Origin: Thermomonas haemolytica
GTDB lineage: Bacteria > Pseudomonadota > Gammaproteobacteria > Xanthomonadales > Xanthomonadaceae
Assembly (NCBI RefSeq): GCF_004346265.1
Contig: NZ_SMAP01000009.1
Location: 1 to 64,000, forward strand
Length of the DNA stretch: 64,000 nt
Direction of reading: 5' to 3'
Shown here in pieces: positions 1-64,000 of this stretch. A program made the translations under genes and the position numbers. Positions within the stretch are counted from its first letter, which is position 1, and every line of letters begins with the position of its first letter. The notes beneath the pieces were generated by a model, which was given only the letters and a program-made list of their open reading frames with translations, searched no databases and was not told the DNA's origin.

Positions 1-54
1 GATCGGCCTCAGCGCCTCTCCTCTCCACCCGTCCGCCGCAGCGTCCGAGTGAGC

Positions 55-115
55 CGCCCATCATACAGGGGTTTCGACTGCTGTCAACACCCCGCAATGG
101 ACTTTTTTACCGCCT
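55..115 (-). promoter_or_regulatory. Strong sigma-70 promoter reading out of the left edge (probable rRNA operon promoter)
   Basis: On the minus strand TTGACA (82-87) and TATGAT (60-65) are separated by 16 nt. A GC-rich discriminator follows (GGGCGG), and there is an A-rich stretch (GGTAAAAAAGTCC, 104-116) just upstream of the -35 that resembles an UP element. These are the marks of a growth-rate-regulated stable-RNA promoter. Transcription would start near 53 and run leftward out of the window, so no 16S sequence is visible. tyrS lying beside an rRNA operon is a gene order I recall from Xanthomonadaceae. The promoter itself is seen; the rRNA operon is inferred. Confidence 0.7.
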
Positions 116-166
116 CCCCGCCCCGGAACCCACGGCCCCTCGGCAAGGGCGCGCATCTTCCTCCAT

Positions 167-180
167 CCAATCGCGATTGG
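167..180. other. Perfect 14-bp palindrome CCAATCGCGATTGG upstream of the stable-RNA promoter
   Basis: The palindrome is centred about 120 bp upstream of the predicted start of the leftward promoter and lies between it and the tyrS stop codon. It could be a regulator site or chance. There is no U-tract, so it is not an obvious terminator for tyrS. The rest of 1-253 holds no gene that I can support. Confidence 0.35.
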
Positions 181-253
181 GAAGTCTTGACGTCACTGCG
201 ACGGATCGTGCATTGCGCGCGCGTTCATGCCTCGCAGGCACATCGAGCCCGGC

Positions 254-1486
254 TCATGCGCCGGCAATCAGGCGCACGCGGGCGAAGTTGCGCTTGCCCA
301 CTGCCAGTACGCCCTCGAACCCCGGCAGGAAGACGCGGGCCGCGTCCTCGAACACCTCGCCATCCACGCGCACGGCGCGTTCCTTGAGCTTGCGGTTGGC
401 CTCGGAGTTGCTGGGCATCAGCCCGGCCGCGACCAGCAGCGCGGCGATGCGCAGCCCCTCGGCCGGCACCGCCACGTCCTGCAACGGCAGGCTGGACAGG
501 TCACCCTCGCCGCGCACCGCGGCGTGCCAGCCGGCAATCGCGCGCTCGGCCTCCTCCGCACCATGGAAGCGCGCCGCCAGCTCGCGCGCCAGCCGCAGCT
601 TGACGTCGCGCGGGTTCATGCCGGCTGCGACCTCTTCGCGCAACCTCTTCGCCTCGTCGATGCCGATCTCGAAACTGAGCAGGTCGATCCACTTCCACAT
701 CAGCGCATCGCCGATCTTCATCGTCTTGGTGACGATGTCGATCGCCGGCTCGTTGATGCCGATGTAGTTGCCCAGCGATTTCGACATCTTGTGCACGCCG
801 TCGAGGCCTTCCAGCAGCGGCATGGTGAGCACCACCTGCGGCGGCTGCCCGTAGTGCTCCTGCAGGCCGCGTCCCATCAGCAGGTTGAACTTCTGGTCGG
901 TGCCGCCCAGCTCGACATCGGCCTTCAGCGCGACCGAGTCGTAGCCCTGCACCAGCGGATACAGGAACTCGTGGATGGCGATCGGCTGCTGCGCCGCGTA
1001 GCGCTTGGCGAAATCGTCGCGCTCGAGCATGCGCGCCACGGTGTGCTGGGCCGCGAGCCGGATCATGTCGGCGGCGCCCATCTGCCCGAACCACTCGCTG
1101 TTGAAGCGCACCTCGGTGCGCTCGCGGTCGAGCACCTTGAACACCTGCTCGGCGTAGGTCTGCGCGTTGGCCAGCACGTCCTCGCGGGTCAGCGGCTTGC
1201 GGGTGGCGCTCTTGCCGGTGGGGTCGCCGATCATCCCGGTGAAGTCGCCGATCAGGAAGACCACCTGATGCCCGAGGTCCTGGAACTGGCGCATCTTGTT
1301 GAGCAGGACGGTGTGGCCGAGATGCAGGTCGGGCGCGGTGGGGTCGAAGCCGGCCTTGATCCGCAGCGGGCGACCCAGCGCCAGGCGCGCCTGCAGCTCT
1401 TCGCGCTTGAGGATTTCCTCGCTGCCGCGGGCGATCAGGGCAAGGGCCGAAGCGGCATCGGCGGTGACGGGATCGGACACGGGCAC
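254..1486 (-). CDS. tyrS: Tyrosyl-tRNA synthetase
   Basis: Cytoplasmic class I aminoacyl-tRNA synthetase charging tRNA-Tyr. The 410-residue product has the HIGH-type signature HLGH at about 55-58 and the KMSKS loop at 233-237. A C-terminal S4-type RNA-binding domain (about 340-408) carries a typical [17 protein letters not shown] stretch. The length fits the TyrS form that uses KMSKS rather than the shorter KFGKT form. The gene is divergent from the downstream-numbered M23 peptidase and reads toward the leftward stable-RNA promoter. The start ATG at 1486 precedes a short non-conserved leader; MTADAAS-like alternatives are not available. Confidence 0.97.
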
Positions 1487-1586
1487 TTCTCTCCGGCGGC
1501 CGCAGGTGCCGCATTCATGTTTGTGGGGGTTGGCGTTAACCGGGCGTTAAACCGTGAAGCAGAAAAACTTTCGCAGATTCAACGGG

Positions 1587-1615
1587 TTGACGCACCTTTC
1601 ACGCATGTCTATGGT
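1587..1615 (+). promoter_or_regulatory. Sigma-70 promoter of the M23 peptidase gene
   Basis: TTGACG (1587-1592) and TATGGT (1610-1615) are separated by exactly 17 nt. The predicted start near 1622 gives a leader of about 30 nt to the ATG at 1653. This decides the start codon of the following gene, because the upstream in-frame ATG at 1554 would lie before the promoter. Confidence 0.65.
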
Positions 1616-1652
1616 AGCGCGTCGATGCTTTCGCGACGCAGGGGACGATGAT

Positions 1653-3125
1653 ATGACGGATTCGAACCATGACGCCGTGCTCCAGGGCAACCTCGAGCGT
1701 GCGCGCGTCAATGCCGACCGTCGTCCCGATCCCGCTGCGCCGCATCCGTTCAAGGGCCGCTGGTCGCGCCGCCAGTGGGCGCATGCCAGCGTGCTCACCA
1801 CCATTGGCGTGCTGCTGGCCGCGATCGTGCCCGGCTTCTCCAGCGTGCTCGACACCCACAACGGCCCACAGCTGCAGAAGATGACGCTGCAGCTGACCCT
1901 GCCGAAGCTGTCGCGGCGCGCGAGCAAGGCCACCGACGACCACTGGCAGACGGTGACGCTCAAGCCCGGCCAGACCCTGAGCGGGGTGTTCGAGGAACTG
2001 GGCATCCCCTACGACCAGCTGGCGCGGGTGATGCAGCACCCGAAGATCAAGCCGACCCTGCGCAGGCTGCGCCCGGGCACCGAGCTGAGCTTCAACCTGC
2101 CGGCCGATGGCAGCGTGCGCGCGATGCGCCTGGAGCCGGGCCCGGGGATCGGCGAACTGCCGATCGAGCTCGAGTTCGACGGCGACGCGTTGCGCGAGCG
2201 CGCGGTGCCGGTGGAAATCACCACCCGCACCGTGGTGCTGACCGGTGAAGTCGGCAAGTCGCTGTTCGCCTCCGCGCGCAAGCTCGGGCTTGGCAGCGCG
2301 CAGATCAACCAGCTCACCGACGAGATGTTCAAGTACGACATCGACTTCGATTCGGACCTGAGCGAGAACGACCGCTTCAGCGTGGTGGTGGACCAGACCT
2401 GGAAGAACGGAGTGCTGGTCAACACCGGGCCGGTGCTGGCGGCCACCTTCACCGTGGATGGCAAGGTGAAAAGCGCCTTCCGCTTCATGCGCGACGGCAA
2501 GCCGGAGTACTTCACCCCGGACGGCCGCTCGCTCAAGCGCCCCTTCATCCGCATGCCGATCCCGTACGCGCGACTGACCTCCGGCTTCGGCGGCCGCAAC
2601 CACCCGATCCTGGGCGCCTTCCGCATGCACAAGGGCGTGGACTACGCCGCCGCCACCGGCACCCCGATCCAGGCCGCGGGCGATGCGCGGGTGGCCTTCG
2701 TCGGCCAGCAGGGCGGCTACGGCAATGTGGTCATCCTCGACCATGGCGGCGGCAAGACCACCCTGTACGGGCACATGTCGCGCTTCGCCAAGATCCACGT
2801 CGGCCAGCGCATCGCGCAGGGCACGGTGATCGGCTACGTGGGCAGCACCGGGCTGGCCACCGGGCCGCACCTGCACTACGAATTCCGGGTCAACGGCGTG
2901 CACATGAACCCGCTGAAGATGACCCTGCCGCCGCCGGCACCGCTGTCCGGCGCCGACCTGGTGGCCTTCAAGAGCGAGACCCACCGCGCGCTGGAGAAGA
3001 TCCACGAGGTCGAGGACGTGGTGTTCCAGCTCGACGACGGCAGCCGCGTGGCCAGCACCGCGCCCGCCGCCAAGGCCACCGCCAAAACCACGGGCAAGAG
3101 CGCCGGCAAGCGCAGCCGCGGCTGA
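1653..3125 (+). CDS. M23 family metallopeptidase (peptidoglycan DD-endopeptidase type), membrane-anchored
   Basis: Predicted envelope endopeptidase of the M23/LytM family, of the MepM/YebA-like multidomain type. The 490-residue protein has one N-terminal membrane segment (about 45-65, [20 protein letters not shown]). Next comes an OapA/LysM-like region ([19 protein letters not shown]) and then the C-terminal peptidase domain. The zinc-site residues are present: HxxxD with H326 and D330, and HxH with H406 and H408. The C-terminus is Lys/Ala-rich. Start chosen at ATG 1653 because AGGGGA lies 8 nt upstream and a good promoter lies between it and the earlier ATG at 1554. The anmK start follows 27 nt after the stop, suggesting co-transcription in cell-wall turnover. 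Confidence 0.9.
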
Positions 3126-3151
3126 GCCGACCCGATGCGATACTGCGCGGC

Positions 3152-4282
3152 ATGCCCGCGCCTTCCTCCCGCGCCGAGCTCTTCCTCGGCCTGATCTCCG
3201 GCACCAGCGCCGACGGCATCGATGCCGCGCTGGTGCGCTTCCATGGCGACGGGCCGCACGCGCGCCCGGAACTGCTGCACGGCCGCACCCACGGCTGGGA
3301 CGCCGCGCTGCGCGCGCGCCTGGTCGCGCTGGGCCAGCAGGCGCAGGCGCTGACCCTGGACGCGGTGGGTGAGCTGGACGTGCGCATCGGGCGCGCGTTC
3401 GCGGACGCCGCCAACGCCAGCATCGCCGCCGCTGGCATCGACCGCACGGCGATCGCCGCGATCGGCTCGCATGGGCAGACCCTGCGCCATCGCCCGCAGG
3501 GTGAAGCCCCCTTCACCCTGCAACTGGGCGATGCGCACGTGATCGCCGAACGCTGCGGCCTGCCCGTGGTGGCCGACTTCCGCCGCCGCGACGTCGCCGC
3601 CGGCGGCCACGGCGCGCCGCTGGTGCCGGCCTTCCACGCCGCAGTGCTGCATGCCGCGGACGAAGATCGCGCCGTGCTGAACCTGGGCGGCATCGCCAAC
3701 CTCACCCTGCTACCAGCGCATGGCGACGTGCGCGGGTTCGATACCGGCCCGGCGAACGGGCTGATGGATGCCTGGTGCCTGCGCCACACCGGCCAACCGT
3801 TCGATGCCGGTGGCCGCTTCGCGGCGCAGGGCCGCGTCGATCCCGCGCTGCTGGCGCGGCTGCTGGCGGAGCCGTGGTTCGCGCTGGCGCCGCCCAAGTC
3901 CACCGGGCGCGACCAGTTCCATCTGGATTGGGTCGAAGCTGCGCTGGCCGGCGGTGAATCCCCGGCCGACGTGCAGGCCACGCTGCTGGCGCTGACCGTC
4001 CGAACCGTCGCCGATGCGCTGCACGCAACCCAACCTGCGACGTCGCGGGTGATCGTCTGCGGCGGCGGCGTGCACAACCCGCTGTTGATGGCCGCATTGG
4101 CCGACGCGATGCCCGCAGCGACCATCGAGTCCAGCGCGCTGCACGGGCTGGACCCGGATTTCGTGGAGGCGATGGCCTTCGCCTGGCTGGCACGCGAGCA
4201 TCTGGCCGGGCGTCCCGGCAATCTGCCCGCCGTCACCGGCGCCGCCGGGCCGCGCGTGCTGGGCGCGCTCTACCCGGCCTGA
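3152..4282 (+). CDS. anmK: Anhydro-N-acetylmuramic acid kinase
   Basis: AnmK phosphorylates and opens 1,6-anhydro-MurNAc to MurNAc-6-phosphate during cell-wall recycling. The 376-residue length matches the family. The signature [15 protein letters not shown] is near residues 12-26, and further conserved blocks are [20 protein letters not shown] and the nucleotide-binding [10 protein letters not shown]. The gene follows the M23 peptidase closely and converges with ampG, overlapping its 3' end by 13 nt. The neighbourhood therefore combines cutting, import and phosphorylation of cell-wall fragments. Confidence 0.95.
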
Positions 4283-5577
4283 GCCGGTGCCGCGGCGAAC
4301 ACCCGCCGGCGCAGCGCCGGCGTCAGCCACGCATACAGCAGCAGCGCCGGCACCAGCGCCAGCACGGTGATGATGAAGTACATGCCATAGCCGGTGGCCA
4401 TCACGATCCCGCCGGCGAAGAAGCCGAGGATCTTGCCCGGCAGGTTCACCAGCGAACTGAGCAGGGCGTACTGGGTGGCGGTGTGCTCGCGGCTGACCAG
4501 GGCCGACAGGAACGCCACCGTGGGCGGCCCGAGCATGCCGAGGGTGAAGTTCTCGGCGGAGATCACCGCGGTCAGCACCCACACATCGCCCTTGTGCACC
4601 ATCAGCAGCAGGTACAGCAGGTTGCAGCTGCCGCACACCAGCATCATCAGCCCGAGCGATTTCCACGCGCCCAGGCGCGCCACCAGGGCGCCGCCGCAGA
4701 ACACGCCGAGGATGCCCACCCACACGCCCCAGAGCTTGGTGATCGAGCCGATCTGGGTCTTGCTGAAGCCCTGATCGAGGTAGAACGGGCTCATGATGCC
4801 GCCCACCGTGGCCTGCTCCGGCACCTTGAACAGCAGGATGAAGGCCAGCAGCGACAGCGCCAGCACAAGGCCGTAGCGGCGGAAGAAATCCGCGAACGGG
4901 TCCACCACCGCATTCGCCATCGCCTCCCGCCACGGGCGCGCCGGCAGCGGCCGCAGCGGCGGCTCGGCCGCCAGCAGGTTGGCCGCCAGCGGCACCAGCA
5001 TCGCCGCCGCCATCGCCACGTACACCAGCCACCAGGCCACGTGGTCGGCCATGATCGCGGCCAGCGCGCCGGCCACGATCAGCCCGATCCGGTAGCCCAG
5101 CGAATAGGTCGCCACCAGCGCGCCCTGGTCCTCGACCGGCGCGATCTCGATCCGGTAGGCATCCACCGCGATGTCCTGGGTGGCACCGAAGAACGCCACC
5201 GCCAGGGTGGCGGCCACGAACGGCCCCAGCTGCGCCGGCGTCAGCGCCGCCATCGCCAGCAGGCTGGCGATGACCCCCAGCTGCGCGGCCAGCAGCCAGC
5301 CGCGGCGGCGTCCCAGACGTGCGAACCCGGGCAGGCGCCAATGGTCGAGCAGCGGCGCCCATACGAACTTGAACGCATACAGCATGCCGGCGCTGGCGAT
5401 CATGGTGATGTCCTTCAGCACGATGCCGAAGTCCTTCAGCCAGAATGCCAACGTGCCCGCCACCAGCAGGAACGGCAGCCCCGAGGAAAAGCCGAAGAAG
5501 AACATGGTGCGCGCCGCCGGCTGCGCGAACGCGCGCCACAGCGAGGGCTTGCGCGCACCGCCCGCCGCCGCGCTCAC
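4270..5577 (-). CDS. ampG: AmpG-family muropeptide MFS transporter
   Basis: Inner-membrane permease predicted to import anhydro-muropeptides (GlcNAc-anhMurNAc peptides). The 435-residue protein has about 12 hydrophobic segments. It shows AmpG-like motifs: [21 protein letters not shown] at the start, [14 protein letters not shown], and [16 protein letters not shown]. Start chosen at GTG 5577, whose TGA overlaps the exoA stop as GTGA; upstream in-frame codons give only low-complexity Arg-rich sequence lying inside exoA. Coupling to exoA suggests one operon. Convergence with anmK fits peptidoglycan recycling. Confidence 0.92.
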
Positions 5578-6392
5578 GCCCGGCCCCCGGCGTGGCCGTA
5601 ATCCACCAGCACCGGGGCGTGGTCGGAGAACTTCGGCTCCGGGAAGATCTCGGCGCTGCGGATGCCGGCGGCGATCCCCGGCGTGCACAGCTGGTAATCG
5701 ATCCGCCAGCCGACGTTGTTGGCGCGCGCGGCACCGCGCTGCGACCACCACGAGTACTCCACCGCGTTCGGCTTGACCACGCGAAACGCATCTTTCCAGC
5801 CGTGGGTCGGGGGCACCACCAGGCCATCGTGGCAGCCGTCCGCGATCAGGCTATTGAGCCAGGCGCGCTCGTGCGGCAGGCAGCCGGAGTTCTTCTGGTT
5901 GCCGGTCCAGTTCTTGATGTCGTTCTTGGAACGGACGATGTTCCAGTCCCCGCACAGCACGTACTCGCGGCCGCTGGCGAGCCATTGGTCGAGGATGGGC
6001 CGCAGCCAGGCCATCACTTCTTCCTTGAAGCGCTGGCGCAGCTCGCCGGAACTACCCGACGGAATGTAGAAGCTAACTACCGAAAGATTGCCGAAGCGCG
6101 CCTCGATGTAGCGGCCCTCGTCGTCGAATGGCGCCCAGCCGAGCGCCGTGCGCACCTCGTCCGGCGCGTGGCGGCTGTAGATCGCCACGCCGCTGTAGCC
6201 TTTCTTGGTCGTGGCGTCCTTGAACCACGCCTGGTAGCCGTCGGGACGGAACGCGGCGTCGCTGAGCTGGTGTTCCTGGGCCTTGGTCTCCTGCACGCAC
6301 AGGACGTCCACGTCGCGCGCGGTGAACCAGTCGAAGAAGCCCTTGGAGGCGGCCGACCGCAGGCCGTTGGCGTTGAAGGTGAGGATGCGCAT
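5574..6392 (-). CDS. exoA: Exodeoxyribonuclease III / AP endonuclease
   Basis: Mg-dependent DNA repair nuclease of the xth/ExoA family that cleaves abasic sites and removes 3' blocking groups. The 272-residue product starts MRILTFNANGLRSA. It has LCVQETK (metal-binding Glu), GDWNIVRS, WRIDYQLCTP and the terminal catalytic SDHAPV motif. Start at ATG 6392 is the only one giving the canonical N-terminus. The stop overlaps the ampG GTG start. It is divergent from pyrE across 64 nt. Confidence 0.95.
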   Translation of the reverse strand: MRILTFNANGLRSAASKGFFDWFTARDVDVLCVQETKAQEHQLSDAAFRPDGYQAWFKDATTKKGYSGVAIYSRHAPDEVRTALGWAPFDDEGRYIEARFGNLSVVSFYIPSGSSGELRQRFKEEVMAWLRPILDQWLASGREYVLCGDWNIVRSKNDIKNWTGNQKNSGCLPHERAWLNSLIADGCHDGLVVPPTHGWKDAFRVVKPNAVEYSWWSQRGAARANNVGWRIDYQLCTPGIAAGIRSAEIFPEPKFSDHAPVLVDYGHAGGRA

Positions 6393-6456
6393 CGGCCAAG
6401 GATAGCGGTTCCATGCGCTAACCTTTGCACCCTCCGACGCTCTCGCCCCTCCATCC

Positions 6457-7107
6457 ATGTCCGACCACCGCCACCGTTTCCTGCAGCTGGCCTTGCGCGC
6501 CGAGGCATTGCGCTTTGGCGAATTCACCCTGAAATCCGGCCGCGTCAGCCCGTACTTCTTCAATGCCGGCCGCTTTGACTCCGGCGCCGCTCTGGCCGAA
6601 CTGGCCGCCTGCTACGCCGACGCGGTGGACGCTGAGGCGCTGGACTTCGACCTGCTGTTCGGCCCGGCCTACAAGGGCATCCCGCTGGCCACGGCGCTGG
6701 CCTGCGAGTACGCCCGCCGCGGCCGCGACCTGCCGCTGGCGTTCAACCGCAAGGAAGCCAAGGCGCACGGCGAGGGCGGCAGCCTGATCGGCGCGCCGCT
6801 GGCCGGGCGCCGGGTGCTGGTCGTGGACGACGTGATCACCGCCGGCACCGCGATCCGCGAGGCGCTGGCCATCATCCGCGACGCCGGTGGCATCCCGGCC
6901 GGGATCGTGATCGCGCTCGACCGCCAGGAACGCGTCCGCGAAGACGCGGCCGCATCGGCGGCGCAGGCGGTGGCGGCCGAGCACGCGATCCCGGTCGTGG
7001 CCGTGGCCACCCTGTCCGACCTGCTGGCCTTCGCCGGCGGCAGCGCGGCGCTGGCCGCCCACCGCGATGCCCTGCTCGCCTACCGCGCGCGCTACGGGGT
7101 CGTCTGA
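6457..7107 (+). CDS. pyrE: Orotate phosphoribosyltransferase
   Basis: Catalyses orotate plus PRPP to orotidine-5'-phosphate in UMP synthesis. The 216-residue length matches the enterobacterial-type enzyme. N-terminal FTLKSGRVSPYFFNAG and the PRPP-binding motif VLVVDDVITAGTAIREAL (about 125-142) are present, along with FNRKEAKAHGEGG of the flexible catalytic loop. It is the first gene of a rightward pair with the DUF4124 protein, whose start lies 31 nt after the stop. Confidence 0.97.
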   Translation: MSDHRHRFLQLALRAEALRFGEFTLKSGRVSPYFFNAGRFDSGAALAELAACYADAVDAEALDFDLLFGPAYKGIPLATALACEYARRGRDLPLAFNRKEAKAHGEGGSLIGAPLAGRRVLVVDDVITAGTAIREALAIIRDAGGIPAGIVIALDRQERVREDAAASAAQAVAAEHAIPVVAVATLSDLLAFAGGSAALAAHRDALLAYRARYGVV

Positions 7108-7138
7108 TACGCTCATCGGCAGCCACGGGGGGCCGTCC

Positions 7139-7813
7139 ATGCCGCACCATTTCCGCCTGATCGCCGTCACCGCCCTCGCCCTTGCCGGCGCGGGCCATGC
7201 CGCCGCGCAGACCGCACCGCCACCGCAGAAGAAGATCTATTGCTGGGAGGAAAACGGCCGCAAGGTCTGCGGCGACGCCCTGCCCGCTTCCGCCGCCGAC
7301 AGCGCGCGCACCGAGATCAGCATCAAGAGCGGGCTGCCCACCGCGCAGGTCGGCCGCGCGCTGACCGAGGAAGAGCGCAGCGCCGCGCAGCAGGCGGCCG
7401 ACGCCGCGCGCCGCCAGGCCGAAGCCGATGCCATGCAGAAGCGGCGCGACCTGGCGATGGTCGAGTCGTACATGACCGAAGCCGACCTGCGCCGCGCCTA
7501 TGGCGAGCGCACCGCGCTGCTGGACGAAACCCTGAAGGCCAGCCGGCTGGGCATCACCACCCTGCATGCCAGCCTGCTGTCGCTGCTGCGCCAGGCCGGC
7601 GACCAGGAACTGGCCGGCACCCCGGTCCCGCCGCGGCTCACCCGCTCCATCCTGCAGCAGCATGCCGAGCTGCTGCGCCAGCGCCAGATCCTGCTGGCGC
7701 AGGAGGAAGACCGCGCCGCGCTGGAAAACGAGCTGGCCGACTCCCTGCGCCGCTACCGCGAGATGAAGGGCGGCGCGGCAGCGGCCGCCGCCGCGCCCGC
7801 TTCGGACAAGTAG
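7139..7813 (+). CDS. Exported DUF4124-like protein
   Basis: A 224-residue protein with a clear signal peptide (MPHHFRLIAVTALALAGAGH, cleavage near AAA-Q). A short N-terminal domain, KIYCWEENGRKVCGDALP, looks like DUF4124. The rest is a long Ala/Glu/Arg-rich helical, probably coiled-coil, region of about 130 residues. Function unknown; a periplasmic or envelope location is inferred. Start chosen at ATG 7139, with GGGGGG about 7 nt upstream and because the signal peptide begins there. It follows pyrE and is closed by a hairpin. Confidence 0.8.
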   Translation: MPHHFRLIAVTALALAGAGHAAAQTAPPPQKKIYCWEENGRKVCGDALPASAADSARTEISIKSGLPTAQVGRALTEEERSAAQQAADAARRQAEADAMQKRRDLAMVESYMTEADLRRAYGERTALLDETLKASRLGITTLHASLLSLLRQAGDQELAGTPVPPRLTRSILQQHAELLRQRQILLAQEEDRAALENELADSLRRYREMKGGAAAAAAAPASDK

Positions 7814-7854
7814 GCCGCACCGCTCCAGGTCGCCGCAGGCGCGGCGAACGGCAA

Positions 7855-7874
7855 GGCCCCGCCAGTGCGGGGCC
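7855..7874. terminator. Hairpin between convergent genes
   Basis: GGCCCCGC and GCGGGGCC form an 8-bp perfect stem around a CAGT loop. It lies between the converging DUF4124 and algC genes. There is no U-tract, so it may act as a weak or bidirectional terminator. Confidence 0.5.
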
Positions 7875-7923
7875 AAGACATGAAGGCAGACTCCGAGCAG
7901 CCTCGAAATAGCTCAGAGGAGGC

Positions 7924-10290
7924 TCAGAACGGCAAGCGCAGATTCGGCTCCAGCTGCAGCAGCTTGTCGCGGAACGCCTGCTGGATGCGCGCCATGCCGC
8001 TGGTGGTCTCGGCATCGAAGCGCATCACCAGCACCGGCGTGGTGTTGGAGGCACGCACCAGGCCCCAGCCGTCCGGCCAGTCCACGCGCACGCCGTCGAG
8101 GGTGGTGATGCGCGCGCCTTCGAACCCCGCCATCAGGCGCAACCGCTCGACGAACTCGTGCGGGTCGCCGTCGTCCGGCAGCTCGACCTTGATCTCGGCA
8201 GTGGACACGCCGTCCGGCAGCGCCTCGAACACCGCCTCCGGCGCCTCGCCGCGCACGTCCAGGATCTCCAGCAGGCGCGCCGCGGCGTAGATGCCGTCGT
8301 CGAACCCGAACCAGCGTTCGGCGAAGAAAAAGTGGCCGCTCATCTCGCCGGCCAGCGCGGCGTCGGTCTCGCGCATCTTGGCCTTGATCAGCGAGTGCCC
8401 GGTCTTCCACATCAGCGGGCTGCCGCCGTGGCGCAGGATCTGCACCGGCAGGCGGCCGGTGCACTTCACGTCGTACACGATCACCGCACCCGGGTTGCGT
8501 TCCAGCACGTCGGCGGCGAACAGCATCAGCAGGCGGTCGGGGAAGATGGCCTTGCCGGACTTGGAGACCACGCCGAGGCGGTCGCCGTCGCCATCGAACG
8601 CGATGCCGAGGTCGGCGTCCAGGCGCTGCACCATCTGCACCAGCGCCTCCAGGTTGTGCGGGTCGCCCGGGTCCGGATGGTGGTTGGGGAAGTTGCCGTC
8701 CACGTCGCAGAACAGCGGGGTGACGTCGGCGCCGATCGCCTCCAGCACGCGCGGGCCGAGGATGCCGGCGGCGCCGTTGCCGGCATCCACCACCACCTTC
8801 AGCGGCTGGCCGATCTGGATGTCGCCGGCGATCCGCTGCACGTAGTCCTCGCCGATGTCGCGCTCGTCCAGGGTGCCTTCCACCTCGGCCTGCAGCAGGC
8901 GGTCCTCGGCGATCCGCGCATGCAGGTCCTTGATCGCCTCCCCAGCCAGGGTCTCACCGCCAATGACGATCTTGAAGCCGTTGTAATCGGGCGGGTTGTG
9001 GCTGCCGGTGATGGCCACCCCGCAGCCGGTGCGCAGGTGGTAGGTGCCGAAGTACACCACCGGGGTCGGCACCATGCCGATGTCGATCACGTTGCGGCCG
9101 GCCTTGCGCAGGCCGCGGATCAGGCCTTGCGCCAGGTCCGGGCCGGACAGGCGGCCGTCGCGCCCGACCACGATCGCCTCCAGTCCCTGCTCGGCCATCA
9201 CCGAGCCGATGGCCTGGCCGATCAGTTCGGCCACTCCGGCATCCAGCGAATGCCCGATCACGCCGCGGATGTCGTAGGCGCGGAAGATGCGATGGTCGAT
9301 CACCACCGGCACGCGCGCGGCGCGCTCGGGGCGGTCGTGCTCGCGCACCTTCACCTTCGGCGCCGGCTCGGCCGCCGGCAGCTCTTGTTGCAGATCGGCC
9401 AGGGTCGGCCCGGCCTCGACCACGCCGGCGCCGCCCAGCGCCAGCAGGCGCGGCCGCACCCGCAGCCAGAGAATGCCCGCAAGGACCAGCAGGATCACGC
9501 CCAGCGCGAGCGCGGGGATGCCGTCCAGCGCGAACGGCGTGGCCGCCATGTCAGGAGCCGCCGCAGAGATGCGCAGATCGCTGTCGGGCACGCGCGCGGC
9601 CATCGCCTCGGCCGCATTGCCCAACGCCAACTCGCCGCGCTCGATCACGCTGCGCTGGCCCTGGCGCAGGGCGAGGTAGGTACCGCCCGGCAGCGCCGGT
9701 GACTCGACCCCGCTCTCCAGCCGGGTCAGCGGCAGTTCGACGTAGGCCACCATCGGGGTCGCGCCCTTCACCGGCGCCGCCAGCGCCAGCCGGTGCTGGC
9801 CCTGCGCCTGCACGATGCGGGTGCTGGTCTTGCCGCTGGACAGCGCGTCCTCGATCACCGCCACGGTGCCGAAGCCGGCCCGCGGCAGGTTGGCGTAGAG
9901 CTCCTCCAGGTCTGCCGGCCAGACCGCGGCGCGGGCGACGTCGCTCCAGCCCTGCTTCAGCGCCGCGGCCGCGGCCTCGCGGTCGCCTGTCGCCAGCGCG
10001 GCCGCCAGCTCGCGCGAAGCCAGCTGGGTGCCGAACCGCTGGCGCTGCTCGTTGAGCACGCGCCGCACCGACACCACCGCGTCGTCGCGCGCGAACTCCA
10101 GCGAATGCTGGCGGGTCTCATCGCGCAAGCGCAGCCCGCCGGCGACCAGGCACCACACGCCCAGCACCAGCAGCAGCGCGACCAGCCAGGGCAGCAGCCG
10201 CGCCGCCTGCAGTGGGTCGAACTGCAACCCGCGCGGCGCGTCATCGTCCGCCCCGTCCTTGTCCTTGCGACCCAATCCGAACACAGCCAT
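7924..10290 (-). CDS. algC: Phosphomannomutase/phosphoglucomutase, long membrane-anchored form
   Basis: Interconverts mannose- or glucose-6- and -1-phosphate for surface polysaccharide precursors. The C-terminal roughly 445 residues (from FRAYDIRGVIG, about 343) are a complete alpha-D-phosphohexomutase. It has the phosphoserine loop TGSHNP (Ser430), the metal loop DGDGDR, the sugar-binding GEMSGH and the phosphate-binding RASNTTPVLV. The first 320 residues are extra: a membrane segment at about 33-53, a probably periplasmic region, and a second membrane segment at about 262-285, then a proline-rich linker. Similar long forms are known in pseudomonads. It is followed on the same strand order by dut and coaB/coaC, as in the classical radC-dfp-dut-algC block. 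The annotated start includes both membrane segments. Confidence 0.92.
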   Translation of the reverse strand: MAVFGLGRKDKDGADDDAPRGLQFDPLQAARLLPWLVALLLVLGVWCLVAGGLRLRDETRQHSLEFARDDAVVSVRRVLNEQRQRFGTQLASRELAAALATGDREAAAAALKQGWSDVARAAVWPADLEELYANLPRAGFGTVAVIEDALSSGKTSTRIVQAQGQHRLALAAPVKGATPMVAYVELPLTRLESGVESPALPGGTYLALRQGQRSVIERGELALGNAAEAMAARVPDSDLRISAAAPDMAATPFALDGIPALALGVILLVLAGILWLRVRPRLLALGGAGVVEAGPTLADLQQELPAAEPAPKVKVREHDRPERAARVPVVIDHRIFRAYDIRGVIGHSLDAGVAELIGQAIGSVMAEQGLEAIVVGRDGRLSGPDLAQGLIRGLRKAGRNVIDIGMVPTPVVYFGTYHLRTGCGVAITGSHNPPDYNGFKIVIGGETLAGEAIKDLHARIAEDRLLQAEVEGTLDERDIGEDYVQRIAGDIQIGQPLKVVVDAGNGAAGILGPRVLEAIGADVTPLFCDVDGNFPNHHPDPGDPHNLEALVQMVQRLDADLGIAFDGDGDRLGVVSKSGKAIFPDRLLMLFAADVLERNPGAVIVYDVKCTGRLPVQILRHGGSPLMWKTGHSLIKAKMRETDAALAGEMSGHFFFAERWFGFDDGIYAAARLLEILDVRGEAPEAVFEALPDGVSTAEIKVELPDDGDPHEFVERLRLMAGFEGARITTLDGVRVDWPDGWGLVRASNTTPVLVMRFDAETTSGMARIQQAFRDKLLQLEPNLRLPF

Positions 10291-10302
10291 GCGATTCCCC
10301 CG

Positions 10303-10764
10303 TCAGCGCACGCCGGTATGGCCGAAGCCTCCCTGCCCGCGCGCGCTCTCCTCGAAAGTATCCACCACTTGCAGCACAGCGCGCACCACCGGCAGCAACA
10401 CCAGCTGGGCGATGCGGTCCCCGGGTGCGATCTCGAACACCTGCGCGGCGCGGTTCCACAGGCTCACCATCAGCGGCCCCTGGTAGTCGGCATCGATCAG
10501 GCCGGTGCCGTTGCCGAGCACGATGCCGTGCTTATGGCCCAGCCCGGAGCGCGGCAGGATGACCGCGCACAGGCCGGGATCGGCGATGTGGATGGCCAGC
10601 CCGGAGGGCACCAGCGCGGTCGCGCCGGGCTCCAGCCGCAGCGGCGCCTCCAGCGCGGCGCGCAGGTCCATCCCCGCGCTGTGCGCGGTGGCATAGGCCG
10701 GCAACTCCCATTCGCGGCCGAAGCGCGGATCCAGCACCTTCACCTGCAGCACGTGCGCGCTCAT
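10303..10764 (-). CDS. dut: dUTP diphosphatase
   Basis: Trimeric dUTPase making dUMP and keeping uracil out of DNA. The 153-residue product contains the five family motifs, including [30 protein letters not shown] and GDRIAQLVL, with the C-terminal GQGGFGHTG closing motif. The start ATG overlaps the coaB stop as ATGA. It is 12 nt upstream of algC, so the block is one operon. Confidence 0.96.
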
Positions 10765-11417
10765 GCCAGCCGCTCCGCCACGATGTCCAGCAGCTGGCCG
10801 GCGAGCTCCGCCTTCGGTGCCGGGCCCAACGCGCGCGCGCCGGCGGCGTCGATCACCAGCAGCGCGTTGTCGTCGCTCTCGAATCCGCAGCCCGCCTGCC
10901 CGACCTGGTTGGCGCAGATCAGGTCCAGGCGCTTGCGCTCCAGCTTGGCGCGCGCGTAGTCGGCCACCCGTTCGGTCTCCGCCGCGAATCCCACCACCAA
11001 ACGCGGGCGCTGCGCGCTGGCGGCCACCTCGGCCAGGATGTCGCGGGTCTTCACCAGCTCCAGCACCAGCACGTCCTGCCCCGGCTGCTTCTTGATCTTT
11101 TGCGCGGACGGAGCACGCGGGGTGAAATCGGCCACCGCCGCCGCCCCGATGTAGGCATCGCAGGGAAGCGCCTGCATCACCGCAGCGTGCATCTGCGCGG
11201 CGCTGCGCACGTCGATGCGCTGTACCCCCGCGGGCGTGGCCAGGTGCACCGGGCCTGCCACCAGCACCACCTGCGCGCCGCGCGCGGCGGCCACCGCGGC
11301 GATCGCAAACCCCATCTTGCCGCTGCTGCGGTTGCCCAGGAAGCGCGCCGGGTCGAGGTCCTCGTAGGTCGGGCCGGCACTGACCAGCAGCCGGCGACCG
11401 GCCAACCCGGCACTCAT
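10761..11417 (-). CDS. coaB: Phosphopantothenoylcysteine synthetase (CoaB), encoded separately from CoaC
   Basis: Joins 4'-phosphopantothenate and cysteine in coenzyme A synthesis. The 218-residue product begins at the normal CoaB domain ([20 protein letters not shown]) and carries [15 protein letters not shown], the KIKK loop and VGFAAET. In most bacteria, including Xanthomonas as I recall, this is the C-terminal half of one bifunctional CoaBC. Here a -1 change of frame gives a coaC stop and coaB start overlapping as ATGA at 11414-11417. All other conserved blocks are intact, so both halves could work. It is either a genuine split or a sequencing or mutational frameshift in the inter-domain linker. 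Confidence 0.9.
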
Positions 11418-11971
11418 GCCAGCGCCCCGAGCGCGGCCACGATCTCGGCCGGCTCCGCCATCCGCCCGGGCCCGGACTCGCCCTCGGCCAGCGGGCCGTC
11501 GTTGGGCCCGACCAGATGCGCACCGCGCGCCAGCAGCAGGGCCACGTTGGCCTGGGTGGCCGGGTGCCGCCACATGCGGTAGTTCATCGCCGGCGCCAGC
11601 AGCAGCGGCGCCTCGGTGGCCAGGCACAGGGTGCTGACCAGATCGTCCGCCAGCCCATGCGCCAGCTTCGCCAGCGTGTTGGCCGTGGCCGGCGCCACCA
11701 CCACCTGCTGCGCCCAGCCGGCCAGCTCGAGATGCCCCATCGCGGCCTCGGCCTGGGCGTCCCACAGCGACGTGCGCACTGGCCGGTGCGAGAGCGCCTG
11801 GAAGGTCTGCGCGCCGACGAAGCGCTGCGCGCTCTCGGTCATCGCCACCTGCACCTCGGCACCGGCATCGCGCAGGCGGCGCACCAGCTCGGCGGCCTTG
11901 TAGGCGGCAATCCCGCCGCACACGCACAGCAGCACGCGACGGCCGCCCTCGGGAGCATCCTGAACCTGCAT
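11414..11971 (-). CDS. coaC: Phosphopantothenoylcysteine decarboxylase (CoaC), encoded separately from CoaB
   Basis: FMN-dependent decarboxylase of the coenzyme A pathway. The 185 residues cover the flavoprotein domain: [13 protein letters not shown], the catalytic-His region, [21 protein letters not shown], and the PAMNYRMW motif with the conserved Asn. The chain ends at [17 protein letters not shown], exactly where the CoaBC linker begins. Start chosen at ATG 11971, with AGGA 9 nt upstream; an earlier ATG at 12025 is possible but adds an unconserved stretch. Divergent from radC. Confidence 0.9.
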
Positions 11972-12067
11972 CAGGCCGTTTCCTGACCACTTCACCAGCG
12001 GCCAGCTTACCCGATGCGGCGCCATATTCCGCTAGCCGGGATGCGCCGGCCGGCGCACGCTGGCGGC

Positions 12068-12742
12068 ATGCACATCCGCGACTGGCCCGCCACCGAACGT
12101 CCCCGCGAGAAGCTGCTGGCGCGCGGCCCGGGCGCGCTGTCGGATGCCGAGCTGCTGGCGCTGTTCCTCGGCTCCGGCTGCGCCGGGCAGGATGCCGTCA
12201 GCAATGCGCGCGCCCTGCTGGCCGCGCATGCCGGCCTGCGCCCGCTGCTGGACCACGAACCGCGCGCGCTGCTGCGCCTGCGCGGGATCGGCCCGGCCCG
12301 CGCCTGCCTGCTGGCGGCCGCGCTGGAGCTGGGGCGGCGCCATCTGGCGGCCGGGCTGGAACGCGGCGAGGCGCTGACCGATCCGGGCGCGGCCGGGCGC
12401 TACTTCGCGCGCCGCCTGCGCGCGCTCGGCCACGAGGTGTTCGCGGTGCTGTACCTCGACAGCCGCCATCGCGCGCTGGCCTTCGAGGAACTTTTCCGCG
12501 GCACCATCGACGGCGCCGAAGTGCATCCGCGCATCGTGGTGCAGCGCGCGCTGGCGCACGGCGCGGCCGCCGCGATCGTCGGCCACAACCATCCCAGCGG
12601 GAATCCCGAACCCAGCGCCGCCGACCGCGCGCTCACCGCGCGCCTGCGCCAGGCGCTGGCGCTGGTGGACGTACGCCTGCTCGACCATTTCGTGGTCGGC
12701 GACGGCGCACCCACCTCGATGGCGGAACGCGGCCTGCTGTAA
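12068..12742 (+). CDS. radC: RadC family (JAB1/MPN-type) protein
   Basis: A 224-residue protein with an N-terminal helix-hairpin-helix-like region ([21 protein letters not shown]) and a C-terminal JAMM-type metal site. The site reads HP near EVHPRIVV, then [14 protein letters not shown], giving H-x-H and the distant Asp. The family was once linked to recombinational repair, but its real function is uncertain. Start chosen at ATG 12068 ([17 protein letters not shown]), the canonical RadC N-terminus. It is divergent from coaC and ends at a strong terminator. Confidence 0.9.
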
Positions 12743-12780
12743 GCGCTGCCATGGCGCGGGCGGCATGGCGACGGGCACGA

Positions 12781-12808
12781 AAAAGCCCGCCTTGCGGCGG
12801 GCTTTTTC
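12781..12808. terminator. Bidirectional rho-independent terminator
   Basis: AAAAAGCCCGCC and GGCGGGCTTTTT form a 12-bp perfect stem with a TTGC loop and U-tracts in both directions. It serves radC from the left and tRNA-Gln from the right. Confidence 0.95.
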
Positions 12809-12817
12809 GTCGAAGAT

Positions 12818-12891
12818 GGCAGCCCCGGATGGATTCGAACCACCGAATGCCTGAGTCAGAGTCAGGTGCCTTACCGCTTGGCGACGGGGCT
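12818..12891 (-). tRNA. tRNA-Gln (anticodon CTG)
   Basis: A 74-nt cloverleaf with acceptor AGCCCCG paired to CGGGGCT, discriminator G and encoded CCA (12818-12820). The D arm is CGCCAAGCGGTAAGGC, the anticodon arm is CCTGA-CTCTGAC-TCAGG with anticodon CTG, and the T arm contains GGTTCGAATCC. It is followed immediately by the terminator at 12781-12808. Confidence 0.96.
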
Positions 12892-12900
12892 ATGCTGCGA

Positions 12901-12906
12901 ATTGTA
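12901..12906 (-). promoter_or_regulatory. Probable -10 element of the tRNA-Gln promoter
   Basis: TACAAT on the minus strand lies 9 nt upstream of the mature tRNA 5' end. No good -35 hexamer is seen at 16-18 nt spacing, so this is tentative. Confidence 0.45.
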
Positions 12907-12960
12907 CGACCAAATGCGCCCGATGGATGAACAATCCGACCGGGCGCGTTGCCTCCGCGC

Positions 12961-13353
12961 TTAGCGCTTGGAGAACTGGGTGGCGCGGCGGGCCTTGTGC
13001 AGGCCGACCTTCTTGCGCTCGACCTCGCGGGCGTCGCGGGTCATGAAGCCGGCCTTGCGCAGCTCGGACTTCAGGGTTTCGTCGTACTCCACCAGCGCGC
13101 GGGCGATGCCCAGGCGGATCGCACCGGCCTGGCCGGTGGTACCGCCGCCGCTGGCGGTGACGACGACGTCGAACTTGTCGGTGTTCTTGGTCAGCTCGAG
13201 CGGCTGGCGCACGATCATGCGCGCGGTCTCGCGGCCGAAGAACTCGTCCAGCGGACGGTCGTTGATGGTGATGTTGCCGCTGCCCTTGCGCAGGAACACG
13301 CGGGCGGTGGAGGACTTGCGGCGGCCGGTGCCGTAATTCTGGGTGATAGCCAT
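12961..13353 (-). CDS. rpsI: 30S ribosomal protein S9
   Basis: 130 residues, the usual S9 length. It starts [21 protein letters not shown] and ends in the basic tail [10 protein letters not shown] that contacts P-site tRNA. It follows rplM by 12 nt, the conserved rplM-rpsI operon. A stem with arms GCGCCCG and CGGGCGC lies just downstream, before the tRNA-Gln promoter. Confidence 0.98.
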
Positions 13354-13365
13354 GGTGTGCGGACC

Positions 13366-13794
13366 TTAGATGTCGAGCGGCTGCGGCTGCTGGGCGGCGT
13401 GCGGATGCTCAGGGCCGGCATAGACCTTGAGCTTGCGGTACATGGCGCGGCCCAGCGGGCCCTTCGGCAGCATGCCCTTGACCGCGATCTCGATCACGCG
13501 CTCCGGGTGGCGCTCCAGCGCCTGCGCCAGGGTCTCGGTCTTGAGGTTGCCGATGTAGCCGGTGAAGCGGTGATACAGCTTGTCCTGCATCTTCTTGCCG
13601 GTCGCCACGATCTTGTCGGCGTTGACCACCACGAGGTAGTCGCCGGTATCGACGTGCGGGGTGAAAACGGGCTTGTGCTTGCCGCGCAGGCGGTAGGCCA
13701 GGGCTGCGGCCAGGCGGCCCAGGGTCTTGCCCTCGGCGTCGACGACGTACCAGTCGCGCTGGACGGTCTCGTTCTTGGCGATGAAAGTCTTCAT
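13366..13794 (-). CDS. rplM: 50S ribosomal protein L13
   Basis: 142 residues, identical in length to E. coli L13. It has [20 protein letters not shown] at the start, and further in [20 protein letters not shown] and [20 protein letters not shown]. Start fixed at ATG 13794 by the family N-terminus; upstream in-frame codons to 13887 are not conserved. First gene of the rplM-rpsI operon and divergent from coq7 across 182 nt. I do not see a clear L13 leader structure. Confidence 0.97.
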
Positions 13795-13976
13795 GGGGGA
13801 ACTCTTGTTCAGGGGTGCCTTGTCGGGCTGGTTCGGCGGCATGGCCGAAGGTCGCCTCGCGTTGTTTTTCGCGCAGGCAACCAGCACCCGGACGCGAAAG
13901 AAGCGGAAGTGTAGCGGCCCGGCTGGCGCCGCGCAAGCCCGCCCACCATCCGGCGACGGCGACCTAGAATGCCGGC

Positions 13977-14633
13977 ATGCATACCGGCCCCTCGCCCTTC
14001 CGCCACCTGAGCCCGCTGGACCGCCTGCTGGATTCGGCCCAGAACGCCCTGTCCACCGTGCTGGGTGCGCCGCGCGCCGCGCGCGCCAACCCCGGCCTGG
14101 GCGAGCCCGAGGTGGTCCTGGACGAACCCGAGCGCCGGCACGCGGCCGGACTGATGCGGATCAACCATACCGGCGAGGTCTGCGCGCAGGCGCTGTACGT
14201 CGGCCAGGCCGCGGTGGCGCGCGAACCCGCCACCCGCGACCACCTGCTGGAAGCGGCGCAGGAGGAAACCGACCACCTGGCCTGGTGCGCGGACCGCCTG
14301 CGCGAGCTGGACAGCCGCCCCAGCCTGCTCAACCCGCTGTGGTACGCCGGCAGCTGGGCGATCGGCGCCGCCGCGGGGTTGCGCGGCGACGGCTGGAACC
14401 TGGGCTTCGTGGTCGAAACCGAGCGCCAGGTCGAGGCGCACCTGGAAGAACACCTGCAGACACTGCCGCCGGCCGATGCACGCAGCCGCGCGATCCTGGC
14501 GGTGATGAAGGACGACGAGGCCCGCCACGCCGACAATGCGCTGGCCGCCGGCGCGCGCACCCTGCCGCCGCCGATCCCGGCGCTGATGGCAGGGATGTCG
14601 AAAGTGATGAAGGCGATGGCGTACCGGATTTGA
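13977..14633 (+). CDS. coq7: 2-polyprenyl-3-methyl-6-methoxy-1,4-benzoquinone monooxygenase (Coq7)
   Basis: Di-iron hydroxylase of late ubiquinone synthesis. The 218 residues carry the ferritin-like carboxylate/His ligands: [28 protein letters not shown] and [11 protein letters not shown]. The length and the family's N-terminal helix fit Coq7 rather than UbiF. The ATG at 13977 comes after no strong Shine-Dalgarno site. Converges with speD over a terminator hairpin. Confidence 0.94.
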
Positions 14634-14702
14634 TCGCCCGGCGCCGGGCTGCGCGCCCGGACCCTGCGCGACGACCAGCGGCATCCCCGGCCCTGAAACG
14701 CC

Positions 14703-14726
14703 GCAAGCCGGCTTACGCCGGCTTGC
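14703..14726. terminator. Hairpin between coq7 and speD
   Basis: GCAAGCCGGC and GCCGGCTTGC form a perfect 10-bp stem with a TTAC loop between the two convergent genes. The U-tract is weak. Confidence 0.6.
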
Positions 14727-14747
14727 ACATGGCTACCTCGCGCGGGA

Positions 14748-15539
14748 TCAATCGACCAGATTGCGCCCGTGGTAGAGCTCCTCGATCTCGCGCTTGAGCC
14801 GCGCCTCGATCTTCATGCGTTCCTTGAAGGACAGGTTGCGCGCCTTCTCCTCGAACAGGTACTGGTCGAGGTCGAAGTCCTTCAGGTGCATCTTGGTATG
14901 GAAGATGTTCTCCTGGTACACGTTGACGTCCAGCATCTCGTAGCGGGAGCGCACGTTCTTGGCCAGGTAGTCCTGGATCGAGTTGATCTTGTGATCGATG
15001 AAATGCTTCCTGCCCTTGATGTCGCGGGTGAAGCCGCGCACGCGGTAGTCCATCACCACGATGTCGGACTCGAAGCTCTCGATCAGGTAGTTCAGCGCCT
15101 TCAGCGGCGAGATCACGCCGCAGGTGGACACGTCGATGTCGGCGCGGAAGGTCGCGATGCCGTTGTCCGGATGGGTTTCCGGGTAGGTGTGCACGGTGAT
15201 GTGCGACTTGTCCAGGTGCGCCACCACCGCGTCCGAGATCACGCCCTTGGCATCGGCCTTGTCGATCACCGGCTGCTCGGAGATCAGGATCGTCACCGAG
15301 GCGCCCTGCGGGTCGTAGTCCTGGCGCGCGATGTTGAGGATGTTCGCGCCGATGATCTCCGCCACGTCGGTCAGGATCTGGGTCAGGCGGTCGGCGTTGT
15401 ATTCCTCGTCGATGTATTCGATGTAGCGGCGGCGCTCGTCCTCCGACGCCGCGTAGCACACGTCGTAGATGTTGAAGGACAGCGACTTGGTGAGGTTGTT
15501 GAAGCCCTGGAGCTTCAGGCGCGGCAGCGGCTTGACCAC
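14748..15539 (-). CDS. speD: S-adenosylmethionine decarboxylase proenzyme
   Basis: Pyruvoyl enzyme supplying decarboxylated SAM for spermidine synthesis. The product is cut by itself at a Lys-Ser bond in [14 protein letters not shown]. Using GTG 15539 as start gives 263 residues with the cleavage site at K111-S112, exactly the E. coli numbering. The in-frame ATG at 15575 would shift it by 12, so GTG is preferred. Other conserved blocks are [19 protein letters not shown] and [16 protein letters not shown]. Divergent from clp, a pairing I know from Xanthomonadaceae. Confidence 0.96.
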
Positions 15540-15684
15540 GGCATTGGATCCGGCGGGAGCGAGACAGAAACGCAATTATGCGGCAAAAGGGCGGCTACCG
15601 CGTGACGGTCCGGCCGGCGGCGGGAGGATTTGCCCCCCCGCGCCGGTTGCGCCTAAGCTTGCGCATTCACAGGCGCCTACCCGC

Positions 15685-16365
15685 ATGAGCAGCACCTTCC
15701 CGAAGCCCGCCAAGACGCCCCCCGCCAGCCCGCTGCTGGCGGATGCCGGCACCATCGAGCGGTTCATCGCCAACTGCCACCGCCGCAAGTACCCGGCGCG
15801 GGCGGAAGTGTTCCACCCGGGCGACCCGGCGGGCACCCTGTACTACATCATCTCCGGCTCGGTCAGCATCATCGCGCGCGAGGACGACGAGCGCGAGCTG
15901 GTGCTCGGCTACATCGGCGCCGGCGAGTTCGTCGGCGAGATGGGCCTGTTCGTGCATACCGAGCAGCGCGGGGTCGCGCTGCGCACCCGCACCCCCTGCG
16001 AGCTGGCCGAGATCAGCCACGAGCGGTTGCAGGCGCTGCTGGCGGCGCAGGCCAACGACGCCACCCGCCTGCTGTATTCGATCGGCGCGCAGATCAGCCA
16101 GCGCCTGCTGGACACCAGCCGCAAGGCCGGGCGGCTGGCCTTCCTGGACGTGTCCGACCGCATCTACCGCACCCTGTTCGACCTCGCCCGCGAGCCCGAC
16201 GCGATGACCCACCCGCTGGGCACCCAGCTGCGCGTCTCGCGCCAGGAGCTGGCACGGCTGGTGGGCTGCTCGCGCGAGATGGCCGGGCGGGTGCTGAAGA
16301 AACTGCAGGCGGACGGAAAACTGCACGCCCGCGGCAAGACCGTGGTGGTGTACGGCACCCGCTAG
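15685..16365 (+). CDS. clp: CRP-like global transcription factor Clp
   Basis: 226-residue CRP/FNR-family regulator. A cyclic-nucleotide-binding beta barrel occupies about residues 25-140 (FHPGDPAGTLYYIISGSVSI, GEFVGEMGLF). A dimer helix follows, and then a C-terminal HTH (LRVSRQELARLVGCSREMAGRVLKKL). In Xanthomonas, Clp responds to cyclic di-GMP rather than cAMP. It controls extracellular enzymes and polysaccharide, and in Lysobacter also antibiotic production. The speD neighbour and length support Clp. Start at ATG 15685; the longer in-frame extension would overlap speD. The GNAT gene follows by 20 nt. Confidence 0.93.
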   Translation: MSSTFPKPAKTPPASPLLADAGTIERFIANCHRRKYPARAEVFHPGDPAGTLYYIISGSVSIIAREDDERELVLGYIGAGEFVGEMGLFVHTEQRGVALRTRTPCELAEISHERLQALLAAQANDATRLLYSIGAQISQRLLDTSRKAGRLAFLDVSDRIYRTLFDLAREPDAMTHPLGTQLRVSRQELARLVGCSREMAGRVLKKLQADGKLHARGKTVVVYGTR

Positions 16366-16385
16366 GACGAAGGAGCGACGCGCGC

Positions 16386-16856
16386 ATGAGCCACGCCTTT
16401 TCCCCCGGCCCGCGCGCGCTCGACATCGACCTGCGCAACGCGGTCCCCGCGGATGCCGACGACGTCGCGCAGCTGCTGGTGGAACTGGGCTATCCCTGCG
16501 ACATCGCGGACGCAGCGGAACGCATCAGCGCGATCCTCGCCAACGACCGCCAGGCGCTGGTGCTGGCCCGCCGCAACGGCGCCGTGTGCGGGCTGGTGGC
16601 GCTGGATTTCATGTACTACCTGCCGCTGGGCACCACCACCTGCCGCGTCACCGCGCTGGTCGTGAGCGCCAGCGAACAGGGCCAGGGCGTGGGGCGCGCG
16701 CTGCTGAAAGAAGCCGAGCGTCGCGCGCGCGCCGGCGGTGCGGCCCGGATCGAGCTGACCTCCGGCGCCCAGCGCAGCGAGGCGCATGCGTTCTACCGCG
16801 CCTGCGGCTACAGCGACAGCTCGGTGCGCTTCGTCAAACCGCTGGGCTCGGCCTGA
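16386..16856 (+). CDS. GNAT family N-acetyltransferase
   Basis: 156-residue acetyltransferase of unknown substrate. It shows the acetyl-CoA motif A as VVSASEQGQGVGRALLKEAERRA and the motif B-like EAHAFYRACGYSDSSVRFVK. The 20-nt gap to clp suggests co-transcription. There is no sign of a toxin-antitoxin partner. Converges with the HAD gene. Confidence 0.85.
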   Translation: MSHAFSPGPRALDIDLRNAVPADADDVAQLLVELGYPCDIADAAERISAILANDRQALVLARRNGAVCGLVALDFMYYLPLGTTTCRVTALVVSASEQGQGVGRALLKEAERRARAGGAARIELTSGAQRSEAHAFYRACGYSDSSVRFVKPLGSA

Positions 16857-16868
16857 ACCGACCCCGGC

Positions 16869-17585
16869 TCAGGCGACGGCCTCGCCGCCGCGGCCCGGGC
16901 AGCCCCAGTTGAGGATCGGAGTGCCGGGCGGCAGCACGCGCCGGAACATCGCCACCCGCGCGCGCTTCGGGTTGACCACCACCGGCTGCGCCGCCGCCTG
17001 CAGCAGCGGCAGGTCGGCGCTGCTGTCGGAATAGGCCTGCGCCACCGGCTGGGTGTAGCCGGCCGCGCGGAGCATGGTCATCTTCATCGCATGGTGGCAG
17101 TGCCGGCGCGCGCCCATCCCGCCCAGGCGCTGCCCGAGCAGGGTGCCGATCACCGGCACGTCGCCGTGCCCAGCCAGCGCCAGAATCGCGCGCGCCAGCT
17201 CAGGCGGAGCACCGGTGGCGACCACCACGCAGTCACCCGCTGCGCGGTGGCGGGCGAAGACCTCCAGCCCGACCGGCAGCAGCCGCGCGCGGAGGGCCTC
17301 GGCATGCAGCGCAACATAGCAATCGATCAGCGCATCCAGCGGGGCGCGCTCGCACACAGTCCCCGCCCACACGAAGGCCGAGATGCCGGCGCGGCGGGTG
17401 GGCAGGAAGGCCACCAGCGGGCCGGCGAATGGCGCCAGCAGCAGCGCCAGCAGGCGCCGCCACCAGGCGCGCATGATCAGCCAGCGGAACAGGTGGGTGC
17501 CGGAGTCGCCGTCGTACAGGGTGTGGTCGAAATCGAACACCACCAGCGGCGCATCGTCGCGCGGCGGCGGGTACGTCGCCGTCAT
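16869..17585 (-). CDS. HAD-IB family phosphatase (SerB/PgpC-like)
   Basis: 238-residue haloacid-dehalogenase hydrolase. Motif I is [15 protein letters not shown], motif II is in [11 protein letters not shown], and motif III/IV is [16 protein letters not shown] hydrophobic helix cluster ([21 protein letters not shown]) after motif I resembles the cap of phosphatidylglycerophosphatase-C or phosphoserine-type enzymes. Substrate not determinable here. Its ATG overlaps the trpC stop (ATGA), so it is the last gene of the trpG operon, an odd partner for tryptophan synthesis. Confidence 0.85.
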
Positions 17586-18370
17586 GCGAACAGATCCCGC
17601 AGCGCCGCGCCCGGATCGGGCTGGCGCATGAAGGCCTCGCCGACCAGGAACGCATGCACGCCAGAGGCGCGCATCTTCGCCACGTCATCCCGCGCGAGGA
17701 TGCCACTCTCGGTCACCAGCACGCGGTCGGCCGGTACTGCCGGCAGCAGGTCGAGCGTGGTCTGCAGCGAGACCTCGAAGGTCTTGAGGTTGCGGTTGTT
17801 GATGCCCAGCAGGCGCGCCGGCACCGGCAGCGCGCGCTCCAGCTCGTCCAGGTCGTGCACTTCCAGCAGCACGTCCAGGCCCAGCTCGGCGGCGAGGAAG
17901 CCGAACTCCGACAGCCGCGCATCGTCCAGCGCGGCGGCGATCAGCAGCACGCAGTCGGCGCCCAGCGCGCGCGCCTCGTGGATCTGGTAGGCATCGACCA
18001 CGAAGTCCTTGCGCAGCACCGGCAGCGCGCAGGCCCCGCGCGCCTGCTGTAGGTAGGCATCGCTGCCCTGGAAGAAATCGACGTCGGTCAGCACCGACAG
18101 GCAGGCCGCGCCGCCGGCTTCGTAGCTGCGCGCGATGGCGGCCGGGTCGAAGTCGGCGCGGAGCACGCCCTTGCTCGGGCTGGCCTTCTTCACCTCGGCG
18201 ATCACCGCCGGCTGGCCGGATGCAATCCTGGCGGCAACGGCATCGGCGAAGCCGCGCGGCGGCGGGGCATCGGCATGCCGCGCGCGCAGCTCGGCCAGCG
18301 GCACCTGCGCGCGGCGCGCGGCCACTTCTTCGTGCTTGCGGGCGAGGATGGTGTCGAGGATGGTGGTCAC
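17582..18370 (-). CDS. trpC: Indole-3-glycerol phosphate synthase
   Basis: Monofunctional TIM-barrel enzyme forming the indole ring from CdRP. The 262 residues contain [51 protein letters not shown] and VTESGI. Start set at GTG 18370 ([15 protein letters not shown]), because that is the family N-terminus; upstream codons in frame lie in trpD. It is monofunctional and not fused to trpF. Operon order trpG-DUF1543-trpD-trpC-HAD. Confidence 0.96.
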
Positions 18371-18402
18371 GGTGCTTGCTTCCGTCGGAAAGGCGGCAGG
18401 GA

Positions 18403-19440
18403 TCAGGCCAGGCCGGCCAGCGCGCGGGTGGTGGCCACGTACTGCTGCATGCGCGCGCGCGCGCTGCCGTCGGCGATCACCGCGCGGGCGCGGGCCAGGC
18501 CGTCGGCGATGTCGTCGGCCACCCCGGCGGCATACAGGGCGGCGCCGGCGTTGAGCGCGACGATGTCGGTGGCGGGGCCCGGCCGGTTGTCCAGCACCGC
18601 GTGCAGCATCGCGATCGACTCGGCGGGATCGGCCACCCGCAGGTTGCGGCTGGCCGACATCGGGATGCCGAAATCCTCGGGGTGGATGTCGTACTCGCGC
18701 ACCACCCCGTCGCGCAGCTCGCCCACCAGGGTGGCGGCGCCCAGTGAGATCTCGTCCATGCCATCGCGCCCCCACACCACCAGCGCGCGCTGCGCGCCCA
18801 GCTCGCGCAGCACGCGCGCCTGGATGCCGACCAGGTCGGGGTGGAACACGCCCATCAGGATGTTGGTGGCCCCCACCGGGTTGGTCAGGGGCCCCAGGAT
18901 GTTGAAGATGGTGCGCACGCCCATCTCGCGCCGCACCGGCGCCACCGCCTTCATCGCCGGGTGGTGGATGGGCGCGAACATGAAGCCGATCCCGGTCTGC
19001 GCGATCGCCTGCGCCACTTGTCCGGGCGACAGCTCGATCGCCGCGCCCAGCGCCTCCAGCGCGTCCGCGCTGCCCGACTTCGAGGACACGCTGCGGTTGC
19101 CGTGCTTGGCCACCCGCGCGCCGGCCGCGGCCGCGACGAACATCGCGCAGGTGGAGATGTTGAAGGTGTGCGCGCCGTCGCCGCCGGTGCCGACGATGTC
19201 CACCAGGTGCGTCTTGTCGGCCACCTCCACCGGCAGCGCGAATTCGCGCATCACGGTGGCCGCGCCGGCGATCTCGCCCACGGTTTCCTTCTTGACGCGC
19301 AGCCCGGTGAGGATCGCCGCGGTCATCGCCGGGCTGACCTCGCCGCGCATGATCTGGCGCATCAGGTGCACCATTTCGTCGAAGAAGATCTCGCGGTGCT
19401 CGATCGTGCGCTGCAGGGCTTGCTGGGGCGTGATGGACAT
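18403..19440 (-). CDS. trpD: Anthranilate phosphoribosyltransferase
   Basis: Transfers phosphoribose from PRPP to anthranilate. The 345 residues match TrpD length. Conserved features are [51 protein letters not shown] and [12 protein letters not shown]. Start ATG 19440. Located between the DUF1543 gene (16 nt upstream) and trpC. Confidence 0.97.
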
Positions 19441-19456
19441 GGCGCGTAAACAGGTT

Positions 19457-19999
19457 TCAGGACAGGACGATGTAGGCACTCTGGCTTTCGATGCCGGCGT
19501 GCGGGCCGCGCGGCAGGTGCACGTGCAGGCCGCCGATCGGCCCCAGCGGCAGGCAGGCGTCCACTTCGAACAGGGCGTCGCGGTGCGGCTGCACCCAGTC
19601 CGCGGCCGCCTGGCGCAGCGCCTTGCGCTTGGCCTCGGCGAGGTCGTGGGCCACCACCAGCAGGTAGCGGTGGTCCTCGCCGAACACGCCGGCCTGGTAG
19701 CCGCCGAGGTTAGCGAAGTACAGCCGCGGCGCGTCCGCCGGCGGCGGCTCGGGCAGCAGGCGCACCTGGCGGTCCTCCACCCCGTCCACCGCCATCCAGG
19801 CGTCGATGTGCAGGCCCTCGGGCGCGCCGAACCACTGCCGGCGCAACTGCGCATGGGCGGCACCGATCTCCGGCGCGACCGCGAACACCACGTCGTGCAC
19901 CTCGGTATTTGCGCGCGCATGGCGCCCGCCCAGCAGCACCACGAACAGGCGCGGCGCGGGCGGCGCGTCCCCGCCGGAAGCGGCATGCGGGGCCGGCAT
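19457..19999 (-). CDS. DUF1543 domain protein inside the trp operon
   Basis: 180 residues, apparently two DUF1543-like halves. The first is [20 protein letters not shown] (about 17-36) and the second [19 protein letters not shown] (about 91-109). Each half begins with the same LGG-type strand and then an acidic helix with Ala/Lys. No enzymatic motif is recognised and the function is unknown. It sits between trpG (2 nt after its stop) and trpD, so it is translationally embedded in the pathway operon. I recall the same arrangement in relatives, which would argue for a real link. Confidence 0.75.
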
Positions 20000-20001
20000 C
20001 C

Positions 20002-20580
20002 TCAGCGCTCCAGGAAGTTGCGCAGCAGCGCGTGGCCGTGCTGGGTGAGGATCGATTCGGGATGGAACTGCACGCCTTCGACCGGATGCTCACGGTGGCG
20101 CAGGCCCATGATCTCCTCGACCGAGCCGTCGGCGTTCTCGGTCCACGCCGTGATTTCGAGGCAGTCGGGCAAGCTGGCCGCGTCCACCACCAGCGAGTGG
20201 TAGCGGGTGGCCTCGAAGGCATCCGGCAGGCCGGCGAACACGCCTTCGCCGCGGTGCCGGATCGGCGAGGTCTTGCCGTGCATGATGCGGCCAGCGCGTA
20301 CCACCTGCCCGCCGTAGGCCTGGCCGATGCCCTGGTGGCCGAGGCAGACGCCGAGGATCGGGATGCGCGCGCCCAGCTGCGCGATCACCTGCAGCGACAC
20401 CCCGGCCTCGTTCGGCGTGCACGGGCCGGGCGAGATCACGATCCTCTCCGGCGCCAGCGCCTCGATCGCGTCCACGCTGAGCGCGTCGTTGCGCTCCACC
20501 CGCACCTCGGCACCCAGCTCCTGCAGGTACTGCACGAGGTTGTAGGTGAAGCTGTCGTAGTTGTCGATCATCAGCAGCAT
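20002..20580 (-). CDS. trpG: Anthranilate synthase component II (glutamine amidotransferase)
   Basis: Provides ammonia to TrpE. The 192-residue class-I amidotransferase has [30 protein letters not shown], the nucleophile loop GVCLGHQGI, and the catalytic His/Glu block [11 protein letters not shown]. Start at ATG 20580 ([10 protein letters not shown]). It leads the trpG-DUF1543-trpD-trpC-HAD operon and is separated from trpE by four other genes. It may also serve as PabA. Confidence 0.95.
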
Positions 20581-20647
20581 GGCGGCCTGCGCCCGGACAT
20601 GGGCAAGCAACGGGGGAGCCGCGCAGGATAACGCACCGCGGGCCGCC

Positions 20648-22003
20648 TCAGCCGGGCGGCAACAGCACCTGCACGCGCAGCCCGGGCGCGTTGTCCAGCA
20701 GCTGCACCTGGCCGCCGTGGTGGCGCACGATGGCGCGCACCAGGCTCAGCCCGAGCCCGGTGCCGGGCGAGCCGCGGTGCGCCTCCAGCCGCTGGAAGCG
20801 GTCGAACACGCGCTCGCGCTCGGCCTCGGGGATGCCGGGGCCACGGTCACCCACCTGCAGGCGCACGCCGGCGGCCACCGCATCCAGCCGCACCTCCACC
20901 TCGCTGCCGGCCGGCGCGTACTTCAGCGCGTTGTCCAGCAGGTTCACCGCGAGCTGGAACAGCTGGTCGCGGTCGCCGCGCACGCTCGCCGCCGCCAGCT
21001 GCACCTGCAGGCGGATCCCGCGCTCGGCGCCGATCGGGGCATACAGATCCACCGCGTCCTCCACCACCTCGGCCAGCGCCACCCGCGGGGCATCCGCGTC
21101 CAGCGCCTGCGCCTCGATCCGCGACAGCCGCAACAGCGCACCGAACGACTGCAGCAGCTGGTCGGTCTCCGCCACCGCGCGGTCCAGGTGCACCTGCAGC
21201 TCGGCCTCGCGCGCCTGCTGGCGCAGGTCCTCCAGCCGGTTGCGCAGGCGCGTCAGCGGGGTGCGCAGGTCGTGCGCGATGTGATCGGTGGCATGCCGCA
21301 CGCCGCCCAGCAGCTCCTCGATGCGGTCGAGCATGGCGTTGAAGCGGAACGCCACCTGGTCGAAGGCATCGCCGCTGTGGTCCAGCGGCGCACGCAGGCC
21401 GAGCTGGCCGGCGCTGACCCGGGCCGCGGTGGCCTCCAGCCCGCGCAGCCGGCGCGCGACCCAGCGCGAGGTGAGCCAGCCCACCAGCGCCGCCAGCGCC
21501 GCCGCTGCCAGCAGGGCGCGCAGCGCGGCCTGCTGCATCAGCCCGAGCAGGCGGTCCTGGGCCTGCAGGCGCTGCCCGGTGAGCAGCACCTCGCCGCCGC
21601 GCAGGCGCTGCTCGTAGGCGATCACCCGCAGCGCATCGCCGGTTTCCGGCATCCGTTCGGTGAACTCCACCCAGCGCCCGCGCGGGCCGGGGAGGCCGGC
21701 ATCCGGCCGTTCGCCGACCAGCGCAGCACCGTCCGCGCCGGTGAGCGCATACACCGCATCCGGATCGCCATCGTCGCCCTGGATGCGCGCGCGCAACTCG
21801 GCCAGCAACGCGGCGCGTCCGCCCTCGCGGTAGGTATCCACCAGGGTGATGGCATCGGCGCGCACCAGGTCGCGCGCTTCGTGCAGCAGCAGGCTGGAGA
21901 CCGCGTAGTACAGGCCGCCGCCGATCAGCACCACCGCGGCCAGGAAGCTGCCCATCACCAGCAGGGCCAGGCGCGCGCTGGTGGACGGCAGCAGCCGCTT
22001 CAT
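20648..22003 (-). CDS. Two-component sensor histidine kinase
   Basis: 451-residue membrane kinase. Two membrane segments (about 11-33 and 160-180) flank a periplasmic domain of about 125 residues, followed by HAMP ([19 protein letters not shown]). The H-box is [20 protein letters not shown], and the N, G1 and G2 boxes are [18 protein letters not shown] and GTGLGLSLV. Start ATG 22003, 5 nt after the regulator stop. It pairs with the OmpR-type regulator. The signal is unknown; the resemblance to metal- or envelope-stress kinases is only general. Confidence 0.9.
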
Positions 22004-22008
22004 GGCGA

Positions 22009-22683
22009 TCACTCCGACAGCCGGTAGCCGGCACCGCGCACGGTATGCAGCAGCGGATGCGAGAAGCCGTGATCGATCTTCTGGCGCAGGCGGCTGATGT
22101 GCACGTCGATGACGTTGGTCTGCGGGTCGAAGTGGTAATCCCACACCGCCTCCAGCAGCATGGTGCGGGTCACCACCTGGCCGGCGTGGCGCATCAGGTA
22201 TTCGAGCAGGCGAAACTCGCGCGGCTGCAGCTCGATCCGGCGGCCCTCGCGACGCGCCTCGCGCGCGAGCAGGTCCAGCTCGAGCTCGCCGACCCGCAGC
22301 CGGGTGGGCTCGCGCTCGGCGCCGTGGTGGCGGCGCACGATGCCGTCCAGGCGCGCGCTCAGCTCGGCATAGGCGAACGGCTTCACCAGGTAGTCGTCGG
22401 CCCCCGCGCGCAGGCCTTCCACCCGGTGGTCGGTATCGCCGAGCGCGGTCAGCAGCAGGATCGGCACGTGGTTGCCGGCGCCGCGCAGGGTGCGCAGTAG
22501 GGTCAACCCGTCCAACCCCGGCAGCATGCGGTCCAGGACCAGCGCGTCGAATGGCTCGGTGGTGGCCAGGAACAGGCCCTGCTTGCCGTCGGCGGCGTGG
22601 TCCACCACGTGCCCGTCCTCGCGCAGGCCCTTGCAGATGAAGGCGGCGGTATGTGCATCGTCCTCGACCAGAAGGATTCGCAT
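22009..22683 (-). CDS. OmpR/PhoB-family response regulator
   Basis: 224 residues: receiver domain (phospho-Asp in DALVLDRMLPGLDG, switch Thr in ILLLTALGD, Lys in YLVKPFAYAEL) and winged-helix DNA-binding domain (QPREFRLLEYLMRHAGQVVTRTMLLEAVW, HISRLRQKI, VRGAGYRL). It resembles the QseB/CopR/IrlR branch by sequence feel only. Start ATG 22683 with GGAG upstream. It begins just after a strong terminator, so the TCS pair has its own promoter. Confidence 0.9.
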   Translation of the reverse strand: MRILLVEDDAHTAAFICKGLREDGHVVDHAADGKQGLFLATTEPFDALVLDRMLPGLDGLTLLRTLRGAGNHVPILLLTALGDTDHRVEGLRAGADDYLVKPFAYAELSARLDGIVRRHHGAEREPTRLRVGELELDLLAREARREGRRIELQPREFRLLEYLMRHAGQVVTRTMLLEAVWDYHFDPQTNVIDVHISRLRQKIDHGFSHPLLHTVRGAGYRLSE

Positions 22684-22792
22684 GGCGGATCGCAGCTCCC
22701 GTGTGTCCCTGTCCCGCATCTCTTGCGCCCATCGCGCGCTACTCGCGGACACCGCCTCCACGGCCGGCTGCCCGTCCGCAAACGGCATCCTC

Positions 22793-22834
22793 AAAAAAAA
22801 GAATACCCCGCAGGCAGCAACCTGCGGGGTATTC
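22793..22834 (-). terminator. Strong rho-independent terminator after the small exported protein
   Basis: GAATACCCCGCAGG (22801-22814) and CCTGCGGGGTATTC (22821-22834) make a perfect 14-bp stem with a 6-nt loop. On the minus strand this is followed by eight U residues. It insulates the small-protein genes from the two-component operon. Confidence 0.95.
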
Positions 22835-22910
22835 CGCGCATGGGGCGGACCGGCCGGGATGGACGAGGGAGGCATCCTCCGGCGCGCGACCGCCGGCACG
22901 CGGAACCGGC

Positions 22911-23147
22911 TTACTTCTTGGCCGGGGCGTCGCTGCTCGCGGCCGGAGCGGCCGCCTGCGCCTTGCCGTGCTTGTGGTGCTTGCGGTGGTGCTTCTTGTG
23001 CATGGCCGGCTTGGCGGCGGTGGCGCTGCTGGCGGCCGGAGTGGAGGCCGGGGCGCTCTGGCCCGACTGCGCGGGCACGGCGGCCACGGCGGTGCCGGTC
23101 AAGGCGGTGAAGGCAACGGCGATCAGGCTCTTGCGGACGATGTTCAT
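22911..23147 (-). CDS. Small exported Ala/Lys/His-rich protein
   Basis: 78 residues. Signal peptide MNIVRKSLIAVAFTALTGTAVAA, then an Ala/Pro/Ser-rich linker, a striking basic cluster HKKHHRKHHKHGK (about 51-63) and an Ala-rich tail ending PAKK. No domain recognised. It resembles acid-shock (Asr-like) and histidine-rich metal-binding peptides in composition only. A good Shine-Dalgarno (GAGGAA) and its own strong terminator argue that it is real and well expressed. Paralogous leader and layout to the next small gene. Confidence 0.8.
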   Translation of the reverse strand: MNIVRKSLIAVAFTALTGTAVAAVPAQSGQSAPASTPAASSATAAKPAMHKKHHRKHHKHGKAQAAAPAASSDAPAKK

Positions 23148-23255
23148 GGTCGATTCCTCGGATGTGTCTGGGGTGGTGGAACGTGGTCGTGCTGGTGCGC
23201 GGGTGCCGCGGACGCTGCGTGCCGACGTGGGGGAGGGCCGCCGCGGTGGCGCGGC

Positions 23256-23465
23256 TTACTTCTTGGATGGGGCGACCGGCGCGGCCGGCTTGGCCTCGGT
23301 CTTGCCGGTCTTGGCGACCGACTTGCCGGCGGCCGGCTTGGCGGCGGTGGCCGCGGCGGTGGCGGGCTTGGCCGGCTTGGCCGGTGCCGCCGGGGTGGCG
23401 GCCAGGGCGCCGCCGGCGACGGCGGCCAGGGCGACGGCGATCAGGGACTTGCTCAGGGTGTTCAT
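23256..23465 (-). CDS. Small exported Ala/Lys/Pro-rich protein
   Basis: 69 residues. Signal peptide MNTLSKSLIAVALAAVAGGALA, closely like that of the neighbouring gene (KSLIAVA shared), then KPAKPATAAATAAKPAAGK-type low complexity ending APSKK. No histidine cluster. Start ATG 23465 with GAGGAA upstream. It probably arose with its neighbour by duplication; function unknown, periplasmic location inferred. Lies downstream of trpE by 148 nt. Confidence 0.75.
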   Translation of the reverse strand: MNTLSKSLIAVALAAVAGGALAATPAAPAKPAKPATAAATAAKPAAGKSVAKTGKTEAKPAAPVAPSKK

Positions 23466-23613
23466 CGCGGATTCCTCGGGAGGGTTGCGGCAGGGTTTGC
23501 GGTTCGCCGGGGTGATCTCCCCGGTGCAGGTGCAGACTGCGCCTGCCCGCTTCACCCGCCGCTTGCGGGGCGATGAACGATTTGTAATCCGGCGCGATGC
23601 CGGCGCGCCGTGG

Positions 23614-25104
23614 CTACAGGCCGCGGGCCGCCTGCGCCACCGCGCGGAACAGGGCGCGGCCCTTGTTCATGGTCTCCTCCCATTCCTTCTGCGGGTCGGA
23701 GTCGTACACGATCCCGGCGCCGGCCTGCACGTGCAGGAAGCCGTCCTGGATCACCGCAGTGCGGATGGCGATGGCGGTATCGGCATCGCCATGCCAGCCG
23801 ATGTAGCCGATCGCGCCGGCGTACACGTTGCGCTTGACCGGCTCGAGCTGGCGGATGATCTCCAGCGCGCGGATCTTGGGCGCGCCGGACACGGTGCCGG
23901 CGGGGAAGGTGGCGCGCAGCACGTCGGTATAGCTCAGGCCCTCCTGCAGGCGGCCGGTGACTTCGCTGACGATGTGCATGACGTGGCTGTAGCGTTCGAT
24001 CACGAAGCGCTCGCGCACCTCCACGCTGCCCGCCTGCGACACCCGCCCGACATCGTTGCGACCGAGGTCGATCAGCATCAGGTGCTCGGCGCGCTCCTTG
24101 GGGTCGGCCAGCAGCTCGGCCTCCAGCGCCGCATCTTCCTCCGGCGTGCGTCCGCGCGGCCGGGTGCCGGCGATCGGGCGTACCGTCACCTTGCCGCCCT
24201 GCAGCCGCACCAGGATCTCCGGCGAGGAGCCGACCACCTGGGTGCCGCCGACGTCGAGGAAGTACATGTAGGGCGACGGATTGAGCGCGCGCAGGGCGCG
24301 GTACACATCCACCGGGCGCGCGCGGAACGGCACGCGCATGCGCTGGCTGAGCACCACCTGGAACGCATCGCCGGCGCGGATGTAGTCCTTCACCTGCTCC
24401 ACCGCGGCAATGAAACCCTCGCGGGTGAAGCCGCTGACGAAGTCGGCCTCGTCCAGCGCCGCCGGCTGCAGCGTCTCCGGATACGGCGCGCCGCCGTGGC
24501 GCAGGCGGTGGGTGAGCGCGTCCAGCCGGCGGTTGGCGCGCGCCCACGCCTGCGGCGCGCGCGGATCGGCATGCACGATGAGGTACAGCCGGCCCTTGAG
24601 GTTGTCGAACACCGCCAGCTCATCGCTCTGCATCAGCAGGATGTCGGGCGTGCCCAACTCGTCCGGCTTCGGGTTGGCACGCAGGCGCGGCTCGATGTAC
24701 TCGATGCACTCGAAGCCGAACCAGCCGACCAGGCCGCCGGTGAACCCGGGCAGATCCGGAATCTCCGGCACGTGCTGCTGCGCGCGCAGGCGTTCGACCT
24801 CGGCCAGCGGGTCGGCCACCTCGCGTGCTTCCACCACCTCGCCGTGCTCGCGCACGGTCAGGACATGACCGCGGAACTCGTACACCCGCCGCGCCGGCAG
24901 GCCGATGATCGAATAGCGGCCGAAGCGCTCGCCGCCTTCCACCGATTCGAACAGGTAGGTGTGCGGGCCATCCGCCAGCTGCAGGTAGACCGACAGCGGG
25001 GTGTCGAGGTCGGACAGCACCTCGCGCACCACCGGGACCAGGGTATGGCCGTCAGCCGCGGCCTGGGCGAAGCGTTGTTGCGGGGACGAAGCGGGAACGG
25101 TCAC
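23614..25104 (-). CDS. trpE: Anthranilate synthase component I
   Basis: Converts chorismate to anthranilate using ammonia from TrpG. The 496 residues have the N-terminal feedback region (DLDTPLSVYLQL), FVGWFGFECIEYIEP-like GGLVGWFGFE, the catalytic PFRARP and PYMYFLD region, TRPRGRTPEED, DLGRNDVGRVS, VTGRLQ, TFPAGTVSGAPKIRALEII, and YAGAIGYIGWHGD. Start taken as GTG 25104, with AAGGA about 10 nt upstream; the in-frame extension upstream is Arg/Pro-rich and unconserved. Not adjacent to trpG. Confidence 0.95.
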   Translation of the reverse strand: MTVPASSPQQRFAQAAADGHTLVPVVREVLSDLDTPLSVYLQLADGPHTYLFESVEGGERFGRYSIIGLPARRVYEFRGHVLTVREHGEVVEAREVADPLAEVERLRAQQHVPEIPDLPGFTGGLVGWFGFECIEYIEPRLRANPKPDELGTPDILLMQSDELAVFDNLKGRLYLIVHADPRAPQAWARANRRLDALTHRLRHGGAPYPETLQPAALDEADFVSGFTREGFIAAVEQVKDYIRAGDAFQVVLSQRMRVPFRARPVDVYRALRALNPSPYMYFLDVGGTQVVGSSPEILVRLQGGKVTVRPIAGTRPRGRTPEEDAALEAELLADPKERAEHLMLIDLGRNDVGRVSQAGSVEVRERFVIERYSHVMHIVSEVTGRLQEGLSYTDVLRATFPAGTVSGAPKIRALEIIRQLEPVKRNVYAGAIGYIGWHGDADTAIAIRTAVIQDGFLHVQAGAGIVYDSDPQKEWEETMNKGRALFRAVAQAARGL

Positions 25105-25201
25105 GTAGGGATTCCTTGGACGATACGGCAGGGGCGGACGCGGCGGCATCGCCACGCCACCATCGCCAGCCATGCCCGCAGGAAGTGCCCGTCCGATCCA
25201 T
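25052..25201 (-). other. Short open frame with three clustered Trp codons upstream of trpE (leader-peptide candidate)
   Basis: ATG 25201 opens a 49-codon frame whose codons 12, 14 and 15 are TGG (GWRWWRG), about 60 nt upstream of the trpE GTG. It overlaps the start of trpE instead of ending before it. No terminator-antiterminator pair with a U-tract is visible between it and trpE, so classical attenuation is not supported. Kept as a weak candidate. Confidence 0.2.
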
Positions 25202-25332
25202 GCGCGCACTCTAGCGGCAGCCGCCGCCCGCACGCAAACACGCCTGCGTCATCTGCCCGTCATCGACGGCGGGCAGCATGGGAGTCCATCGCAGGGACGG
25301 CGGACGGGCAGGACGCCCAAATATTGGTGACG

Positions 25333-25370
25333 ACCGGCGCCGCGCGCCCCCTCGCGGCGCCGGTTTTTTT
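25333..25370 (+). terminator. Rightward rho-independent terminator with no gene in front of it
   Basis: ACCGGCGCCGCG (25333-25344) and CGCGGCGCCGGT (25353-25364) form a 12-bp stem followed by TTTTTTT on the plus strand. The upstream sequence back to the trpE start region contains no rightward gene, only a smaller hairpin (CTGCCCG / CGGGCAG, 25253-25276). It could end a small RNA or be a leader attenuator of the GT39 gene; a TAGAAT -10-like box lies further downstream at about 25414. Apart from these items and the leader candidate, 25105-25511 holds nothing else that I can support. Confidence 0.8.
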
Positions 25371-25511
25371 CGCGTCCGCCCGGCGCAGCCCGCATGGCTG
25401 GGCTTGCAATAGCTAGAATGCGCCGCCGTCCGCCGCCGCCAAGGCCACGGCCACGGAACTTCCCGCGCCTGCCACGACTCTAGCCGCCACCCCACGTCAC
25501 CCCGGGCCTGC

Positions 25512-27062
25512 GTGCCCGGACGCCACGCCGCATCCGTGCACACCGCTTCCGACCTCCGCTACAAACGCTGGACCCTGGCCTACCTGCTGCTGTTCGGGCT
25601 GGCGTGGTGGGCGATCTTCGCCTTCACCCGGCACGCCCTCGACCACGCCGACATGGTCGAGAACTACGTCTGGGGCATGGAATGGCAGTGGGGCAACAAC
25701 AAGCACCCGCCGCTGTTCGGCTGGATCACCGCGGCCTGGTTTTCCCTGCTGCCGACCCGCGACTGGGCCTATTACCTGCTGGAGGAAGCCAACCTGGTGC
25801 TGGCGCTGTGGTGGCTGGCGCTGGCGATGCGCCGCTGCATGGCCTGGGACCGGGTGCTGATCGGTGTCGTGCTGACCAGCCTGGTGACCCTGTACGGGGC
25901 CGACAGCGGCTACAAGTACAACGCCAACACCGCGCAGCTGCCGTTCATCGCCGGCTTCGCCTGGAGCCTGCTGCACGCGCTGCAGGGCCGGCGCCTGCGC
26001 TGGTTCGCGCTGGCGGGCGCATTCGCTGGCGCGGCCCTGCTGTGCAAGTACTCGGCGCTGCTGGTGCTGGCGGCGGTGGCGCTGCCGGCGGTGCTGGCGC
26101 TACGCCCGCCGTGGCGCACGCTCGTTTCCGGCGGCGCGCTGGCGGCCGCGGTGGCGGGAGCGCTGCTGCTGCCGCACGTGCTGTGGTCGATCCGGCACGG
26201 CTGGCCCAGCCTGCACTACATGCACTCGGCGCATCAGGCCAGCAGCGCCGCCGACATCGCGCTGGCGCACCTGACCGTGCTGGTCTCGGCGCTGCTCTAC
26301 TGCGCGCTGGCGCTGCTGGTGTGGGCGCTGGCGCGCTTTGAGCTGCCGCGTGCCGCATCCGCGCCGCTGCCCGCCGCATCAGCCGCGCCGCGCCTGGGCG
26401 GGCGCATCCTGCTCGCGGCGCTGGTGCTGACCCTGGGCGGGGCGCTGCTGGAACGGGTGACGCCGGTCCCGCCGTGGCTGATCCCGGTACTGCTGTTCAC
26501 CGGCTGGGCGCTGGTGGAACGCGTGCCGGAGGATCGCGACAGCGGCCTGATGGCGCGCCGGGTGCTGATCGCCGCGCTGGCCTGGCTGGTGACGATGGGG
26601 ATCGCTGCAGGCGTCATGGAGGCACGCTACCGCCGCCTGCCGGCACCGCCGGTCTATGTGCTGCCGCAGACCATGGCCGAGCAGGTGCAGCGGCTCTACC
26701 GGCAGGCCTACGGTGCGCCGATCGAATACGCGGCCGGCAGCTTCCCGCTGCCGTACTTCCTCGCCTTCTACGGCAGCGACCACCCGCACGCGCTGTACGA
26801 ATTCGACCTCGGGCAATCGACCTGGATCGATCCTGTGGCCCTGCGCGCCGGCAATAAAGTGGCCCTGTGCGGCAGCCTGCGCTATTTCGGACAGCCGCCG
26901 GCGCCAGAGTGCGCAACGCGCGCAACCGCCCTGTTCGGGCCACCCGACCAGACCCGCACCCTGCAATGGCGCGTGCACGACCCGGACCGCCGGCGCCAGG
27001 GGCTGCAGACCGTGGAGGTGCTGATGTGGAAGCCGCGCCAGCCGGTGGGCGCGGCGGAGTAA
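25512..27062 (+). CDS. Glycosyltransferase family 39-like membrane protein
   Basis: 516-residue polytopic inner-membrane protein with 10 or more hydrophobic segments. It has the ArnT/PMT-type first periplasmic loop: HADMVENYVWGMEWQWGNNKHPPLFGW has an acidic residue after the first membrane helix and the KHPPL motif. A soluble C-terminal domain begins near residue 375 (YVLPQTMAEQVQRLY). The likely role is transfer of a sugar from a polyprenyl-phosphate donor to lipid or glycan outside the membrane; the acceptor is unknown. Two GTG starts (25512, 25536) are possible. It sits between divergent trpE and convergent rpe. Confidence 0.8.
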   Translation: MPGRHAASVHTASDLRYKRWTLAYLLLFGLAWWAIFAFTRHALDHADMVENYVWGMEWQWGNNKHPPLFGWITAAWFSLLPTRDWAYYLLEEANLVLALWWLALAMRRCMAWDRVLIGVVLTSLVTLYGADSGYKYNANTAQLPFIAGFAWSLLHALQGRRLRWFALAGAFAGAALLCKYSALLVLAAVALPAVLALRPPWRTLVSGGALAAAVAGALLLPHVLWSIRHGWPSLHYMHSAHQASSAADIALAHLTVLVSALLYCALALLVWALARFELPRAASAPLPAASAAPRLGGRILLAALVLTLGGALLERVTPVPPWLIPVLLFTGWALVERVPEDRDSGLMARRVLIAALAWLVTMGIAAGVMEARYRRLPAPPVYVLPQTMAEQVQRLYRQAYGAPIEYAAGSFPLPYFLAFYGSDHPHALYEFDLGQSTWIDPVALRAGNKVALCGSLRYFGQPPAPECATRATALFGPPDQTRTLQWRVHDPDRRRQGLQTVEVLMWKPRQPVGAAE

Positions 27063-27072
27063 GGCAGGCGGC

Positions 27073-27750
27073 TCAGCGGGCGCGCGCCTGCGCCACCGCC
27101 TGCTTCATGCGCGCGATGATGGCGGCGTAGTCGGGCTGGCCGAAAATGGCGCTGCCGGCGACGAAGGTATCGGCGCCGGCGGCCGCAATCTCGCCGATGT
27201 TGTCCGGCTTCACGCCGCCGTCGATCTCCAGCCGGATCGGCTTGCCGCAGGCATCGATCCTTTCGCGCACCCGCCGCAGCTTGTCCAGCGCGGACGGGAT
27301 GAACGCCTGCCCGCCAAAGCCGGGGTTGACCGACATCACCAGCACCAGGTCGAGTTCCTCCAGTACCCAGTCCAGCACCTCCACCGGGGTGGCCGGGTTG
27401 AGCACCAGCCCGGCCTGGCAGCCCTGCGCCTTGATCAGCTGGAGCGTGCGGTGCACGTGGCGGCTGGCCTCGGGATGGAAGCTGATCAGGCTGGCCCCGG
27501 CCTTGGCGAAGTCGGGCACGATCCGGTCCACCGGCTCCACCATCAGGTGCACGTCGATCGGCGCGGTGACGCCGTGCTTGCGCAGCGCCTCGCATACCAG
27601 CGGGCCGATGGTGAGGTTGGGCACGTAATGGTTGTCCATCACGTCGAAGTGCACCCAGTCGGCGCCGGCCGCGAGCACGGCATCGACCTCCTCGCCCAGT
27701 TTCGCGAAGTTGGCAGACAGGATGGAGGGGGCGATGACGGTCGGCTGCAT
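27073..27750 (-). CDS. rpe: Ribulose-phosphate 3-epimerase
   Basis: Interconverts ribulose-5-P and xylulose-5-P in the pentose phosphate pathway. The 225-residue TIM barrel has [16 protein letters not shown], the metal and catalytic residues in [17 protein letters not shown] and [17 protein letters not shown] and LEIDGGV. Start ATG 27750, 4 nt after the J-domain gene stop, so the two are coupled. Confidence 0.97.
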
Positions 27751-27754
27751 GGTC

Positions 27755-28132
27755 TTAAGCGTTCCTGCGGAGTTTGCGGATGCGGTCGTAGGCGGCGTTG
27801 ATCTCGCGCGCCTTCTGCTCGGCGAGCGCGCGCAACTCGGGCGCGGCGCCGGCCACGCGGTCGGGATGGTACTGCGCCATCAGGCGGCGGTAGGCGCGGT
27901 CGATCTCGGCATCGCTGGCATCGGCCCCCACGCCGAACACGCGGTAGGCCCAGTCCACGTCGGCATCCCCGGGCGGCGGATCGGCCGGTGGCGGGCGCGG
28001 GGGCCTGCGGCGGGAGAACGCATCGTGGTCGAACAGATAGCCCACCAGCAGGCCGATGAAGCCGCCGACCGGATGCCGCAGCAGCAGCCAGCCGGCGATG
28101 AAGCCCAGGAATTGTCCGTACCAGCGTCGCAT
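27755..28132 (-). CDS. Membrane-anchored J-domain protein (short DjlA-like)
   Basis: 125 residues. An N-terminal glycine-rich membrane segment ([32 protein letters not shown]), with the spacing typical of DjlA, is followed after a proline-rich linker by a J domain ([20 protein letters not shown] to the end). The J domain includes the essential HPD in [10 protein letters not shown]. The TerB-like middle domain of full DjlA is absent, so this is a short form. It likely recruits DnaK at the membrane. Divergent from purC, upstream of rpe. Confidence 0.85.
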
Positions 28133-28204
28133 CCGCGCAGTTTACAGGGCGGGCCGGGGGTGCCGGCCTTAAACTAGGCGCCCCATTCCCCTGCCCGCGC
28201 GCCC

Positions 28205-29101
28205 ATGGCCACCACCCTGCTCCAGTCCGACCTGCCCGGCCTGAACCTGATCCACCGCGGCAAGGTCCGCGACGTGTTCGACCTCGGCGACGGCACGCTG
28301 CTGATGGTCGCCACCGACCGCCTGAGCGCATTCGACGTGGTGCTGCCCGACCCGATCCCCGGCAAGGGCGAGATGCTGTGCCAGATCAGCAATTTCTGGT
28401 TCGACAAGACCGCCCACATCATTCCCAACCACCTGACCGGGATCGACGTCGCCGCGGTACTGCCGGCCGGCGTGGACAAGGCGCTGTATGCCAAGCGCGC
28501 GGTGGTGACCAAGAAGCTCAAGCCGGTGCCGGTGGAATGCATCGCGCGCGGCTACCTCATCGGCAGCGGCTGGAAGGACTACCAGCGCACCGGCACGGTC
28601 AGCGGCATCGCCCTGCCCGCCGGCTTGCAGCAGGCGCAGCAGCTGCCCGAACCCATCTTCACGCCCTCCACCAAGGCGGCGGTGGGTGACCACGACGAGA
28701 ACATCAGCTTTGCGCAGGCGGTGAACCTGGTCGGCCGCGAACGCGCCGAGCAGGTGCGCGACGCGACCCTGGCGCTGTATGCCTTCGCCCGCGACTACGC
28801 CGCGCAGCGCGGCATCATCCTCGCCGACACCAAGTTCGAGTTCGGCACCGACGAAGACGGCAAGCTCTACGTGATGGACGAGATGCTGACGCCGGATTCG
28901 TCGCGCTACTGGCCGGCCGAGCAGTACGCCGTCGGCACCAGCCCGCCGAGCTACGACAAGCAGTTCGTGCGCGACTACCTGGAGACGCTGGACTGGAACA
29001 AGACCCCGCCCGGTCCGCGCCTGCCGGCCGAGGTGATCGCCAAGACCCGCGCCAAGTACGCCGAAGCGCTGGAAAAACTGGCCGGCCTGCGCATCGACTG
29101 A
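28205..29101 (+). CDS. purC: Phosphoribosylaminoimidazole-succinocarboxamide synthase
   Basis: SAICAR synthetase of purine synthesis. The 298 residues are the longer type with [66 protein letters not shown] and a C-terminal [14 protein letters not shown] 28205 gives the conserved N-terminus. Divergent from the J-domain gene across 72 nt; converges with nhaA. Confidence 0.97.
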
Positions 29102-29138
29102 GCGCCGGCAGGCCCGGAACGACGCCCGCCTACCGCGC

Positions 29139-30356
29139 CTAGCGCGCGGCCTGCGCCCGCGGCAGCACCAGCGCCAGCCACAGCATGCCGGCCAGCGCCG
29201 CCACCACCGAGGCGCCAAGCACCCCGAGCACGCTCTCGGTGTAGTGCAGCCCCTGCCCGCCGAACGCCAGCCCCGCGATGAACAGGCTCATGGTGAAGCC
29301 GATGCCGCACAGCAGGCCCAGGCCCAGCATCGCGCGCAGGTCCATGCCCTCGGGGAAACGCGCCAGCCCCAGCGCGCGCATCAGCAGCGCCGCGCCGACG
29401 ATCCCGACCGGCTTGCCCAGCACCAGCCCCAGCCCGATCCCGGCCGGCAATGGCGCGGCAAGATCGGACACCTGCAGCCCCCCCAGCGCCAGGCCGGCAT
29501 TGGCGAACGCGAACAGCGGCAGGATCCCGAACGCCACGTAGGGGTGCAGCGCATGCTCCAGCGCCTCCAGCGGGGAATGCTCGTTGGCATCCTCGATCGC
29601 GTTGCGGCGGTCGTAGTGCGGGATCATCAACCCGGTCACCACCCCGGCCAGGGTGGCGTGCACGCCCGAGGCCAGCACCAGGCCCCACAGCACCAGCCCC
29701 AAGCCGAGATACGGGGCCAGGTGGGTCACCTTGCGCCGGTTCAGCCCCCACATCGCCACCACCACCACCGCCGCGCCGGCCAACGCCGGCAGCGACAGCC
29801 CCTGCGTGTAGAACAGGGCGATGATGAGGATCGCGATCAAATCGTCGGCCACCGCGATGGTGGACAGCAGCAGCTTCATCCCCAGCGGCACCCGCGACCC
29901 CAGCAGCGCCAGCACGCCCAAGGCGAAGGCGATGTCGGTGGCGGTGGGCACGGCCCAGCCGCGCATGGATTCGGCATCGGCATGATTGAGCGCGGTATAT
30001 AGCAGGGCCGGTACCGCCACGCCGCCGATCGCGCACACCACCGGCAGCAGGAGCTGGTCACGGCTGGACAGCTGGCCGGAGACCACCTCGCGCTTGATTT
30101 CCAGCGCCACCAGCAGGAAGAAGATCGCCATCAGGCCGTCGTTGATCCACCAGTGGGCGGATTTGCCCCACGGCGCCGGCCCCAGCGGGGTGTCGCGGAA
30201 CACCTCGTAGGCATCCGCCAGCGGCGAATTGGCCACCAGCATGGCCAGCGCCGCGGCGGCGATCAGGACGATGCCGCCAGCGGCCTCGAGCCGGAAGAAC
30301 TCGCCCAGCACGTGCTGGGCGCGCGCGAAAACGGAGATGTATCGGATCTTCTGCAT
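29139..30356 (-). CDS. nhaA: Na+/H+ antiporter NhaA
   Basis: Inner-membrane sodium-proton antiporter for pH and salt homeostasis. The 405-residue polytopic protein has the essential Asp pair in LLSTIAVADDLIAILIIA, AFALGVLALLGSRVP, and GKPVGIVGAALLM. A short N-terminal cytoplasmic helix precedes the first membrane span. Start at ATG 30356. A perfect TATACT lies only 7 nt upstream of the start codon (see promoter), suggesting a leaderless or near-leaderless mRNA. Confidence 0.95.
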   Translation of the reverse strand: MQKIRYISVFARAQHVLGEFFRLEAAGGIVLIAAAALAMLVANSPLADAYEVFRDTPLGPAPWGKSAHWWINDGLMAIFFLLVALEIKREVVSGQLSSRDQLLLPVVCAIGGVAVPALLYTALNHADAESMRGWAVPTATDIAFALGVLALLGSRVPLGMKLLLSTIAVADDLIAILIIALFYTQGLSLPALAGAAVVVVAMWGLNRRKVTHLAPYLGLGLVLWGLVLASGVHATLAGVVTGLMIPHYDRRNAIEDANEHSPLEALEHALHPYVAFGILPLFAFANAGLALGGLQVSDLAAPLPAGIGLGLVLGKPVGIVGAALLMRALGLARFPEGMDLRAMLGLGLLCGIGFTMSLFIAGLAFGGQGLHYTESVLGVLGASVVAALAGMLWLALVLPRAQAAR

Positions 30357-30363
30357 GGCCGGG

Positions 30364-30369
30364 AGTATA
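30364..30369 (-). promoter_or_regulatory. TATACT -10 element directly before nhaA
   Basis: On the minus strand TATACT ends 7 nt before the nhaA ATG, so transcription would begin at or within a base or two of the start codon. No convincing -35 hexamer is visible. Confidence 0.45.
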
Positions 30370-30423
30370 GACGGCCCGCGCGCAGGCGCCCGCGCGGTGT
30401 TCACGGCGCCGTGCGCCGCGATG

Positions 30424-30458
30424 GCCGTCCGTGGTTCGACAGGCTCACCACGAACGGC
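30424..30458. repeat. REP-like imperfect palindrome
   Basis: The segment contains CCGTGGTTCGACAGGCTCAC followed by CACGAACGGC, that is, arms CGTGGTTCGA and a near-inverse around AGGCTC. This wording (GTTCGTGGTGAGCCTGTCGAACCAC on the other strand, quoted in part) is a widespread proteobacterial intergenic REP-type palindrome. It lies in the 302-nt gap between nhaA and hmgA. I see no gene in the rest of that gap (30357-30658). Confidence 0.6.
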
Positions 30459-30658
30459 ATCCAGCAGGCCACCAACGGCGAACCGACACGCCCCGGGCAG
30501 CGATCCAACACGCCGCGGACGCCGACCCTACGCGCCCTAAAGCGACCCCACGCGCTCCGAATAGCCATCCGACGCCCTGGGCGGAAATCCCGCGCGCGCA
30601 TCAGGCCGCGCTCCCGGACTCCCGGACGCCCGCGCGGGCGTCGCCGGCACGCGCCGCC

Positions 30659-32008
30659 TCAGGCGCGGAAGTGCTTGCCCAGCCCGGCCCAGCAGGCCTG
30701 GTAGTCGTGCTGGCGGTGCGCGGCGTCCAGCGCCTGCGCCGTCGGTCGGATCACCGCGCGGGTCTCGAACATGAAGGCCATGGTGCCGGTGATGTAGTCC
30801 GGCTTCGACGTGTCGGCCGCGCTGGCCTTCTCGAAGGTCGCCGCGTCCGGGCCATGCCCGGTCATGCAGTTGTGCAGCGAGCAGCCGCCGGGCACGAAAC
30901 CGTCGGCCTTGGCGTCGTACACACCATGGATCAGGCCCATGAACTCACTGGCCACGTTGCGGTGGAACCATGGCGGCCGGAAGGTGTCCTGCGCCACCAG
31001 GATGCGCGGCGGGAAGATCACGAAGTCCATGTTGCTGGTGCCCGGGGTGTCGCTGGGCGAATGCAGCACCAGGAAGATCGACGGATCCGGGTGGTCGTAG
31101 CTGATCGAGCCGATGGTGTTGAAGCGGCGCAGGTCGTACTTGTACGGCGCGTAGTTGCCGTGCCAGGCCACCACGTCCAGCGGCGAGTGGTCGATCGGCG
31201 CGCGCCACAGGTGGCCCTGGAACTTGGCGATCAGCTCGAACTCGCCTTCCACATCCTCGAACGCCGCCTGCGGAGTGAGGAAATCCCGCGGGTTGGCCAG
31301 GCCGTTGCTGCCGATCGGCCCGAGGTCGGGCAGGCGCAGCAGCGCCCCGAAGTTCTCGCACACGTAGCCGGTCGCTCCTGCGCATCCTGCGCCCGCGACA
31401 CTCGCACATCCCTGTGCATCACGCGCCTGATCAACGTCCGGCAGCGTCACGCGGAAGCGCACGCCGCGCGGGATCACCGCGATCTCCTGCGGCTCCACGT
31501 CCAGCACGCCGAACTCCGTCTCGATATGCAGGCGGCCCAGCTGCGGGACGATCAGCAGCTCGCCGTCGGCGTCGTAGAAGAAGCGGCCCTGCATGTCGCG
31601 GTTGGCCGCGTACAGATGGATGCCGACGCCGGTGCCGGCCTGCGGGCCACCGTTGCCACCCATGGTGAACAGGCCCTCGATGAAATCGGTGGGCGCCTCT
31701 GGCAGCGGCAGCGGGTTCCAGCGCAGCTGCTCCGGGGTGACCGCACCCGAGCCGAAATCGTTGTGGAAGGCCGGCTGCGCGAACGGAGCAAAGCGGCCGT
31801 GCACCGCCGCCGGGCGGATGCGGTACAGCCAGCTGCGGCGGTTGGCATGCCGCGGCGCGGTGAACGCGGTGCCGGTCAGCTGCTCGGCGTACAGCCCGTG
31901 CGCCACCTTCTGCGGCGAATTACGCCCCACCGGCAGGGTGCCGGCAAGCGCCTCGCTCGCGAACTCGTTGCCGAAACCGCTCTGGTAGCCGTTGCTGTGG
32001 ATGCTCAT
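30659..32008 (-). CDS. hmgA: Homogentisate 1,2-dioxygenase
   Basis: Non-haem Fe(II) ring-cleaving enzyme of tyrosine and phenylalanine breakdown, producing maleylacetoacetate. The 449 residues start [19 protein letters not shown]. They contain the Fe ligands in [18 protein letters not shown] (His and Glu) and [14 protein letters not shown] (His). The protein is longer than usual because of an insertion at about residues 193-213 between LPDVDQ and GYVCENFG, where relatives have only a few residues. Start ATG 32008. The Shine-Dalgarno is weak, perhaps because a repeat inserted 20 nt upstream. It is the last gene of the hppD-DUF559-hmgA run. Confidence 0.95.
31371..31431. repeat. Repeat-like in-frame insertion inside hmgA
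   Basis: Encodes [17 protein letters not shown], which is out of character with the enzyme. On the coding strand it contains a tandem GCGCAGGAT-GCGCAGGAG and a small hairpin GCACA-GGGA-TGTGC. Length and frame keep hmgA open. Resembles a dispersed Xanthomonadaceae repeat, but identity to other copies cannot be tested here. Confidence 0.5.
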
Positions 32009-32021
32009 GGTCTGCTCGCAG

Positions 32022-32417
32022 TCAGAGCCCCTCTCTCTCCGGGAGAGGGGTTGGGGTGAGGGTTCGGTGGGCGGCCGTGTTCCAGATCGCCTCCACCACG
32101 GATTCAACGTTCGACAAGACGGCGTTGTCCCAGAACCGCAGGACATTCCAGCCCTGTGCCTCAAGCCGACGCGTTCGCACCACATCGGCGTCGGCGGCAT
32201 GCTGGCCACCGTCCAATTCGACGACCAGCTTCAATTCGACACAGCAGAAATCGGCGATGTAGGGCGGGATCGGATGCTGCCTGCGGAACTTCAATCCATC
32301 CAGCTGCCCTGCCCGCAACCGTCGCCAAAGCACGCGCTCCGCGTCGGTGGCCGCGCGACGCATGCCGCGGGCATGCCGGCGCGTCGTGGTAGGCAATGGC
32401 GGTTTGGATGTCGTCAC
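32022..32417 (-). CDS. DUF559 (Vsr-like) endonuclease domain protein
   Basis: 131 residues. Family signature blocks are [52 protein letters not shown] with the acidic/Gln-His active-site-like core, and [27 protein letters not shown]559 belongs to the PD-(D/E)XK/Vsr-like fold, so DNA cleavage is expected but not shown. GTG 32417 is the likely start. The last 12 residues ([12 protein letters not shown]) are encoded by the palindromic repeat at 32028-32062, and a second inverted copy begins 9 nt before the start codon. It interrupts the hppD-hmgA pair without polar disruption. Confidence 0.85.
32028..32062. repeat. Palindromic repeat, left copy flanking DUF559
   Basis: CCCCTCTC (32028-32035) and GAGAGGGG (32043-32050) form the palindrome, followed inward by TTGGGGTGAGGG (32051-32062). 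Inverted relative to the copy at 32427-32461. Confidence 0.9.
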
Positions 32418-32426
32418 TTCGCCGGA

Positions 32427-32461
32427 CCCTCACCCCAACCCCTCTCCCGGCGGGAGAGGGG
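32427..32461. repeat. Palindromic repeat, right copy flanking DUF559
   Basis: CCCTCACCCCAA (32427-32438) is followed outward by CCCCTCTCCC-GGC-GGGAGAGGGG (32439-32461), a 10-bp perfect stem. Ends 9 nt before the hppD stop codon. Confidence 0.9.
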
Positions 32462-32470
32462 CTGTCCACG

Positions 32471-33556
32471 TCACAACACCCCGCGGCGCATCTGGTCGCG
32501 CTCGATGCTCTCGAACAGCGCCTGGAAGTTGCCTTCGCCGAAGCCCTCGTTACCCTTGCGCTGGATGATCTCGAAGAAGATCGGGCCGAACGCGTTCTGG
32601 GTGAAGATCTGCAGCAGCTTGCGCGTCTTCGTCTCCGGGTCGGCGTCGATCAGGATCTTGTTCCGGGCCAGTCGCGGCACGTCCTCGCCGTGGTTCGGCA
32701 CGCGCTGGTCGATCACCTCGAAGTAGGTGTCCGGGGTGTCGAGGAACTCCACGCCCGCCGCGCGCATCCGCTCCACCGTGGTGTAGATGTCGTCGGTGAA
32801 CAGCGCGATGTGCTGGATGCCCTCGCCCTTGTACTCGCGCAGGTATTCGTTGATCTGGCTCTTCTCGTCGCTGGACTCGTTCAGCGGGATGCGCACCACG
32901 CCGTCCGGTGCGGTCATCGCCTTCGACAGCAGGCCGGTCTTGGCGCCCTTGATGTCGAAGTAGCGGATCTCGCGGAAGTTGAACAGCTTCTCGTAGTAGT
33001 CCGACCACTTCGCCATGTTGCCCACGAACAGGTTGTGGGTGAGGTGGTCGATGAAGGTCAGGCCGAAGCCCTTGGGGTGCTGGTCCACGCCCGGCAGCGG
33101 CAGGTAATCGGCGTACAGATCCTCGCGGCCGTCGTCGACCAGATACAGCATGCAGTCGCCGATGCCCTTGATCGCCGGGGTGTCCACCGCGCCGGTTTCC
33201 GGCTTGTGGTCGGCCTTGGCGCCGCCGTTGGCCAGCACGTGCGCCAGCACCTCGGCGGTGGGCTTTTTGAAGCGGATCGCGAAGCCGCAGGCCGACGGCC
33301 CATGCTGGGCGGCGAAATCGGCGGCGAACGAATCCTCGGACTCGTTCAGCAGGAAATTGATGGTGCCCTGGCGGAACAGGGTGATCGGCCGCGCCTTGTG
33401 CCGCGCCACCGCGGTGAAGCCCAGCTTCTCCAGGTAGTCGCGCATGCGCGGGCCCTGCCCGGCCGGCGCGGCGAACTCGACGAACTCGAACCCGTTGATG
33501 CCCATCGGGTTGTCGAAGGTGGTCGGCTGCATGCCAAGATTGGGTTGCGCGTTCAT
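32471..33556 (-). CDS. hppD: 4-hydroxyphenylpyruvate dioxygenase
   Basis: Fe(II) enzyme turning 4-hydroxyphenylpyruvate into homogentisate. The 361 residues form two VOC-type halves. The iron ligands are seen in FIDHLTHNLFVGNM (His), GIQHIALFTDDI (His) and GPIFFEIIQRKGNEGFGEGNF (Glu), with the C-terminal gating helix complete. It is first in the operon with DUF559 and hmgA. It is transcribed from a promoter whose spacer holds a MarR-type operator, and is divergent from the marR gene. Confidence 0.97.
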   Translation of the reverse strand: MNAQPNLGMQPTTFDNPMGINGFEFVEFAAPAGQGPRMRDYLEKLGFTAVARHKARPITLFRQGTINFLLNESEDSFAADFAAQHGPSACGFAIRFKKPTAEVLAHVLANGGAKADHKPETGAVDTPAIKGIGDCMLYLVDDGREDLYADYLPLPGVDQHPKGFGLTFIDHLTHNLFVGNMAKWSDYYEKLFNFREIRYFDIKGAKTGLLSKAMTAPDGVVRIPLNESSDEKSQINEYLREYKGEGIQHIALFTDDIYTTVERMRAAGVEFLDTPDTYFEVIDQRVPNHGEDVPRLARNKILIDADPETKTRKLLQIFTQNAFGPIFFEIIQRKGNEGFGEGNFQALFESIERDQMRRGVL

Positions 33557-33585
33557 GCGGAAGTCCTCAACGCCGGGGAGCGCAT

Positions 33586-33614
33586 TTTATAGTTGCATCT
33601 GCAACCATTTTCAA
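33586..33614 (-). promoter_or_regulatory. hppD promoter with embedded MarR-type operator
   Basis: On the minus strand TTGAAA (33609-33614) and TATAAA (33586-33591) are separated by exactly 17 nt. That spacer contains the perfect inverted repeat GTTGCA-TC-TGCAAC (33592-33605). The predicted start near 33579 gives a leader of about 23 nt. A bound dimer would block RNA polymerase, so repression by the divergent MarR protein is the natural reading. Confidence 0.85.
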
Positions 33615-33632
33615 GGCACCCTGCATCCCGCC

Positions 33633-34100
33633 ATGGCCGACCACGCCCAGCTCGTCCTCGAACGCTTCCTGCCCTACCGCCTGAGCGTGCTGTCCAACCG
33701 CCTCAGCGGCGCGATCGCGCGCGAGTACTCGCAGCGGTTCGACCTCGGCGTCACCGAATGGCGGGTGATGGCGATCCTCGGCCGCACCCCGGACCTGTCG
33801 GCCAACCAGGTGGCGCAGCGCAGCGCGATGGACAAGGTGGCGGTGAGCCGCGCGGTGGCGCGCCTGCTGGCCTCGGGGCGGATCGAGCGCGAGTTCGACG
33901 AGAACGACCGCCGGCGCTCGGTGCTGCGGCTGTCGGAGGCCGGCTACGCGATCTACGACGCGGTGGTGCCGCTGGCGCTGGGCTTCGAACAGCAGGTGCT
34001 GGGCGAGCTCGCCGCCGACGAGCGCGAGCTGCTGTTCCGCCTGCTCGACCGCCTGGACGAGCTGGAGCTGCGCGCCGAATCCAGCCACCACGCCGGCTGA
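33633..34100 (+). CDS. MarR-family transcriptional regulator of homogentisate catabolism (HpdR/HmgR-like)
   Basis: 155 residues with a winged helix-turn-helix (LSANQVAQRSAMDKVAVSRAVARLLASGRIEREFDENDRRRS) and dimer helices at both ends. Divergent from hppD across 76 nt that contain the palindrome GTTGCATCTGCAAC. The regulator is therefore expected to repress hppD, and probably itself, until an aromatic intermediate releases it. The ligand is inferred. Start ATG 33633. Confidence 0.88.
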   Translation: MADHAQLVLERFLPYRLSVLSNRLSGAIAREYSQRFDLGVTEWRVMAILGRTPDLSANQVAQRSAMDKVAVSRAVARLLASGRIEREFDENDRRRSVLRLSEAGYAIYDAVVPLALGFEQQVLGELAADERELLFRLLDRLDELELRAESSHHAG

Positions 34101-34120
34101 AGGCGCGCCGTAAACGCAGA

Positions 34121-34140
34121 CGGCGGCCCGCAGGCCGCCG
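34121..34140. terminator. Hairpin downstream of marR
   Basis: CGGCGGCC and GGCCGCCG form an 8-bp stem with a CGCA loop, 20 nt after the marR stop. Confidence 0.5.
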
Positions 34141-34154
34141 CCGGGAACCCGGGC

Positions 34155-34182
34155 CGGGCCGCACCGTTCGGGATGCGGCCCG
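34155..34182. terminator. Hairpin downstream of the POT transporter
   Basis: CGGGCCGCA and TGCGGCCCG form a 9-bp stem around a 10-nt loop, 6 nt beyond the transporter stop codon and convergent with marR. No U-tract. Confidence 0.5.
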
Positions 34183-34188
34183 CCGGAC

Positions 34189-35721
34189 TTACTTCACGCC
34201 GTGCATCCAGCGCTGGATCAGCGGCGCGATCAGGAACAGCACCACGCCCGCGCCCACCAGCGCATAGAAACCGAAGGTGTAGCCGGCGTGCGCCGAGGCC
34301 ACGGTCATGCCGCCCTCGCCGCTGACGTGGCCGGCGAAGATGCCTGCCAGGTTGTTGCCGATCGCGATCGACAGGAACCAGCAGCCCATCGCCAGGCCCG
34401 CCAGCCGCGACGGCGCCAGCTTGGTGGTCATCGACAGCCCGATCGGCGACAGGCACAGCTCGCCCACCGACTGGATCACGTACACCATGAACAGGGTCCA
34501 GAACGGGATCTTGCCGTTGGCGTCGAGCATGCTCGACAGCGCCACCATCAGCAGCAGGAAGGCCAGGCCGTTGAAGATCAGGCCGAGGCCGAACTTGCGC
34601 GGGATGATCGGGTTGTTCTTGCCCATCTTCACCCACAGCCAGGCCATGACCGGCGCCAGCACGATGATCGCCACCGAGTTCACCGACTGGAACCAGGACA
34701 CCGGGAAGTCGTCGGTGCCGGCCAGCGCCTGGAACAGGCCCGGCATGCCGAGGTCGCGGTTGACGATCTTATCGGCCAGGAAGTTGAACGAACTGCCGGC
34801 CTGCTCGAAGAACATCCAGAACAGCACGTTGAACACGAAGATGGTCAACATCGCCATCACCTTGTCGCGCGCCACCCGGCCCTCGACCACGCCCTCGCGC
34901 ACCAGCATCACCGCGGGGATGATGAACAGCGCCATCAGGATCGCCTGCAGCAGGTTGGCGTCGATGGTCAGCAGCGCATAGAACAGCGGGATGCCGATCA
35001 CCACCCCGAACAGCAGCACCAGGCTGACGTTGCGCAGGCCGGTCTGGTGGCTGGCCGGCAGGCCGATGCCCTTGAGCTGGCGGCGGCCGAACCAGAACCA
35101 CACCAGGCTCAGCAGCATGCCGATGCCGGCGGAGATGAAGACGACCTTGTAGGCCGGCATGTCCTCGATGCCGAACATCTTCTTGGCCAGGTACTGGGTC
35201 ACCAGCGGCGCCAGCAGCGCGCCGAGGTTGATGCCCATGTAGAAGATGGTGAAGCCCGAATCGCGGCGCTCGTCGCCCTGCGCGTACAGCTTGCCGACCA
35301 TGGTCGAGATGATCGGCTTGAACAGGCCGTTGCCGACAATAATGGTGGCCAGGCCGAGCTTGAACACGTTCTCGTCCGGCACCGCCAGCAGGAACAGCCC
35401 CACCGACATCACCAGCGCGCCCAGCAGGATCGAACGCTGGAAGCCGATCAGCCTGTCGGCCACGTAGCCGCCGAAGATCGCGCCCGCGTACACCAGCGCA
35501 AGATACGCGCCGTACAGCTCGCTGGCCGGCTTCTCGCCGGCGGCGTTGCCGCCGTGGAACTGGGCCACGATGTACAGCACCATCGCCCAACGGATGCCAT
35601 AGAACGCGAAGCGTTCCCAGAATTCCGACATGAACAGCATCCACAGCGGGCGCGGATGCCCCATCAGCTGCGGGAATTCCGGTGGATTCACCGGGGTGGG
35701 CGTGTCTGTGGCTCCGCTCAT
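34189..35721 (-). CDS. POT/PTR2-family proton-dependent oligopeptide transporter
   Basis: 510-residue inner-membrane symporter with about 14 hydrophobic segments. Family motifs are FWERFAFYGIRWAMVLYI in helix 1 (a variant of ExxERFxYYG), LVYAGAIFGGYVADRLIGFQRSILLGA, and FTIFYMGINLGALLAPLVTQYL. Imports di- and tripeptides; specificity not predictable. Start ATG 35721 with GAGGGGGA upstream. Its position next to aromatic amino-acid breakdown genes suggests feeding on peptides. Confidence 0.92.
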   Translation of the reverse strand: MSGATDTPTPVNPPEFPQLMGHPRPLWMLFMSEFWERFAFYGIRWAMVLYIVAQFHGGNAAGEKPASELYGAYLALVYAGAIFGGYVADRLIGFQRSILLGALVMSVGLFLLAVPDENVFKLGLATIIVGNGLFKPIISTMVGKLYAQGDERRDSGFTIFYMGINLGALLAPLVTQYLAKKMFGIEDMPAYKVVFISAGIGMLLSLVWFWFGRRQLKGIGLPASHQTGLRNVSLVLLFGVVIGIPLFYALLTIDANLLQAILMALFIIPAVMLVREGVVEGRVARDKVMAMLTIFVFNVLFWMFFEQAGSSFNFLADKIVNRDLGMPGLFQALAGTDDFPVSWFQSVNSVAIIVLAPVMAWLWVKMGKNNPIIPRKFGLGLIFNGLAFLLLMVALSSMLDANGKIPFWTLFMVYVIQSVGELCLSPIGLSMTTKLAPSRLAGLAMGCWFLSIAIGNNLAGIFAGHVSGEGGMTVASAHAGYTFGFYALVGAGVVLFLIAPLIQRWMHGVK

Positions 35722-35862
35722 GCGGCGTCCCCCTCGTGGTCGTCTATTGGTTTCAAAGGATGCGAACCGGGCCACGGCGGGCGCGGAACCGGGCGAGGAT
35801 GGCCGAGCCGGCGCACCGGCGTCAAACCCGCCGCCTGCTGCGTCGCAACAAAACCCGCGCCG

Positions 35863-36741
35863 TCAGCCCGCGCCGGGCCCGACCGTGGTGCGCACCTCGA
35901 ACAGCTCGGGGAAGAAGCTCAGCTCCAGCGCGCGCTTGAGGAACGCCACCCCGCTGGAGCCGCCGGTGCCGCGCTTGAAGCCGATGATCCGCTGCACCGT
36001 GCGCATGTGGCGGAAGCGCCAGAGCTGGAACTGGGTCTCGAGGTCCACCAGGTCCTCGCACAGCTGGTATTCGCGCCAGTAACGGCTGGTATCGGCATAG
36101 ATGCGCTCGAACACCGGCAGCAGCGCGCGGTCGAGCGCATGCGGCTGGCTGAAATCGCGCACCAGGTGCGCATCCGGCACCGCATGCCCCCAGCGCGCCA
36201 GGTAGCGCAGGAACTCGTCGTACAGGCTGGGCGCTTGCAGCACCGCCTCCAGCGCGGCGTGCCCGGCCGCATCGTGCGCGAACACCTTCAGCATCGCCGC
36301 GTTCTTGTTGCCCAGCAGGAACTCCAGCGTGCGGTACTGCAGCGACTGGAAGCCGGAGGATGGCCCCAGCACGTCGCGGAACTCCATGTATTCCGACGGC
36401 GTCAGCGTCTCCAGCACCGACCACTGCGCGGTGAGCTGGTCCAGCACCCGCTTGCAGCGCGCCGCGCCCTTGCCGAACTGCCAGACGCGGTCGTTGCGCA
36501 AGTGCCCGATCGCCGCCGACAGCTCGTGGATCAGCAGTTTCAGCCACAGCTCGCTGGTCTGGTGCTGGATGATGAACAGCATCTCGTCGTGGTGCGGCGG
36601 CTGCGACAGCGGCTGCTGGGCCGACAGCAATTTGTCCAGCTGCAGGTAGCCGCCGTAGGTGATGCGGCCGGCCAGGTCGGTGTGGATGTCGGCCTCGAGG
36701 TCGCGCCGGTTGGCGCCCGCCGTGTCGTGTTCGCTGGTCAT
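35863..36741 (-). CDS. kynA: Tryptophan 2,3-dioxygenase
   Basis: Haem enzyme opening tryptophan to N-formylkynurenine. The 292 residues match the Xanthomonas enzyme of known structure. N-terminal [19 protein letters not shown] and [21 protein letters not shown] contain the active-site His. The haem-ligand His is in [24 protein letters not shown], which also binds substrate. Start ATG 36741. Divergent from the 2-oxoacid dehydrogenase operon across 131 nt. Confidence 0.97.
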
Positions 36742-36872
36742 CGCGGGATTCTCGCACGCGGCCGCCGCGCAGCGGCTGATCCGGGTCAAGGCCGGGCCGA
36801 TGCCGCAGCGCGCAACGGGCCGTCACACATTGCCCGGTATCATAGAGCGATTGCTCCAGACCCAAGGCGAAC

Positions 36873-37949
36873 ATGACCACTGCCGCCCATTTCGACATCG
36901 AATACCTGCAATACCTCAAGCCCGACGGCACCCTGGCCGGCCCGCTGCCGCCGGCGGTGCCCGACGCCAAGGCGCTGCTGCCGCTGTTCAAGCAGATGCT
37001 GTTCGTGCGCACCTTCGACAGCAAGGCGATCGCCCTGCAGCGCACCGGCAAGCTGGGCACCTACGCCGCCTGCCTGGGGCACGAGGCCACCCACGTCGGG
37101 ATCGGCGCCTCGCTGCGGCCGGAGGACGTGTTCGCGCCCAGCTACCGCGAATACGGCGCGCAGTTCATGCGCGGCGTGCGCCCGCGCGAGGTGCTGATGT
37201 ACTGGGGCGGCGACGAGCGCGGCAACCTGCTCATCGGCGGGCCGGCGCACGACTACCCGTGGTGCGTGCCGATCTCCACCCAGTGCCTGATGGCCTCGGG
37301 CGCGGCCCTGAGCTTCAAGCTGCGCAAACAGGATCGCATCGCCGTGGCCTGCTGCGGCGACGGCGGCAGCTCCAAGACCGATTTCTACGCGGCGGTGAAC
37401 TCCGCCGGCGCCTACACCCTGCCGCTGGTGCTGTGCGTGATCAACAACGGCTGGGCGATCAGCGTGCCGCGCAAGGCCCAGACCGGCGCGCAGACGCTGG
37501 CGCAGAAGGGCCTGGCCGGCGGCCTGCACTGCCTGCAGGTGGACGGCAACGACCTGGTCGCGGTGCTGGAAGCCATGCGCCGCACCACCGAGCGCGCGCG
37601 CAAGGGCGAAGGCGGCAGCGTCATCGAGTTCCTCACCTACCGCCTGCACGACCACACCACCGCCGACGACGCCCGCCGCTACCGCAGCGAGGACGAGGTG
37701 AAGGCGGCGTGGGAGAAGGAGCCCTTCCTGCGCCTGCGCGCTTTCCTGACCGCCGCCGGCCTGTGGGACGAGGCGCAGGAGAAGGCCTGGATCGAGGAGT
37801 GCGGCACGCGCGTGGACGCGGAAATCAACGCCTATCTGGAGACGCCGGTGCAGCCGGTGGAAGCGATGTTCGACTACCTGTACGGAGACATGCCGGCCGA
37901 CCTGCTGGCGCAGCGCAATGCCGCACTCGCGCTGGAGGGCCGGGCATGA
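36873..37949 (+). CDS. 2-oxoacid dehydrogenase E1 component, alpha subunit
   Basis: Thiamine-diphosphate-dependent subunit of a pyruvate or branched-chain 2-oxoacid dehydrogenase. The 358 residues have the ThDP motif CGDGGSSKTDFYAAVNSAG...INN (GDG to NN spacing normal) and the phosphorylation-loop-like YRLHDHTTADDARRYR. Heterotetrameric type, paired with the beta subunit through an ATGA overlap. Substrate cannot be fixed from sequence alone. Supply of branched acyl-CoA primers for iso-fatty acids, abundant in this family, is a plausible role. Confidence 0.92.
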   Translation: MTTAAHFDIEYLQYLKPDGTLAGPLPPAVPDAKALLPLFKQMLFVRTFDSKAIALQRTGKLGTYAACLGHEATHVGIGASLRPEDVFAPSYREYGAQFMRGVRPREVLMYWGGDERGNLLIGGPAHDYPWCVPISTQCLMASGAALSFKLRKQDRIAVACCGDGGSSKTDFYAAVNSAGAYTLPLVLCVINNGWAISVPRKAQTGAQTLAQKGLAGGLHCLQVDGNDLVAVLEAMRRTTERARKGEGGSVIEFLTYRLHDHTTADDARRYRSEDEVKAAWEKEPFLRLRAFLTAAGLWDEAQEKAWIEECGTRVDAEINAYLETPVQPVEAMFDYLYGDMPADLLAQRNAALALEGRA

Positions 37950-38947
37950 GCACGCAAGCCATCACCCCTGCTCCTATCACGCTCATCGAGGCGATCACCC
38001 AGGCGCTGGCCTATGAGCTGCGCCAGGACCCCAGCGTGGTCGTGCTGGGCGAAGACGTGGGCGTGAACGGCGGCGTGTTCCGCGCCACCGCCGGCCTGTC
38101 GGCCGAGTTCGGCCCGGAGCGCATCCTCGACACCCCGCTGGACGAAACCACGATCGCCGGCCTCACCGTCGGCATGGCCAGCCAGGGCATGAAGCCGGTC
38201 GCCGAGGCCCAGTTCGACGGCTTCATGTATCCGATGGTGGATTTCATCGTCTGCCACGCCGCGCGCATGCGCTACCGCACCCGCGGCCGCCTGACCTGCC
38301 CGATGGTGCTGCGCGTGCCGTGGGGCGGCGGCATCCGCGCGCCGGAGCACCACAGCGAGGCCAACGAAGCGATCTTCACCAACGTGCCCGGCCTGCGCGT
38401 GGTGATGCCCAGCTCCCCCCAGCGCGCCTACGGCCTGCTGCTGGCCGCGATCCGCGACCCGGACCCGGTCATCTACATGGAGCCCAAGCGCATCTACCGC
38501 CAGTACAAGGAGCTGGTGCCGGACGACGGCGAGGCCCTGCCGCTGGACGTGTGCTACGTGCTGCGCGACGGTTCCGACATCACCCTGGTGACCTGGGGCG
38601 CGCAGGTGAAGGAGACCCTGGAGGCCGCGGACAAGCTGGCGGCCGCGGGCATCAGCGCCGAGGTCATCGACGTGGCCACGCTCAAGCCGCTGGACTTTGC
38701 CACCATCGCCGAGTCGGTGGCCAAGACCGGCCGCTGCGTGATCGTGCATGAAGCCGCCAAGACCGCCGGCTTCGGCGCCGAAGTCGCCGCGCGCGTCGCC
38801 GAGGAGTGCCTGTTCGACCTGCTGGCGCCGGTCGAGCGCGTCACCGGCTACGACACCCACATCCCGCTGTTCCGCCTCGAGATGAAGTACCTGCCGAGCG
38901 TGGACAAGATCGTCGCCGCCGCCAAGCGCGCGATGGCCTATTCGTAA
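37946..38947 (+). CDS. 2-oxoacid dehydrogenase E1 component, beta subunit
   Basis: 333-residue partner of the alpha subunit, with VVVLGEDVGVNGGVFRATAGL, DTPLDETTIAGLTVGMASQGMKPVAE (Glu that activates ThDP) and the C-terminal transketolase domain (SEVIDVATLKPLDFATI-like, HEAAKTAGFGAEVAARVAEE). The ATG overlaps the alpha stop by 4 nt, and the E2 gene follows by 10 nt. Confidence 0.93.
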   Translation: MSTQAITPAPITLIEAITQALAYELRQDPSVVVLGEDVGVNGGVFRATAGLSAEFGPERILDTPLDETTIAGLTVGMASQGMKPVAEAQFDGFMYPMVDFIVCHAARMRYRTRGRLTCPMVLRVPWGGGIRAPEHHSEANEAIFTNVPGLRVVMPSSPQRAYGLLLAAIRDPDPVIYMEPKRIYRQYKELVPDDGEALPLDVCYVLRDGSDITLVTWGAQVKETLEAADKLAAAGISAEVIDVATLKPLDFATIAESVAKTGRCVIVHEAAKTAGFGAEVAARVAEECLFDLLAPVERVTGYDTHIPLFRLEMKYLPSVDKIVAAAKRAMAYS

Positions 38948-38957
38948 AGGACGCCCC

Positions 38958-40352
38958 ATGAGCAAGAAGTTCCTCCTGCCCGACCTCGGCGAAGGCCTGC
39001 CGGACGCCACCATCGTGGAGTGGCACGTCAAGGAAGGCGACGTGATCCGCCTGGACGAGAACCTGGTCTCGATGGAGACCGCCAAGGCGGTGGTCGACGT
39101 GCCCTCGCCGGTTTCCGGCAAGGTGCTGAAGCTGGCCGGCGGCCCGGGCGACGTGATCGTCACCGGCACCTTGCTGGCCGAGTTCGAGATCGACCCCAAC
39201 CTGCCGCAGCGCGCGGAAGGCCAGGACACCGGCCACCACCACGGCCCGTCCCACGCCGCGCCGGAAGCGGCCGCGCCCGCACCGGCGGCGGAGACCAAGA
39301 CCGTGCCGATCGAGGAGGACGCCGGCACCGTGGTCGGCGCGATGCAGGTCGGCAACGCGGTGGTGAGCGAAGCCGCGGTCGCGGTGGGCGGCGTCAAGGC
39401 CGTGCCTGCGGTGCGCGCGATGGCCCGCAAACTGGGCGTGGACATCACCCGCGTGCGCGCCAGCGGCCCGGACGGCACGGTGACGATGGACGACGTGAAG
39501 CGCGCCGCCGCGGACGGCTCGCTCCTGCTCCCCTCTCCCACCGGGAGAGGGGCTGGGGGTGAGGGTGCGCAGCACCATGCAGCCACTTCCCGTAACGAAC
39601 CCTCATCCGCCCTGCGGGCACCTTCTCCCGGGGGGAGAAGGGAAGAGCAGCAGCGCAGCACGCTGTCGCAGTCCGGCAAGCCGATGCGCACCCAGCCGCC
39701 GGGCGTGGCCGCGTCCGGCCAGCCCGAGCAGCTCAAGGGCGTGCGCCGCAACATGGCGCGGGTGATGGCCGACGCCCACGCCAAGGTGGTGCCCACCACG
39801 CTGGTGGACGATGCCGACCTGCACGCCTGGATCGGCAAGCAGGACATCACCGCGCGCCTGATCCGCGCGATGGTGACGGCCTGCAAGACGGTGCCGGCGC
39901 TGAACGCCTGGTTCGACGGCGAGACCCTCAGCCGCACGCTGCACCCGCAGGTGGACATCGGCATCGCGGTGGACACCGACGACGGCCTGTTCGTGCCCGC
40001 CCTGCGCAACGCCGACATGCTGGACGCGCGCGGCATCCGCGAGGGCATCAACCGCCTGCGTGCGCAGGTGGAGAGCCGCACCATCCCGGCCAGCGAGCTG
40101 TCGGGCTACACCATCTCGCTGTCCAACTTCGGCATGTTCGCCGGCCGCTACGCGACGCCGGTGGTGGTGCCGCCGTGCGTGGCCATCGTCGGCGCCGGCA
40201 AGCTGTGCCACGACGTGGTCGCGGTGATCGGCGGCATCGAGGTGCACCGCCGCCTGCCGATCTCGCTGACCTTCGACCACCGCGCCTGCACCGGCGGCGA
40301 AGCCGCGCGCTTCCTCAAGGCGCTGCTGGACGACCTGGCGCTGCCGCAATAA
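38958..40352 (+). CDS. 2-oxoacid dehydrogenase E2 (dihydrolipoamide acyltransferase)
   Basis: 464-residue acyltransferase core. The lipoyl domain is residues 1-77 with lipoyl-lysine K43 in METAKAVVD. An Ala/Pro linker with a His cluster follows, then a peripheral subunit-binding domain (about 148-185) and a C-terminal catalytic domain from about 255. The active-site motif is FDHRACTGGEAARF, so the usual DHRxxDG aspartate is a threonine. Residues 191-229 (LPSPTGRGAGGEG and following) are encoded by inserted palindromic repeats, in frame, in the second linker. E3 is not in the window. Confidence 0.93.
   Translation: MSKKFLLPDLGEGLPDATIVEWHVKEGDVIRLDENLVSMETAKAVVDVPSPVSGKVLKLAGGPGDVIVTGTLLAEFEIDPNLPQRAEGQDTGHHHGPSHAAPEAAAPAPAAETKTVPIEEDAGTVVGAMQVGNAVVSEAAVAVGGVKAVPAVRAMARKLGVDITRVRASGPDGTVTMDDVKRAAADGSLLLPSPTGRGAGGEGAQHHAATSRNEPSSALRAPSPGGRREEQQRSTLSQSGKPMRTQPPGVAASGQPEQLKGVRRNMARVMADAHAKVVPTTLVDDADLHAWIGKQDITARLIRAMVTACKTVPALNAWFDGETLSRTLHPQVDIGIAVDTDDGLFVPALRNADMLDARGIREGINRLRAQVESRTIPASELSGYTISLSNFGMFAGRYATPVVVPPCVAIVGAGKLCHDVVAVIGGIEVHRRLPISLTFDHRACTGGEAARFLKALLDDLALPQ
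39530..39641. repeat. Composite palindromic repeat inserted in frame in the E2 gene
   Basis: Left half: CCCCTCTCCC-ACC-GGGAGAGGGG (39530-39552, the three central bases unpaired) then CTGGGGGTGAGGG (39553-39565). Right half: CCCTCATCCGCCC (39600-39612) then CCTTCTCCC and GGGAGAAGG (39621-39641). Palindromes are outside and tails face inward, the same architecture as the DUF559 unit but without a gene. The left half matches the DUF559-flanking repeat closely; the right half is a sister repeat. Confidence 0.85.
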
Positions 40353-40373
40353 TCCCTGCGGCTGCACTCCCCT

Positions 40374-40399
40374 CGACGGCGGGCACCGGCCCGCCGTCG
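40374..40399 (+). terminator. Terminator of the 2-oxoacid dehydrogenase operon
   Basis: CGACGGCGGGC and GCCCGCCGTCG pair over 11 bp with an ACCG loop, 21 nt after the E2 stop. The following TCGTTCC is only weakly U-rich. Confidence 0.65.
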
Positions 40400-40428
40400 T
40401 CGTTCCAGCTCTCACCGGAGATTCCGCC

Positions 40429-40818
40429 ATGGCCCACCGCAGCCGCCTGGCCGGTTTCATCATCGACTGCCAGACCGATGCCCTCGACGCCGCCGCCGAC
40501 TTCTGGGCGCAGGCCCTGGGCTGCACGGTCGCCGAGCGCGATGCGGGCGATGCCGCCGCGCGCTACCAGCGCTTGGGCAACACGCCCGGCGAACTGCACA
40601 TCGAAGTGCAACAGGTGGCGCACCCCTCGCGCGTGCACCTGGACATCGAGGCCGACGACGTGCACGCCGAGGCCGCTCGGCTGGAAGCGCTGGGCGCGAA
40701 GAAGATCGCCTTCGTGCGCGAGCGCTGGTGGGCGATGGAAGCGCCGACCGGCCAACGCTTCTGCGTGGTGCCGATGGCGCACCCCGAGCGCGGCGCGCCA
40801 CCCCGCCGTTGGGATTGA
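40429..40818 (+). CDS. VOC (glyoxalase/bleomycin-resistance fold) family protein
   Basis: 129 residues with a betaalphabetabetabeta layout: AGFIIDCQTDALDAAADFWAQALGC at the start, GELHIEVQQV, VHLDIEADDVHAEAARLEALGA, and terminal FCVVPM. His/Glu metal-type ligands are plausible, but the substrate is unknown. Independent from the preceding operon because a terminator intervenes. Converges with trpS. Confidence 0.82.
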   Translation: MAHRSRLAGFIIDCQTDALDAAADFWAQALGCTVAERDAGDAAARYQRLGNTPGELHIEVQQVAHPSRVHLDIEADDVHAEAARLEALGAKKIAFVRERWWAMEAPTGQRFCVVPMAHPERGAPPRRWD

Positions 40819-40857
40819 GCGCTGCCGGCGGCCGCAGCCGCCCGGTCCGCGCCGTGC

Positions 40858-42177
40858 TTACGGCTTGCCCGCCTCGCCTTCCAGCGTCGCCGCCACGAAC
40901 GCCGCCAGCGCGGCGTTCACTTCGTCGGCAGTGACCCCCTCGCCCAGCATGAAATCGCTGCCCGGCTCACCGACCTCGCCCTGCTTGAGCGCCGCCAGGC
41001 GCTGGCCGGCATCGCGCGGGGAGTCGAAGCCGATGCTCTGCAGCAGCACGCGCTCGCCCTGCACCAGCTTGAAATAGAACTTGCCGTCGGCCTCGCGGTA
41101 CTGCTTGAAGGTCGGCGCGTCATGGCTCTTTTTCGCCCGCGCATCGGCGGCCGGCACGCTGATGCGGGAGAGATCGCGCAGGCCCACCGCCTCGCGCAGG
41201 CGCGCGATCGCCGGGCGCGCATAGGCCTCGCGCAGGCGCGCGGCGCCGTCGCGCAGGATCGCCTCGATCTCGCCGGGGCGCGCCATCAGCGCCTCGTAAC
41301 GTTCGCGCAGCGGCGCCACTTCCGCATCGATGCGCTCGAACAGCGCCTGCTTGGCCTCGCCCCAGGCGATTCCCTCCGCGAAGGCACGCGCGAAGGCGGC
41401 GGTTTCCTCGCGCGAAGCGAAGGCCTGGTACAGCTGGAAGATCGCCGAACCTTCGGTGGGCTTGGGCTCGCCCGGCGCACGCGAATCGGTGACGATGCCG
41501 GCGATCAGCTTCTTCAGCTCCGCGCGCGGCGCGAACAGCGGAATGGTGTTGCCGTAGCTCTTGCTCATCTTGCGGCCGTCCAGGCCCGGCAGGGTGGCCA
41601 CCTGCTCGTCCACCACCGCTTCCGGCAGCACGAAATAGTCGCCGCCATACACGTGGTTGAAGCGCTGGCCGAAGTCGCGCGCCATCTCGATGTGCTGGAT
41701 CTGGTCGCGCCCCACCGGCACCCGGTGCGCGTTGAAGATCAGGATGTCGGCCGCCATCAGCACCGGGTACATGAACAGCCCGGCGGTGATGCCGGCATCG
41801 TCGTCCTCGCCCTCGGCGCGGTTCTTGTCCACCGCCGCCTTGTAGGCATGCGCGCGGTTGAGGATGCCCTTGCCGGCCACGCAGGTCAGCAGCCAGGTGA
41901 GCTCGGGAATCTCGGGAATGTCGGACTGGCGGTAGAACCACACCCGCTGCGGGTCCAGCCCGCAGGCCAGCCAGGCGGCGGCGATCTCGAGCGTGCTGCG
42001 CTGGGTGCGCGCCGGGTCCTGGGCCTTGATCAGGCTGTGGTAGTCGGCGAGGAAGTAGAAGCTTTCCACTTCCGGCGCGCGCGCGGCGGCGATCGCCGGG
42101 CGGATGGCACCGACGTAGTTGCCGAGGTGCGGGGTGCCGGAGGTGGTGATGCCGGTCAGGACGCGGGTCTTGCTCAT
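40858..42177 (-). CDS. trpS: Tryptophanyl-tRNA synthetase with C-terminal extension
   Basis: Class I synthetase charging tRNA-Trp. The HIGH-like motif is in TTSGTPHLGNYVGAI near residue 10-24, and KMSKS is in LDGRKMSKSYGNTIPLF. The catalytic part ends around residue 340. The remaining roughly 95 residues are not in E. coli TrpS and contain a small DUF1508 (YegP)-like repeat: FYFKLVQGERVLLQSIGFDSPRDAGQRLAALKQG. I recall long TrpS forms in Xanthomonadaceae. Start ATG 42177. Confidence 0.95.
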   Translation of the reverse strand: MSKTRVLTGITTSGTPHLGNYVGAIRPAIAAARAPEVESFYFLADYHSLIKAQDPARTQRSTLEIAAAWLACGLDPQRVWFYRQSDIPEIPELTWLLTCVAGKGILNRAHAYKAAVDKNRAEGEDDDAGITAGLFMYPVLMAADILIFNAHRVPVGRDQIQHIEMARDFGQRFNHVYGGDYFVLPEAVVDEQVATLPGLDGRKMSKSYGNTIPLFAPRAELKKLIAGIVTDSRAPGEPKPTEGSAIFQLYQAFASREETAAFARAFAEGIAWGEAKQALFERIDAEVAPLRERYEALMARPGEIEAILRDGAARLREAYARPAIARLREAVGLRDLSRISVPAADARAKKSHDAPTFKQYREADGKFYFKLVQGERVLLQSIGFDSPRDAGQRLAALKQGEVGEPGSDFMLGEGVTADEVNAALAAFVAATLEGEAGKP

Positions 42178-42259
42178 TCGATGCTGCACGCAGGCACGAT
42201 GGAACGGGCCTGCATTCTACCCGCCGCGGCGATGCCGCCTGCGCGGCCCGGACGCGCGC

Positions 42260-42282
42260 AGGGCCGGCACGGAGCCGGCCCT
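42260..42282 (-). terminator. Hairpin after the entericidin genes
   Basis: AGGGCCGGC and GCCGGCCCT form a 9-bp stem with a 5-nt loop, 17 nt downstream of the first entericidin stop on the minus strand. Confidence 0.5.
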
Positions 42283-42299
42283 GCCAGACGCATCCAGGC

Positions 42300-42431
42300 T
42301 TACTTGCCCGCGCGCTCGATCGCCTCGCCCGCCTTCTGCACGTCCTTGCCGACGCCCTTGACGGTGTTGCAGGCGGTCAGCGCGACCATGCACGCCAGCA
42401 TCGCCAGTGCCAATTTCCCGATACGCATCAT
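42300..42431 (-). CDS. Entericidin-family small lipoprotein
   Basis: 43 residues. Signal peptide with lipobox LTAC (KLALAMLACMVALTAC), then the family tail NTVKGVGKDVQKAGEAIERAGK. Entericidins EcnA and EcnB were described as an antidote/toxin lipoprotein pair in enterics, but in other bacteria the role is unclear. Two adjacent ATGs (42431, 42428); GGAG upstream favours 42431. Tandem with a paralogue 88 nt upstream on the same strand. Confidence 0.85.
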   Translation of the reverse strand: MMRIGKLALAMLACMVALTACNTVKGVGKDVQKAGEAIERAGK

Positions 42432-42519
42432 CGCTGCTCTCCAGTGGAAGGACGGCGGCAGCTTAGAAGCCGGGCGGCGGGCACGCAACGCCCCGCCGCC
42501 CGCGCATCGGTGTGCGCGT

Positions 42520-42672
42520 TCAGCACTTCATGTCCTTGCAGTCCTCGGCCTTCTGCTCGACCTTCTCGCCGACCTTCTGCACGTCCTTGCCGGCACCGGC
42601 AACGGTGTTGCAGGCGGTCAGGGTGGTGCTGGCGAAGGCGGCCAGCAGGGCCAGGGCAAGCAAACGCTTCAT
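42520..42672 (-). CDS. Entericidin-family small lipoprotein with Cys-containing tail
   Basis: 50 residues. Signal peptide and lipobox LTAC, family core NTVAGAGKDVQKVGEKVEQKA and an extra acidic/Cys tail EDCKDMKC. A perfect Shine-Dalgarno AGGAGGT lies 7 nt before ATG 42672, so it is expected to be well translated. With the downstream paralogue this could be an EcnA/EcnB-like pair; which of them would be toxic cannot be told. Confidence 0.87.
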   Translation of the reverse strand: MKRLLALALLAAFASTTLTACNTVAGAGKDVQKVGEKVEQKAEDCKDMKC

Positions 42673-42832
42673 GGGGATACCTCCTCGAAAGATGATGGGC
42701 GCAGGCACGTCTGGCCCGCGTGCCGATGGAAGCATCCCCCTGCGTGAAGCTGGCGTGGACGCCGGGCGCTGCGGCCGAACCGCAGGTGAACCGCCGTCGC
42801 CCGGCTCCGGCCCTGGCGTTCAGCCGCGCGGC

Positions 42833-43756
42833 TCAATCCCGCATCAGGGTGGACTTGCCGAACAGGCTTTCCACCAGGTCCACCGCCAGCTTCGCGGTGG
42901 CATTGCGCTTGTCCAGGGTCGGGTTGACCTCGACCAGGTCAAGCGAGCCCAGGCGGCCGGTGTCGGCCACCATCTCCATGATCAGCTGCGCCTCGCGGTA
43001 GTTAATCCCGCCCGGCACCCGGGTGCCGGTGCCGGGGGCGATCGCCGGGTCCAGCATGTCCACGTCGAAGCTCACGTGCAGGTGGGTGTCCGCGTCCACG
43101 CCTTCCAGCGCCTCCTCCATCGCGCGGCGCATGCCGACCTCGTCGATGTAGCGCATGTCGTAGATGTCCAGCCCGTATTCCTTGACCAGGCGTTTCTCGC
43201 CCGGATCCACCGACCGGATGCCGATCTGGCGCACCTGATCCGGGGTGATCGCGGGCGTCACCCCGCCGAGGCCGGTCAGCGCCTCCGGCCCCAGCCCGCA
43301 CAGGCAGGCTACCGGCATCCCGTGGATGTTGCCGCTGGGGGTGATGGCGGAGGTGTTGAAATCGGCGTGCGCGTCCAGCCACAGCACGCGCAGGCGCTTG
43401 CCGGCGGCGCGGCAGTGCGCGGCGACCGCGGCGATCGAGCCGATCGCCAGGCAATGGTCGCCGCCGAGCATGATCGGCAGGCGGCCGGCCTGCAGTTCAC
43501 GGGTGCTGCAATCGAACACCGCACGGTTCCAGGCCACGACCTCGTCGAGGTGGCGGTAGCCGCCGCTGGGCGGGGCCATCGGGTTGCGCGGCCCCTGCAC
43601 GTCGCCCACGTCGCGCGCATCCACCCCGCGCGCGACCAGCGCCTCCACCAGCCCGGCCACGCGCAGGGCTTCCGGGCCCATCGAGGCACCGCGCCGGGAG
43701 GCGCCGATGTCGGTGGGCACGCCGAACACGGACACGGAAGGATAGGAACGGGTCAT
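42833..43756 (-). CDS. rocF: Arginase
   Basis: Binuclear-manganese ureohydrolase splitting arginine to ornithine and urea. The 307 residues contain the three ligand motifs GGDHCLAIGS, LDAHADFN and SFDVDMLDP, and the arginase-type NIHGMPVACLCG. The length and SPSGNIHGMP region favour arginase over agmatinase. Start ATG 43756 with AGGAGG upstream. Located downstream of tRNA-Thr. Confidence 0.92.
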   Translation of the reverse strand: MTRSYPSVSVFGVPTDIGASRRGASMGPEALRVAGLVEALVARGVDARDVGDVQGPRNPMAPPSGGYRHLDEVVAWNRAVFDCSTRELQAGRLPIMLGGDHCLAIGSIAAVAAHCRAAGKRLRVLWLDAHADFNTSAITPSGNIHGMPVACLCGLGPEALTGLGGVTPAITPDQVRQIGIRSVDPGEKRLVKEYGLDIYDMRYIDEVGMRRAMEEALEGVDADTHLHVSFDVDMLDPAIAPGTGTRVPGGINYREAQLIMEMVADTGRLGSLDLVEVNPTLDKRNATAKLAVDLVESLFGKSTLMRD

Positions 43757-43809
43757 GGGGCCTCCTGCATGGCGCTGGGCGCCCGCGCGCGCGACAGGCA
43801 TCCCGGGAC

Positions 43810-43885
43810 TGGTGCCGCTTGTCCGAATCGAACGGACGACCTGCTGTTTACAAGGCAGCTGCTCTACCGACTGAGCTAAAGCGGC
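43810..43885 (-). tRNA. tRNA-Thr (anticodon TGT)
   Basis: 76 nt: acceptor GCCGCTT paired with AAGCGGC, discriminator A and encoded CCA (43810-43812). The D arm is AGCTCAGTCGGTAGAGC. The anticodon arm is GCTGC-CTTGTAA-ACAGC with anticodon TGT, and the T arm is GTCCG-TTCGATT-CGGAC. The last anticodon-stem pair is a C31-A39 mismatch. Confidence 0.96.
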
Positions 43886-43895
43886 GCGGACCCGG

Positions 43896-43901
43896 ATTCT
43901 A
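43896..43901 (-). promoter_or_regulatory. Probable -10 element of the tRNA-Thr promoter
   Basis: TAGAAT on the minus strand lies 10 nt upstream of the tRNA 5' end. The -35 region would lie at the end of the SPOR gene and is not a clear match. Confidence 0.45.
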
Positions 43902-43933
43902 GCAGCCGTGGCCGACGCCGGCCGCGACCTGGC

Positions 43934-44638
43934 TCAGCGCGCCGCGGAGCAGGCCTGCGCGCGCGCGGGGGCGATCGCCGCCAACCGCGCCGGCTCCACG
44001 TCCGCGGGGAGGCGTGCGTCCAGCCAGCCCACGCCGGCGGCCGGCTCCACCGGGGCCACCTGCGCCTGCACGCCCTTGGCGGCCAATTCTTCGGCCCGCC
44101 GGCGCGCGCCGGCCTCGCTGCTGAAGCGGCCCAGCGCGATGCCGTTGGCGTCCTCGCCGCCCGACAGCACGAACAGATCGCGCACGCCGGAGGCCTGCAG
44201 GCGCTCGGCCAGCGCCTGCGCCGCCTCGCGCGAGGGCTGCGGTGGCAGGAACACCTTCCAGCCGCGCGTGCTCCTGGCGGCGGCCGGCACTGCGCGCACC
44301 GACGCCCCGAGCGCGTCCAGCGCCGCCTGCGCGGCATCGCGCGCCGGCGCGTCCGCGAAGGGCCCGAAGCGCAGGCAGGAGGCGGCCGCCGGGGATGCCG
44401 CCGCAGGCGGCGCGGACGGCACGGGCGCGGCCGTCACGGCGGGGGCGTCGGAGGGCGTGGCGGGCGCGGACGGCGCGCGGGTGGCCTGCGCGGCGGGAGG
44501 CGCGGCTTCCGTCAGCAGGCGCAGGCCCGGGCCCTCGCGCGGCGGCGCCTCCCTCGGCGCTGCGGGCGCGAAGGCCCACCAGCCGGCGGCGCCGAGGTTG
44601 AGCATGACCAGCATGACGATGGCGGCGCGCAGCAGCAT
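43934..44638 (-). CDS. SPOR-domain protein, membrane-anchored
   Basis: 234 residues. One N-terminal membrane segment (LLRAAIVMLVMLNLGAAGWW), an Ala/Pro-rich linker of about 60 residues, and a C-terminal SPOR-like repeat region (CLRFGPFADAPARDAAQAALDA and LFVLSGGEDANGIALGRFSSEAGARRRAEEL). SPOR domains bind denuded septal peptidoglycan, so a cell-division or envelope role is inferred. Last in the fakAB-plsY-birA-coaX run, 9 nt after coaX. Confidence 0.82.
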   Translation of the reverse strand: MLLRAAIVMLVMLNLGAAGWWAFAPAAPREAPPREGPGLRLLTEAAPPAAQATRAPSAPATPSDAPAVTAAPVPSAPPAAASPAAASCLRFGPFADAPARDAAQAALDALGASVRAVPAAARSTRGWKVFLPPQPSREAAQALAERLQASGVRDLFVLSGGEDANGIALGRFSSEAGARRRAEELAAKGVQAQVAPVEPAAGVGWLDARLPADVEPARLAAIAPARAQACSAAR

Positions 44639-44647
44639 CGCCGCAGT

Positions 44648-45367
44648 TTATGCGATCCGCAGCGCATGCCAGCGCGCCAGCCCCTGCAGCACGGCCTCCG
44701 GCACCCAGGCATGCGGCGGCAGGTGCGCGCGCAGTCCCTCGCCGCCGCCGCCGTGCAGGCGCAGCTCCGGCATCACCCCGAGCAGGGCGTGTGCCGCGTG
44801 CAGGCTGCGCTCGATCAGCGCCAGCGCGGCGCCCTCGCAGCCGGAGGCCAGCGCGTCGGCGGTGTCGTCGGCGAACTCGGCGTAGGCGCCGCCGCTCTCC
44901 GGCAGCTGCGCGGCGCGCGCATGCAGCGCCTGCCGCATCAACTGCGGCGAGGGCGCGATGCGGCCGCCGCGATGGCAGCCGTCGGCATCCACCAGGTCGA
45001 GGGTGAGCGCGGTGCCGACCCCGACCACCAGCATGGCCTGCCCATCGCATTGGCCGAGCATGGCCAGGAAGCGGTCCACGCCCAGCCGCGACGGCTCGGC
45101 ATAGGCGATCCGCAGCGGGCCCAGCGCGGCCTCGGTGGCGACCCGGTGCAGGCGCGCGAAACGCGGCAGGAGCGCCTCCAGCAGCGCCACCCGGCGCGCG
45201 TCGGAGGCCACGCTGGCGATGCAGGCCACCTCGCCGGACGGCAGGTCCTGCAGCCAAGCCGCGCCCTCGTCGTGCGCCAGCGCGCGCACCGCGCCGAGGC
45301 GGCCGTCGGCCCCGAGCGGGGCGCATTTCAGGCGGGTATTGCCGAGATCGAACAGCCAGGTGCTCAT
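44648..45367 (-). CDS. coaX: Type III pantothenate kinase
   Basis: First step of coenzyme A synthesis; potassium-dependent, feedback-insensitive kinase form. The 239 residues have the ASKHA phosphate-1 loop WLFDLGNTRLKCA, the middle LGVDRFLAMLG (catalytic Asp), VVGVGTALTLDLVDADGCHRGGRIAPSPQLM and the adenosine motif LRLHGGGGEGL. Start ATG overlaps the birA stop (ATGA). Confidence 0.95.
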   Translation of the reverse strand: MSTWLFDLGNTRLKCAPLGADGRLGAVRALAHDEGAAWLQDLPSGEVACIASVASDARRVALLEALLPRFARLHRVATEAALGPLRIAYAEPSRLGVDRFLAMLGQCDGQAMLVVGVGTALTLDLVDADGCHRGGRIAPSPQLMRQALHARAAQLPESGGAYAEFADDTADALASGCEGAALALIERSLHAAHALLGVMPELRLHGGGGEGLRAHLPPHAWVPEAVLQGLARWHALRIA

Positions 45368-46353
45368 GCGCGCACGCTCACTTCGCCGGCGTGCACGCAG
45401 CGCTCACCGCCATCCTCGTCGCGTACCCGCAGCGCACCGTCGGCGGCCACGCCCAGCGCCAGCGTGGCAGAAGTTCCGGACGCCTCATGCAGGCGCACGC
45501 GGCGGCCGGCGAGCGCATCCAGCGCGGCATAGCGCGGCAGGAACGGCGCCAGGCCTTCGGCATCGAACTGCGCCAGCGCGGGCAGCAGGTGCTGCAGCAG
45601 CTGCGCCACCACCGCGTTGCGCGCCGGCGGCGTGGACGTCAGTGCGGACAGATCGGTCCACGGCTGGTCGATGGCCGCGGCGAAGGCCGGCGGCATGCGC
45701 ACGTTCAGGCCGAGGCCGACCACCGCTCGCGCCGCGCCGCCCGCCTCGCCGCCGCCTTCTACCAGCAGCCCGCCGAGCTTGCGCAATTGCGCTCCGTCCG
45801 CCACCACCAGATCGTTCGGCCATTTCAGACGCACCTGCGGGAACCCCAGCGCCTGCACCGCCTCGGCGGCGGCGACCCCGGCCACCAGGCTGAGGCCCCC
45901 CAGCCGCGCCAGCCCGCCATCGAAGCGGCGCGCCAACGACAGGTACACATGCGCCGCCAGCGGCGAGGCCCAGGTGCGGCCACGGCGGCCGCGCCCACCG
46001 GTCTGGCGCTCGGCCAGCAGCACCGCGCAGCCGCGCGTGGGCACCGCGCGCTGCAGCAGGCTGGTATTGGTGGATTCCAGCGTCCAGGCCACCTCCAGCG
46101 CCGCCAGTTCGGCGCGCACGGCGGCGGGCAGCGCGGCGCGGATCGCGTCCGCTTCCAGCAGGTCGGGCGGCGGCTGCAGGCGGTAGCCGCGCCCGGGCAG
46201 CGCGGTGATCGCCAGGCCGGCCTCGCGCAGGGCCTCGATCCGCTTCCACACCGCGGCGCGGGTCAATCCGAGTTCGCCGGCCAGCACGTCGCCGCTGACC
46301 GGCCCGGCCGCTAGCCGCCGCAGCAGCACGCGCTCGTCGCGGCCATCGCTCAT
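45364..46353 (-). CDS. birA: Bifunctional biotin-protein ligase / biotin operon repressor
   Basis: Attaches biotin to carrier protein and, with its N-terminal winged helix (SGDVLAGELGLTRAAVWKRIEALREAGL), can repress biotin genes. The 329 residues have the biotin loop ERQTGGRGRRGRTWASP (GRGRRG), LKWPNDLVV, LGGLLVE and GLGLNV. Overlaps plsY and coaX by 4 nt each. The birA-coaX order is common in proteobacteria. Confidence 0.95.
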   Translation of the reverse strand: MSDGRDERVLLRRLAAGPVSGDVLAGELGLTRAAVWKRIEALREAGLAITALPGRGYRLQPPPDLLEADAIRAALPAAVRAELAALEVAWTLESTNTSLLQRAVPTRGCAVLLAERQTGGRGRRGRTWASPLAAHVYLSLARRFDGGLARLGGLSLVAGVAAAEAVQALGFPQVRLKWPNDLVVADGAQLRKLGGLLVEGGGEAGGAARAVVGLGLNVRMPPAFAAAIDQPWTDLSALTSTPPARNAVVAQLLQHLLPALAQFDAEGLAPFLPRYAALDALAGRRVRLHEASGTSATLALGVAADGALRVRDEDGGERCVHAGEVSVRA

Positions 46354-46970
46354 GCCCCGGCCCGCCGGCGCCGCAGAAGGCGCGCGCGTTCGAACCGCGA
46401 TTCGGTGCCGCGCCGCAGCCGCTGCAGGTTGCCGCGGTGGGTGAACAGCAGAAACAGCGCCATCGCCAGCGCGAACCCGGTGCGCGCGGGCCCCGCCTGC
46501 TGCCACCACGCGAACACCGGCAGGCTGGCCATCGCCAGCACGGTGGACAGGCCGACATAGCCACTGGCCACCAGCACCAGTGCCCACACCGCGAGCAGCG
46601 GCAGCAGCGCCTGCGGCCACAGCACCAGCAGCGCGCCGACCACGGTGGCGGCGCCCTTACCGCCCCGGAAGCCGTGCCACAGCGGCCACACGTGGCCGAC
46701 CACCGCCAGCGCCGCCGCTGGATATGCAAAACCCTGCGCAAAGCGCAGGCCCAGCCAGGCCGCGAGCGCGCCCTTGCCGACATCGATCACCACCACCCCC
46801 AGCGCGAAGCGCCAGCCCAGGGTGCGCAGCGCGTTGGTGCCGCCGGCATTGCCGCTGCCGTGGCGGCGGATATCCACCCCGCGCAGGCGGCCCAGCAGCA
46901 GACTGCCGGACAGCGAGCCCAGCAGGTAGGCGGCCAGCAGCACGCCGGCATCGGCAAGCGTCATCGTCAT
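46350..46970 (-). CDS. plsY: Acyl-phosphate:glycerol-3-phosphate acyltransferase
   Basis: Polytopic inner-membrane enzyme making lysophosphatidic acid from acyl-phosphate. The 206 residues have the active-site loops GSGNAGGTNALRTLG, VGHVWPLWHGFRGGKGAAT and FTHRGNLQRLRRG. Two starts (46970, 46964) are possible; the first is used. Ends in an ATGA overlap with birA. Lying 58 nt after the fakAB-like gene, whose product would supply acyl-phosphate, is functionally coherent. Confidence 0.94.
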   Translation of the reverse strand: MTMTLADAGVLLAAYLLGSLSGSLLLGRLRGVDIRRHGSGNAGGTNALRTLGWRFALGVVVIDVGKGALAAWLGLRFAQGFAYPAAALAVVGHVWPLWHGFRGGKGAATVVGALLVLWPQALLPLLAVWALVLVASGYVGLSTVLAMASLPVFAWWQQAGPARTGFALAMALFLLFTHRGNLQRLRRGTESRFERARLLRRRRAGA

Positions 46971-47028
46971 GCGCGGATGATACGCAGCCGCGCGCACGGC
47001 CCGCACCTGCGCGGCGCAGCCTGTGCGT

Positions 47029-48785
47029 TCACGGCGCCGGCTGCAGCCCCACCACCAGGGTGCCCTGGCCGGCATGCGCGCCGACCGCCGGGCCCACGTC
47101 CACCAGATGCGCCTCCGCCACGTCCAGGCGCTGCCGCAGCGCCGCCAGCAGGCGCTCGCCGTCGGCCAGGGCATCGGCATGCCCGACGATCAGCCGCCAG
47201 CGCTGGCCGGCCGGCACCCGCCGCGCCACGAAGCGGGCGAACGCCTCCGGCGCGCGCCGGCGCGCCAGCAGCCCGCCGGCGACCTTGAGCAGGCCCTCGG
47301 GGCTGACCTTGGCGATCGGGGTCAGCCCAGTCCAGCGCACCAGCGGGCCGGCCCAGCGCGGGATGCGGCCGCCGCGCACCGCGTGCCGGATGTCGCGCGC
47401 CATCGCCCAGGTGCGGGTGAGCGGGCGCAGCCGCCGGATCTCGGCGGCGATCGCCTCGGCATCCGCGCCGGCCTGCGCCAGCTCGCCGGCGCGCGAGCGG
47501 CGGTCTCGGCCGCCTGCAACGTGCCCGACAACGGGCGCGACAAGCCCACGTACACCGCCGCCGGCTGGTAGGCGAGCACGTGCTCGAACACGCGCCGGAA
47601 ATCGCCCGGCGGCGGCTGGCTGGTCTGCGGCAGCTGCGCGCAGGCCGCCATGCGGCGATAGAACTCGGCCGCGGTCAGCCCCAGACGGTCGAGGTAATCG
47701 CGCCCATCCAGGCTCACCCGCACCGGCACCACGTGGATGCCGTAGCGGTCGGCCAATACGGGCGGCAGGTCGGAGGCGCTATCCACCACCACCGCCACCT
47801 GCGCGGGCGATTCCACGCTGCGCTGCTGCAGCAGCATGTCGTCGGCCTTCATCGCCTCCACCCGGCCGAACCCTGCGCACACATCGAACAGCCGCTGCGG
47901 CGCGCCGGCATGGCCGTGCACGCGCACCCGGCCGGAGCTGCCGGCCACCACCAGGGAATCGATGCCCTGCGCCTCCAGCGCCGCGCGCAGGGCCGCACGG
48001 TCGATCCCCTCTCCGACCACCAGGCACTCGGTGCAGAACCGGCGCTGCGGGTCGATGTCCTCGTGCACGTGCGCCACCGGCTCGGCCTCGATGTGCACCG
48101 CCGCCGCGCCGGCACGCAGCGCGCGCACTCCGCCCTCGGCGTAGTCGGCGATGCCTTCCAGCCAGTCCACGAAACCGCGCGCCCCGGCATCCACCACCCC
48201 GGCCTTCTGCAGCACCGCCATCTGCCGCGGAGTGTCCGCCAGCGCCCGCCGCGCGCGCTGCAGGGCCTGCGCGTAGGCCTCGCGCAGGCCGCCGCCCTGG
48301 CGCCGCGCGCCCTCCTCCAACGCCTCGGAGAACGCCGCGATCACGCTCAGGATGGTGCCCTCCACCGGATGCGCCAGCGCCGCGCGCGCACTGTCGGCAC
48401 CGCGCCGCACCGCCTGCGCCAACGCCTGCGCGTCCAGCCGCGGCAGGCTGCGCGCCTGCTCGCCGAGGCCGACCAGGAACTGCGCCATGATCGCGCCGGA
48501 ATTGCCGCGCGCGCCGTCGATCGCCTGGTGGCCGACCTGCACCAGCAGTTCGCCGGCATGCCGGCTGCGCCGCCCGAGCACGCCGTGCAGCACGCTGCCG
48601 AGGGTCGCGGCCAGGTTGCTTCCGGTATCGCCGTCGGGGACCGGGAACACATTGATGCGGTTGAGCTCCTCGCGCGCGGCGATCACCCGGCGCGCGCCGG
48701 CGATCAGGGCGCGGCGCAGGGCGGCGGCGGTGACGAACGATGGGGCGGGCGCGGGCAGGGCGGGATCGAGGACGGCTTCGTGCAT
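47029..48785 (-). pseudogene. DAK/DhaL-DegV fusion (FakA-FakB-like fatty acid kinase), frameshifted
   Basis: Reading from ATG 48785: a DhaL/FakA nucleotide-binding domain (RINVFPVPDGDTGSNLAATL, GARGNSGAIMAQF, about residues 20-200), a FakA-type middle domain (CTECLVVGEGIDRAALRAAL), then a DegV/FakB domain (VAVVVDSASDLPPVLADRYGI, SQPPPGDF, GLSRPLSGTLQAAETAAR). Around 47486-47500 the DegV frame is lost. In other proteins about 20 residues (a DSRNVS..GQGL-type segment) follow, but here they are missing, and the rest of DegV continues in another frame to 47029 (DIRHAVRGGRIPRWAGPLVR, VGPAVGAHAGQGTLVVGLQPAP). So a deletion of a length not divisible by three appears to have broken FakB. The unbroken N-terminal frame ends at 47322. 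It is either a true pseudogene or an assembly error. Confidence 0.8.
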
Positions 48786-48913
48786 CCCGCCAGTGTGCAG
48801 ACAGGCCCGCCCGTACGCTTGCTGCGGCGCAGCAGCAGCGGCCCGCCCGCGCTGCTATAGTCGAGAGCCGGATCGGTGCGTCCGCCCCGTCCGCCCTCGC
48901 CCGGTGACCGTCC

Positions 48914-49216
48914 ATGCGCCTGCCCTCCTCGCGCCAGCTGCTGGTCTGCCTTGCCCTGACGGGCGCGTTCGGCCCGGTCGCCGCCGCCGACATGCGGCAT
49001 CCGGCCCCGGACAGCACCCCGCCGACCGACCCGGTGCCCGCGCAGATCGACCGCCTGGACGAGGTGGACATCGACGGCGCGGTGGCCGCCAGCCATCCCG
49101 CACGCGCGCCCAAGCCGAAGGCCGCGCCCGCAGTGCCGGCCCGCGGAGGCAACAGCGGCGGCGACCGGATGCTGCCCTCGCGCTTCCACAGCTTCCTGCC
49201 GGGCATGTTCCGCTGA
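48914..49216 (+). CDS. Small exported protein of unknown function
   Basis: 100 residues with a signal peptide (RLPSSRQLLVCLALTGAFGPVAAA) and a Pro/Ala-rich, acidic-then-basic mature part ending SRFHSFLPGMFR. No domain recognised. It precedes mtfA by 13 nt, so the two are likely co-transcribed. A TATAGT-like box near 48854 may be its -10. Confidence 0.65.
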   Translation: MRLPSSRQLLVCLALTGAFGPVAAADMRHPAPDSTPPTDPVPAQIDRLDEVDIDGAVAASHPARAPKPKAAPAVPARGGNSGGDRMLPSRFHSFLPGMFR

Positions 49217-49229
49217 GCCCACGGCCCTC

Positions 49230-49991
49230 GTGATCTGGCCGTTCTCGCGCCGCCGGCGCGCACCGTCCCCGCCCACCCTCGATCCCGCCCTGCTGCGCCA
49301 GGCCAGCGCCGGCCTGCCGTGGCTGCGCGCGCTCGACCCCACCCGCCGCGAACGCCTGCACGCGCTGGCGGCGCGCTTTCTGCACGAAAAGACCATCACC
49401 CCGCTGCAGGGCCTGCGCCTGGACGACGTGCAGCGCCTGCGGCTGGCGCTGTTGTGCTGCATGCCGCTGCTGGAGTTCGGCAGCGAAGGCCTGCACGGCT
49501 GGCGCGAGCTGGTGGTGTATCCCGGGGCGTTCCGGGTGCGCCGCAGCCACATGGATGCCTACGGCGTGCTGCACGAGGGCGAGGAGGAACTGATCGGCGA
49601 AGCCTGGCTGCACGGACCGGTGATCCTGTCCTGGGCCGACATCCGCGCCGACATCGCCGCCCCGGCCGAAGGCTATTGCGTGGCGGTGCACGAGATCGCG
49701 CACAAGCTCGACGCATTGGACGGAGTGATGGACGGCACCCCGCCGCTGCCGCGCGCCTGGCAGCGGCAATGGGCGGCGGATTTCCAGCGCGCCTACGACG
49801 CCCTGTGCGCCACGCTGGACGCCGGCCATGACAGCGCGATCGACCCCTACGCGGCGGAAGCGCCCGAGGAGTTCTTCGCGGTCTGCAGCGAATACCACTT
49901 CAGCCAGCCGCAGCGGCTGCGTGCGGCGCTGCCGGAGGTGGCCGCGCACCTGCAGCGCTTCTACGGCGACCCGCTGCTGCCGGGCGCGTAG
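49230..49991 (+). CDS. mtfA: MtfA-family zinc-dependent peptidase
   Basis: 253 residues, close to E. coli MtfA, the aminopeptidase that also binds the Mlc repressor and so modulates the glucose PTS. Motifs are VAVHEIAHKLDALDGVMDG (HExxH) and the downstream EFFAVCSEYHF glutamate motif. Start is GTG 49230. Whether the Mlc link holds in this organism is unknown, since Xanthomonadaceae differ in PTS. Confidence 0.9.
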   Translation: MIWPFSRRRRAPSPPTLDPALLRQASAGLPWLRALDPTRRERLHALAARFLHEKTITPLQGLRLDDVQRLRLALLCCMPLLEFGSEGLHGWRELVVYPGAFRVRRSHMDAYGVLHEGEEELIGEAWLHGPVILSWADIRADIAAPAEGYCVAVHEIAHKLDALDGVMDGTPPLPRAWQRQWAADFQRAYDALCATLDAGHDSAIDPYAAEAPEEFFAVCSEYHFSQPQRLRAALPEVAAHLQRFYGDPLLPGA

Positions 49992-50018
49992 GCGCGCGCC
50001 CTGCCGTGGACGCCGCCG

Positions 50019-51470
50019 CTACAGGCCGCCCGGCAGTTCGACCTCGAAGCGCGCGCCGCCGAGTTCGGCCGAACGCCCGACGTGCAACTGCCCGCGGTAG
50101 CTCTTGATGATGTCCTGCACGATCGACAGGCCGATGCCGTGGCCCTGCACGCGCTCGTCGCCGCGCACGCCGCGCTGCAGGATGTAGCCGATGCGGTCCT
50201 CGGCGATGCCCGGGCCGTCATCCTCCACCACGATCCGCAGGCCCGGCCGGCGCCCGGGCACCTGCGCACCCTCGGCCACGGTCAGCAGGACCCGGGATTT
50301 CGCCCACTTGAAGGCATTCTCCAACAGGTTGCCAAGCAGCTCCTGGAGGTCGCCGGTCTCGCCGTGGAAACGCGCCTCCGGGGCTATCTCGAATTCGCAC
50401 AGCACGCCTTTACTGGCATACACCTTCTCCAGCCCGACCACGATCTGCTCGGCCTGCGGCTCGATCTCCACCGGCGCCGCGAACAGCTGGTGGCCGGAGC
50501 GCGCCGCGCGCGCCAGCTGGTAGCTCACCAGATCGCCCATGCGCCGCAGCTGCGCGTCCACCTCCTCGCGCAACTCGGCCTCGCTGCTGCCGCTATCGAG
50601 CCGCGCGCGCAGCACCGCCAGCGGGGTTTTCAGGCTGTGCGCGAGGTCGGCCAGGGTGTTGCGCTGGCGCTCCAGGTTCTCGCGTTCGCTCTGGATGAAG
50701 GCGTTGATGCTCTCGGTCAGCGGCTCCAGTTCGCGCGGATGGGCCTGGCTCATGCCGGCGGCCTCGCCGCGCTGGACCCGCTTGAGCTCGTCGATCACAT
50801 CGCCCAGCGGGCGCAGGCTCCAGCGCAGCACGAACATCTGCAGCAGCAGCAGCACCAGGCCGGCACCGCCGAGGTACCACCACAGCGCGGCGCGGAACGC
50901 CGACACCTGGCGCGCCAGCGCGGTGCTGTCCTCCAGGATGTACACCGTGTACGGGATCTCGCGGCCGCCGCCCTCGTCGTCGCTCAGGGTCAGGCCATAG
51001 CCGAAGCGGTAGGCGAAGCCGGGCGCGCCGTTGATCTGTTTCAGCGGCAGCGGGCCTTCGAACACCTGCTTGCCGGGCGGCAGCATCTCCGCCGGCGGCA
51101 GCTCCGGGCCCTGCGCCGACTCCGATTCCCAGGTGCCCTTCTCGAGCACGATCTGCGCGTACAGGCCGCTGCCGGGGCGCCGGAAGCGCGCGTCCGGCGG
51201 GTCCCACGGCGGGATCACGCTGCCGTCGCGCGCGAAGTCGCTGTTGGCATAGGCCAGCGCATAACTGTGCAGGCGCTCGCGCAGGCCGCTCTGCGCGGTG
51301 CGCTGGAAGGCGCCGTCGAGCGCGAAACCGGCCAGCGCGAGGAATGCTACCAGGCCGAGGCTGGCCGCCCACAGCTGGCGTGACCGCAGCGAACGCGGCT
51401 GGGCGATGCGCAGGCGCCGCCTGCGCGGCCCTTGCGCCTCCGCCTCGGATTCCACAGGAGGGGCCGTCAT
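50019..51470 (-). CDS. phoQ: PhoQ-like sensor histidine kinase
   Basis: 483 residues: basic N-terminus, membrane segment (LWAASLGLVAFLALAGFALDG), periplasmic sensor of about 140 residues rich in acidic residues near ESAQGPELPPAEM, second membrane segment (ALWWYLGGAGLVLLLLQMFV), and HAMP. The H-box is LADLAHSLKTPLAVLRARL (the SLKTPL form typical of PhoQ) and the ATPase boxes are NLLENAFKWAKS, EDDGPGI and GHGIGLSIV. In Xanthomonas, PhoPQ senses low Ca2+/Mg2+ and controls virulence. Follows phoP by 18 nt. Confidence 0.9.
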   Translation of the reverse strand: MTAPPVESEAEAQGPRRRRLRIAQPRSLRSRQLWAASLGLVAFLALAGFALDGAFQRTAQSGLRERLHSYALAYANSDFARDGSVIPPWDPPDARFRRPGSGLYAQIVLEKGTWESESAQGPELPPAEMLPPGKQVFEGPLPLKQINGAPGFAYRFGYGLTLSDDEGGGREIPYTVYILEDSTALARQVSAFRAALWWYLGGAGLVLLLLQMFVLRWSLRPLGDVIDELKRVQRGEAAGMSQAHPRELEPLTESINAFIQSERENLERQRNTLADLAHSLKTPLAVLRARLDSGSSEAELREEVDAQLRRMGDLVSYQLARAARSGHQLFAAPVEIEPQAEQIVVGLEKVYASKGVLCEFEIAPEARFHGETGDLQELLGNLLENAFKWAKSRVLLTVAEGAQVPGRRPGLRIVVEDDGPGIAEDRIGYILQRGVRGDERVQGHGIGLSIVQDIIKSYRGQLHVGRSAELGGARFEVELPGGL

Positions 51471-51488
51471 CCGCGCCCTGCCGCGCGC

Positions 51489-52172
51489 TTACTCGCCGCT
51501 GCGCGGGATGGCGAACCGGTAGCCGCGGCCGCGCACGGTCTCGATCGGCTTCAGTTCGCCATCCGGGTCGAGTTTCTTGCGCAGGCGGCCGATGAACACC
51601 TCGAGCACGTTGGAATCGCGGTCGAAATCCTGCTGGTAGATGTGCTCGGTGAGGTCGGCCTTCGAGACCAGTTCGCCGGCGTGCATCATCAGGTACTCGA
51701 GCACCTTGTACTCGTAGCTGGTCAGGTCCACATTGCTGCCGTTGACGCTGACCGTCTGCGCGGCCAGGTCCAGCATCACCGGGCCGCATTCCAGGGTCGG
51801 CTTGCTCCAGCCGGCGGCGCGGCGCACCAGCGCGTTGATGCGCGCCAGCAGCTCCTCGACGTGGAACGGCTTGACCAGGTAGTCGTCGGCGCCCTGCTTG
51901 AGGCCGTCCACCTTGTCCTGCCAGCTGGAACGCGCGGTGAGGATCAGCACCGGGAACTTCTTGCCCTCGTCGCGCAGGGCCTTGATCAGCTCCATGCCGC
52001 TCATCTTGGGCAGGCCGAGGTCGATGATGCCCACGTCGAACGGCACCTCGCGGCCCATGTACAGGCCTTCCTCGCCGTCCTGCGCGGCATCCACCGCATA
52101 GCCTTCGCGCTTCAGGCGGGCGGCCAGGGTCTCGCGCAGCGGGGCTTCGTCTTCGACGAGCAGGATACGCAT
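51489..52172 (-). CDS. phoP: PhoP-like response regulator
   Basis: 227 residues: receiver (EDEAPLRETLAARL, phospho-Asp in VGIIDLGLPKMSGMEL, LTARSSWQDK, YLVKPFHVEELLARI) and winged helix (LTSYEYKVLEYLMMHAGELVSKADLTEHIY, FIGRLRKKL, VRGRGYRF). The ATG at 52172 is preferred to the GTG at 52178 because AAGGAG lies 5 nt before it. Sits between the PepSY gene and phoQ. Confidence 0.93.
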   Translation of the reverse strand: MRILLVEDEAPLRETLAARLKREGYAVDAAQDGEEGLYMGREVPFDVGIIDLGLPKMSGMELIKALRDEGKKFPVLILTARSSWQDKVDGLKQGADDYLVKPFHVEELLARINALVRRAAGWSKPTLECGPVMLDLAAQTVSVNGSNVDLTSYEYKVLEYLMMHAGELVSKADLTEHIYQQDFDRDSNVLEVFIGRLRKKLDPDGELKPIETVRGRGYRFAIPRSGE

Positions 52173-52253
52173 GGTCACTCCTTGGGAAACGGTCGAAAGG
52201 GCGTTTGCAGGGGTGGGGCTGGGCGAAGCGATGCGGAACGGGCGCCCGGGCGA

Positions 52254-52619
52254 TCAGTCGTCGCCGTCGCGCGCGGGCGGGCGCCGGCCGCCATCGCCGC
52301 GGCGGGCGGGATCCTGCATGTACACGCGCACCCGGCCCTGGTCGTCCACCACCTTCACCCGGTGCATGTCGCGGCCGTCGAACTGGATGCGCTCGGCCGA
52401 GAGCACCTCGCCGCGGGTGTCGCGCTCGGCGCGGCGCACCGCGTCCGAGAGGTTGTCGCGGCGCTGTTGCGGCAAGTCCACCGGCGGCTGCGGACGCTCG
52501 CGCGGGGCACCCTGCTGCATCCACGGCGGCGGCTGCTGCGCCCACGCCGACGCCGCCGGCAGCGCGGCCAGCACGGCAGCGGCAAGCAGGTTCAACGAAG
52601 CGTGCGGAAGACGGGACAT
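52254..52619 (-). CDS. Exported PepSY-domain protein
   Basis: 121 residues. Signal peptide (LNLLAAAVLAALPAASAWAQ), Gln/Pro-rich spacer, and one PepSY-like unit (NLSDAVRRAERDTRGEVLSAERIQFDGRDMHRVKVVDDQGRVRVYMQDP). Small PepSY proteins often precede OmpR-type two-component genes and may modulate the sensor. Probably first gene of the PepSY-phoP-phoQ operon. Confidence 0.85.
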   Translation of the reverse strand: MSRLPHASLNLLAAAVLAALPAASAWAQQPPPWMQQGAPRERPQPPVDLPQQRRDNLSDAVRRAERDTRGEVLSAERIQFDGRDMHRVKVVDDQGRVRVYMQDPARRGDGGRRPPARDGDD

Positions 52620-52679
52620 GGCGTGTCTGTGGCGAACGACGGGTTGGCAGGCATTCTTGGAATCCGGGGGTGAACCCCC

Positions 52680-52695
52680 CCTGAAGTTTCCTGAA
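52680..52695 (-). promoter_or_regulatory. Tandem 6-bp direct repeat with 10-bp period upstream of the PepSY-phoPQ operon
   Basis: TTCAGG-AAAC-TTCAGG on the minus strand, about 60-76 nt before the PepSY start. Same-orientation half-sites one helical turn apart are the usual layout for OmpR/PhoB-family dimers, so autoregulation by PhoP is a reasonable inference. A GGGGG...CCCCC palindrome (52666-52680) lies just downstream. Confidence 0.45.
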
Positions 52696-52756
52696 CAGGA
52701 TAGCGCGTCGTTCAGGCAAGTGCCGGCGGTCGCCCCTCGCCCGCGCCGGGCCCGGC

Positions 52757-53761
<1,005 letters not shown>

Positions 53762-53832
53762 TGTACGGAGCAGGGGCAGCCGCAGCGGCGATGCGCGACA
53801 ATAGCGCGATCCGCTCGACGCAGCCCGCCGCC

Positions 53833-56466
53833 ATGATGAACACCAGCTACCGCAAGCCCCTGCCCGGCACCGCCTTCGACTATTTCGACGCGCGCGAGGC
53901 GGTGGACGCCCTGCAGCCCGGGGCCTGGGCGCGCCTGCCGTACACCGCGCGCGTGCACGCCGAGAACATCGTGCGCAAGGCCAACCCCGAGCACCTCAAC
54001 GACTACCTGCGCCAGCTGATCGAGCGCCGGCGCGACCTCGACTTCCCGTGGTTCCCGGCGCGCGTGGTCTGCCACGACATCCTCGGCCAGACCGCGCTGG
54101 TGGACCTGGCCGGGCTGCGCGAGGCGATCGCCGAGGCCGGCGGCGACCCCGCGCAGGTGAACCCGGTGGTGCCGGTGCAGCTGATCGTGGACCACTCGCT
54201 GGCGGTGGAGGCGCCGGGCTTCGACCCGCAGGCGTTCGCCAGGAACCGCGCGATCGAGGACCGCCGCAACGCCGACCGCTTCGACTTCATCGAGTGGTGC
54301 CGGCGTGCGTTCGACAACGTGGACGTGATCCCCGCCGGCAACGGGATCATGCACCAGATCAACCTGGAGAAGATGTCGCCGGTGGTCTATACCCGCGCCG
54401 GCGTGGCCTTCCCCGACACCTGCGTCGGCACCGACTCGCACACGCCGCACGTGGACGCGCTGGGCGTGATCGCCGTCGGCGTCGGCGGGCTGGAGGCGGA
54501 GAGCGTGATGCTGGGCCGCGCCTCGATGATGCGCCTGCCCGAGATCGTGGCGGTGGAGCTCAGCGGCCGCCCCGGCCCCGGCATCACCGCCACCGACGTC
54601 GTGCTGTCGCTGACCGAGTTCCTGCGCAAGGAGAAGGTGGTCGGCGCGTACCTGGAGTTCCGCGGCGAGGGCGCCGCCGCGCTGACCATCGGCGACCGCG
54701 CCACCATCAGCAACATGGCCCCGGAATACGGCGCGACCGCGGCGCTGTTCTTCATCGACGCCAACACCCTGGACTACCTGCGCCTGACCGGCCGCAGCGA
54801 CGCCCAGGTGGCGCTGGTGGAGACCTATGCCAAGACCCTGGGCCTGTGGGCCGACGACCTCGCCCACGCCCAGTACGAGCGCACCCTGCACTTCGATCTG
54901 TCCACGGTGGAACGCACCCTGGCCGGCCCGTCCAACCCGCACCGCCGGCTGCCGGTGGCGGCGCTGGCCGAGCGCGGGATCGCCGACGAAGCCAAGTTGG
55001 CCGCGGCGCGCGCCGACGAAGCCGAAGGGCGGCTGCCGGACGGCGCGGTGATCATCGCCGCCATCACCAGCTGCACCAACACCAGCAACCCACGCAACGT
55101 GATCGCGGCCGGGCTGCTGGCACGCAACGCCAACGCGCGCGGGCTGGCGCGCAAGCCGTGGGTGAAGACCTCGCTGGCCCCCGGCTCGCGGGTGGTGGAA
55201 CGCTACCTGAAGGACGCCGGCCTGCTGCCGGAGCTGGAGCGGCTGGGGTTCGGCATCGTCGGTTTTGCCTGCACCACCTGCAACGGCATGAGCGGCGCGC
55301 TGGACCCTGCGATCCAGCAGGAGATCATCGACCGCGACCTGTACGCCACCGCCGTGCTGTCGGGCAACCGCAACTTCGACGGCCGCATCCACCCCTACGC
55401 CAAGCAGGCGTTCCTGGCCAGCCCGCCGCTGGTGATCGCCTATGCGATCGCCGGCAGCGTGCGCTTCGACATCGAGCGCGACGTGCTCGGCACCGATGCC
55501 GACGGGCAGCCGGTGCGGCTGAAGGACATCTGGCCGAGCGATGAAGAGATCGACGCGGTGGTGCAGGCCAGCGTGAAGCCGGAGCAGTTCCACGCGGTGT
55601 ACGCGCCGATGTTCGCGCCGCGCACCCAGGGCGAGCGCGCGCAGCCGCTGTACGCCTGGCGCCCGCAGAGCACCTACATCCGCCGCCCGCCGTACTGGGA
55701 CCGCGAGGGCGTGGGCGCGCTGGCGGCGTATCCGCGCACGCTGCGCGGGATGCGCGCGCTGGCGGTGCTGGGCGACAACATCACCACCGACCACCTCTCG
55801 CCCAGCAACGCGATCCTGCCCGACAGCGCCGCCGGCGAGTACCTGGCGCGCATGGGCCTGCCGGAAGAGGACTTCAACTCCTACGCCACCCACCGCGGCG
55901 ACCATCTCACCGCGATGCGCGCCACCTTCGCCAATCCCAAGCTGCTCAACGAGATGGTGCGCGACGCCGACGGCAAGGTGCGCCAGGGTTCGCTGGCGCG
56001 TCTGGAACCGGAGGGCACCGTGATGCGCATGTGGGAGGCGATCGAGACCTACATCGCGCGCCGCCAGCCGCTGATCGTGGTCGCCGGCGCCGACTACGGC
56101 CAGGGCAGCTCGCGCGACTGGGCAGCCAAGGGCGTGCGCCTGGCCGGCGTGGAGGCCATCGTGGCCGAAGGCTTCGAGCGCATCCACCGCACCAACCTGA
56201 TCGGCATGGGCGTGCTGCCGCTGCAGTTCCAGCCGGGCACCACCCGCCTCACCCTGGGCATCGACGGCAGCGAGACCTTCGATGTCGAAGGCAGCCCCGC
56301 CCCGGGCGCGACCCTGACCCTGGTGATCCATCGCCGCGACGGCAAGCGCATCGACGTCGCGGTCACCTGCCGCCTGGACACCGCCGAGGAAGTGGCGATC
56401 TACCAGGCCGGCGGCGTGCTGCAACGCTTCGCGCAGGATTTCCTGGAGGGCGCCGGCGCACACTGA
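53833..56466 (+). CDS. acnD: Fe/S-dependent 2-methylcitrate dehydratase (AcnD-type aconitase)
   Basis: 877 residues. Three [4Fe-4S] cysteines are seen in ITSCTNTSNPRN and FACTTCNGMSG. AcnD-type wording occurs throughout: NTSYRKPLPGTAFDYFDAREAV, FPARVVCHDILGQTALVDLAGLR, GNGIMHQINLEKMSPVVYTR, and DYGQGSSRDWAAKGVRLAGVEAIVAEGFERIHRTNLIGMGVLPLQF in the swivel domain. AcnD works with PrpF in propionate breakdown. Here neither prpB, prpC nor prpF is adjacent. Starts ATG 53833 or 53836 (MNTSYRK, the family norm). Confidence 0.9.
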   Translation: MMNTSYRKPLPGTAFDYFDAREAVDALQPGAWARLPYTARVHAENIVRKANPEHLNDYLRQLIERRRDLDFPWFPARVVCHDILGQTALVDLAGLREAIAEAGGDPAQVNPVVPVQLIVDHSLAVEAPGFDPQAFARNRAIEDRRNADRFDFIEWCRRAFDNVDVIPAGNGIMHQINLEKMSPVVYTRAGVAFPDTCVGTDSHTPHVDALGVIAVGVGGLEAESVMLGRASMMRLPEIVAVELSGRPGPGITATDVVLSLTEFLRKEKVVGAYLEFRGEGAAALTIGDRATISNMAPEYGATAALFFIDANTLDYLRLTGRSDAQVALVETYAKTLGLWADDLAHAQYERTLHFDLSTVERTLAGPSNPHRRLPVAALAERGIADEAKLAAARADEAEGRLPDGAVIIAAITSCTNTSNPRNVIAAGLLARNANARGLARKPWVKTSLAPGSRVVERYLKDAGLLPELERLGFGIVGFACTTCNGMSGALDPAIQQEIIDRDLYATAVLSGNRNFDGRIHPYAKQAFLASPPLVIAYAIAGSVRFDIERDVLGTDADGQPVRLKDIWPSDEEIDAVVQASVKPEQFHAVYAPMFAPRTQGERAQPLYAWRPQSTYIRRPPYWDREGVGALAAYPRTLRGMRALAVLGDNITTDHLSPSNAILPDSAAGEYLARMGLPEEDFNSYATHRGDHLTAMRATFANPKLLNEMVRDADGKVRQGSLARLEPEGTVMRMWEAIETYIARRQPLIVVAGADYGQGSSRDWAAKGVRLAGVEAIVAEGFERIHRTNLIGMGVLPLQFQPGTTRLTLGIDGSETFDVEGSPAPGATLTLVIHRRDGKRIDVAVTCRLDTAEEVAIYQAGGVLQRFAQDFLEGAGAH

Positions 56467-56574
56467 ATCGCCGCCGCGCGCGCCCGTCCCGCAGTGACGG
56501 GCGCGGCCTGCACGGCCGCGACAAGCGCGCGTGCCATCGCGCATACTGCCGGCAATGCCCCTGAGGACTCCGCC

Positions 56575-56856
56575 ATGCGCAGCGCCCTGATCGCCGGTCT
56601 CCTGCTCGCCCTGTCCGCCTGCACCACGGTGCCGCCGGAGGACATGCTGGCGCGCAACGCCACGCCCGCGACCCGCACCGAATCGAATGGCGACGTCATC
56701 ACCGAATACCGCAACGGCGGCCGCCTGGTCATGGTCAAGGTGGTGCCGCTGCGCGGGCCGACCTACTACATCTACGACCGCAACGGCGATGGCGTGGTGG
56801 ACGAGCGCGACAACCGCGGCGGCCCGATGACCTACTACAAGCTGTTCAGCTGGTAA
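56575..56856 (+). CDS. DUF2782-like small lipoprotein
   Basis: 93 residues. Signal peptide with lipobox LSAC (ALIAGLLLALSAC), then NGDVITEYRNGGRLVMVKVVPLRGPTYYIYDRNGDGVVDERDN. This contains a DUF2782-like core plus an EF-hand-like DRNGDGVVDE loop. Start ATG 56575 with GAGGA upstream. Function unknown; outer-membrane or periplasmic face location inferred. Confidence 0.8.
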   Translation: MRSALIAGLLLALSACTTVPPEDMLARNATPATRTESNGDVITEYRNGGRLVMVKVVPLRGPTYYIYDRNGDGVVDERDNRGGPMTYYKLFSW

Positions 56857-56875
56857 GCCCGCATCGGGCAGGCGC

Positions 56876-58279
56876 ATGCTGCTCGCTTCGCTGCATCCGA
56901 CGCTTGCGCACGCACTCAGCCTGCTGCACGTGGCCGCGGTCGCCCTCGGCCTGCTGCTGTACGTCGCGCTCACCCACTCCGGCCGCCAGCGCCGGCCGCC
57001 CTCGGCGGCCCTGGCCTGGGTGCTCGCACTGATCGCCTTCCCCTATCTGGCGCTGCCGGTCTACCTGCTGCTGGGCACGCGCAAGCTGGCGCACGCGCAC
57101 GCGCCGCAGGACCCGCCAGCGGCCACGCCCGTGGCGGCGACCGCCAACTGGGCCAGCGCGCTCACCCGCGGGCTGGACCTGCCGCCGCCGCGGCGCTGCG
57201 CCGCGCTGCGGATCGAAGCCGACGGCGCGCGCGCGCTGCAGGCGCTGCTGGAGCTGCTGGACGCGGCCCGCACGCGGATCGACATCGAGGTCTTCCTGCT
57301 GCGCGCCGATGCGGTGGGCACAGCGGTAGCCGAGGCGCTGGCGCGCGCGCATGCGCGCGGGGTCGCGGTGCGGGTGCTGCTGGACGGGCTGGGCGCCTTC
57401 GCCGGGCATCGCCGCACCCTGCGCCTGCTGCGCGGCAGCGGCGCGCAGCTGCGCTGGTTCTCGCCGCTGCGGCTGCGCCTGCGCCCGCAGTTCGGGCGCG
57501 GCAACCTGCGCAACCACCGCAAGCTGGTGGTGGTGGATGGCCAACGCCTGTGGACCGGCGGCCGCAACCTCGCCTGCGAGTATTTCCTCGGGCATGCGCC
57601 GGCCCCCGCCTGGGACGACCTCAGCCTGCTCGCGGACGGCGGCATCGCGCGCGACGCCGCGCGCCTGTTCGCGCGCGACTGGGCGCTGGCCGGCGGCGAT
57701 GCGGCGATGCCGGCGGCGGAACCCATCGACGCCGCGGAGGACGGCACGCTGGCGCAGCTGCTGCCCAGCGGCCCGGACCGTCGCGACGACACCGCCTACG
57801 CCCTGCTGCTGGGCGCGATCCACCGCGCCGATGCGCGCGTGCTGCTGGCCACGCCCTACTTCGTGCCCGACGATGCGCTGCAGCTGGCGCTGGTGCTGGC
57901 CGCGCGCCGCGGGGTGCAGGTGGAGCTGCTGCTGCCGGCGCGTTCCAACCACCATTTGGCCGACATCGCGCGCGCGCGCAGCCTGCGCGAGCTGGCCGCC
58001 GCCGGGGCGCACATCCACCTGCTGCCGCGGATGCTGCATGCCAAGGCCTTCGTGATCGACGCCGCACTCGCCAGCGCCGGCTCGATCAATCTGGACGGAC
58101 GCAGCCTGTTCCTGAACTACGAACTCAACGTGCTGCTGCACGATCCGGCTGAGATCGAGGCGCTGGCCGACTGGTTCGCGGCGCGGCGCGCGCAGGCCTC
58201 GCCCTACGTCGCGCGCGCCCCCGGCTGGCTGCGCGACGTGGGCGAAGGCATGGTGCGCGCGCTGGGGTTCCAGCTGTGA
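56876..58279 (+). CDS. cls: Cardiolipin synthase-type phospholipase D family protein
   Basis: 467 residues: two N-terminal membrane segments (LLHVAAVALGLLLYVAL, AWVLALIAFPYLALPVYLLL) and two HKD motifs. The first is NHRKLVVVDGQRLWTGGRNL; the second is LHAKAFVIDAALASAGSINLDGRSLFLNYELNV. Makes cardiolipin by phosphatidyl transfer; the precise type (A, B or C) is not resolved. Starts 19 nt after the lipoprotein stop, so possibly co-transcribed. Converges with uvrD. Confidence 0.9.
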   Translation: MLLASLHPTLAHALSLLHVAAVALGLLLYVALTHSGRQRRPPSAALAWVLALIAFPYLALPVYLLLGTRKLAHAHAPQDPPAATPVAATANWASALTRGLDLPPPRRCAALRIEADGARALQALLELLDAARTRIDIEVFLLRADAVGTAVAEALARAHARGVAVRVLLDGLGAFAGHRRTLRLLRGSGAQLRWFSPLRLRLRPQFGRGNLRNHRKLVVVDGQRLWTGGRNLACEYFLGHAPAPAWDDLSLLADGGIARDAARLFARDWALAGGDAAMPAAEPIDAAEDGTLAQLLPSGPDRRDDTAYALLLGAIHRADARVLLATPYFVPDDALQLALVLAARRGVQVELLLPARSNHHLADIARARSLRELAAAGAHIHLLPRMLHAKAFVIDAALASAGSINLDGRSLFLNYELNVLLHDPAEIEALADWFAARRAQASPYVARAPGWLRDVGEGMVRALGFQL

Positions 58280-58300
58280 CCGCGCCCATCGCCAGCCCCC

Positions 58301-60502
58301 TCATGCCGGGCTGAGGTTGGCATAGGCCAGCACCAGCCATTTGCTGCCCACGTCGTCGAAGTTCACCTGCACGCGGGCGTGGGCACCGCTGCCCTCCACG
58401 TCGGTCACGAAGCCGGTGCCGAACGTCGGGTGGCGCACGCTGGCCCCCAACCGGATCGGCGCCTCCTCCAGCGCGGCATGGCCGGCATCGCGGCGCGGCG
58501 CGGCGGCGAAGGGGCGCGCGCCGAACGCCGGCTGCGGCTTCGGGCGGATCTCGCGCAGCAGGGCCTTCGGGATCTCGCGCAGGAAGCGCGACGGCAGCCC
58601 GTACATGTCGCTGCCATGGATGCGCCGGCGCTCGGCATGGCACAGCACCAGCTGCTGGCGCGCGCGGGTGATGCCGACGTAGGCCAGCCGCCGCTCCTCG
58701 GCCATCCGCCCCGGTTCCTCGGCCGAGCGCAGGTTGGGGAACAGCCCCTCTTCCAGCCCGACCAGGAACACCAGCGGGAACTCCAGGCCCTTGGCGCTGT
58801 GCAGCGTCATCAGCTGCACCCCGTCCTCGCCCGCCTGCGCCTGGCCTTCGCCGGCCTCCAGCGCGGCATAGGCGAGGAAGGCGACCAGCTCAGGCATCGC
58901 CGCGGCATCCTCCTCGTCACCGCGCACGAAGCGCGAGGCCACCGAGACCAGCTCGTCGAGGTTGTCGGTGCGCGAGTCCTGCTGCCCGCGCGATTCGTTC
59001 TCGTAATGCGTGCGCAGGCCGGAGCGCGCCAGCACGTGGTCGATCTTCTCCGCCAGCGGCATCGTCGCGGTTTCATCGGCCAGCACCTCGACCAGCTGCA
59101 GGAAGCCGGCCACCGCATTGCGCGCGCGCGCCGCCAGCGTAGCGCCATCGCACAACCGGCGCGTGGCCCGCCACAGCGACTCGCGGTGTTCGCGCGCGGC
59201 GCGGCGGATCTCGTCCAGGGTGCGCTCGCCGATCCCGCGCGATGGCGTGTTGACTGCGCGTTCGAACGCCGCATCGTCGTCGCGGTTGGCCAGCAGGCGC
59301 AGGTAGGCCAGCGCGTCCTTGATCTCGGCGCGCTCGAAGAAGCGCATGCCGCCATAGACGCGGTATGGGATCTGGCGCTTCAGCAGCTCCTCTTCGAAGG
59401 CGCGCGACTGCGCGTTGCTGCGGTAGAGGATGGCGGCGTCGCCCCAGCTGCCGCCGCCCTGCACCCACTGCGCGATGCGGCCGACCACGTAGGTGGCCTC
59501 GTCGATCTCGCTCCAGGCCGCGTACAGGTCGATCGGCTCGCCCTCGCCGGCCTCGGTCCACAGGCGCTTGCCGAGGCGGTCCTCGTTGTGCGCGATCACC
59601 GCGTTGGCGGCGTTGAGGATGTTGCTGGTGGAGCGGTAGTTCTGCTCCAGGCGGAGGGTCTGCGCGCCGGGGAAGTCGCGCAGGAAGCGCTGCACGTTCT
59701 CCACCTTGGCGCCGCGCCAGCCGTAGATGGCCTGGTCGTCGTCGCCGACCACGAATACTTGCCCGCATCTTTCATCGGTACCGCTGCCGGCCAGCAGGCG
59801 CACGAAGCCGTACTGGATGGCATTGGTGTCCTGGAACTCGTCCACCAGGATCTGCCCGAAGCGCTGGCGATAGTGCGCCAGCAACCCCGGCTGCTCGCGC
59901 AGCAGCTCGTGCGCGCGCAGTAGCAGCTCGGCGAAATCCACCAGCCCGGCGCGCTCGCAGCGCTCCTGGTAGGCGGCGTAGGCGCGCAGCAGGGCCTCGC
60001 CCCAGGGGTCGCCCGGGGCCGGCTGGATGTGCTGCGGGCGGCGGCCTTCGTCCTTCTGCGCGTTGATCCACCAGGCGATCTGACGCGGCGGGAACTGGCC
60101 GTCGTCCAGCTCCAGCTGCTGCGCCACGCGCTTGACCAGGCGCAGCTGGTCGTCGGCATCCAGCACCTGGAACCCTTCCGGCAAGCGCGCCTCCTGCCAG
60201 TGCAGGCGCAGCAGGCGGTGGGCCAGGCCGTGGAAGGTGCCGATCCACGCGCCGCGCACCTCGCCGCCCAGCTGCGCGGCGATGCGCCCGCGCATCTCGC
60301 CGGCCGCCTTGTTGGTGAAGGTGACCGCGAGGATGCCGTGCAGCGGCACCCCGAACACCTGGTGCAGCCAGGCGATGCGGTGGGTGAGCACGCGGGTCTT
60401 GCCGGAGCCGGCACCGGCCAACACGAGGTAGTGCCCGGGCGCGGCGGAGACGGCCTCGCGCTGGGCCGGGTTCAGCCCATCGAGAAGGTGGGAGACATCC
60501 AT
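58301..60502 (-). CDS. uvrD: DNA helicase II
   Basis: SF1 3'-5' helicase of nucleotide-excision and mismatch repair. The 733 residues start MDVSHLLDGLNPAQREAV. Walker A is LAGAGSGKT, and further motifs are DEFQDTN, VVGDDDQAIYGWRGA, LEQNYRST, LMTLHSAKGLEFPLVF and EERRLAYVGITRA. The C-terminal Tudor-like tail (GASVRHPTFGTGFVTDVEGSG) marks UvrD rather than Rep. The start at ATG 60502 gives the canonical N-terminus. Divergent from the MFS gene. Confidence 0.96.
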   Translation of the reverse strand: MDVSHLLDGLNPAQREAVSAAPGHYLVLAGAGSGKTRVLTHRIAWLHQVFGVPLHGILAVTFTNKAAGEMRGRIAAQLGGEVRGAWIGTFHGLAHRLLRLHWQEARLPEGFQVLDADDQLRLVKRVAQQLELDDGQFPPRQIAWWINAQKDEGRRPQHIQPAPGDPWGEALLRAYAAYQERCERAGLVDFAELLLRAHELLREQPGLLAHYRQRFGQILVDEFQDTNAIQYGFVRLLAGSGTDERCGQVFVVGDDDQAIYGWRGAKVENVQRFLRDFPGAQTLRLEQNYRSTSNILNAANAVIAHNEDRLGKRLWTEAGEGEPIDLYAAWSEIDEATYVVGRIAQWVQGGGSWGDAAILYRSNAQSRAFEEELLKRQIPYRVYGGMRFFERAEIKDALAYLRLLANRDDDAAFERAVNTPSRGIGERTLDEIRRAAREHRESLWRATRRLCDGATLAARARNAVAGFLQLVEVLADETATMPLAEKIDHVLARSGLRTHYENESRGQQDSRTDNLDELVSVASRFVRGDEEDAAAMPELVAFLAYAALEAGEGQAQAGEDGVQLMTLHSAKGLEFPLVFLVGLEEGLFPNLRSAEEPGRMAEERRLAYVGITRARQQLVLCHAERRRIHGSDMYGLPSRFLREIPKALLREIRPKPQPAFGARPFAAAPRRDAGHAALEEAPIRLGASVRHPTFGTGFVTDVEGSGAHARVQVNFDDVGSKWLVLAYANLSPA

Positions 60503-60615
60503 CGCCCGGATTTTACCCGCCCCTGCGCTGGGGCCGAGGCATGTGCTTGCCAGGGCCGGGGGCATGCCGTCAGATGCTGCAATGCAGTAGCCCCTGCGGC
60601 CGCCGCCACCGCCGT

Positions 60616-60652
60616 GGAAATCGTTTGCAATGCCACGCAACCGCTGTACAAG
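60616..60652 (+). promoter_or_regulatory. Promoter with overlapping LacI-family operator for the sugar transporter
   Basis: GGAAATCGTTTGCA (60616-60629) matches the LacI-family palindrome pattern TGnAAnCGnTTnCA at every fixed base but the first. It overlaps TTGCAA (60625-60630), which pairs with TACAAG (60647-60652) at 16-nt spacing as a -35/-10. A further hairpin (GACGCCGC / GCGGCGTC, 60689-60706) lies in the leader. The remaining 60503-60740 has no gene. Confidence 0.6.
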
Positions 60653-60740
60653 GCGGGCACATGGCTGCTGTACTGCGGTTGGGGAAATGACGCCGCAGGC
60701 GGCGTCTTTCCGGATCAATCACCAGCAACGGCGAGGCGCG

Positions 60741-62189
60741 ATGGCACACCAGCAAACGCGATGGGCGCAGTTCGGCGTCCTCATCACCGTGTTCTTCTTC
60801 TGGGGCTTCGTCGCCGCCAGCAACGACATCCTGATCCCGGTGTTCAAGAAGGCCTTCCACCTCAGCCAGGCGCAGAGCCAGCTGGTGTCGGTGGCGTTCT
60901 ACGTGGCCTACACGGTCGGGGCGCTGCTGTACGTGGCTGCGTCCAAGGCGCTTGGAGGCGACCTCTTGCACCGCATCGGCTACCGCAATGGCATCTGCCT
61001 CGGGCTGCTGCTGTCGGCGCTGGGCACGTTGCTGTTCTACCCGGCCGCCAACAGCGGCTCGTTCGCGCTGATGCTGTCGGGGCTGTTCATCGTCGGGCTG
61101 GGCTTTGCACTGCAGCAGATCGCAGCCAACCCGCTGGCGATCGTGATGGGCAACCCGGCCACCGGCGCGCAGCGGCTGACCCTGGCCGGCGGCATCAACA
61201 ACCTCGGCACCACGGTCGGGCCGCTGCTGGTGAGCCTGGCGATCTTCGGCAGCGTGACCGCCAACAACGACGTAGCCAGCATCGAGAGCGTCAAGGTCCC
61301 GTATCTGGTGCTGGGCGCGGCGTTCGTGCTGGTGGCGCTGCTACTGTGGCTATCGGCCGTGCCCGACCACATCGACCTGGACGCGCTGGCGCGCGAGGAA
61401 GCCGTTGCCGCCGCGCCCCCCGTGGATCGCGGCTCGGCCTTCGCGTATCCGCAGCTGGCGCTGGGGATGCTGGCGATCTTCGTGTACGTCGGCGTGGAAG
61501 TCTCCACCATCAGCAACCTGCCGGCCTATCTGCACGAAGGGCTGGGCATCCAGACCCACCGCCTGGCCCCGTATGTGTCGCTGTACTGGGCCAGCCTGAT
61601 GATCGGCCGCTGGACCGGCGCGGCCGGCGCGTTCGAGGTCGGCGCGACCGCGCGCCGGCTGCTCACGCTGGTGCTGCCGTTCCTCGCGTTTGGGGTGTAC
61701 CTGGCGGTGAACGCGATCGCCCGCCACGACGTCTCGCAGTTCTTCGGCTATGCCGGGGTGATCGTGGTGATGATCGCGGCCACCCTGCTCAGCCGCGGCA
61801 ACCCGGCGCGGATGCTGCTGTACTTCGCGCTGTGCGGGATCGCCGTCCTGCTGGTCGGCATGGCCACGACGGGCAAGATCAGCATCTTCGCCTTCATCAG
61901 CGTGGGCCTGTTCTGCAGCACGATGTGGCCGTGCATCTTCGCGCTGGCGATCACCGGCCTGGGCCGCCACACCAACCAGGGCAGCAGCCTGCTGATCATG
62001 ATGATCATGGGCGGCGGGCTGGTGAGCTGGGCGCAGGGGGCGCTGGCCGATGCGGTGGGCGTGCACGCCAGCTTCTGGGTCGGGGTGGCCTGCTTCGCCT
62101 ACCTTGCGTTCTACGCGCTGCGCACTGCGCGGGCGCTGCGCGCGCAGGGCATCGACCTCGACCGCCTGGCCGCGCAGGGCGGGCACTGA
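60741..62189 (+). CDS. FucP-type sugar:proton symporter (MFS)
   Basis: 482-residue major facilitator with about 12 membrane spans. FHS/FucP wording is present: FFFWGFVAASNDILIPVFKKAFHLSQAQSQLV, FALQQIAANPLAIVMGNP and GGINNLGTTVGPLL. The family carries fucose, glucose/galactose or N-acetylglucosamine. A LacI-type operator in the promoter points to regulated carbohydrate uptake. Start ATG 60741 with GAGG upstream; the ORF begins earlier but inside the promoter region. Confidence 0.88.
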   Translation: MAHQQTRWAQFGVLITVFFFWGFVAASNDILIPVFKKAFHLSQAQSQLVSVAFYVAYTVGALLYVAASKALGGDLLHRIGYRNGICLGLLLSALGTLLFYPAANSGSFALMLSGLFIVGLGFALQQIAANPLAIVMGNPATGAQRLTLAGGINNLGTTVGPLLVSLAIFGSVTANNDVASIESVKVPYLVLGAAFVLVALLLWLSAVPDHIDLDALAREEAVAAAPPVDRGSAFAYPQLALGMLAIFVYVGVEVSTISNLPAYLHEGLGIQTHRLAPYVSLYWASLMIGRWTGAAGAFEVGATARRLLTLVLPFLAFGVYLAVNAIARHDVSQFFGYAGVIVVMIAATLLSRGNPARMLLYFALCGIAVLLVGMATTGKISIFAFISVGLFCSTMWPCIFALAITGLGRHTNQGSSLLIMMIMGGGLVSWAQGALADAVGVHASFWVGVACFAYLAFYALRTARALRAQGIDLDRLAAQGGH

Positions 62190-62213
62190 CGGCGCGCCGC
62201 GCAACGCCGCGTT

Positions 62214-62236
62214 GCCGCCATCGCAACGGTGGCGGC
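62214..62236. terminator. Hairpin between the transporter and GST genes
   Basis: GCCGCCA and TGGCGGC pair over 7 bp with a 9-nt loop, in the 82-nt gap. No U-tract; a TAGAGT box just after it (62239-62244) could be a -10 for the GST gene. Confidence 0.35.
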
Positions 62237-62271
62237 GCTAGAGTGGCGCTCCCCACCGCGAGCGCCTTGCC

Positions 62272-62991
62272 ATGATCGACCTCTATTACTGGCCCACCCC
62301 GAACGGCCACAAGATCACCCTGTTCCTGGAAGAGGCCGGCCTCGACTACCGGATCGTGCCGGTGGACATCGGCCGCGGCGCGCAGTTCGCGCCGGAGTTC
62401 CTCGCCATCGCGCCGAACAACAAGATGCCGGCGATCGTGGACCACGCGCCCGGCGACGGCGGCGCGCCGATTTCCATCTTCGAATCCGGCGCGATCCTGC
62501 GCTACCTGGCGGACAAGGCCGGCCGCTTCGACGGCGTGGCCGCGGATGCCGATGCCGCCCGCGCGCGCCGGCAGCGGATCGAGGTGGACGAATGGCTGTG
62601 CTGGCAGGTGGCCGGGCTCGGCCCGATGACCGGGCAGTACGGCCACTTCCACGTGTACACGCCGGAGGACGTGCCCTACGCGAAGGCGCGCTACCGCAAC
62701 GAGGCGCTGCGCCTACTGGGCGTGCTGGATGCGCGCCTGGCCGGGCGCGAGTGGATCGCCGGCGCCACCTACAGCATCGCCGACATGGCGGCGTATCCGT
62801 GGATCAACGTGTACGACAAGGCACCGCTGGACCTGGCGCCGTTCCCGCACCTGCGCCGCTGGCAGGCGGCGATCGCCGCACGCCCCGCCACCGCGCGCGC
62901 CTATGCGCTGGCGCGGCAGGTCAACCCGAACGCCGGCCAGCCGCTGTCGGACGAGGAGAAGAAGATCCTGTTCGGGCAGGGCGCGCGCTGA
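62272..62991 (+). CDS. Glutathione S-transferase family protein (YfcG/YghU-like)
   Basis: 239 residues: thioredoxin-like N-domain (IDLYYWPTPNGHKITLFLEEAGLDYRIVPVDI, with PNNKMPAIVD cis-Pro and the ESGAILRYLADK glutathione-binding Glu-Ser), then an all-helical C-domain. The wording PNGHKITLFLEE and QYGHFHVYTPEDVPYAKARY is typical of the YfcG disulfide-bond reductase group. Independent from the MFS gene by spacing. Converges with the peptidase. Confidence 0.9.
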   Translation: MIDLYYWPTPNGHKITLFLEEAGLDYRIVPVDIGRGAQFAPEFLAIAPNNKMPAIVDHAPGDGGAPISIFESGAILRYLADKAGRFDGVAADADAARARRQRIEVDEWLCWQVAGLGPMTGQYGHFHVYTPEDVPYAKARYRNEALRLLGVLDARLAGREWIAGATYSIADMAAYPWINVYDKAPLDLAPFPHLRRWQAAIAARPATARAYALARQVNPNAGQPLSDEEKKILFGQGAR

Positions 62992-63003
62992 GCCCGCAGC
63001 GAT

Positions 63004-63024
63004 GCCGGCGCCCATGGCGCCGGC
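63004..63024. terminator. Hairpin between GST and the DPP-IV-type peptidase
   Basis: GCCGGCGCC and GGCGCCGGC form a perfect 9-bp stem with a CAT loop between the convergent genes. Confidence 0.5.
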
Positions 63025-63049
63025 GTGCCGTGCGCTCCGGGCAAGGCCG

Positions 63050-64000
63050 TCAGGACTGCGGCTTCAGCTCGAACTCCTTCGGCGGCTCCGCACCGAGCAG
63101 GTTCTTCACGAAGTAGTCCCAGCGCCGGCGCATCACGTAGTAGCTGTCCGCACCGTAGCCGTGGCGCGCGTGCGGCAGCAGCAGCAGGTCGAAGTCCTTG
63201 TTGGCCTTGATCAGCGCATCCACCACCAGCAGGGTGGACTGCGGCGGCACGTTGTCGTCCATCATGCCGTGCAGCAGGAACAGCTTGCCCTTGAGGTTCT
63301 TCGCCAGCGGCGCGTTGTCCTGCCCGGTGTAGTTGGTGGTGCCGTCGGGCTTGGTCTCCAGCAGGCCCTGGTAGCGCTCGCCCCAGTCGTCCTCGTAGCT
63401 GAGGTTGTCGTGGTTGCCGGATTCGGCGATGCCCACCTTGTACACGTCCGGGTAGCGGAACATCGCCGCCGCGGTGGCATTGCCGCCGCCGGAATGGCCC
63501 CAGATGCCGGCGCGCGCGGTGTCGATCCACGGATAGCGCTCGCCCAGCTGCTTCAGCGCGGCCACCTGGTCGGGCAGGGTGTTGTCGGCCATGTTGCCGT
63601 AGCAGCTGTCCTGGAACGCCTTGCTGCGCAGCGGCGTGCACATGCCGTCCAGCGCGATCACCACGAAGCCCAGCTCGGCCAGCGCCTGGTGGTCGCCGTG
63701 CGCGGGCTGGAAGCTGCGGCTGCGCACCGAGCCGACCTGCGGGCCCGGGTAGATGTAGGTGATGATCGGGTACTTCTTGTTCGGGTCGAAGTGCGACGGC
63801 TTGAACATCTGGCCGTAGAGGTCGGTCTTGCCATCGCGCGCCTTCACCGTGAACGCCTGCGGCGGCACCCAGCCGGCGGCCTTCAGGCGGGTGAGGTCGG
63901 CGCGCGCGAGTTCCACCACCTGCGTGCCGGCGGCATCGCGCACCACCGCCACCGGCGCGCTGTCGATGGTGGAATACACATCCAGGAAATACTTGCCGTC
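63050..64000 (-). CDS. Prolyl oligopeptidase-family (DPP IV-like, S9B) peptidase, C-terminal part; cut by window end
   Basis: 317 codons of the C-terminal alpha/beta-hydrolase domain; the gene continues beyond 64000. The catalytic triad is visible: nucleophile Ser in GIWGHSGGGNATAAAM, Asp in LHGMMDDNVPP, His in HARHGYG. The YPIITYIYPGPQVGSVRSR and GFVVIALDGMCTPLRSK segments match S9B. The frame stays open to the right edge (codons upstream read GKYFLDVYSTIDSAP), so the GTG near 63979 is not the real start. Likely exported, removing X-Pro dipeptides. Confidence 0.9.
   Translation of the reverse strand, partial: DGKYFLDVYSTIDSAPVAVVRDAAGTQVVELARADLTRLKAAGWVPPQAFTVKARDGKTDLYGQMFKPSHFDPNKKYPIITYIYPGPQVGSVRSRSFQPAHGDHQALAELGFVVIALDGMCTPLRSKAFQDSCYGNMADNTLPDQVAALKQLGERYPWIDTARAGIWGHSGGGNATAAAMFRYPDVYKVGIAESGNHDNLSYEDDWGERYQGLLETKPDGTTNYTGQDNAPLAKNLKGKLFLLHGMMDDNVPPQSTLLVVDALIKANKDFDLLLLPHARHGYGADSYYVMRRRWDYFVKNLLGAEPPKEFELKPQS

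Follow-up and report, generated by a model that had tools for sequence, protein, structure and literature searches.

DUF559 nuclease genes and triplex-type inverted repeats as probable long-term partners, with a proposed role of the nuclease in the spread of repeat pairs

The DUF559 gene between hppD and hmgA

Within the window, by which we mean the whole 64-kb stretch of DNA that was analyzed, a gene for a Vsr-like endonuclease of the DUF559 family lies between the host genes hmgA and hppD, with all three on the minus strand (Table 1). The family assignment is based on the PF04480 profile, which matched the protein with 132 bits (E=1e-38; curated cut-off 20.6). One DUF559 gene was found in the 2.59-Mb genome, and it is flanked by two of the six exact copies of a 20-nt repeat core present genome-wide; with up to three mismatches allowed, the core had two matches in the window, both at the DUF559 gene, where 0.01 would be expected. 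We scored such flanks by aligning the 250 nt on each side of the DUF559 domain with each other in inverted orientation and taking the best alignment, with values of at least 20 counted as positive. The score at this gene was 34.5, the highest value among 1,238 other windows of the 64-kb stretch was 17.5, and the two inverted copies described in an earlier, sequence-only reading of this DNA are therefore real. Their arms reach 66 nt at 79% identity (32026-32091 and 32398-32463).

Table 1. Positions of the DUF559 gene, its flanking genes and the repeat copies in the window
Feature	Position	Strand	Remarks
DUF559 (PF04480) Vsr-like endonuclease gene	32022-32417	-	131 aa, GTG start, Pfam match
Downstream repeat copy, type T1, tail facing the gene	32026-32067	+	42 nt, hairpin + G-rich third strand
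Upstream repeat copy, type T1	32422-32463	-	42 nt; ends 4 nt before GTG at 32417
hmgA, homogentisate 1,2-dioxygenase, flanking host gene	30659-32008	-	profile match; start codon from sequence
hppD, 4-hydroxyphenylpyruvate dioxygenase, flanking host gene	32471-33556	-	profile match
T1 repeat, left half of gene-less inverted pair	39528-39567	+	sequence match
T3 repeat, right half of that inverted pair	39598-39643	-	sequence match
E2 acyltransferase gene (2-oxoacid_dh, Biotin_lipoyl, E3_binding) with T1/T3 pair in linker	38958-40352	+	

The same reading had one copy ending 9 nt before the GTG start, which holds for the 20-nt core of the upstream copy, the full copy lying closer (Table 1). It also had the C-terminus of the protein encoded by the other copy. 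At this locus that is correct, as the last residues are encoded mostly by the downstream copy and the stop codon (32022-32024) lies just past it. It did not survive as a rule: among 66 of the 81 loci whose repeat arms were taken, the stop was inside the downstream repeat in 28, beyond it in 26 and before it in 12, so that a C-terminus encoded within the repeat is common and no more than that. Folded as single-stranded DNA, the window copies form hairpins of -9.3 and -11.9 kcal/mol (z -1.8 and -1.9). A different dispersed repeat is present at 30434-30457 on the plus strand as an exact copy of GTTCGACAGGCTCACCACGAACGG; in a close relative (G157), this GTTCGACAGGCTCACCACGAACGG repeat occupies the hppD-hmgA gap where the window has DUF559.

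An alignment of 191 DUF559 proteins contains five near-invariant residues, E15 (189 rows), D44 (190), E55 (190), D57 (191) and H61 (189), and we take the resulting E..D..ExDG..H set to be of the catalytic type that we associate with Vsr-like nucleases. A relative with a solved structure is PDB 3hrl (E=1.3e-42), and there was a weak match (E=0.005) to PDB 3r3p, a "Mobile intron protein", which is presumably I-Bth0305I of the EDxHD family. The Vsr profile itself, TIGR00632, gave 15.9 bits against its cut-off of 97.85, and PADLOC returned no defense-system match. YcjD, the DUF559 protein of Escherichia coli, had been placed in the PD-(D/E)XK superfamily by 2005, with a YcjD profile detecting Vsr (PMC1189080, excerpt), and DUF559 is likewise counted among PD-(D/E)XK nucleases in a study in which the Caulobacter DUF559 protein VsrA was responsible for an SOS response when a cytosine methyltransferase was missing (PMC12907096, excerpt).

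Many genera of the Xanthomonadaceae have a DUF559 gene with T1 repeats in the hppD-hmgA gap. The genes at this locus form nearly one clade (32 rows, 31 with T1, and 2 changes of locus on the tree compared to a shuffled mean of 30.1), with about 29 distinct loci represented, as L089/L227 and L093/L239 look like the same genomes and L070/L086 probably are. Since this near-single clade extends across so many genera, the locus looks inherited, and judging from the sequences DUF559 appears to be an old resident of the gap. Among 25 genomes of the genus, DUF559 is in the gap in two (that of the window and G158) and absent in 22; in G161 a contig ends in a repeat at the gap, and this genome was counted in neither class. 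A lone repeat has been retained in the gap in G163 and G152. We read the genus pattern as inheritance with frequent loss, and infer loss rather than gain, which the tree cannot prove. A recent insertion of DUF559 at this site was considered and rejected, given its family-wide presence there in nearly one clade. Nor is the earlier proposal of a small mobile element that entered the gap between the two host genes supported by this clade. The differences between genomes at the gap resemble replacements rather than clean insertions, although the relatives compared may be too distant to decide.

Inverted frames around DUF559 genes and the design of the repeats

The inverted frame is not restricted to the window. 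It was scored positive at 20 of 21 DUF559 loci (the window and 20 others in the family) versus nine of the 8,386 background windows of those loci, and at 79 of 111 scored loci in a wider Xanthomonadaceae sample, composed mostly of the best-scoring among the DUF559 matches listed, only part of which were fetched. In a collection that represents each bacterial or archaeal species by a single genome, 51 of 79 usable loci were positive versus none of 8,749 background windows. This sample was the best 80 of at least 568 confirmed relatives (52 of 80 before removal of L102, an artifact of a run of N); some of its loci also belong to the family set (e.g., L088 and L006 are the same locus), and it includes four loci close to contig ends. 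None of these samples was drawn at random, and all are weighted toward proteins closely related to the Xanthomonadaceae type. Within that scope, the expectation that DUF559 genes are flanked by inverted copies far above background was supported, and the frame is often found in several phyla, positive loci beyond the Proteobacteria being, by record title, those of Gastranaerophilales, a Nitrospirae MAG, Desulfobacterales, Geobacter and Candidatus Binatia. No frame was detected at 32 of the 111 family loci and 28 of the 79 collection loci, about 30% of the DUF559 genes. Ten control GIY-YIG loci, taken as UvrC based on their long frames, scored at most 13.

Small stand-alone GIY-YIG loci of the genus behaved differently from the UvrC-type controls (0/10), in that five of 20 sampled are framed by inverted repeats with scores of at least 27 (L300, L301, L305, L312 and L325, from G163, G159, G152, G151 and G154, respectively); L310, one of the 20, is clipped at a contig end and misplaced. 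The frames are CGTCAT..GCGAAGGC.. palindromes, with one locus framed by GTTCGACAGGCTCACCACGAACGG, and there may be a second nuclease-repeat partnership, based on GIY-YIG. Two other observations concern the genomic setting of DUF559 genes. At G100:C73:39262-40201 (partly in L237) two tandem DUF559 matches lie approximately 300 nt apart, and in Legionella pneumophila the hotspots of mutation and recombination include three repeated segments with a transposase and a DUF559 gene (PMC12308824, excerpt).

The repeats at different loci fall into several types: T1, as in the window; T2, CCCTCCCCTTCAAGGGG...; T3, which has an extra small hairpin and the sequence GGAGAAGG...GGATGAGGG; and T4, T5 and T6. 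Their polarity is fixed. In all 81 arms taken from the 129 loci considered (score of at least 20, free of N, length up to 70 nt), the gene-facing half has more G than C. At the 71 of these 81 loci with a clear hairpin we compared the gene-facing tail with the mirror image of the purine arm of the hairpin, allowing T opposite A (T-A-T triads). The third strand agreed with its own mirrored arm at 0.947 versus 0.805 for the arms of other loci, and for the 26 distinct arms the values were 0.958 and 0.804 (p=3e-8). With the first locus of each distinct arm considered, the mirror match was full in 23, 0.90 in L008 and L118, and 0.50 in L144. The mirror orientation was better than the direct orientation at 37 of the 71 loci, equal at 31 and worse at three; the direct orientation also exceeded the arms of other loci, although to a lesser degree (0.870 versus 0.811). 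By sequence, a class II triplex pattern is present in both flanking copies of the window and in both halves of a pair at 39.5 kb.

Such covariation has the form expected of a class II intrastrand triplex, in which a pyrimidine arm, a purine arm and an antiparallel purine third strand would associate, and it points to a triplex based on the fact that neither a quadruplex nor a plain hairpin would predict it. A G-quadruplex was considered as the conserved feature because GGGAGAGGGGTTGGGGTGAGGG has four G-tracts; it leaves the mirrored purine arm unpredicted, and the mirror test favors the triplex. On closely similar E. coli oligonucleotides the triplex fold has been measured by CD and NMR, although it was not observed as a stable fold in cells (PMC4666352, excerpt). 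A reversed control pattern gave 2 and 3 matches at two mismatches and none at one mismatch in the genome of the window, and up to 45 matches in other genomes of the family (e.g., 41 in G022, 42 in G029 and 35 in G040), as the repeat variants are themselves mirror-symmetric.

The repeat sequences differ between loci and track the protein tree. On the tree of the 191 proteins, repeat type changes 18 times over 111 typed rows, compared to a shuffled mean of 48 and minimum of 44; removal of the hppD rows left 18 changes versus 45 in shuffled data (80 rows). The tree is built on few columns and has many open forks, 80 rows with no or mixed repeat type are uncounted, and a match on one side was enough to assign a type, with both sides T1 in 23 of the 47 T1-type loci. 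For pairs of proteins from different genomes, a repeat was shared by 96% of those at least 70% identical (24 pairs), 46% at 60-70% identity (167 pairs), 8% at 55-60% (689 pairs) and 2-5% below 55%; among close relatives these values are inflated, since shared descent brings shared flanks. DUF559 pairs within one genome share a repeat in 5% of cases (19 pairs). Six genomes were sampled more deeply; their paralogs are 38-63% identical and have mostly different repeats, or in some cases none; G032, for example, has four DUF559 genes with four different repeats and one gene with no frame.

Repeat copies away from the DUF559 gene

The number of repeats in a genome is associated with the presence of DUF559, which was found in 83 of 149 family genomes. 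At least three T1 core copies (at most one mismatch) are present in 60 of the 83 genomes with DUF559 versus one of the 66 genomes where it was not found, so that T1 is abundant almost only alongside the gene, as the earlier reading would lead one to expect. Across the 13 genera that have both kinds of genome, the mean number of T1 copies in DUF559-positive genomes exceeds that of the others in 11, falls short of it in one and equals it in one, and permutation within genera reached the observed value in none of 5,000 trials. There is also specificity for type: at least three T1 copies were counted in 35 of the 36 genomes that have a T1-type gene, versus 15 of 29 DUF559-positive genomes with no T1-type gene among those sampled (gene fetching was partial), and all seven genomes with a T2-type gene have at least four T2 copies, versus four of the 58 other genomes in which DUF559 genes were sampled. 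G020 has T2 copies approximately 110 nt away from a DUF559 gene that was not fetched. The T1 and T2 counts include the copies flanking DUF559 genes. One genome, G045, has 10 T1 copies and no detected DUF559 gene.

Within the genus, repeat matches, which include those from flanks and paralogs, number 39 in G163, 37 in G158 and G161, 33 in G151, 29 in G000, 25 in G166 and 21 in G159, with 5-15 in each of the remaining 18 genomes. DUF559 was expected in the richest genomes, and of these seven it is present in G000, G151, G158 and G163 (one-sided p=0.002); it was not found in G159, G166 or G161, the last having its contig end in a repeat at the expected place.

Many copies occur as inverted pairs with no gene between them. 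In the window, a T1/T3 pair (39528-39643) lies in frame within the linker of an E2 acyltransferase. This linker was located in 21 of 23 genus genomes, with the pair present in five (T1/T3 in the genome of the window, T1/T1 in G158, G161 and G163, and another combination in G167) and the linker pair-free in 16, where it is GC-rich and 61-76 nt long; the reading frame is kept in all 21 (lengths a multiple of three plus one). Between sucB and lpd, located in all 24 genomes (G150 has a 1-nt gap), seven genomes have a pair, which is T1/T3 in G000, G158, G163, G155 and G159 and of other types in G166 and G167. The pair is absent from the same place in the rest, and most of the pair-free gaps have a terminator-like hairpin instead. 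Pairs were also seen in genomes with no detected DUF559, namely at sucB-lpd in G155, G159, G166 and G167 and in the E2 linker in G161 and G167. Based on these two sites, different types recur at the same places in genomes with and without DUF559.

Of the seven T1 copies away from the gene in the genome of the window, six have an inverted partner, mostly T3, when judged by eye, and three when judged by a strict pattern; the pair at 39.5 kb comes in addition to these. The repeat-rich genome G006 has 143 copies; in the 20 loci fetched from it, chosen partly for arrays, 22 of the 39 T1 copies have a T3 partner no more than 170 nt away by the strict pattern. Many of its copies are in direct tandem arrays with a spacing of approximately 140 bp and others are solitary. 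No target-site duplication was found at the three loci compared, where the element replaces sequence rather than splitting it, although the genomes compared may be too far apart for this to be decisive. At its left end the sucB-lpd pair looks, by eye, similar to the 5' end of the DUF559 unit (GGTACGGCGAAGCGACGAC and GGTCCGGCGAAGTGACGAC), as though it had arisen from the unit by internal deletion. It appears that the mobile part is the repeat pair with no gene, rather than the gene.

Repeats of this kind have been known in E. coli since the 1990s as BoxC, PIT or triplex repeats, with 3,610 copies of BoxC/PIT/TM_ECO in 262 proteobacterial genomes, 23 of them in E. coli K-12, and five cases of close inverted BoxC pairs (PMC4666352, excerpt). 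According to the same excerpt, triplex motifs are tied to instability, no transposase or integrase remnants were seen around BoxC/TM_ECO, and the spread of the motif was left unexplained. DUF559 and YcjD are not mentioned in the excerpted text of PMC4666352, and among the matches listed from the open-licence PMC literature none linked DUF559 or YcjD to BoxC, PIT or triplex repeats. The E. coli K-12 gene ycjD is nevertheless a DUF559 gene, whose product shares 49% identity with the window protein across 112 columns. A strict BoxC copy lies approximately 170 nt past the 3' end of ycjD, a degenerate copy lies over its stop codon, and no repeat of the BoxC kind was seen on its upstream side in E. 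coli. The ycjD-side copy of K-12 matches the strict TM_ECO pattern, CCCTCNCCCN3-6GGGNGAGGGN3GGGNGAGGG. The T1 copies of the window do not, since the right copy and the T1 at 39.5 kb match only with a longer second loop (by 1 nt in the right copy) and the left copy is unmatched. Judged by sequence, the window repeat type is close to E. coli BoxC/PIT.

Within E. coli, ycjD and its surroundings are covered in 3,364 of 5,426 genomes. Chromosomes listed with ycjD have 15-31 BoxC-like places (median 22 in 37) and those listed as lacking it have 2-23 (median 6.5 in 22), a difference that is confounded with phylogroup and is based on a 634-base query that may include non-BoxC matches (a small record, H120, was dropped). 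Some E. coli strains without ycjD keep 10-23 BoxC-like places. E. coli was considered as a clean empty-site test; the two ycjD-less strains inspected have other genes beside fabI (PMC12817139, excerpt), so neither offers a clean empty site.

DUF559 and the spread of the repeats

The association between DUF559 and the repeats is firm. We consider it probable that DUF559 and repeats able to form intrastrand triplexes are long-term partners, and we propose nuclease-driven spread of the repeat pairs, since the brackets around the gene and the co-occurrence across genomes make DUF559 a good candidate for the spreader. Each DUF559 lineage would be bracketed by its own repeat, with the hairpin outside and the G-rich third strand facing the gene, and further copies of that repeat would be scattered through the genome, often in inverted pairs that lack a gene and resemble REPINs or MITEs. 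In the model that these data favor most, the Vsr-like PD-(D/E)XK enzyme would recognize the folded repeat, as a hairpin or triplex on exposed single strands, and nick or cut there, after which repair or strand transfer may copy the inverted pair to further sites that are GC-rich and under weak constraint. The gene itself would resemble that of a RAYT in having one copy per type at a fixed, inherited locus and in often being lost. That DUF559 moves the repeats, through their recognition, cleavage and copying, is what we infer from these patterns.

The best reading of the data is a partnership similar to that of RAYTs and REPINs, with an unrelated Vsr-like nuclease in the place of the transposase. 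The sequence-only reading had likened the unit to REP-associated tyrosine transposases, and the comparison is apt given the inverted doublets, tandem arrays and enzyme-specific repeat classes. Both systems have distinct single-copy enzymes with their own palindromic repeat class nearby, and both show largely vertical, species-level inheritance together with doublets and arrays (PMC3116915, excerpt). Unlike DUF559, which is a Vsr-like PD-(D/E)XK protein, the RAYT enzyme is a Y1 HUH transposase; in addition, the DUF559 repeats have a third, mirror strand, and the GTAG/CGTC tags of REPs (PMC3733652, excerpt) are absent in the four copies that were checked here. BoxC/PIT/TM_ECO shares the design of hairpin and third strand as well as the inverted pairs, but no mobility genes are reported around the motif (PMC4666352, excerpt), whereas here an enzyme is linked to it. 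With Vsr (TIGR00632) the window DUF559 shares weak sequence similarity and a superfamily, yet it falls far under the Vsr cut-off and is linked to repeats. EDxHD homing endonucleases (3r3p) give a weak profile match and DUF559 is likewise sporadic at one site; in contrast, no intron or intein was seen at DUF559, which is framed by a dispersed repeat.

Several other explanations must be weighed against this partnership. DUF559 could be a Vsr-like surveillance or repair nuclease that processes or restrains triplex repeats multiplied by something else, which would fit the role of VsrA of Caulobacter behind an SOS response without its cytosine methyltransferase (PMC12907096, excerpt), the instability tied to triplex motifs (PMC4666352, excerpt) and the genomes that retain repeats with no detected DUF559 gene. 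We regard this as unlikely, because restraint predicts more repeats where the enzyme is missing and the opposite was observed, and because shared mobilization better explains both the inverted pairs at the enzyme's own gene and the specificity for type. Homing, in which DUF559 would cut the empty hppD-hmgA gap or other single sites and its gene would be copied in by repair with the repeats as homology or recognition sites, is in our view quite improbable. It agrees with the presence of the gene at one site in many genera and its sporadic absence there, and with the weak similarity to 3r3p; the near-single clade of the hppD-locus genes is as expected of vertical descent, although single-site homing could give the same, and dozens of gene-less copies elsewhere would be left unexplained.

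That RAYT or Y1 transposases mobilize the repeats, with DUF559 a bystander, would account for an architecture that is the same as that of RAYT/REPIN systems (PMC3116915, excerpt), and Y1_Tnp, which covers RAYT and IS200-like enzymes, is common (102 of 149 family genomes), with T1 copies most numerous in genomes having both Y1 and DUF559 (median 13). Against this, Y1_Tnp (PF01797) has no match in the genome of the window, at least three T1 copies occur in none of the 38 genomes with Y1 and no DUF559 versus 11 of the 19 with DUF559 and no Y1, and there is no link between Y1 and T1 number within genera (seven up, four down, two ties), which together make it a very remote prospect. Still harder to credit is an explanation in terms of ordinary bidirectional transcription terminators, with the repeats bordering a short gene by chance. 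The hairpins do lie at gene ends, and the sucB-lpd elements occupy the place of a terminator-like hairpin in many relatives. The uniform inward polarity (81/81), the covariation of the third strand and the protein-specific sequence would not be expected of terminators, however, pairs also lie inside coding sequence, and the ten UvrC-type controls stayed at low scores.

Returning to the partnership of DUF559 and its repeats, a more far-reaching version, which we offer tentatively and hold as possible rather than probable, is that DUF559 is a triplex-specific nuclease and forms, with the triplex-ended pairs, a phylum-spanning class of miniature mobile DNA in which a nick or break followed by repair-copying replaces GC-rich segments. 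If true, the mechanism of spreading would be unlike HUH or DDE transposition, with E. coli BoxC as its best-known trace. The covariation over 26 distinct arms is comparative evidence that the triplex fold itself matters in nature, beyond any hairpin or G-quadruplex. The repeats were known with no linked enzyme (PMC4666352, excerpt) and DUF559 was a domain of unknown function; this analysis joins the two, and the link offers a candidate explanation, open to direct test, for the spread of a common class of bacterial repeats, including in E. coli K-12.
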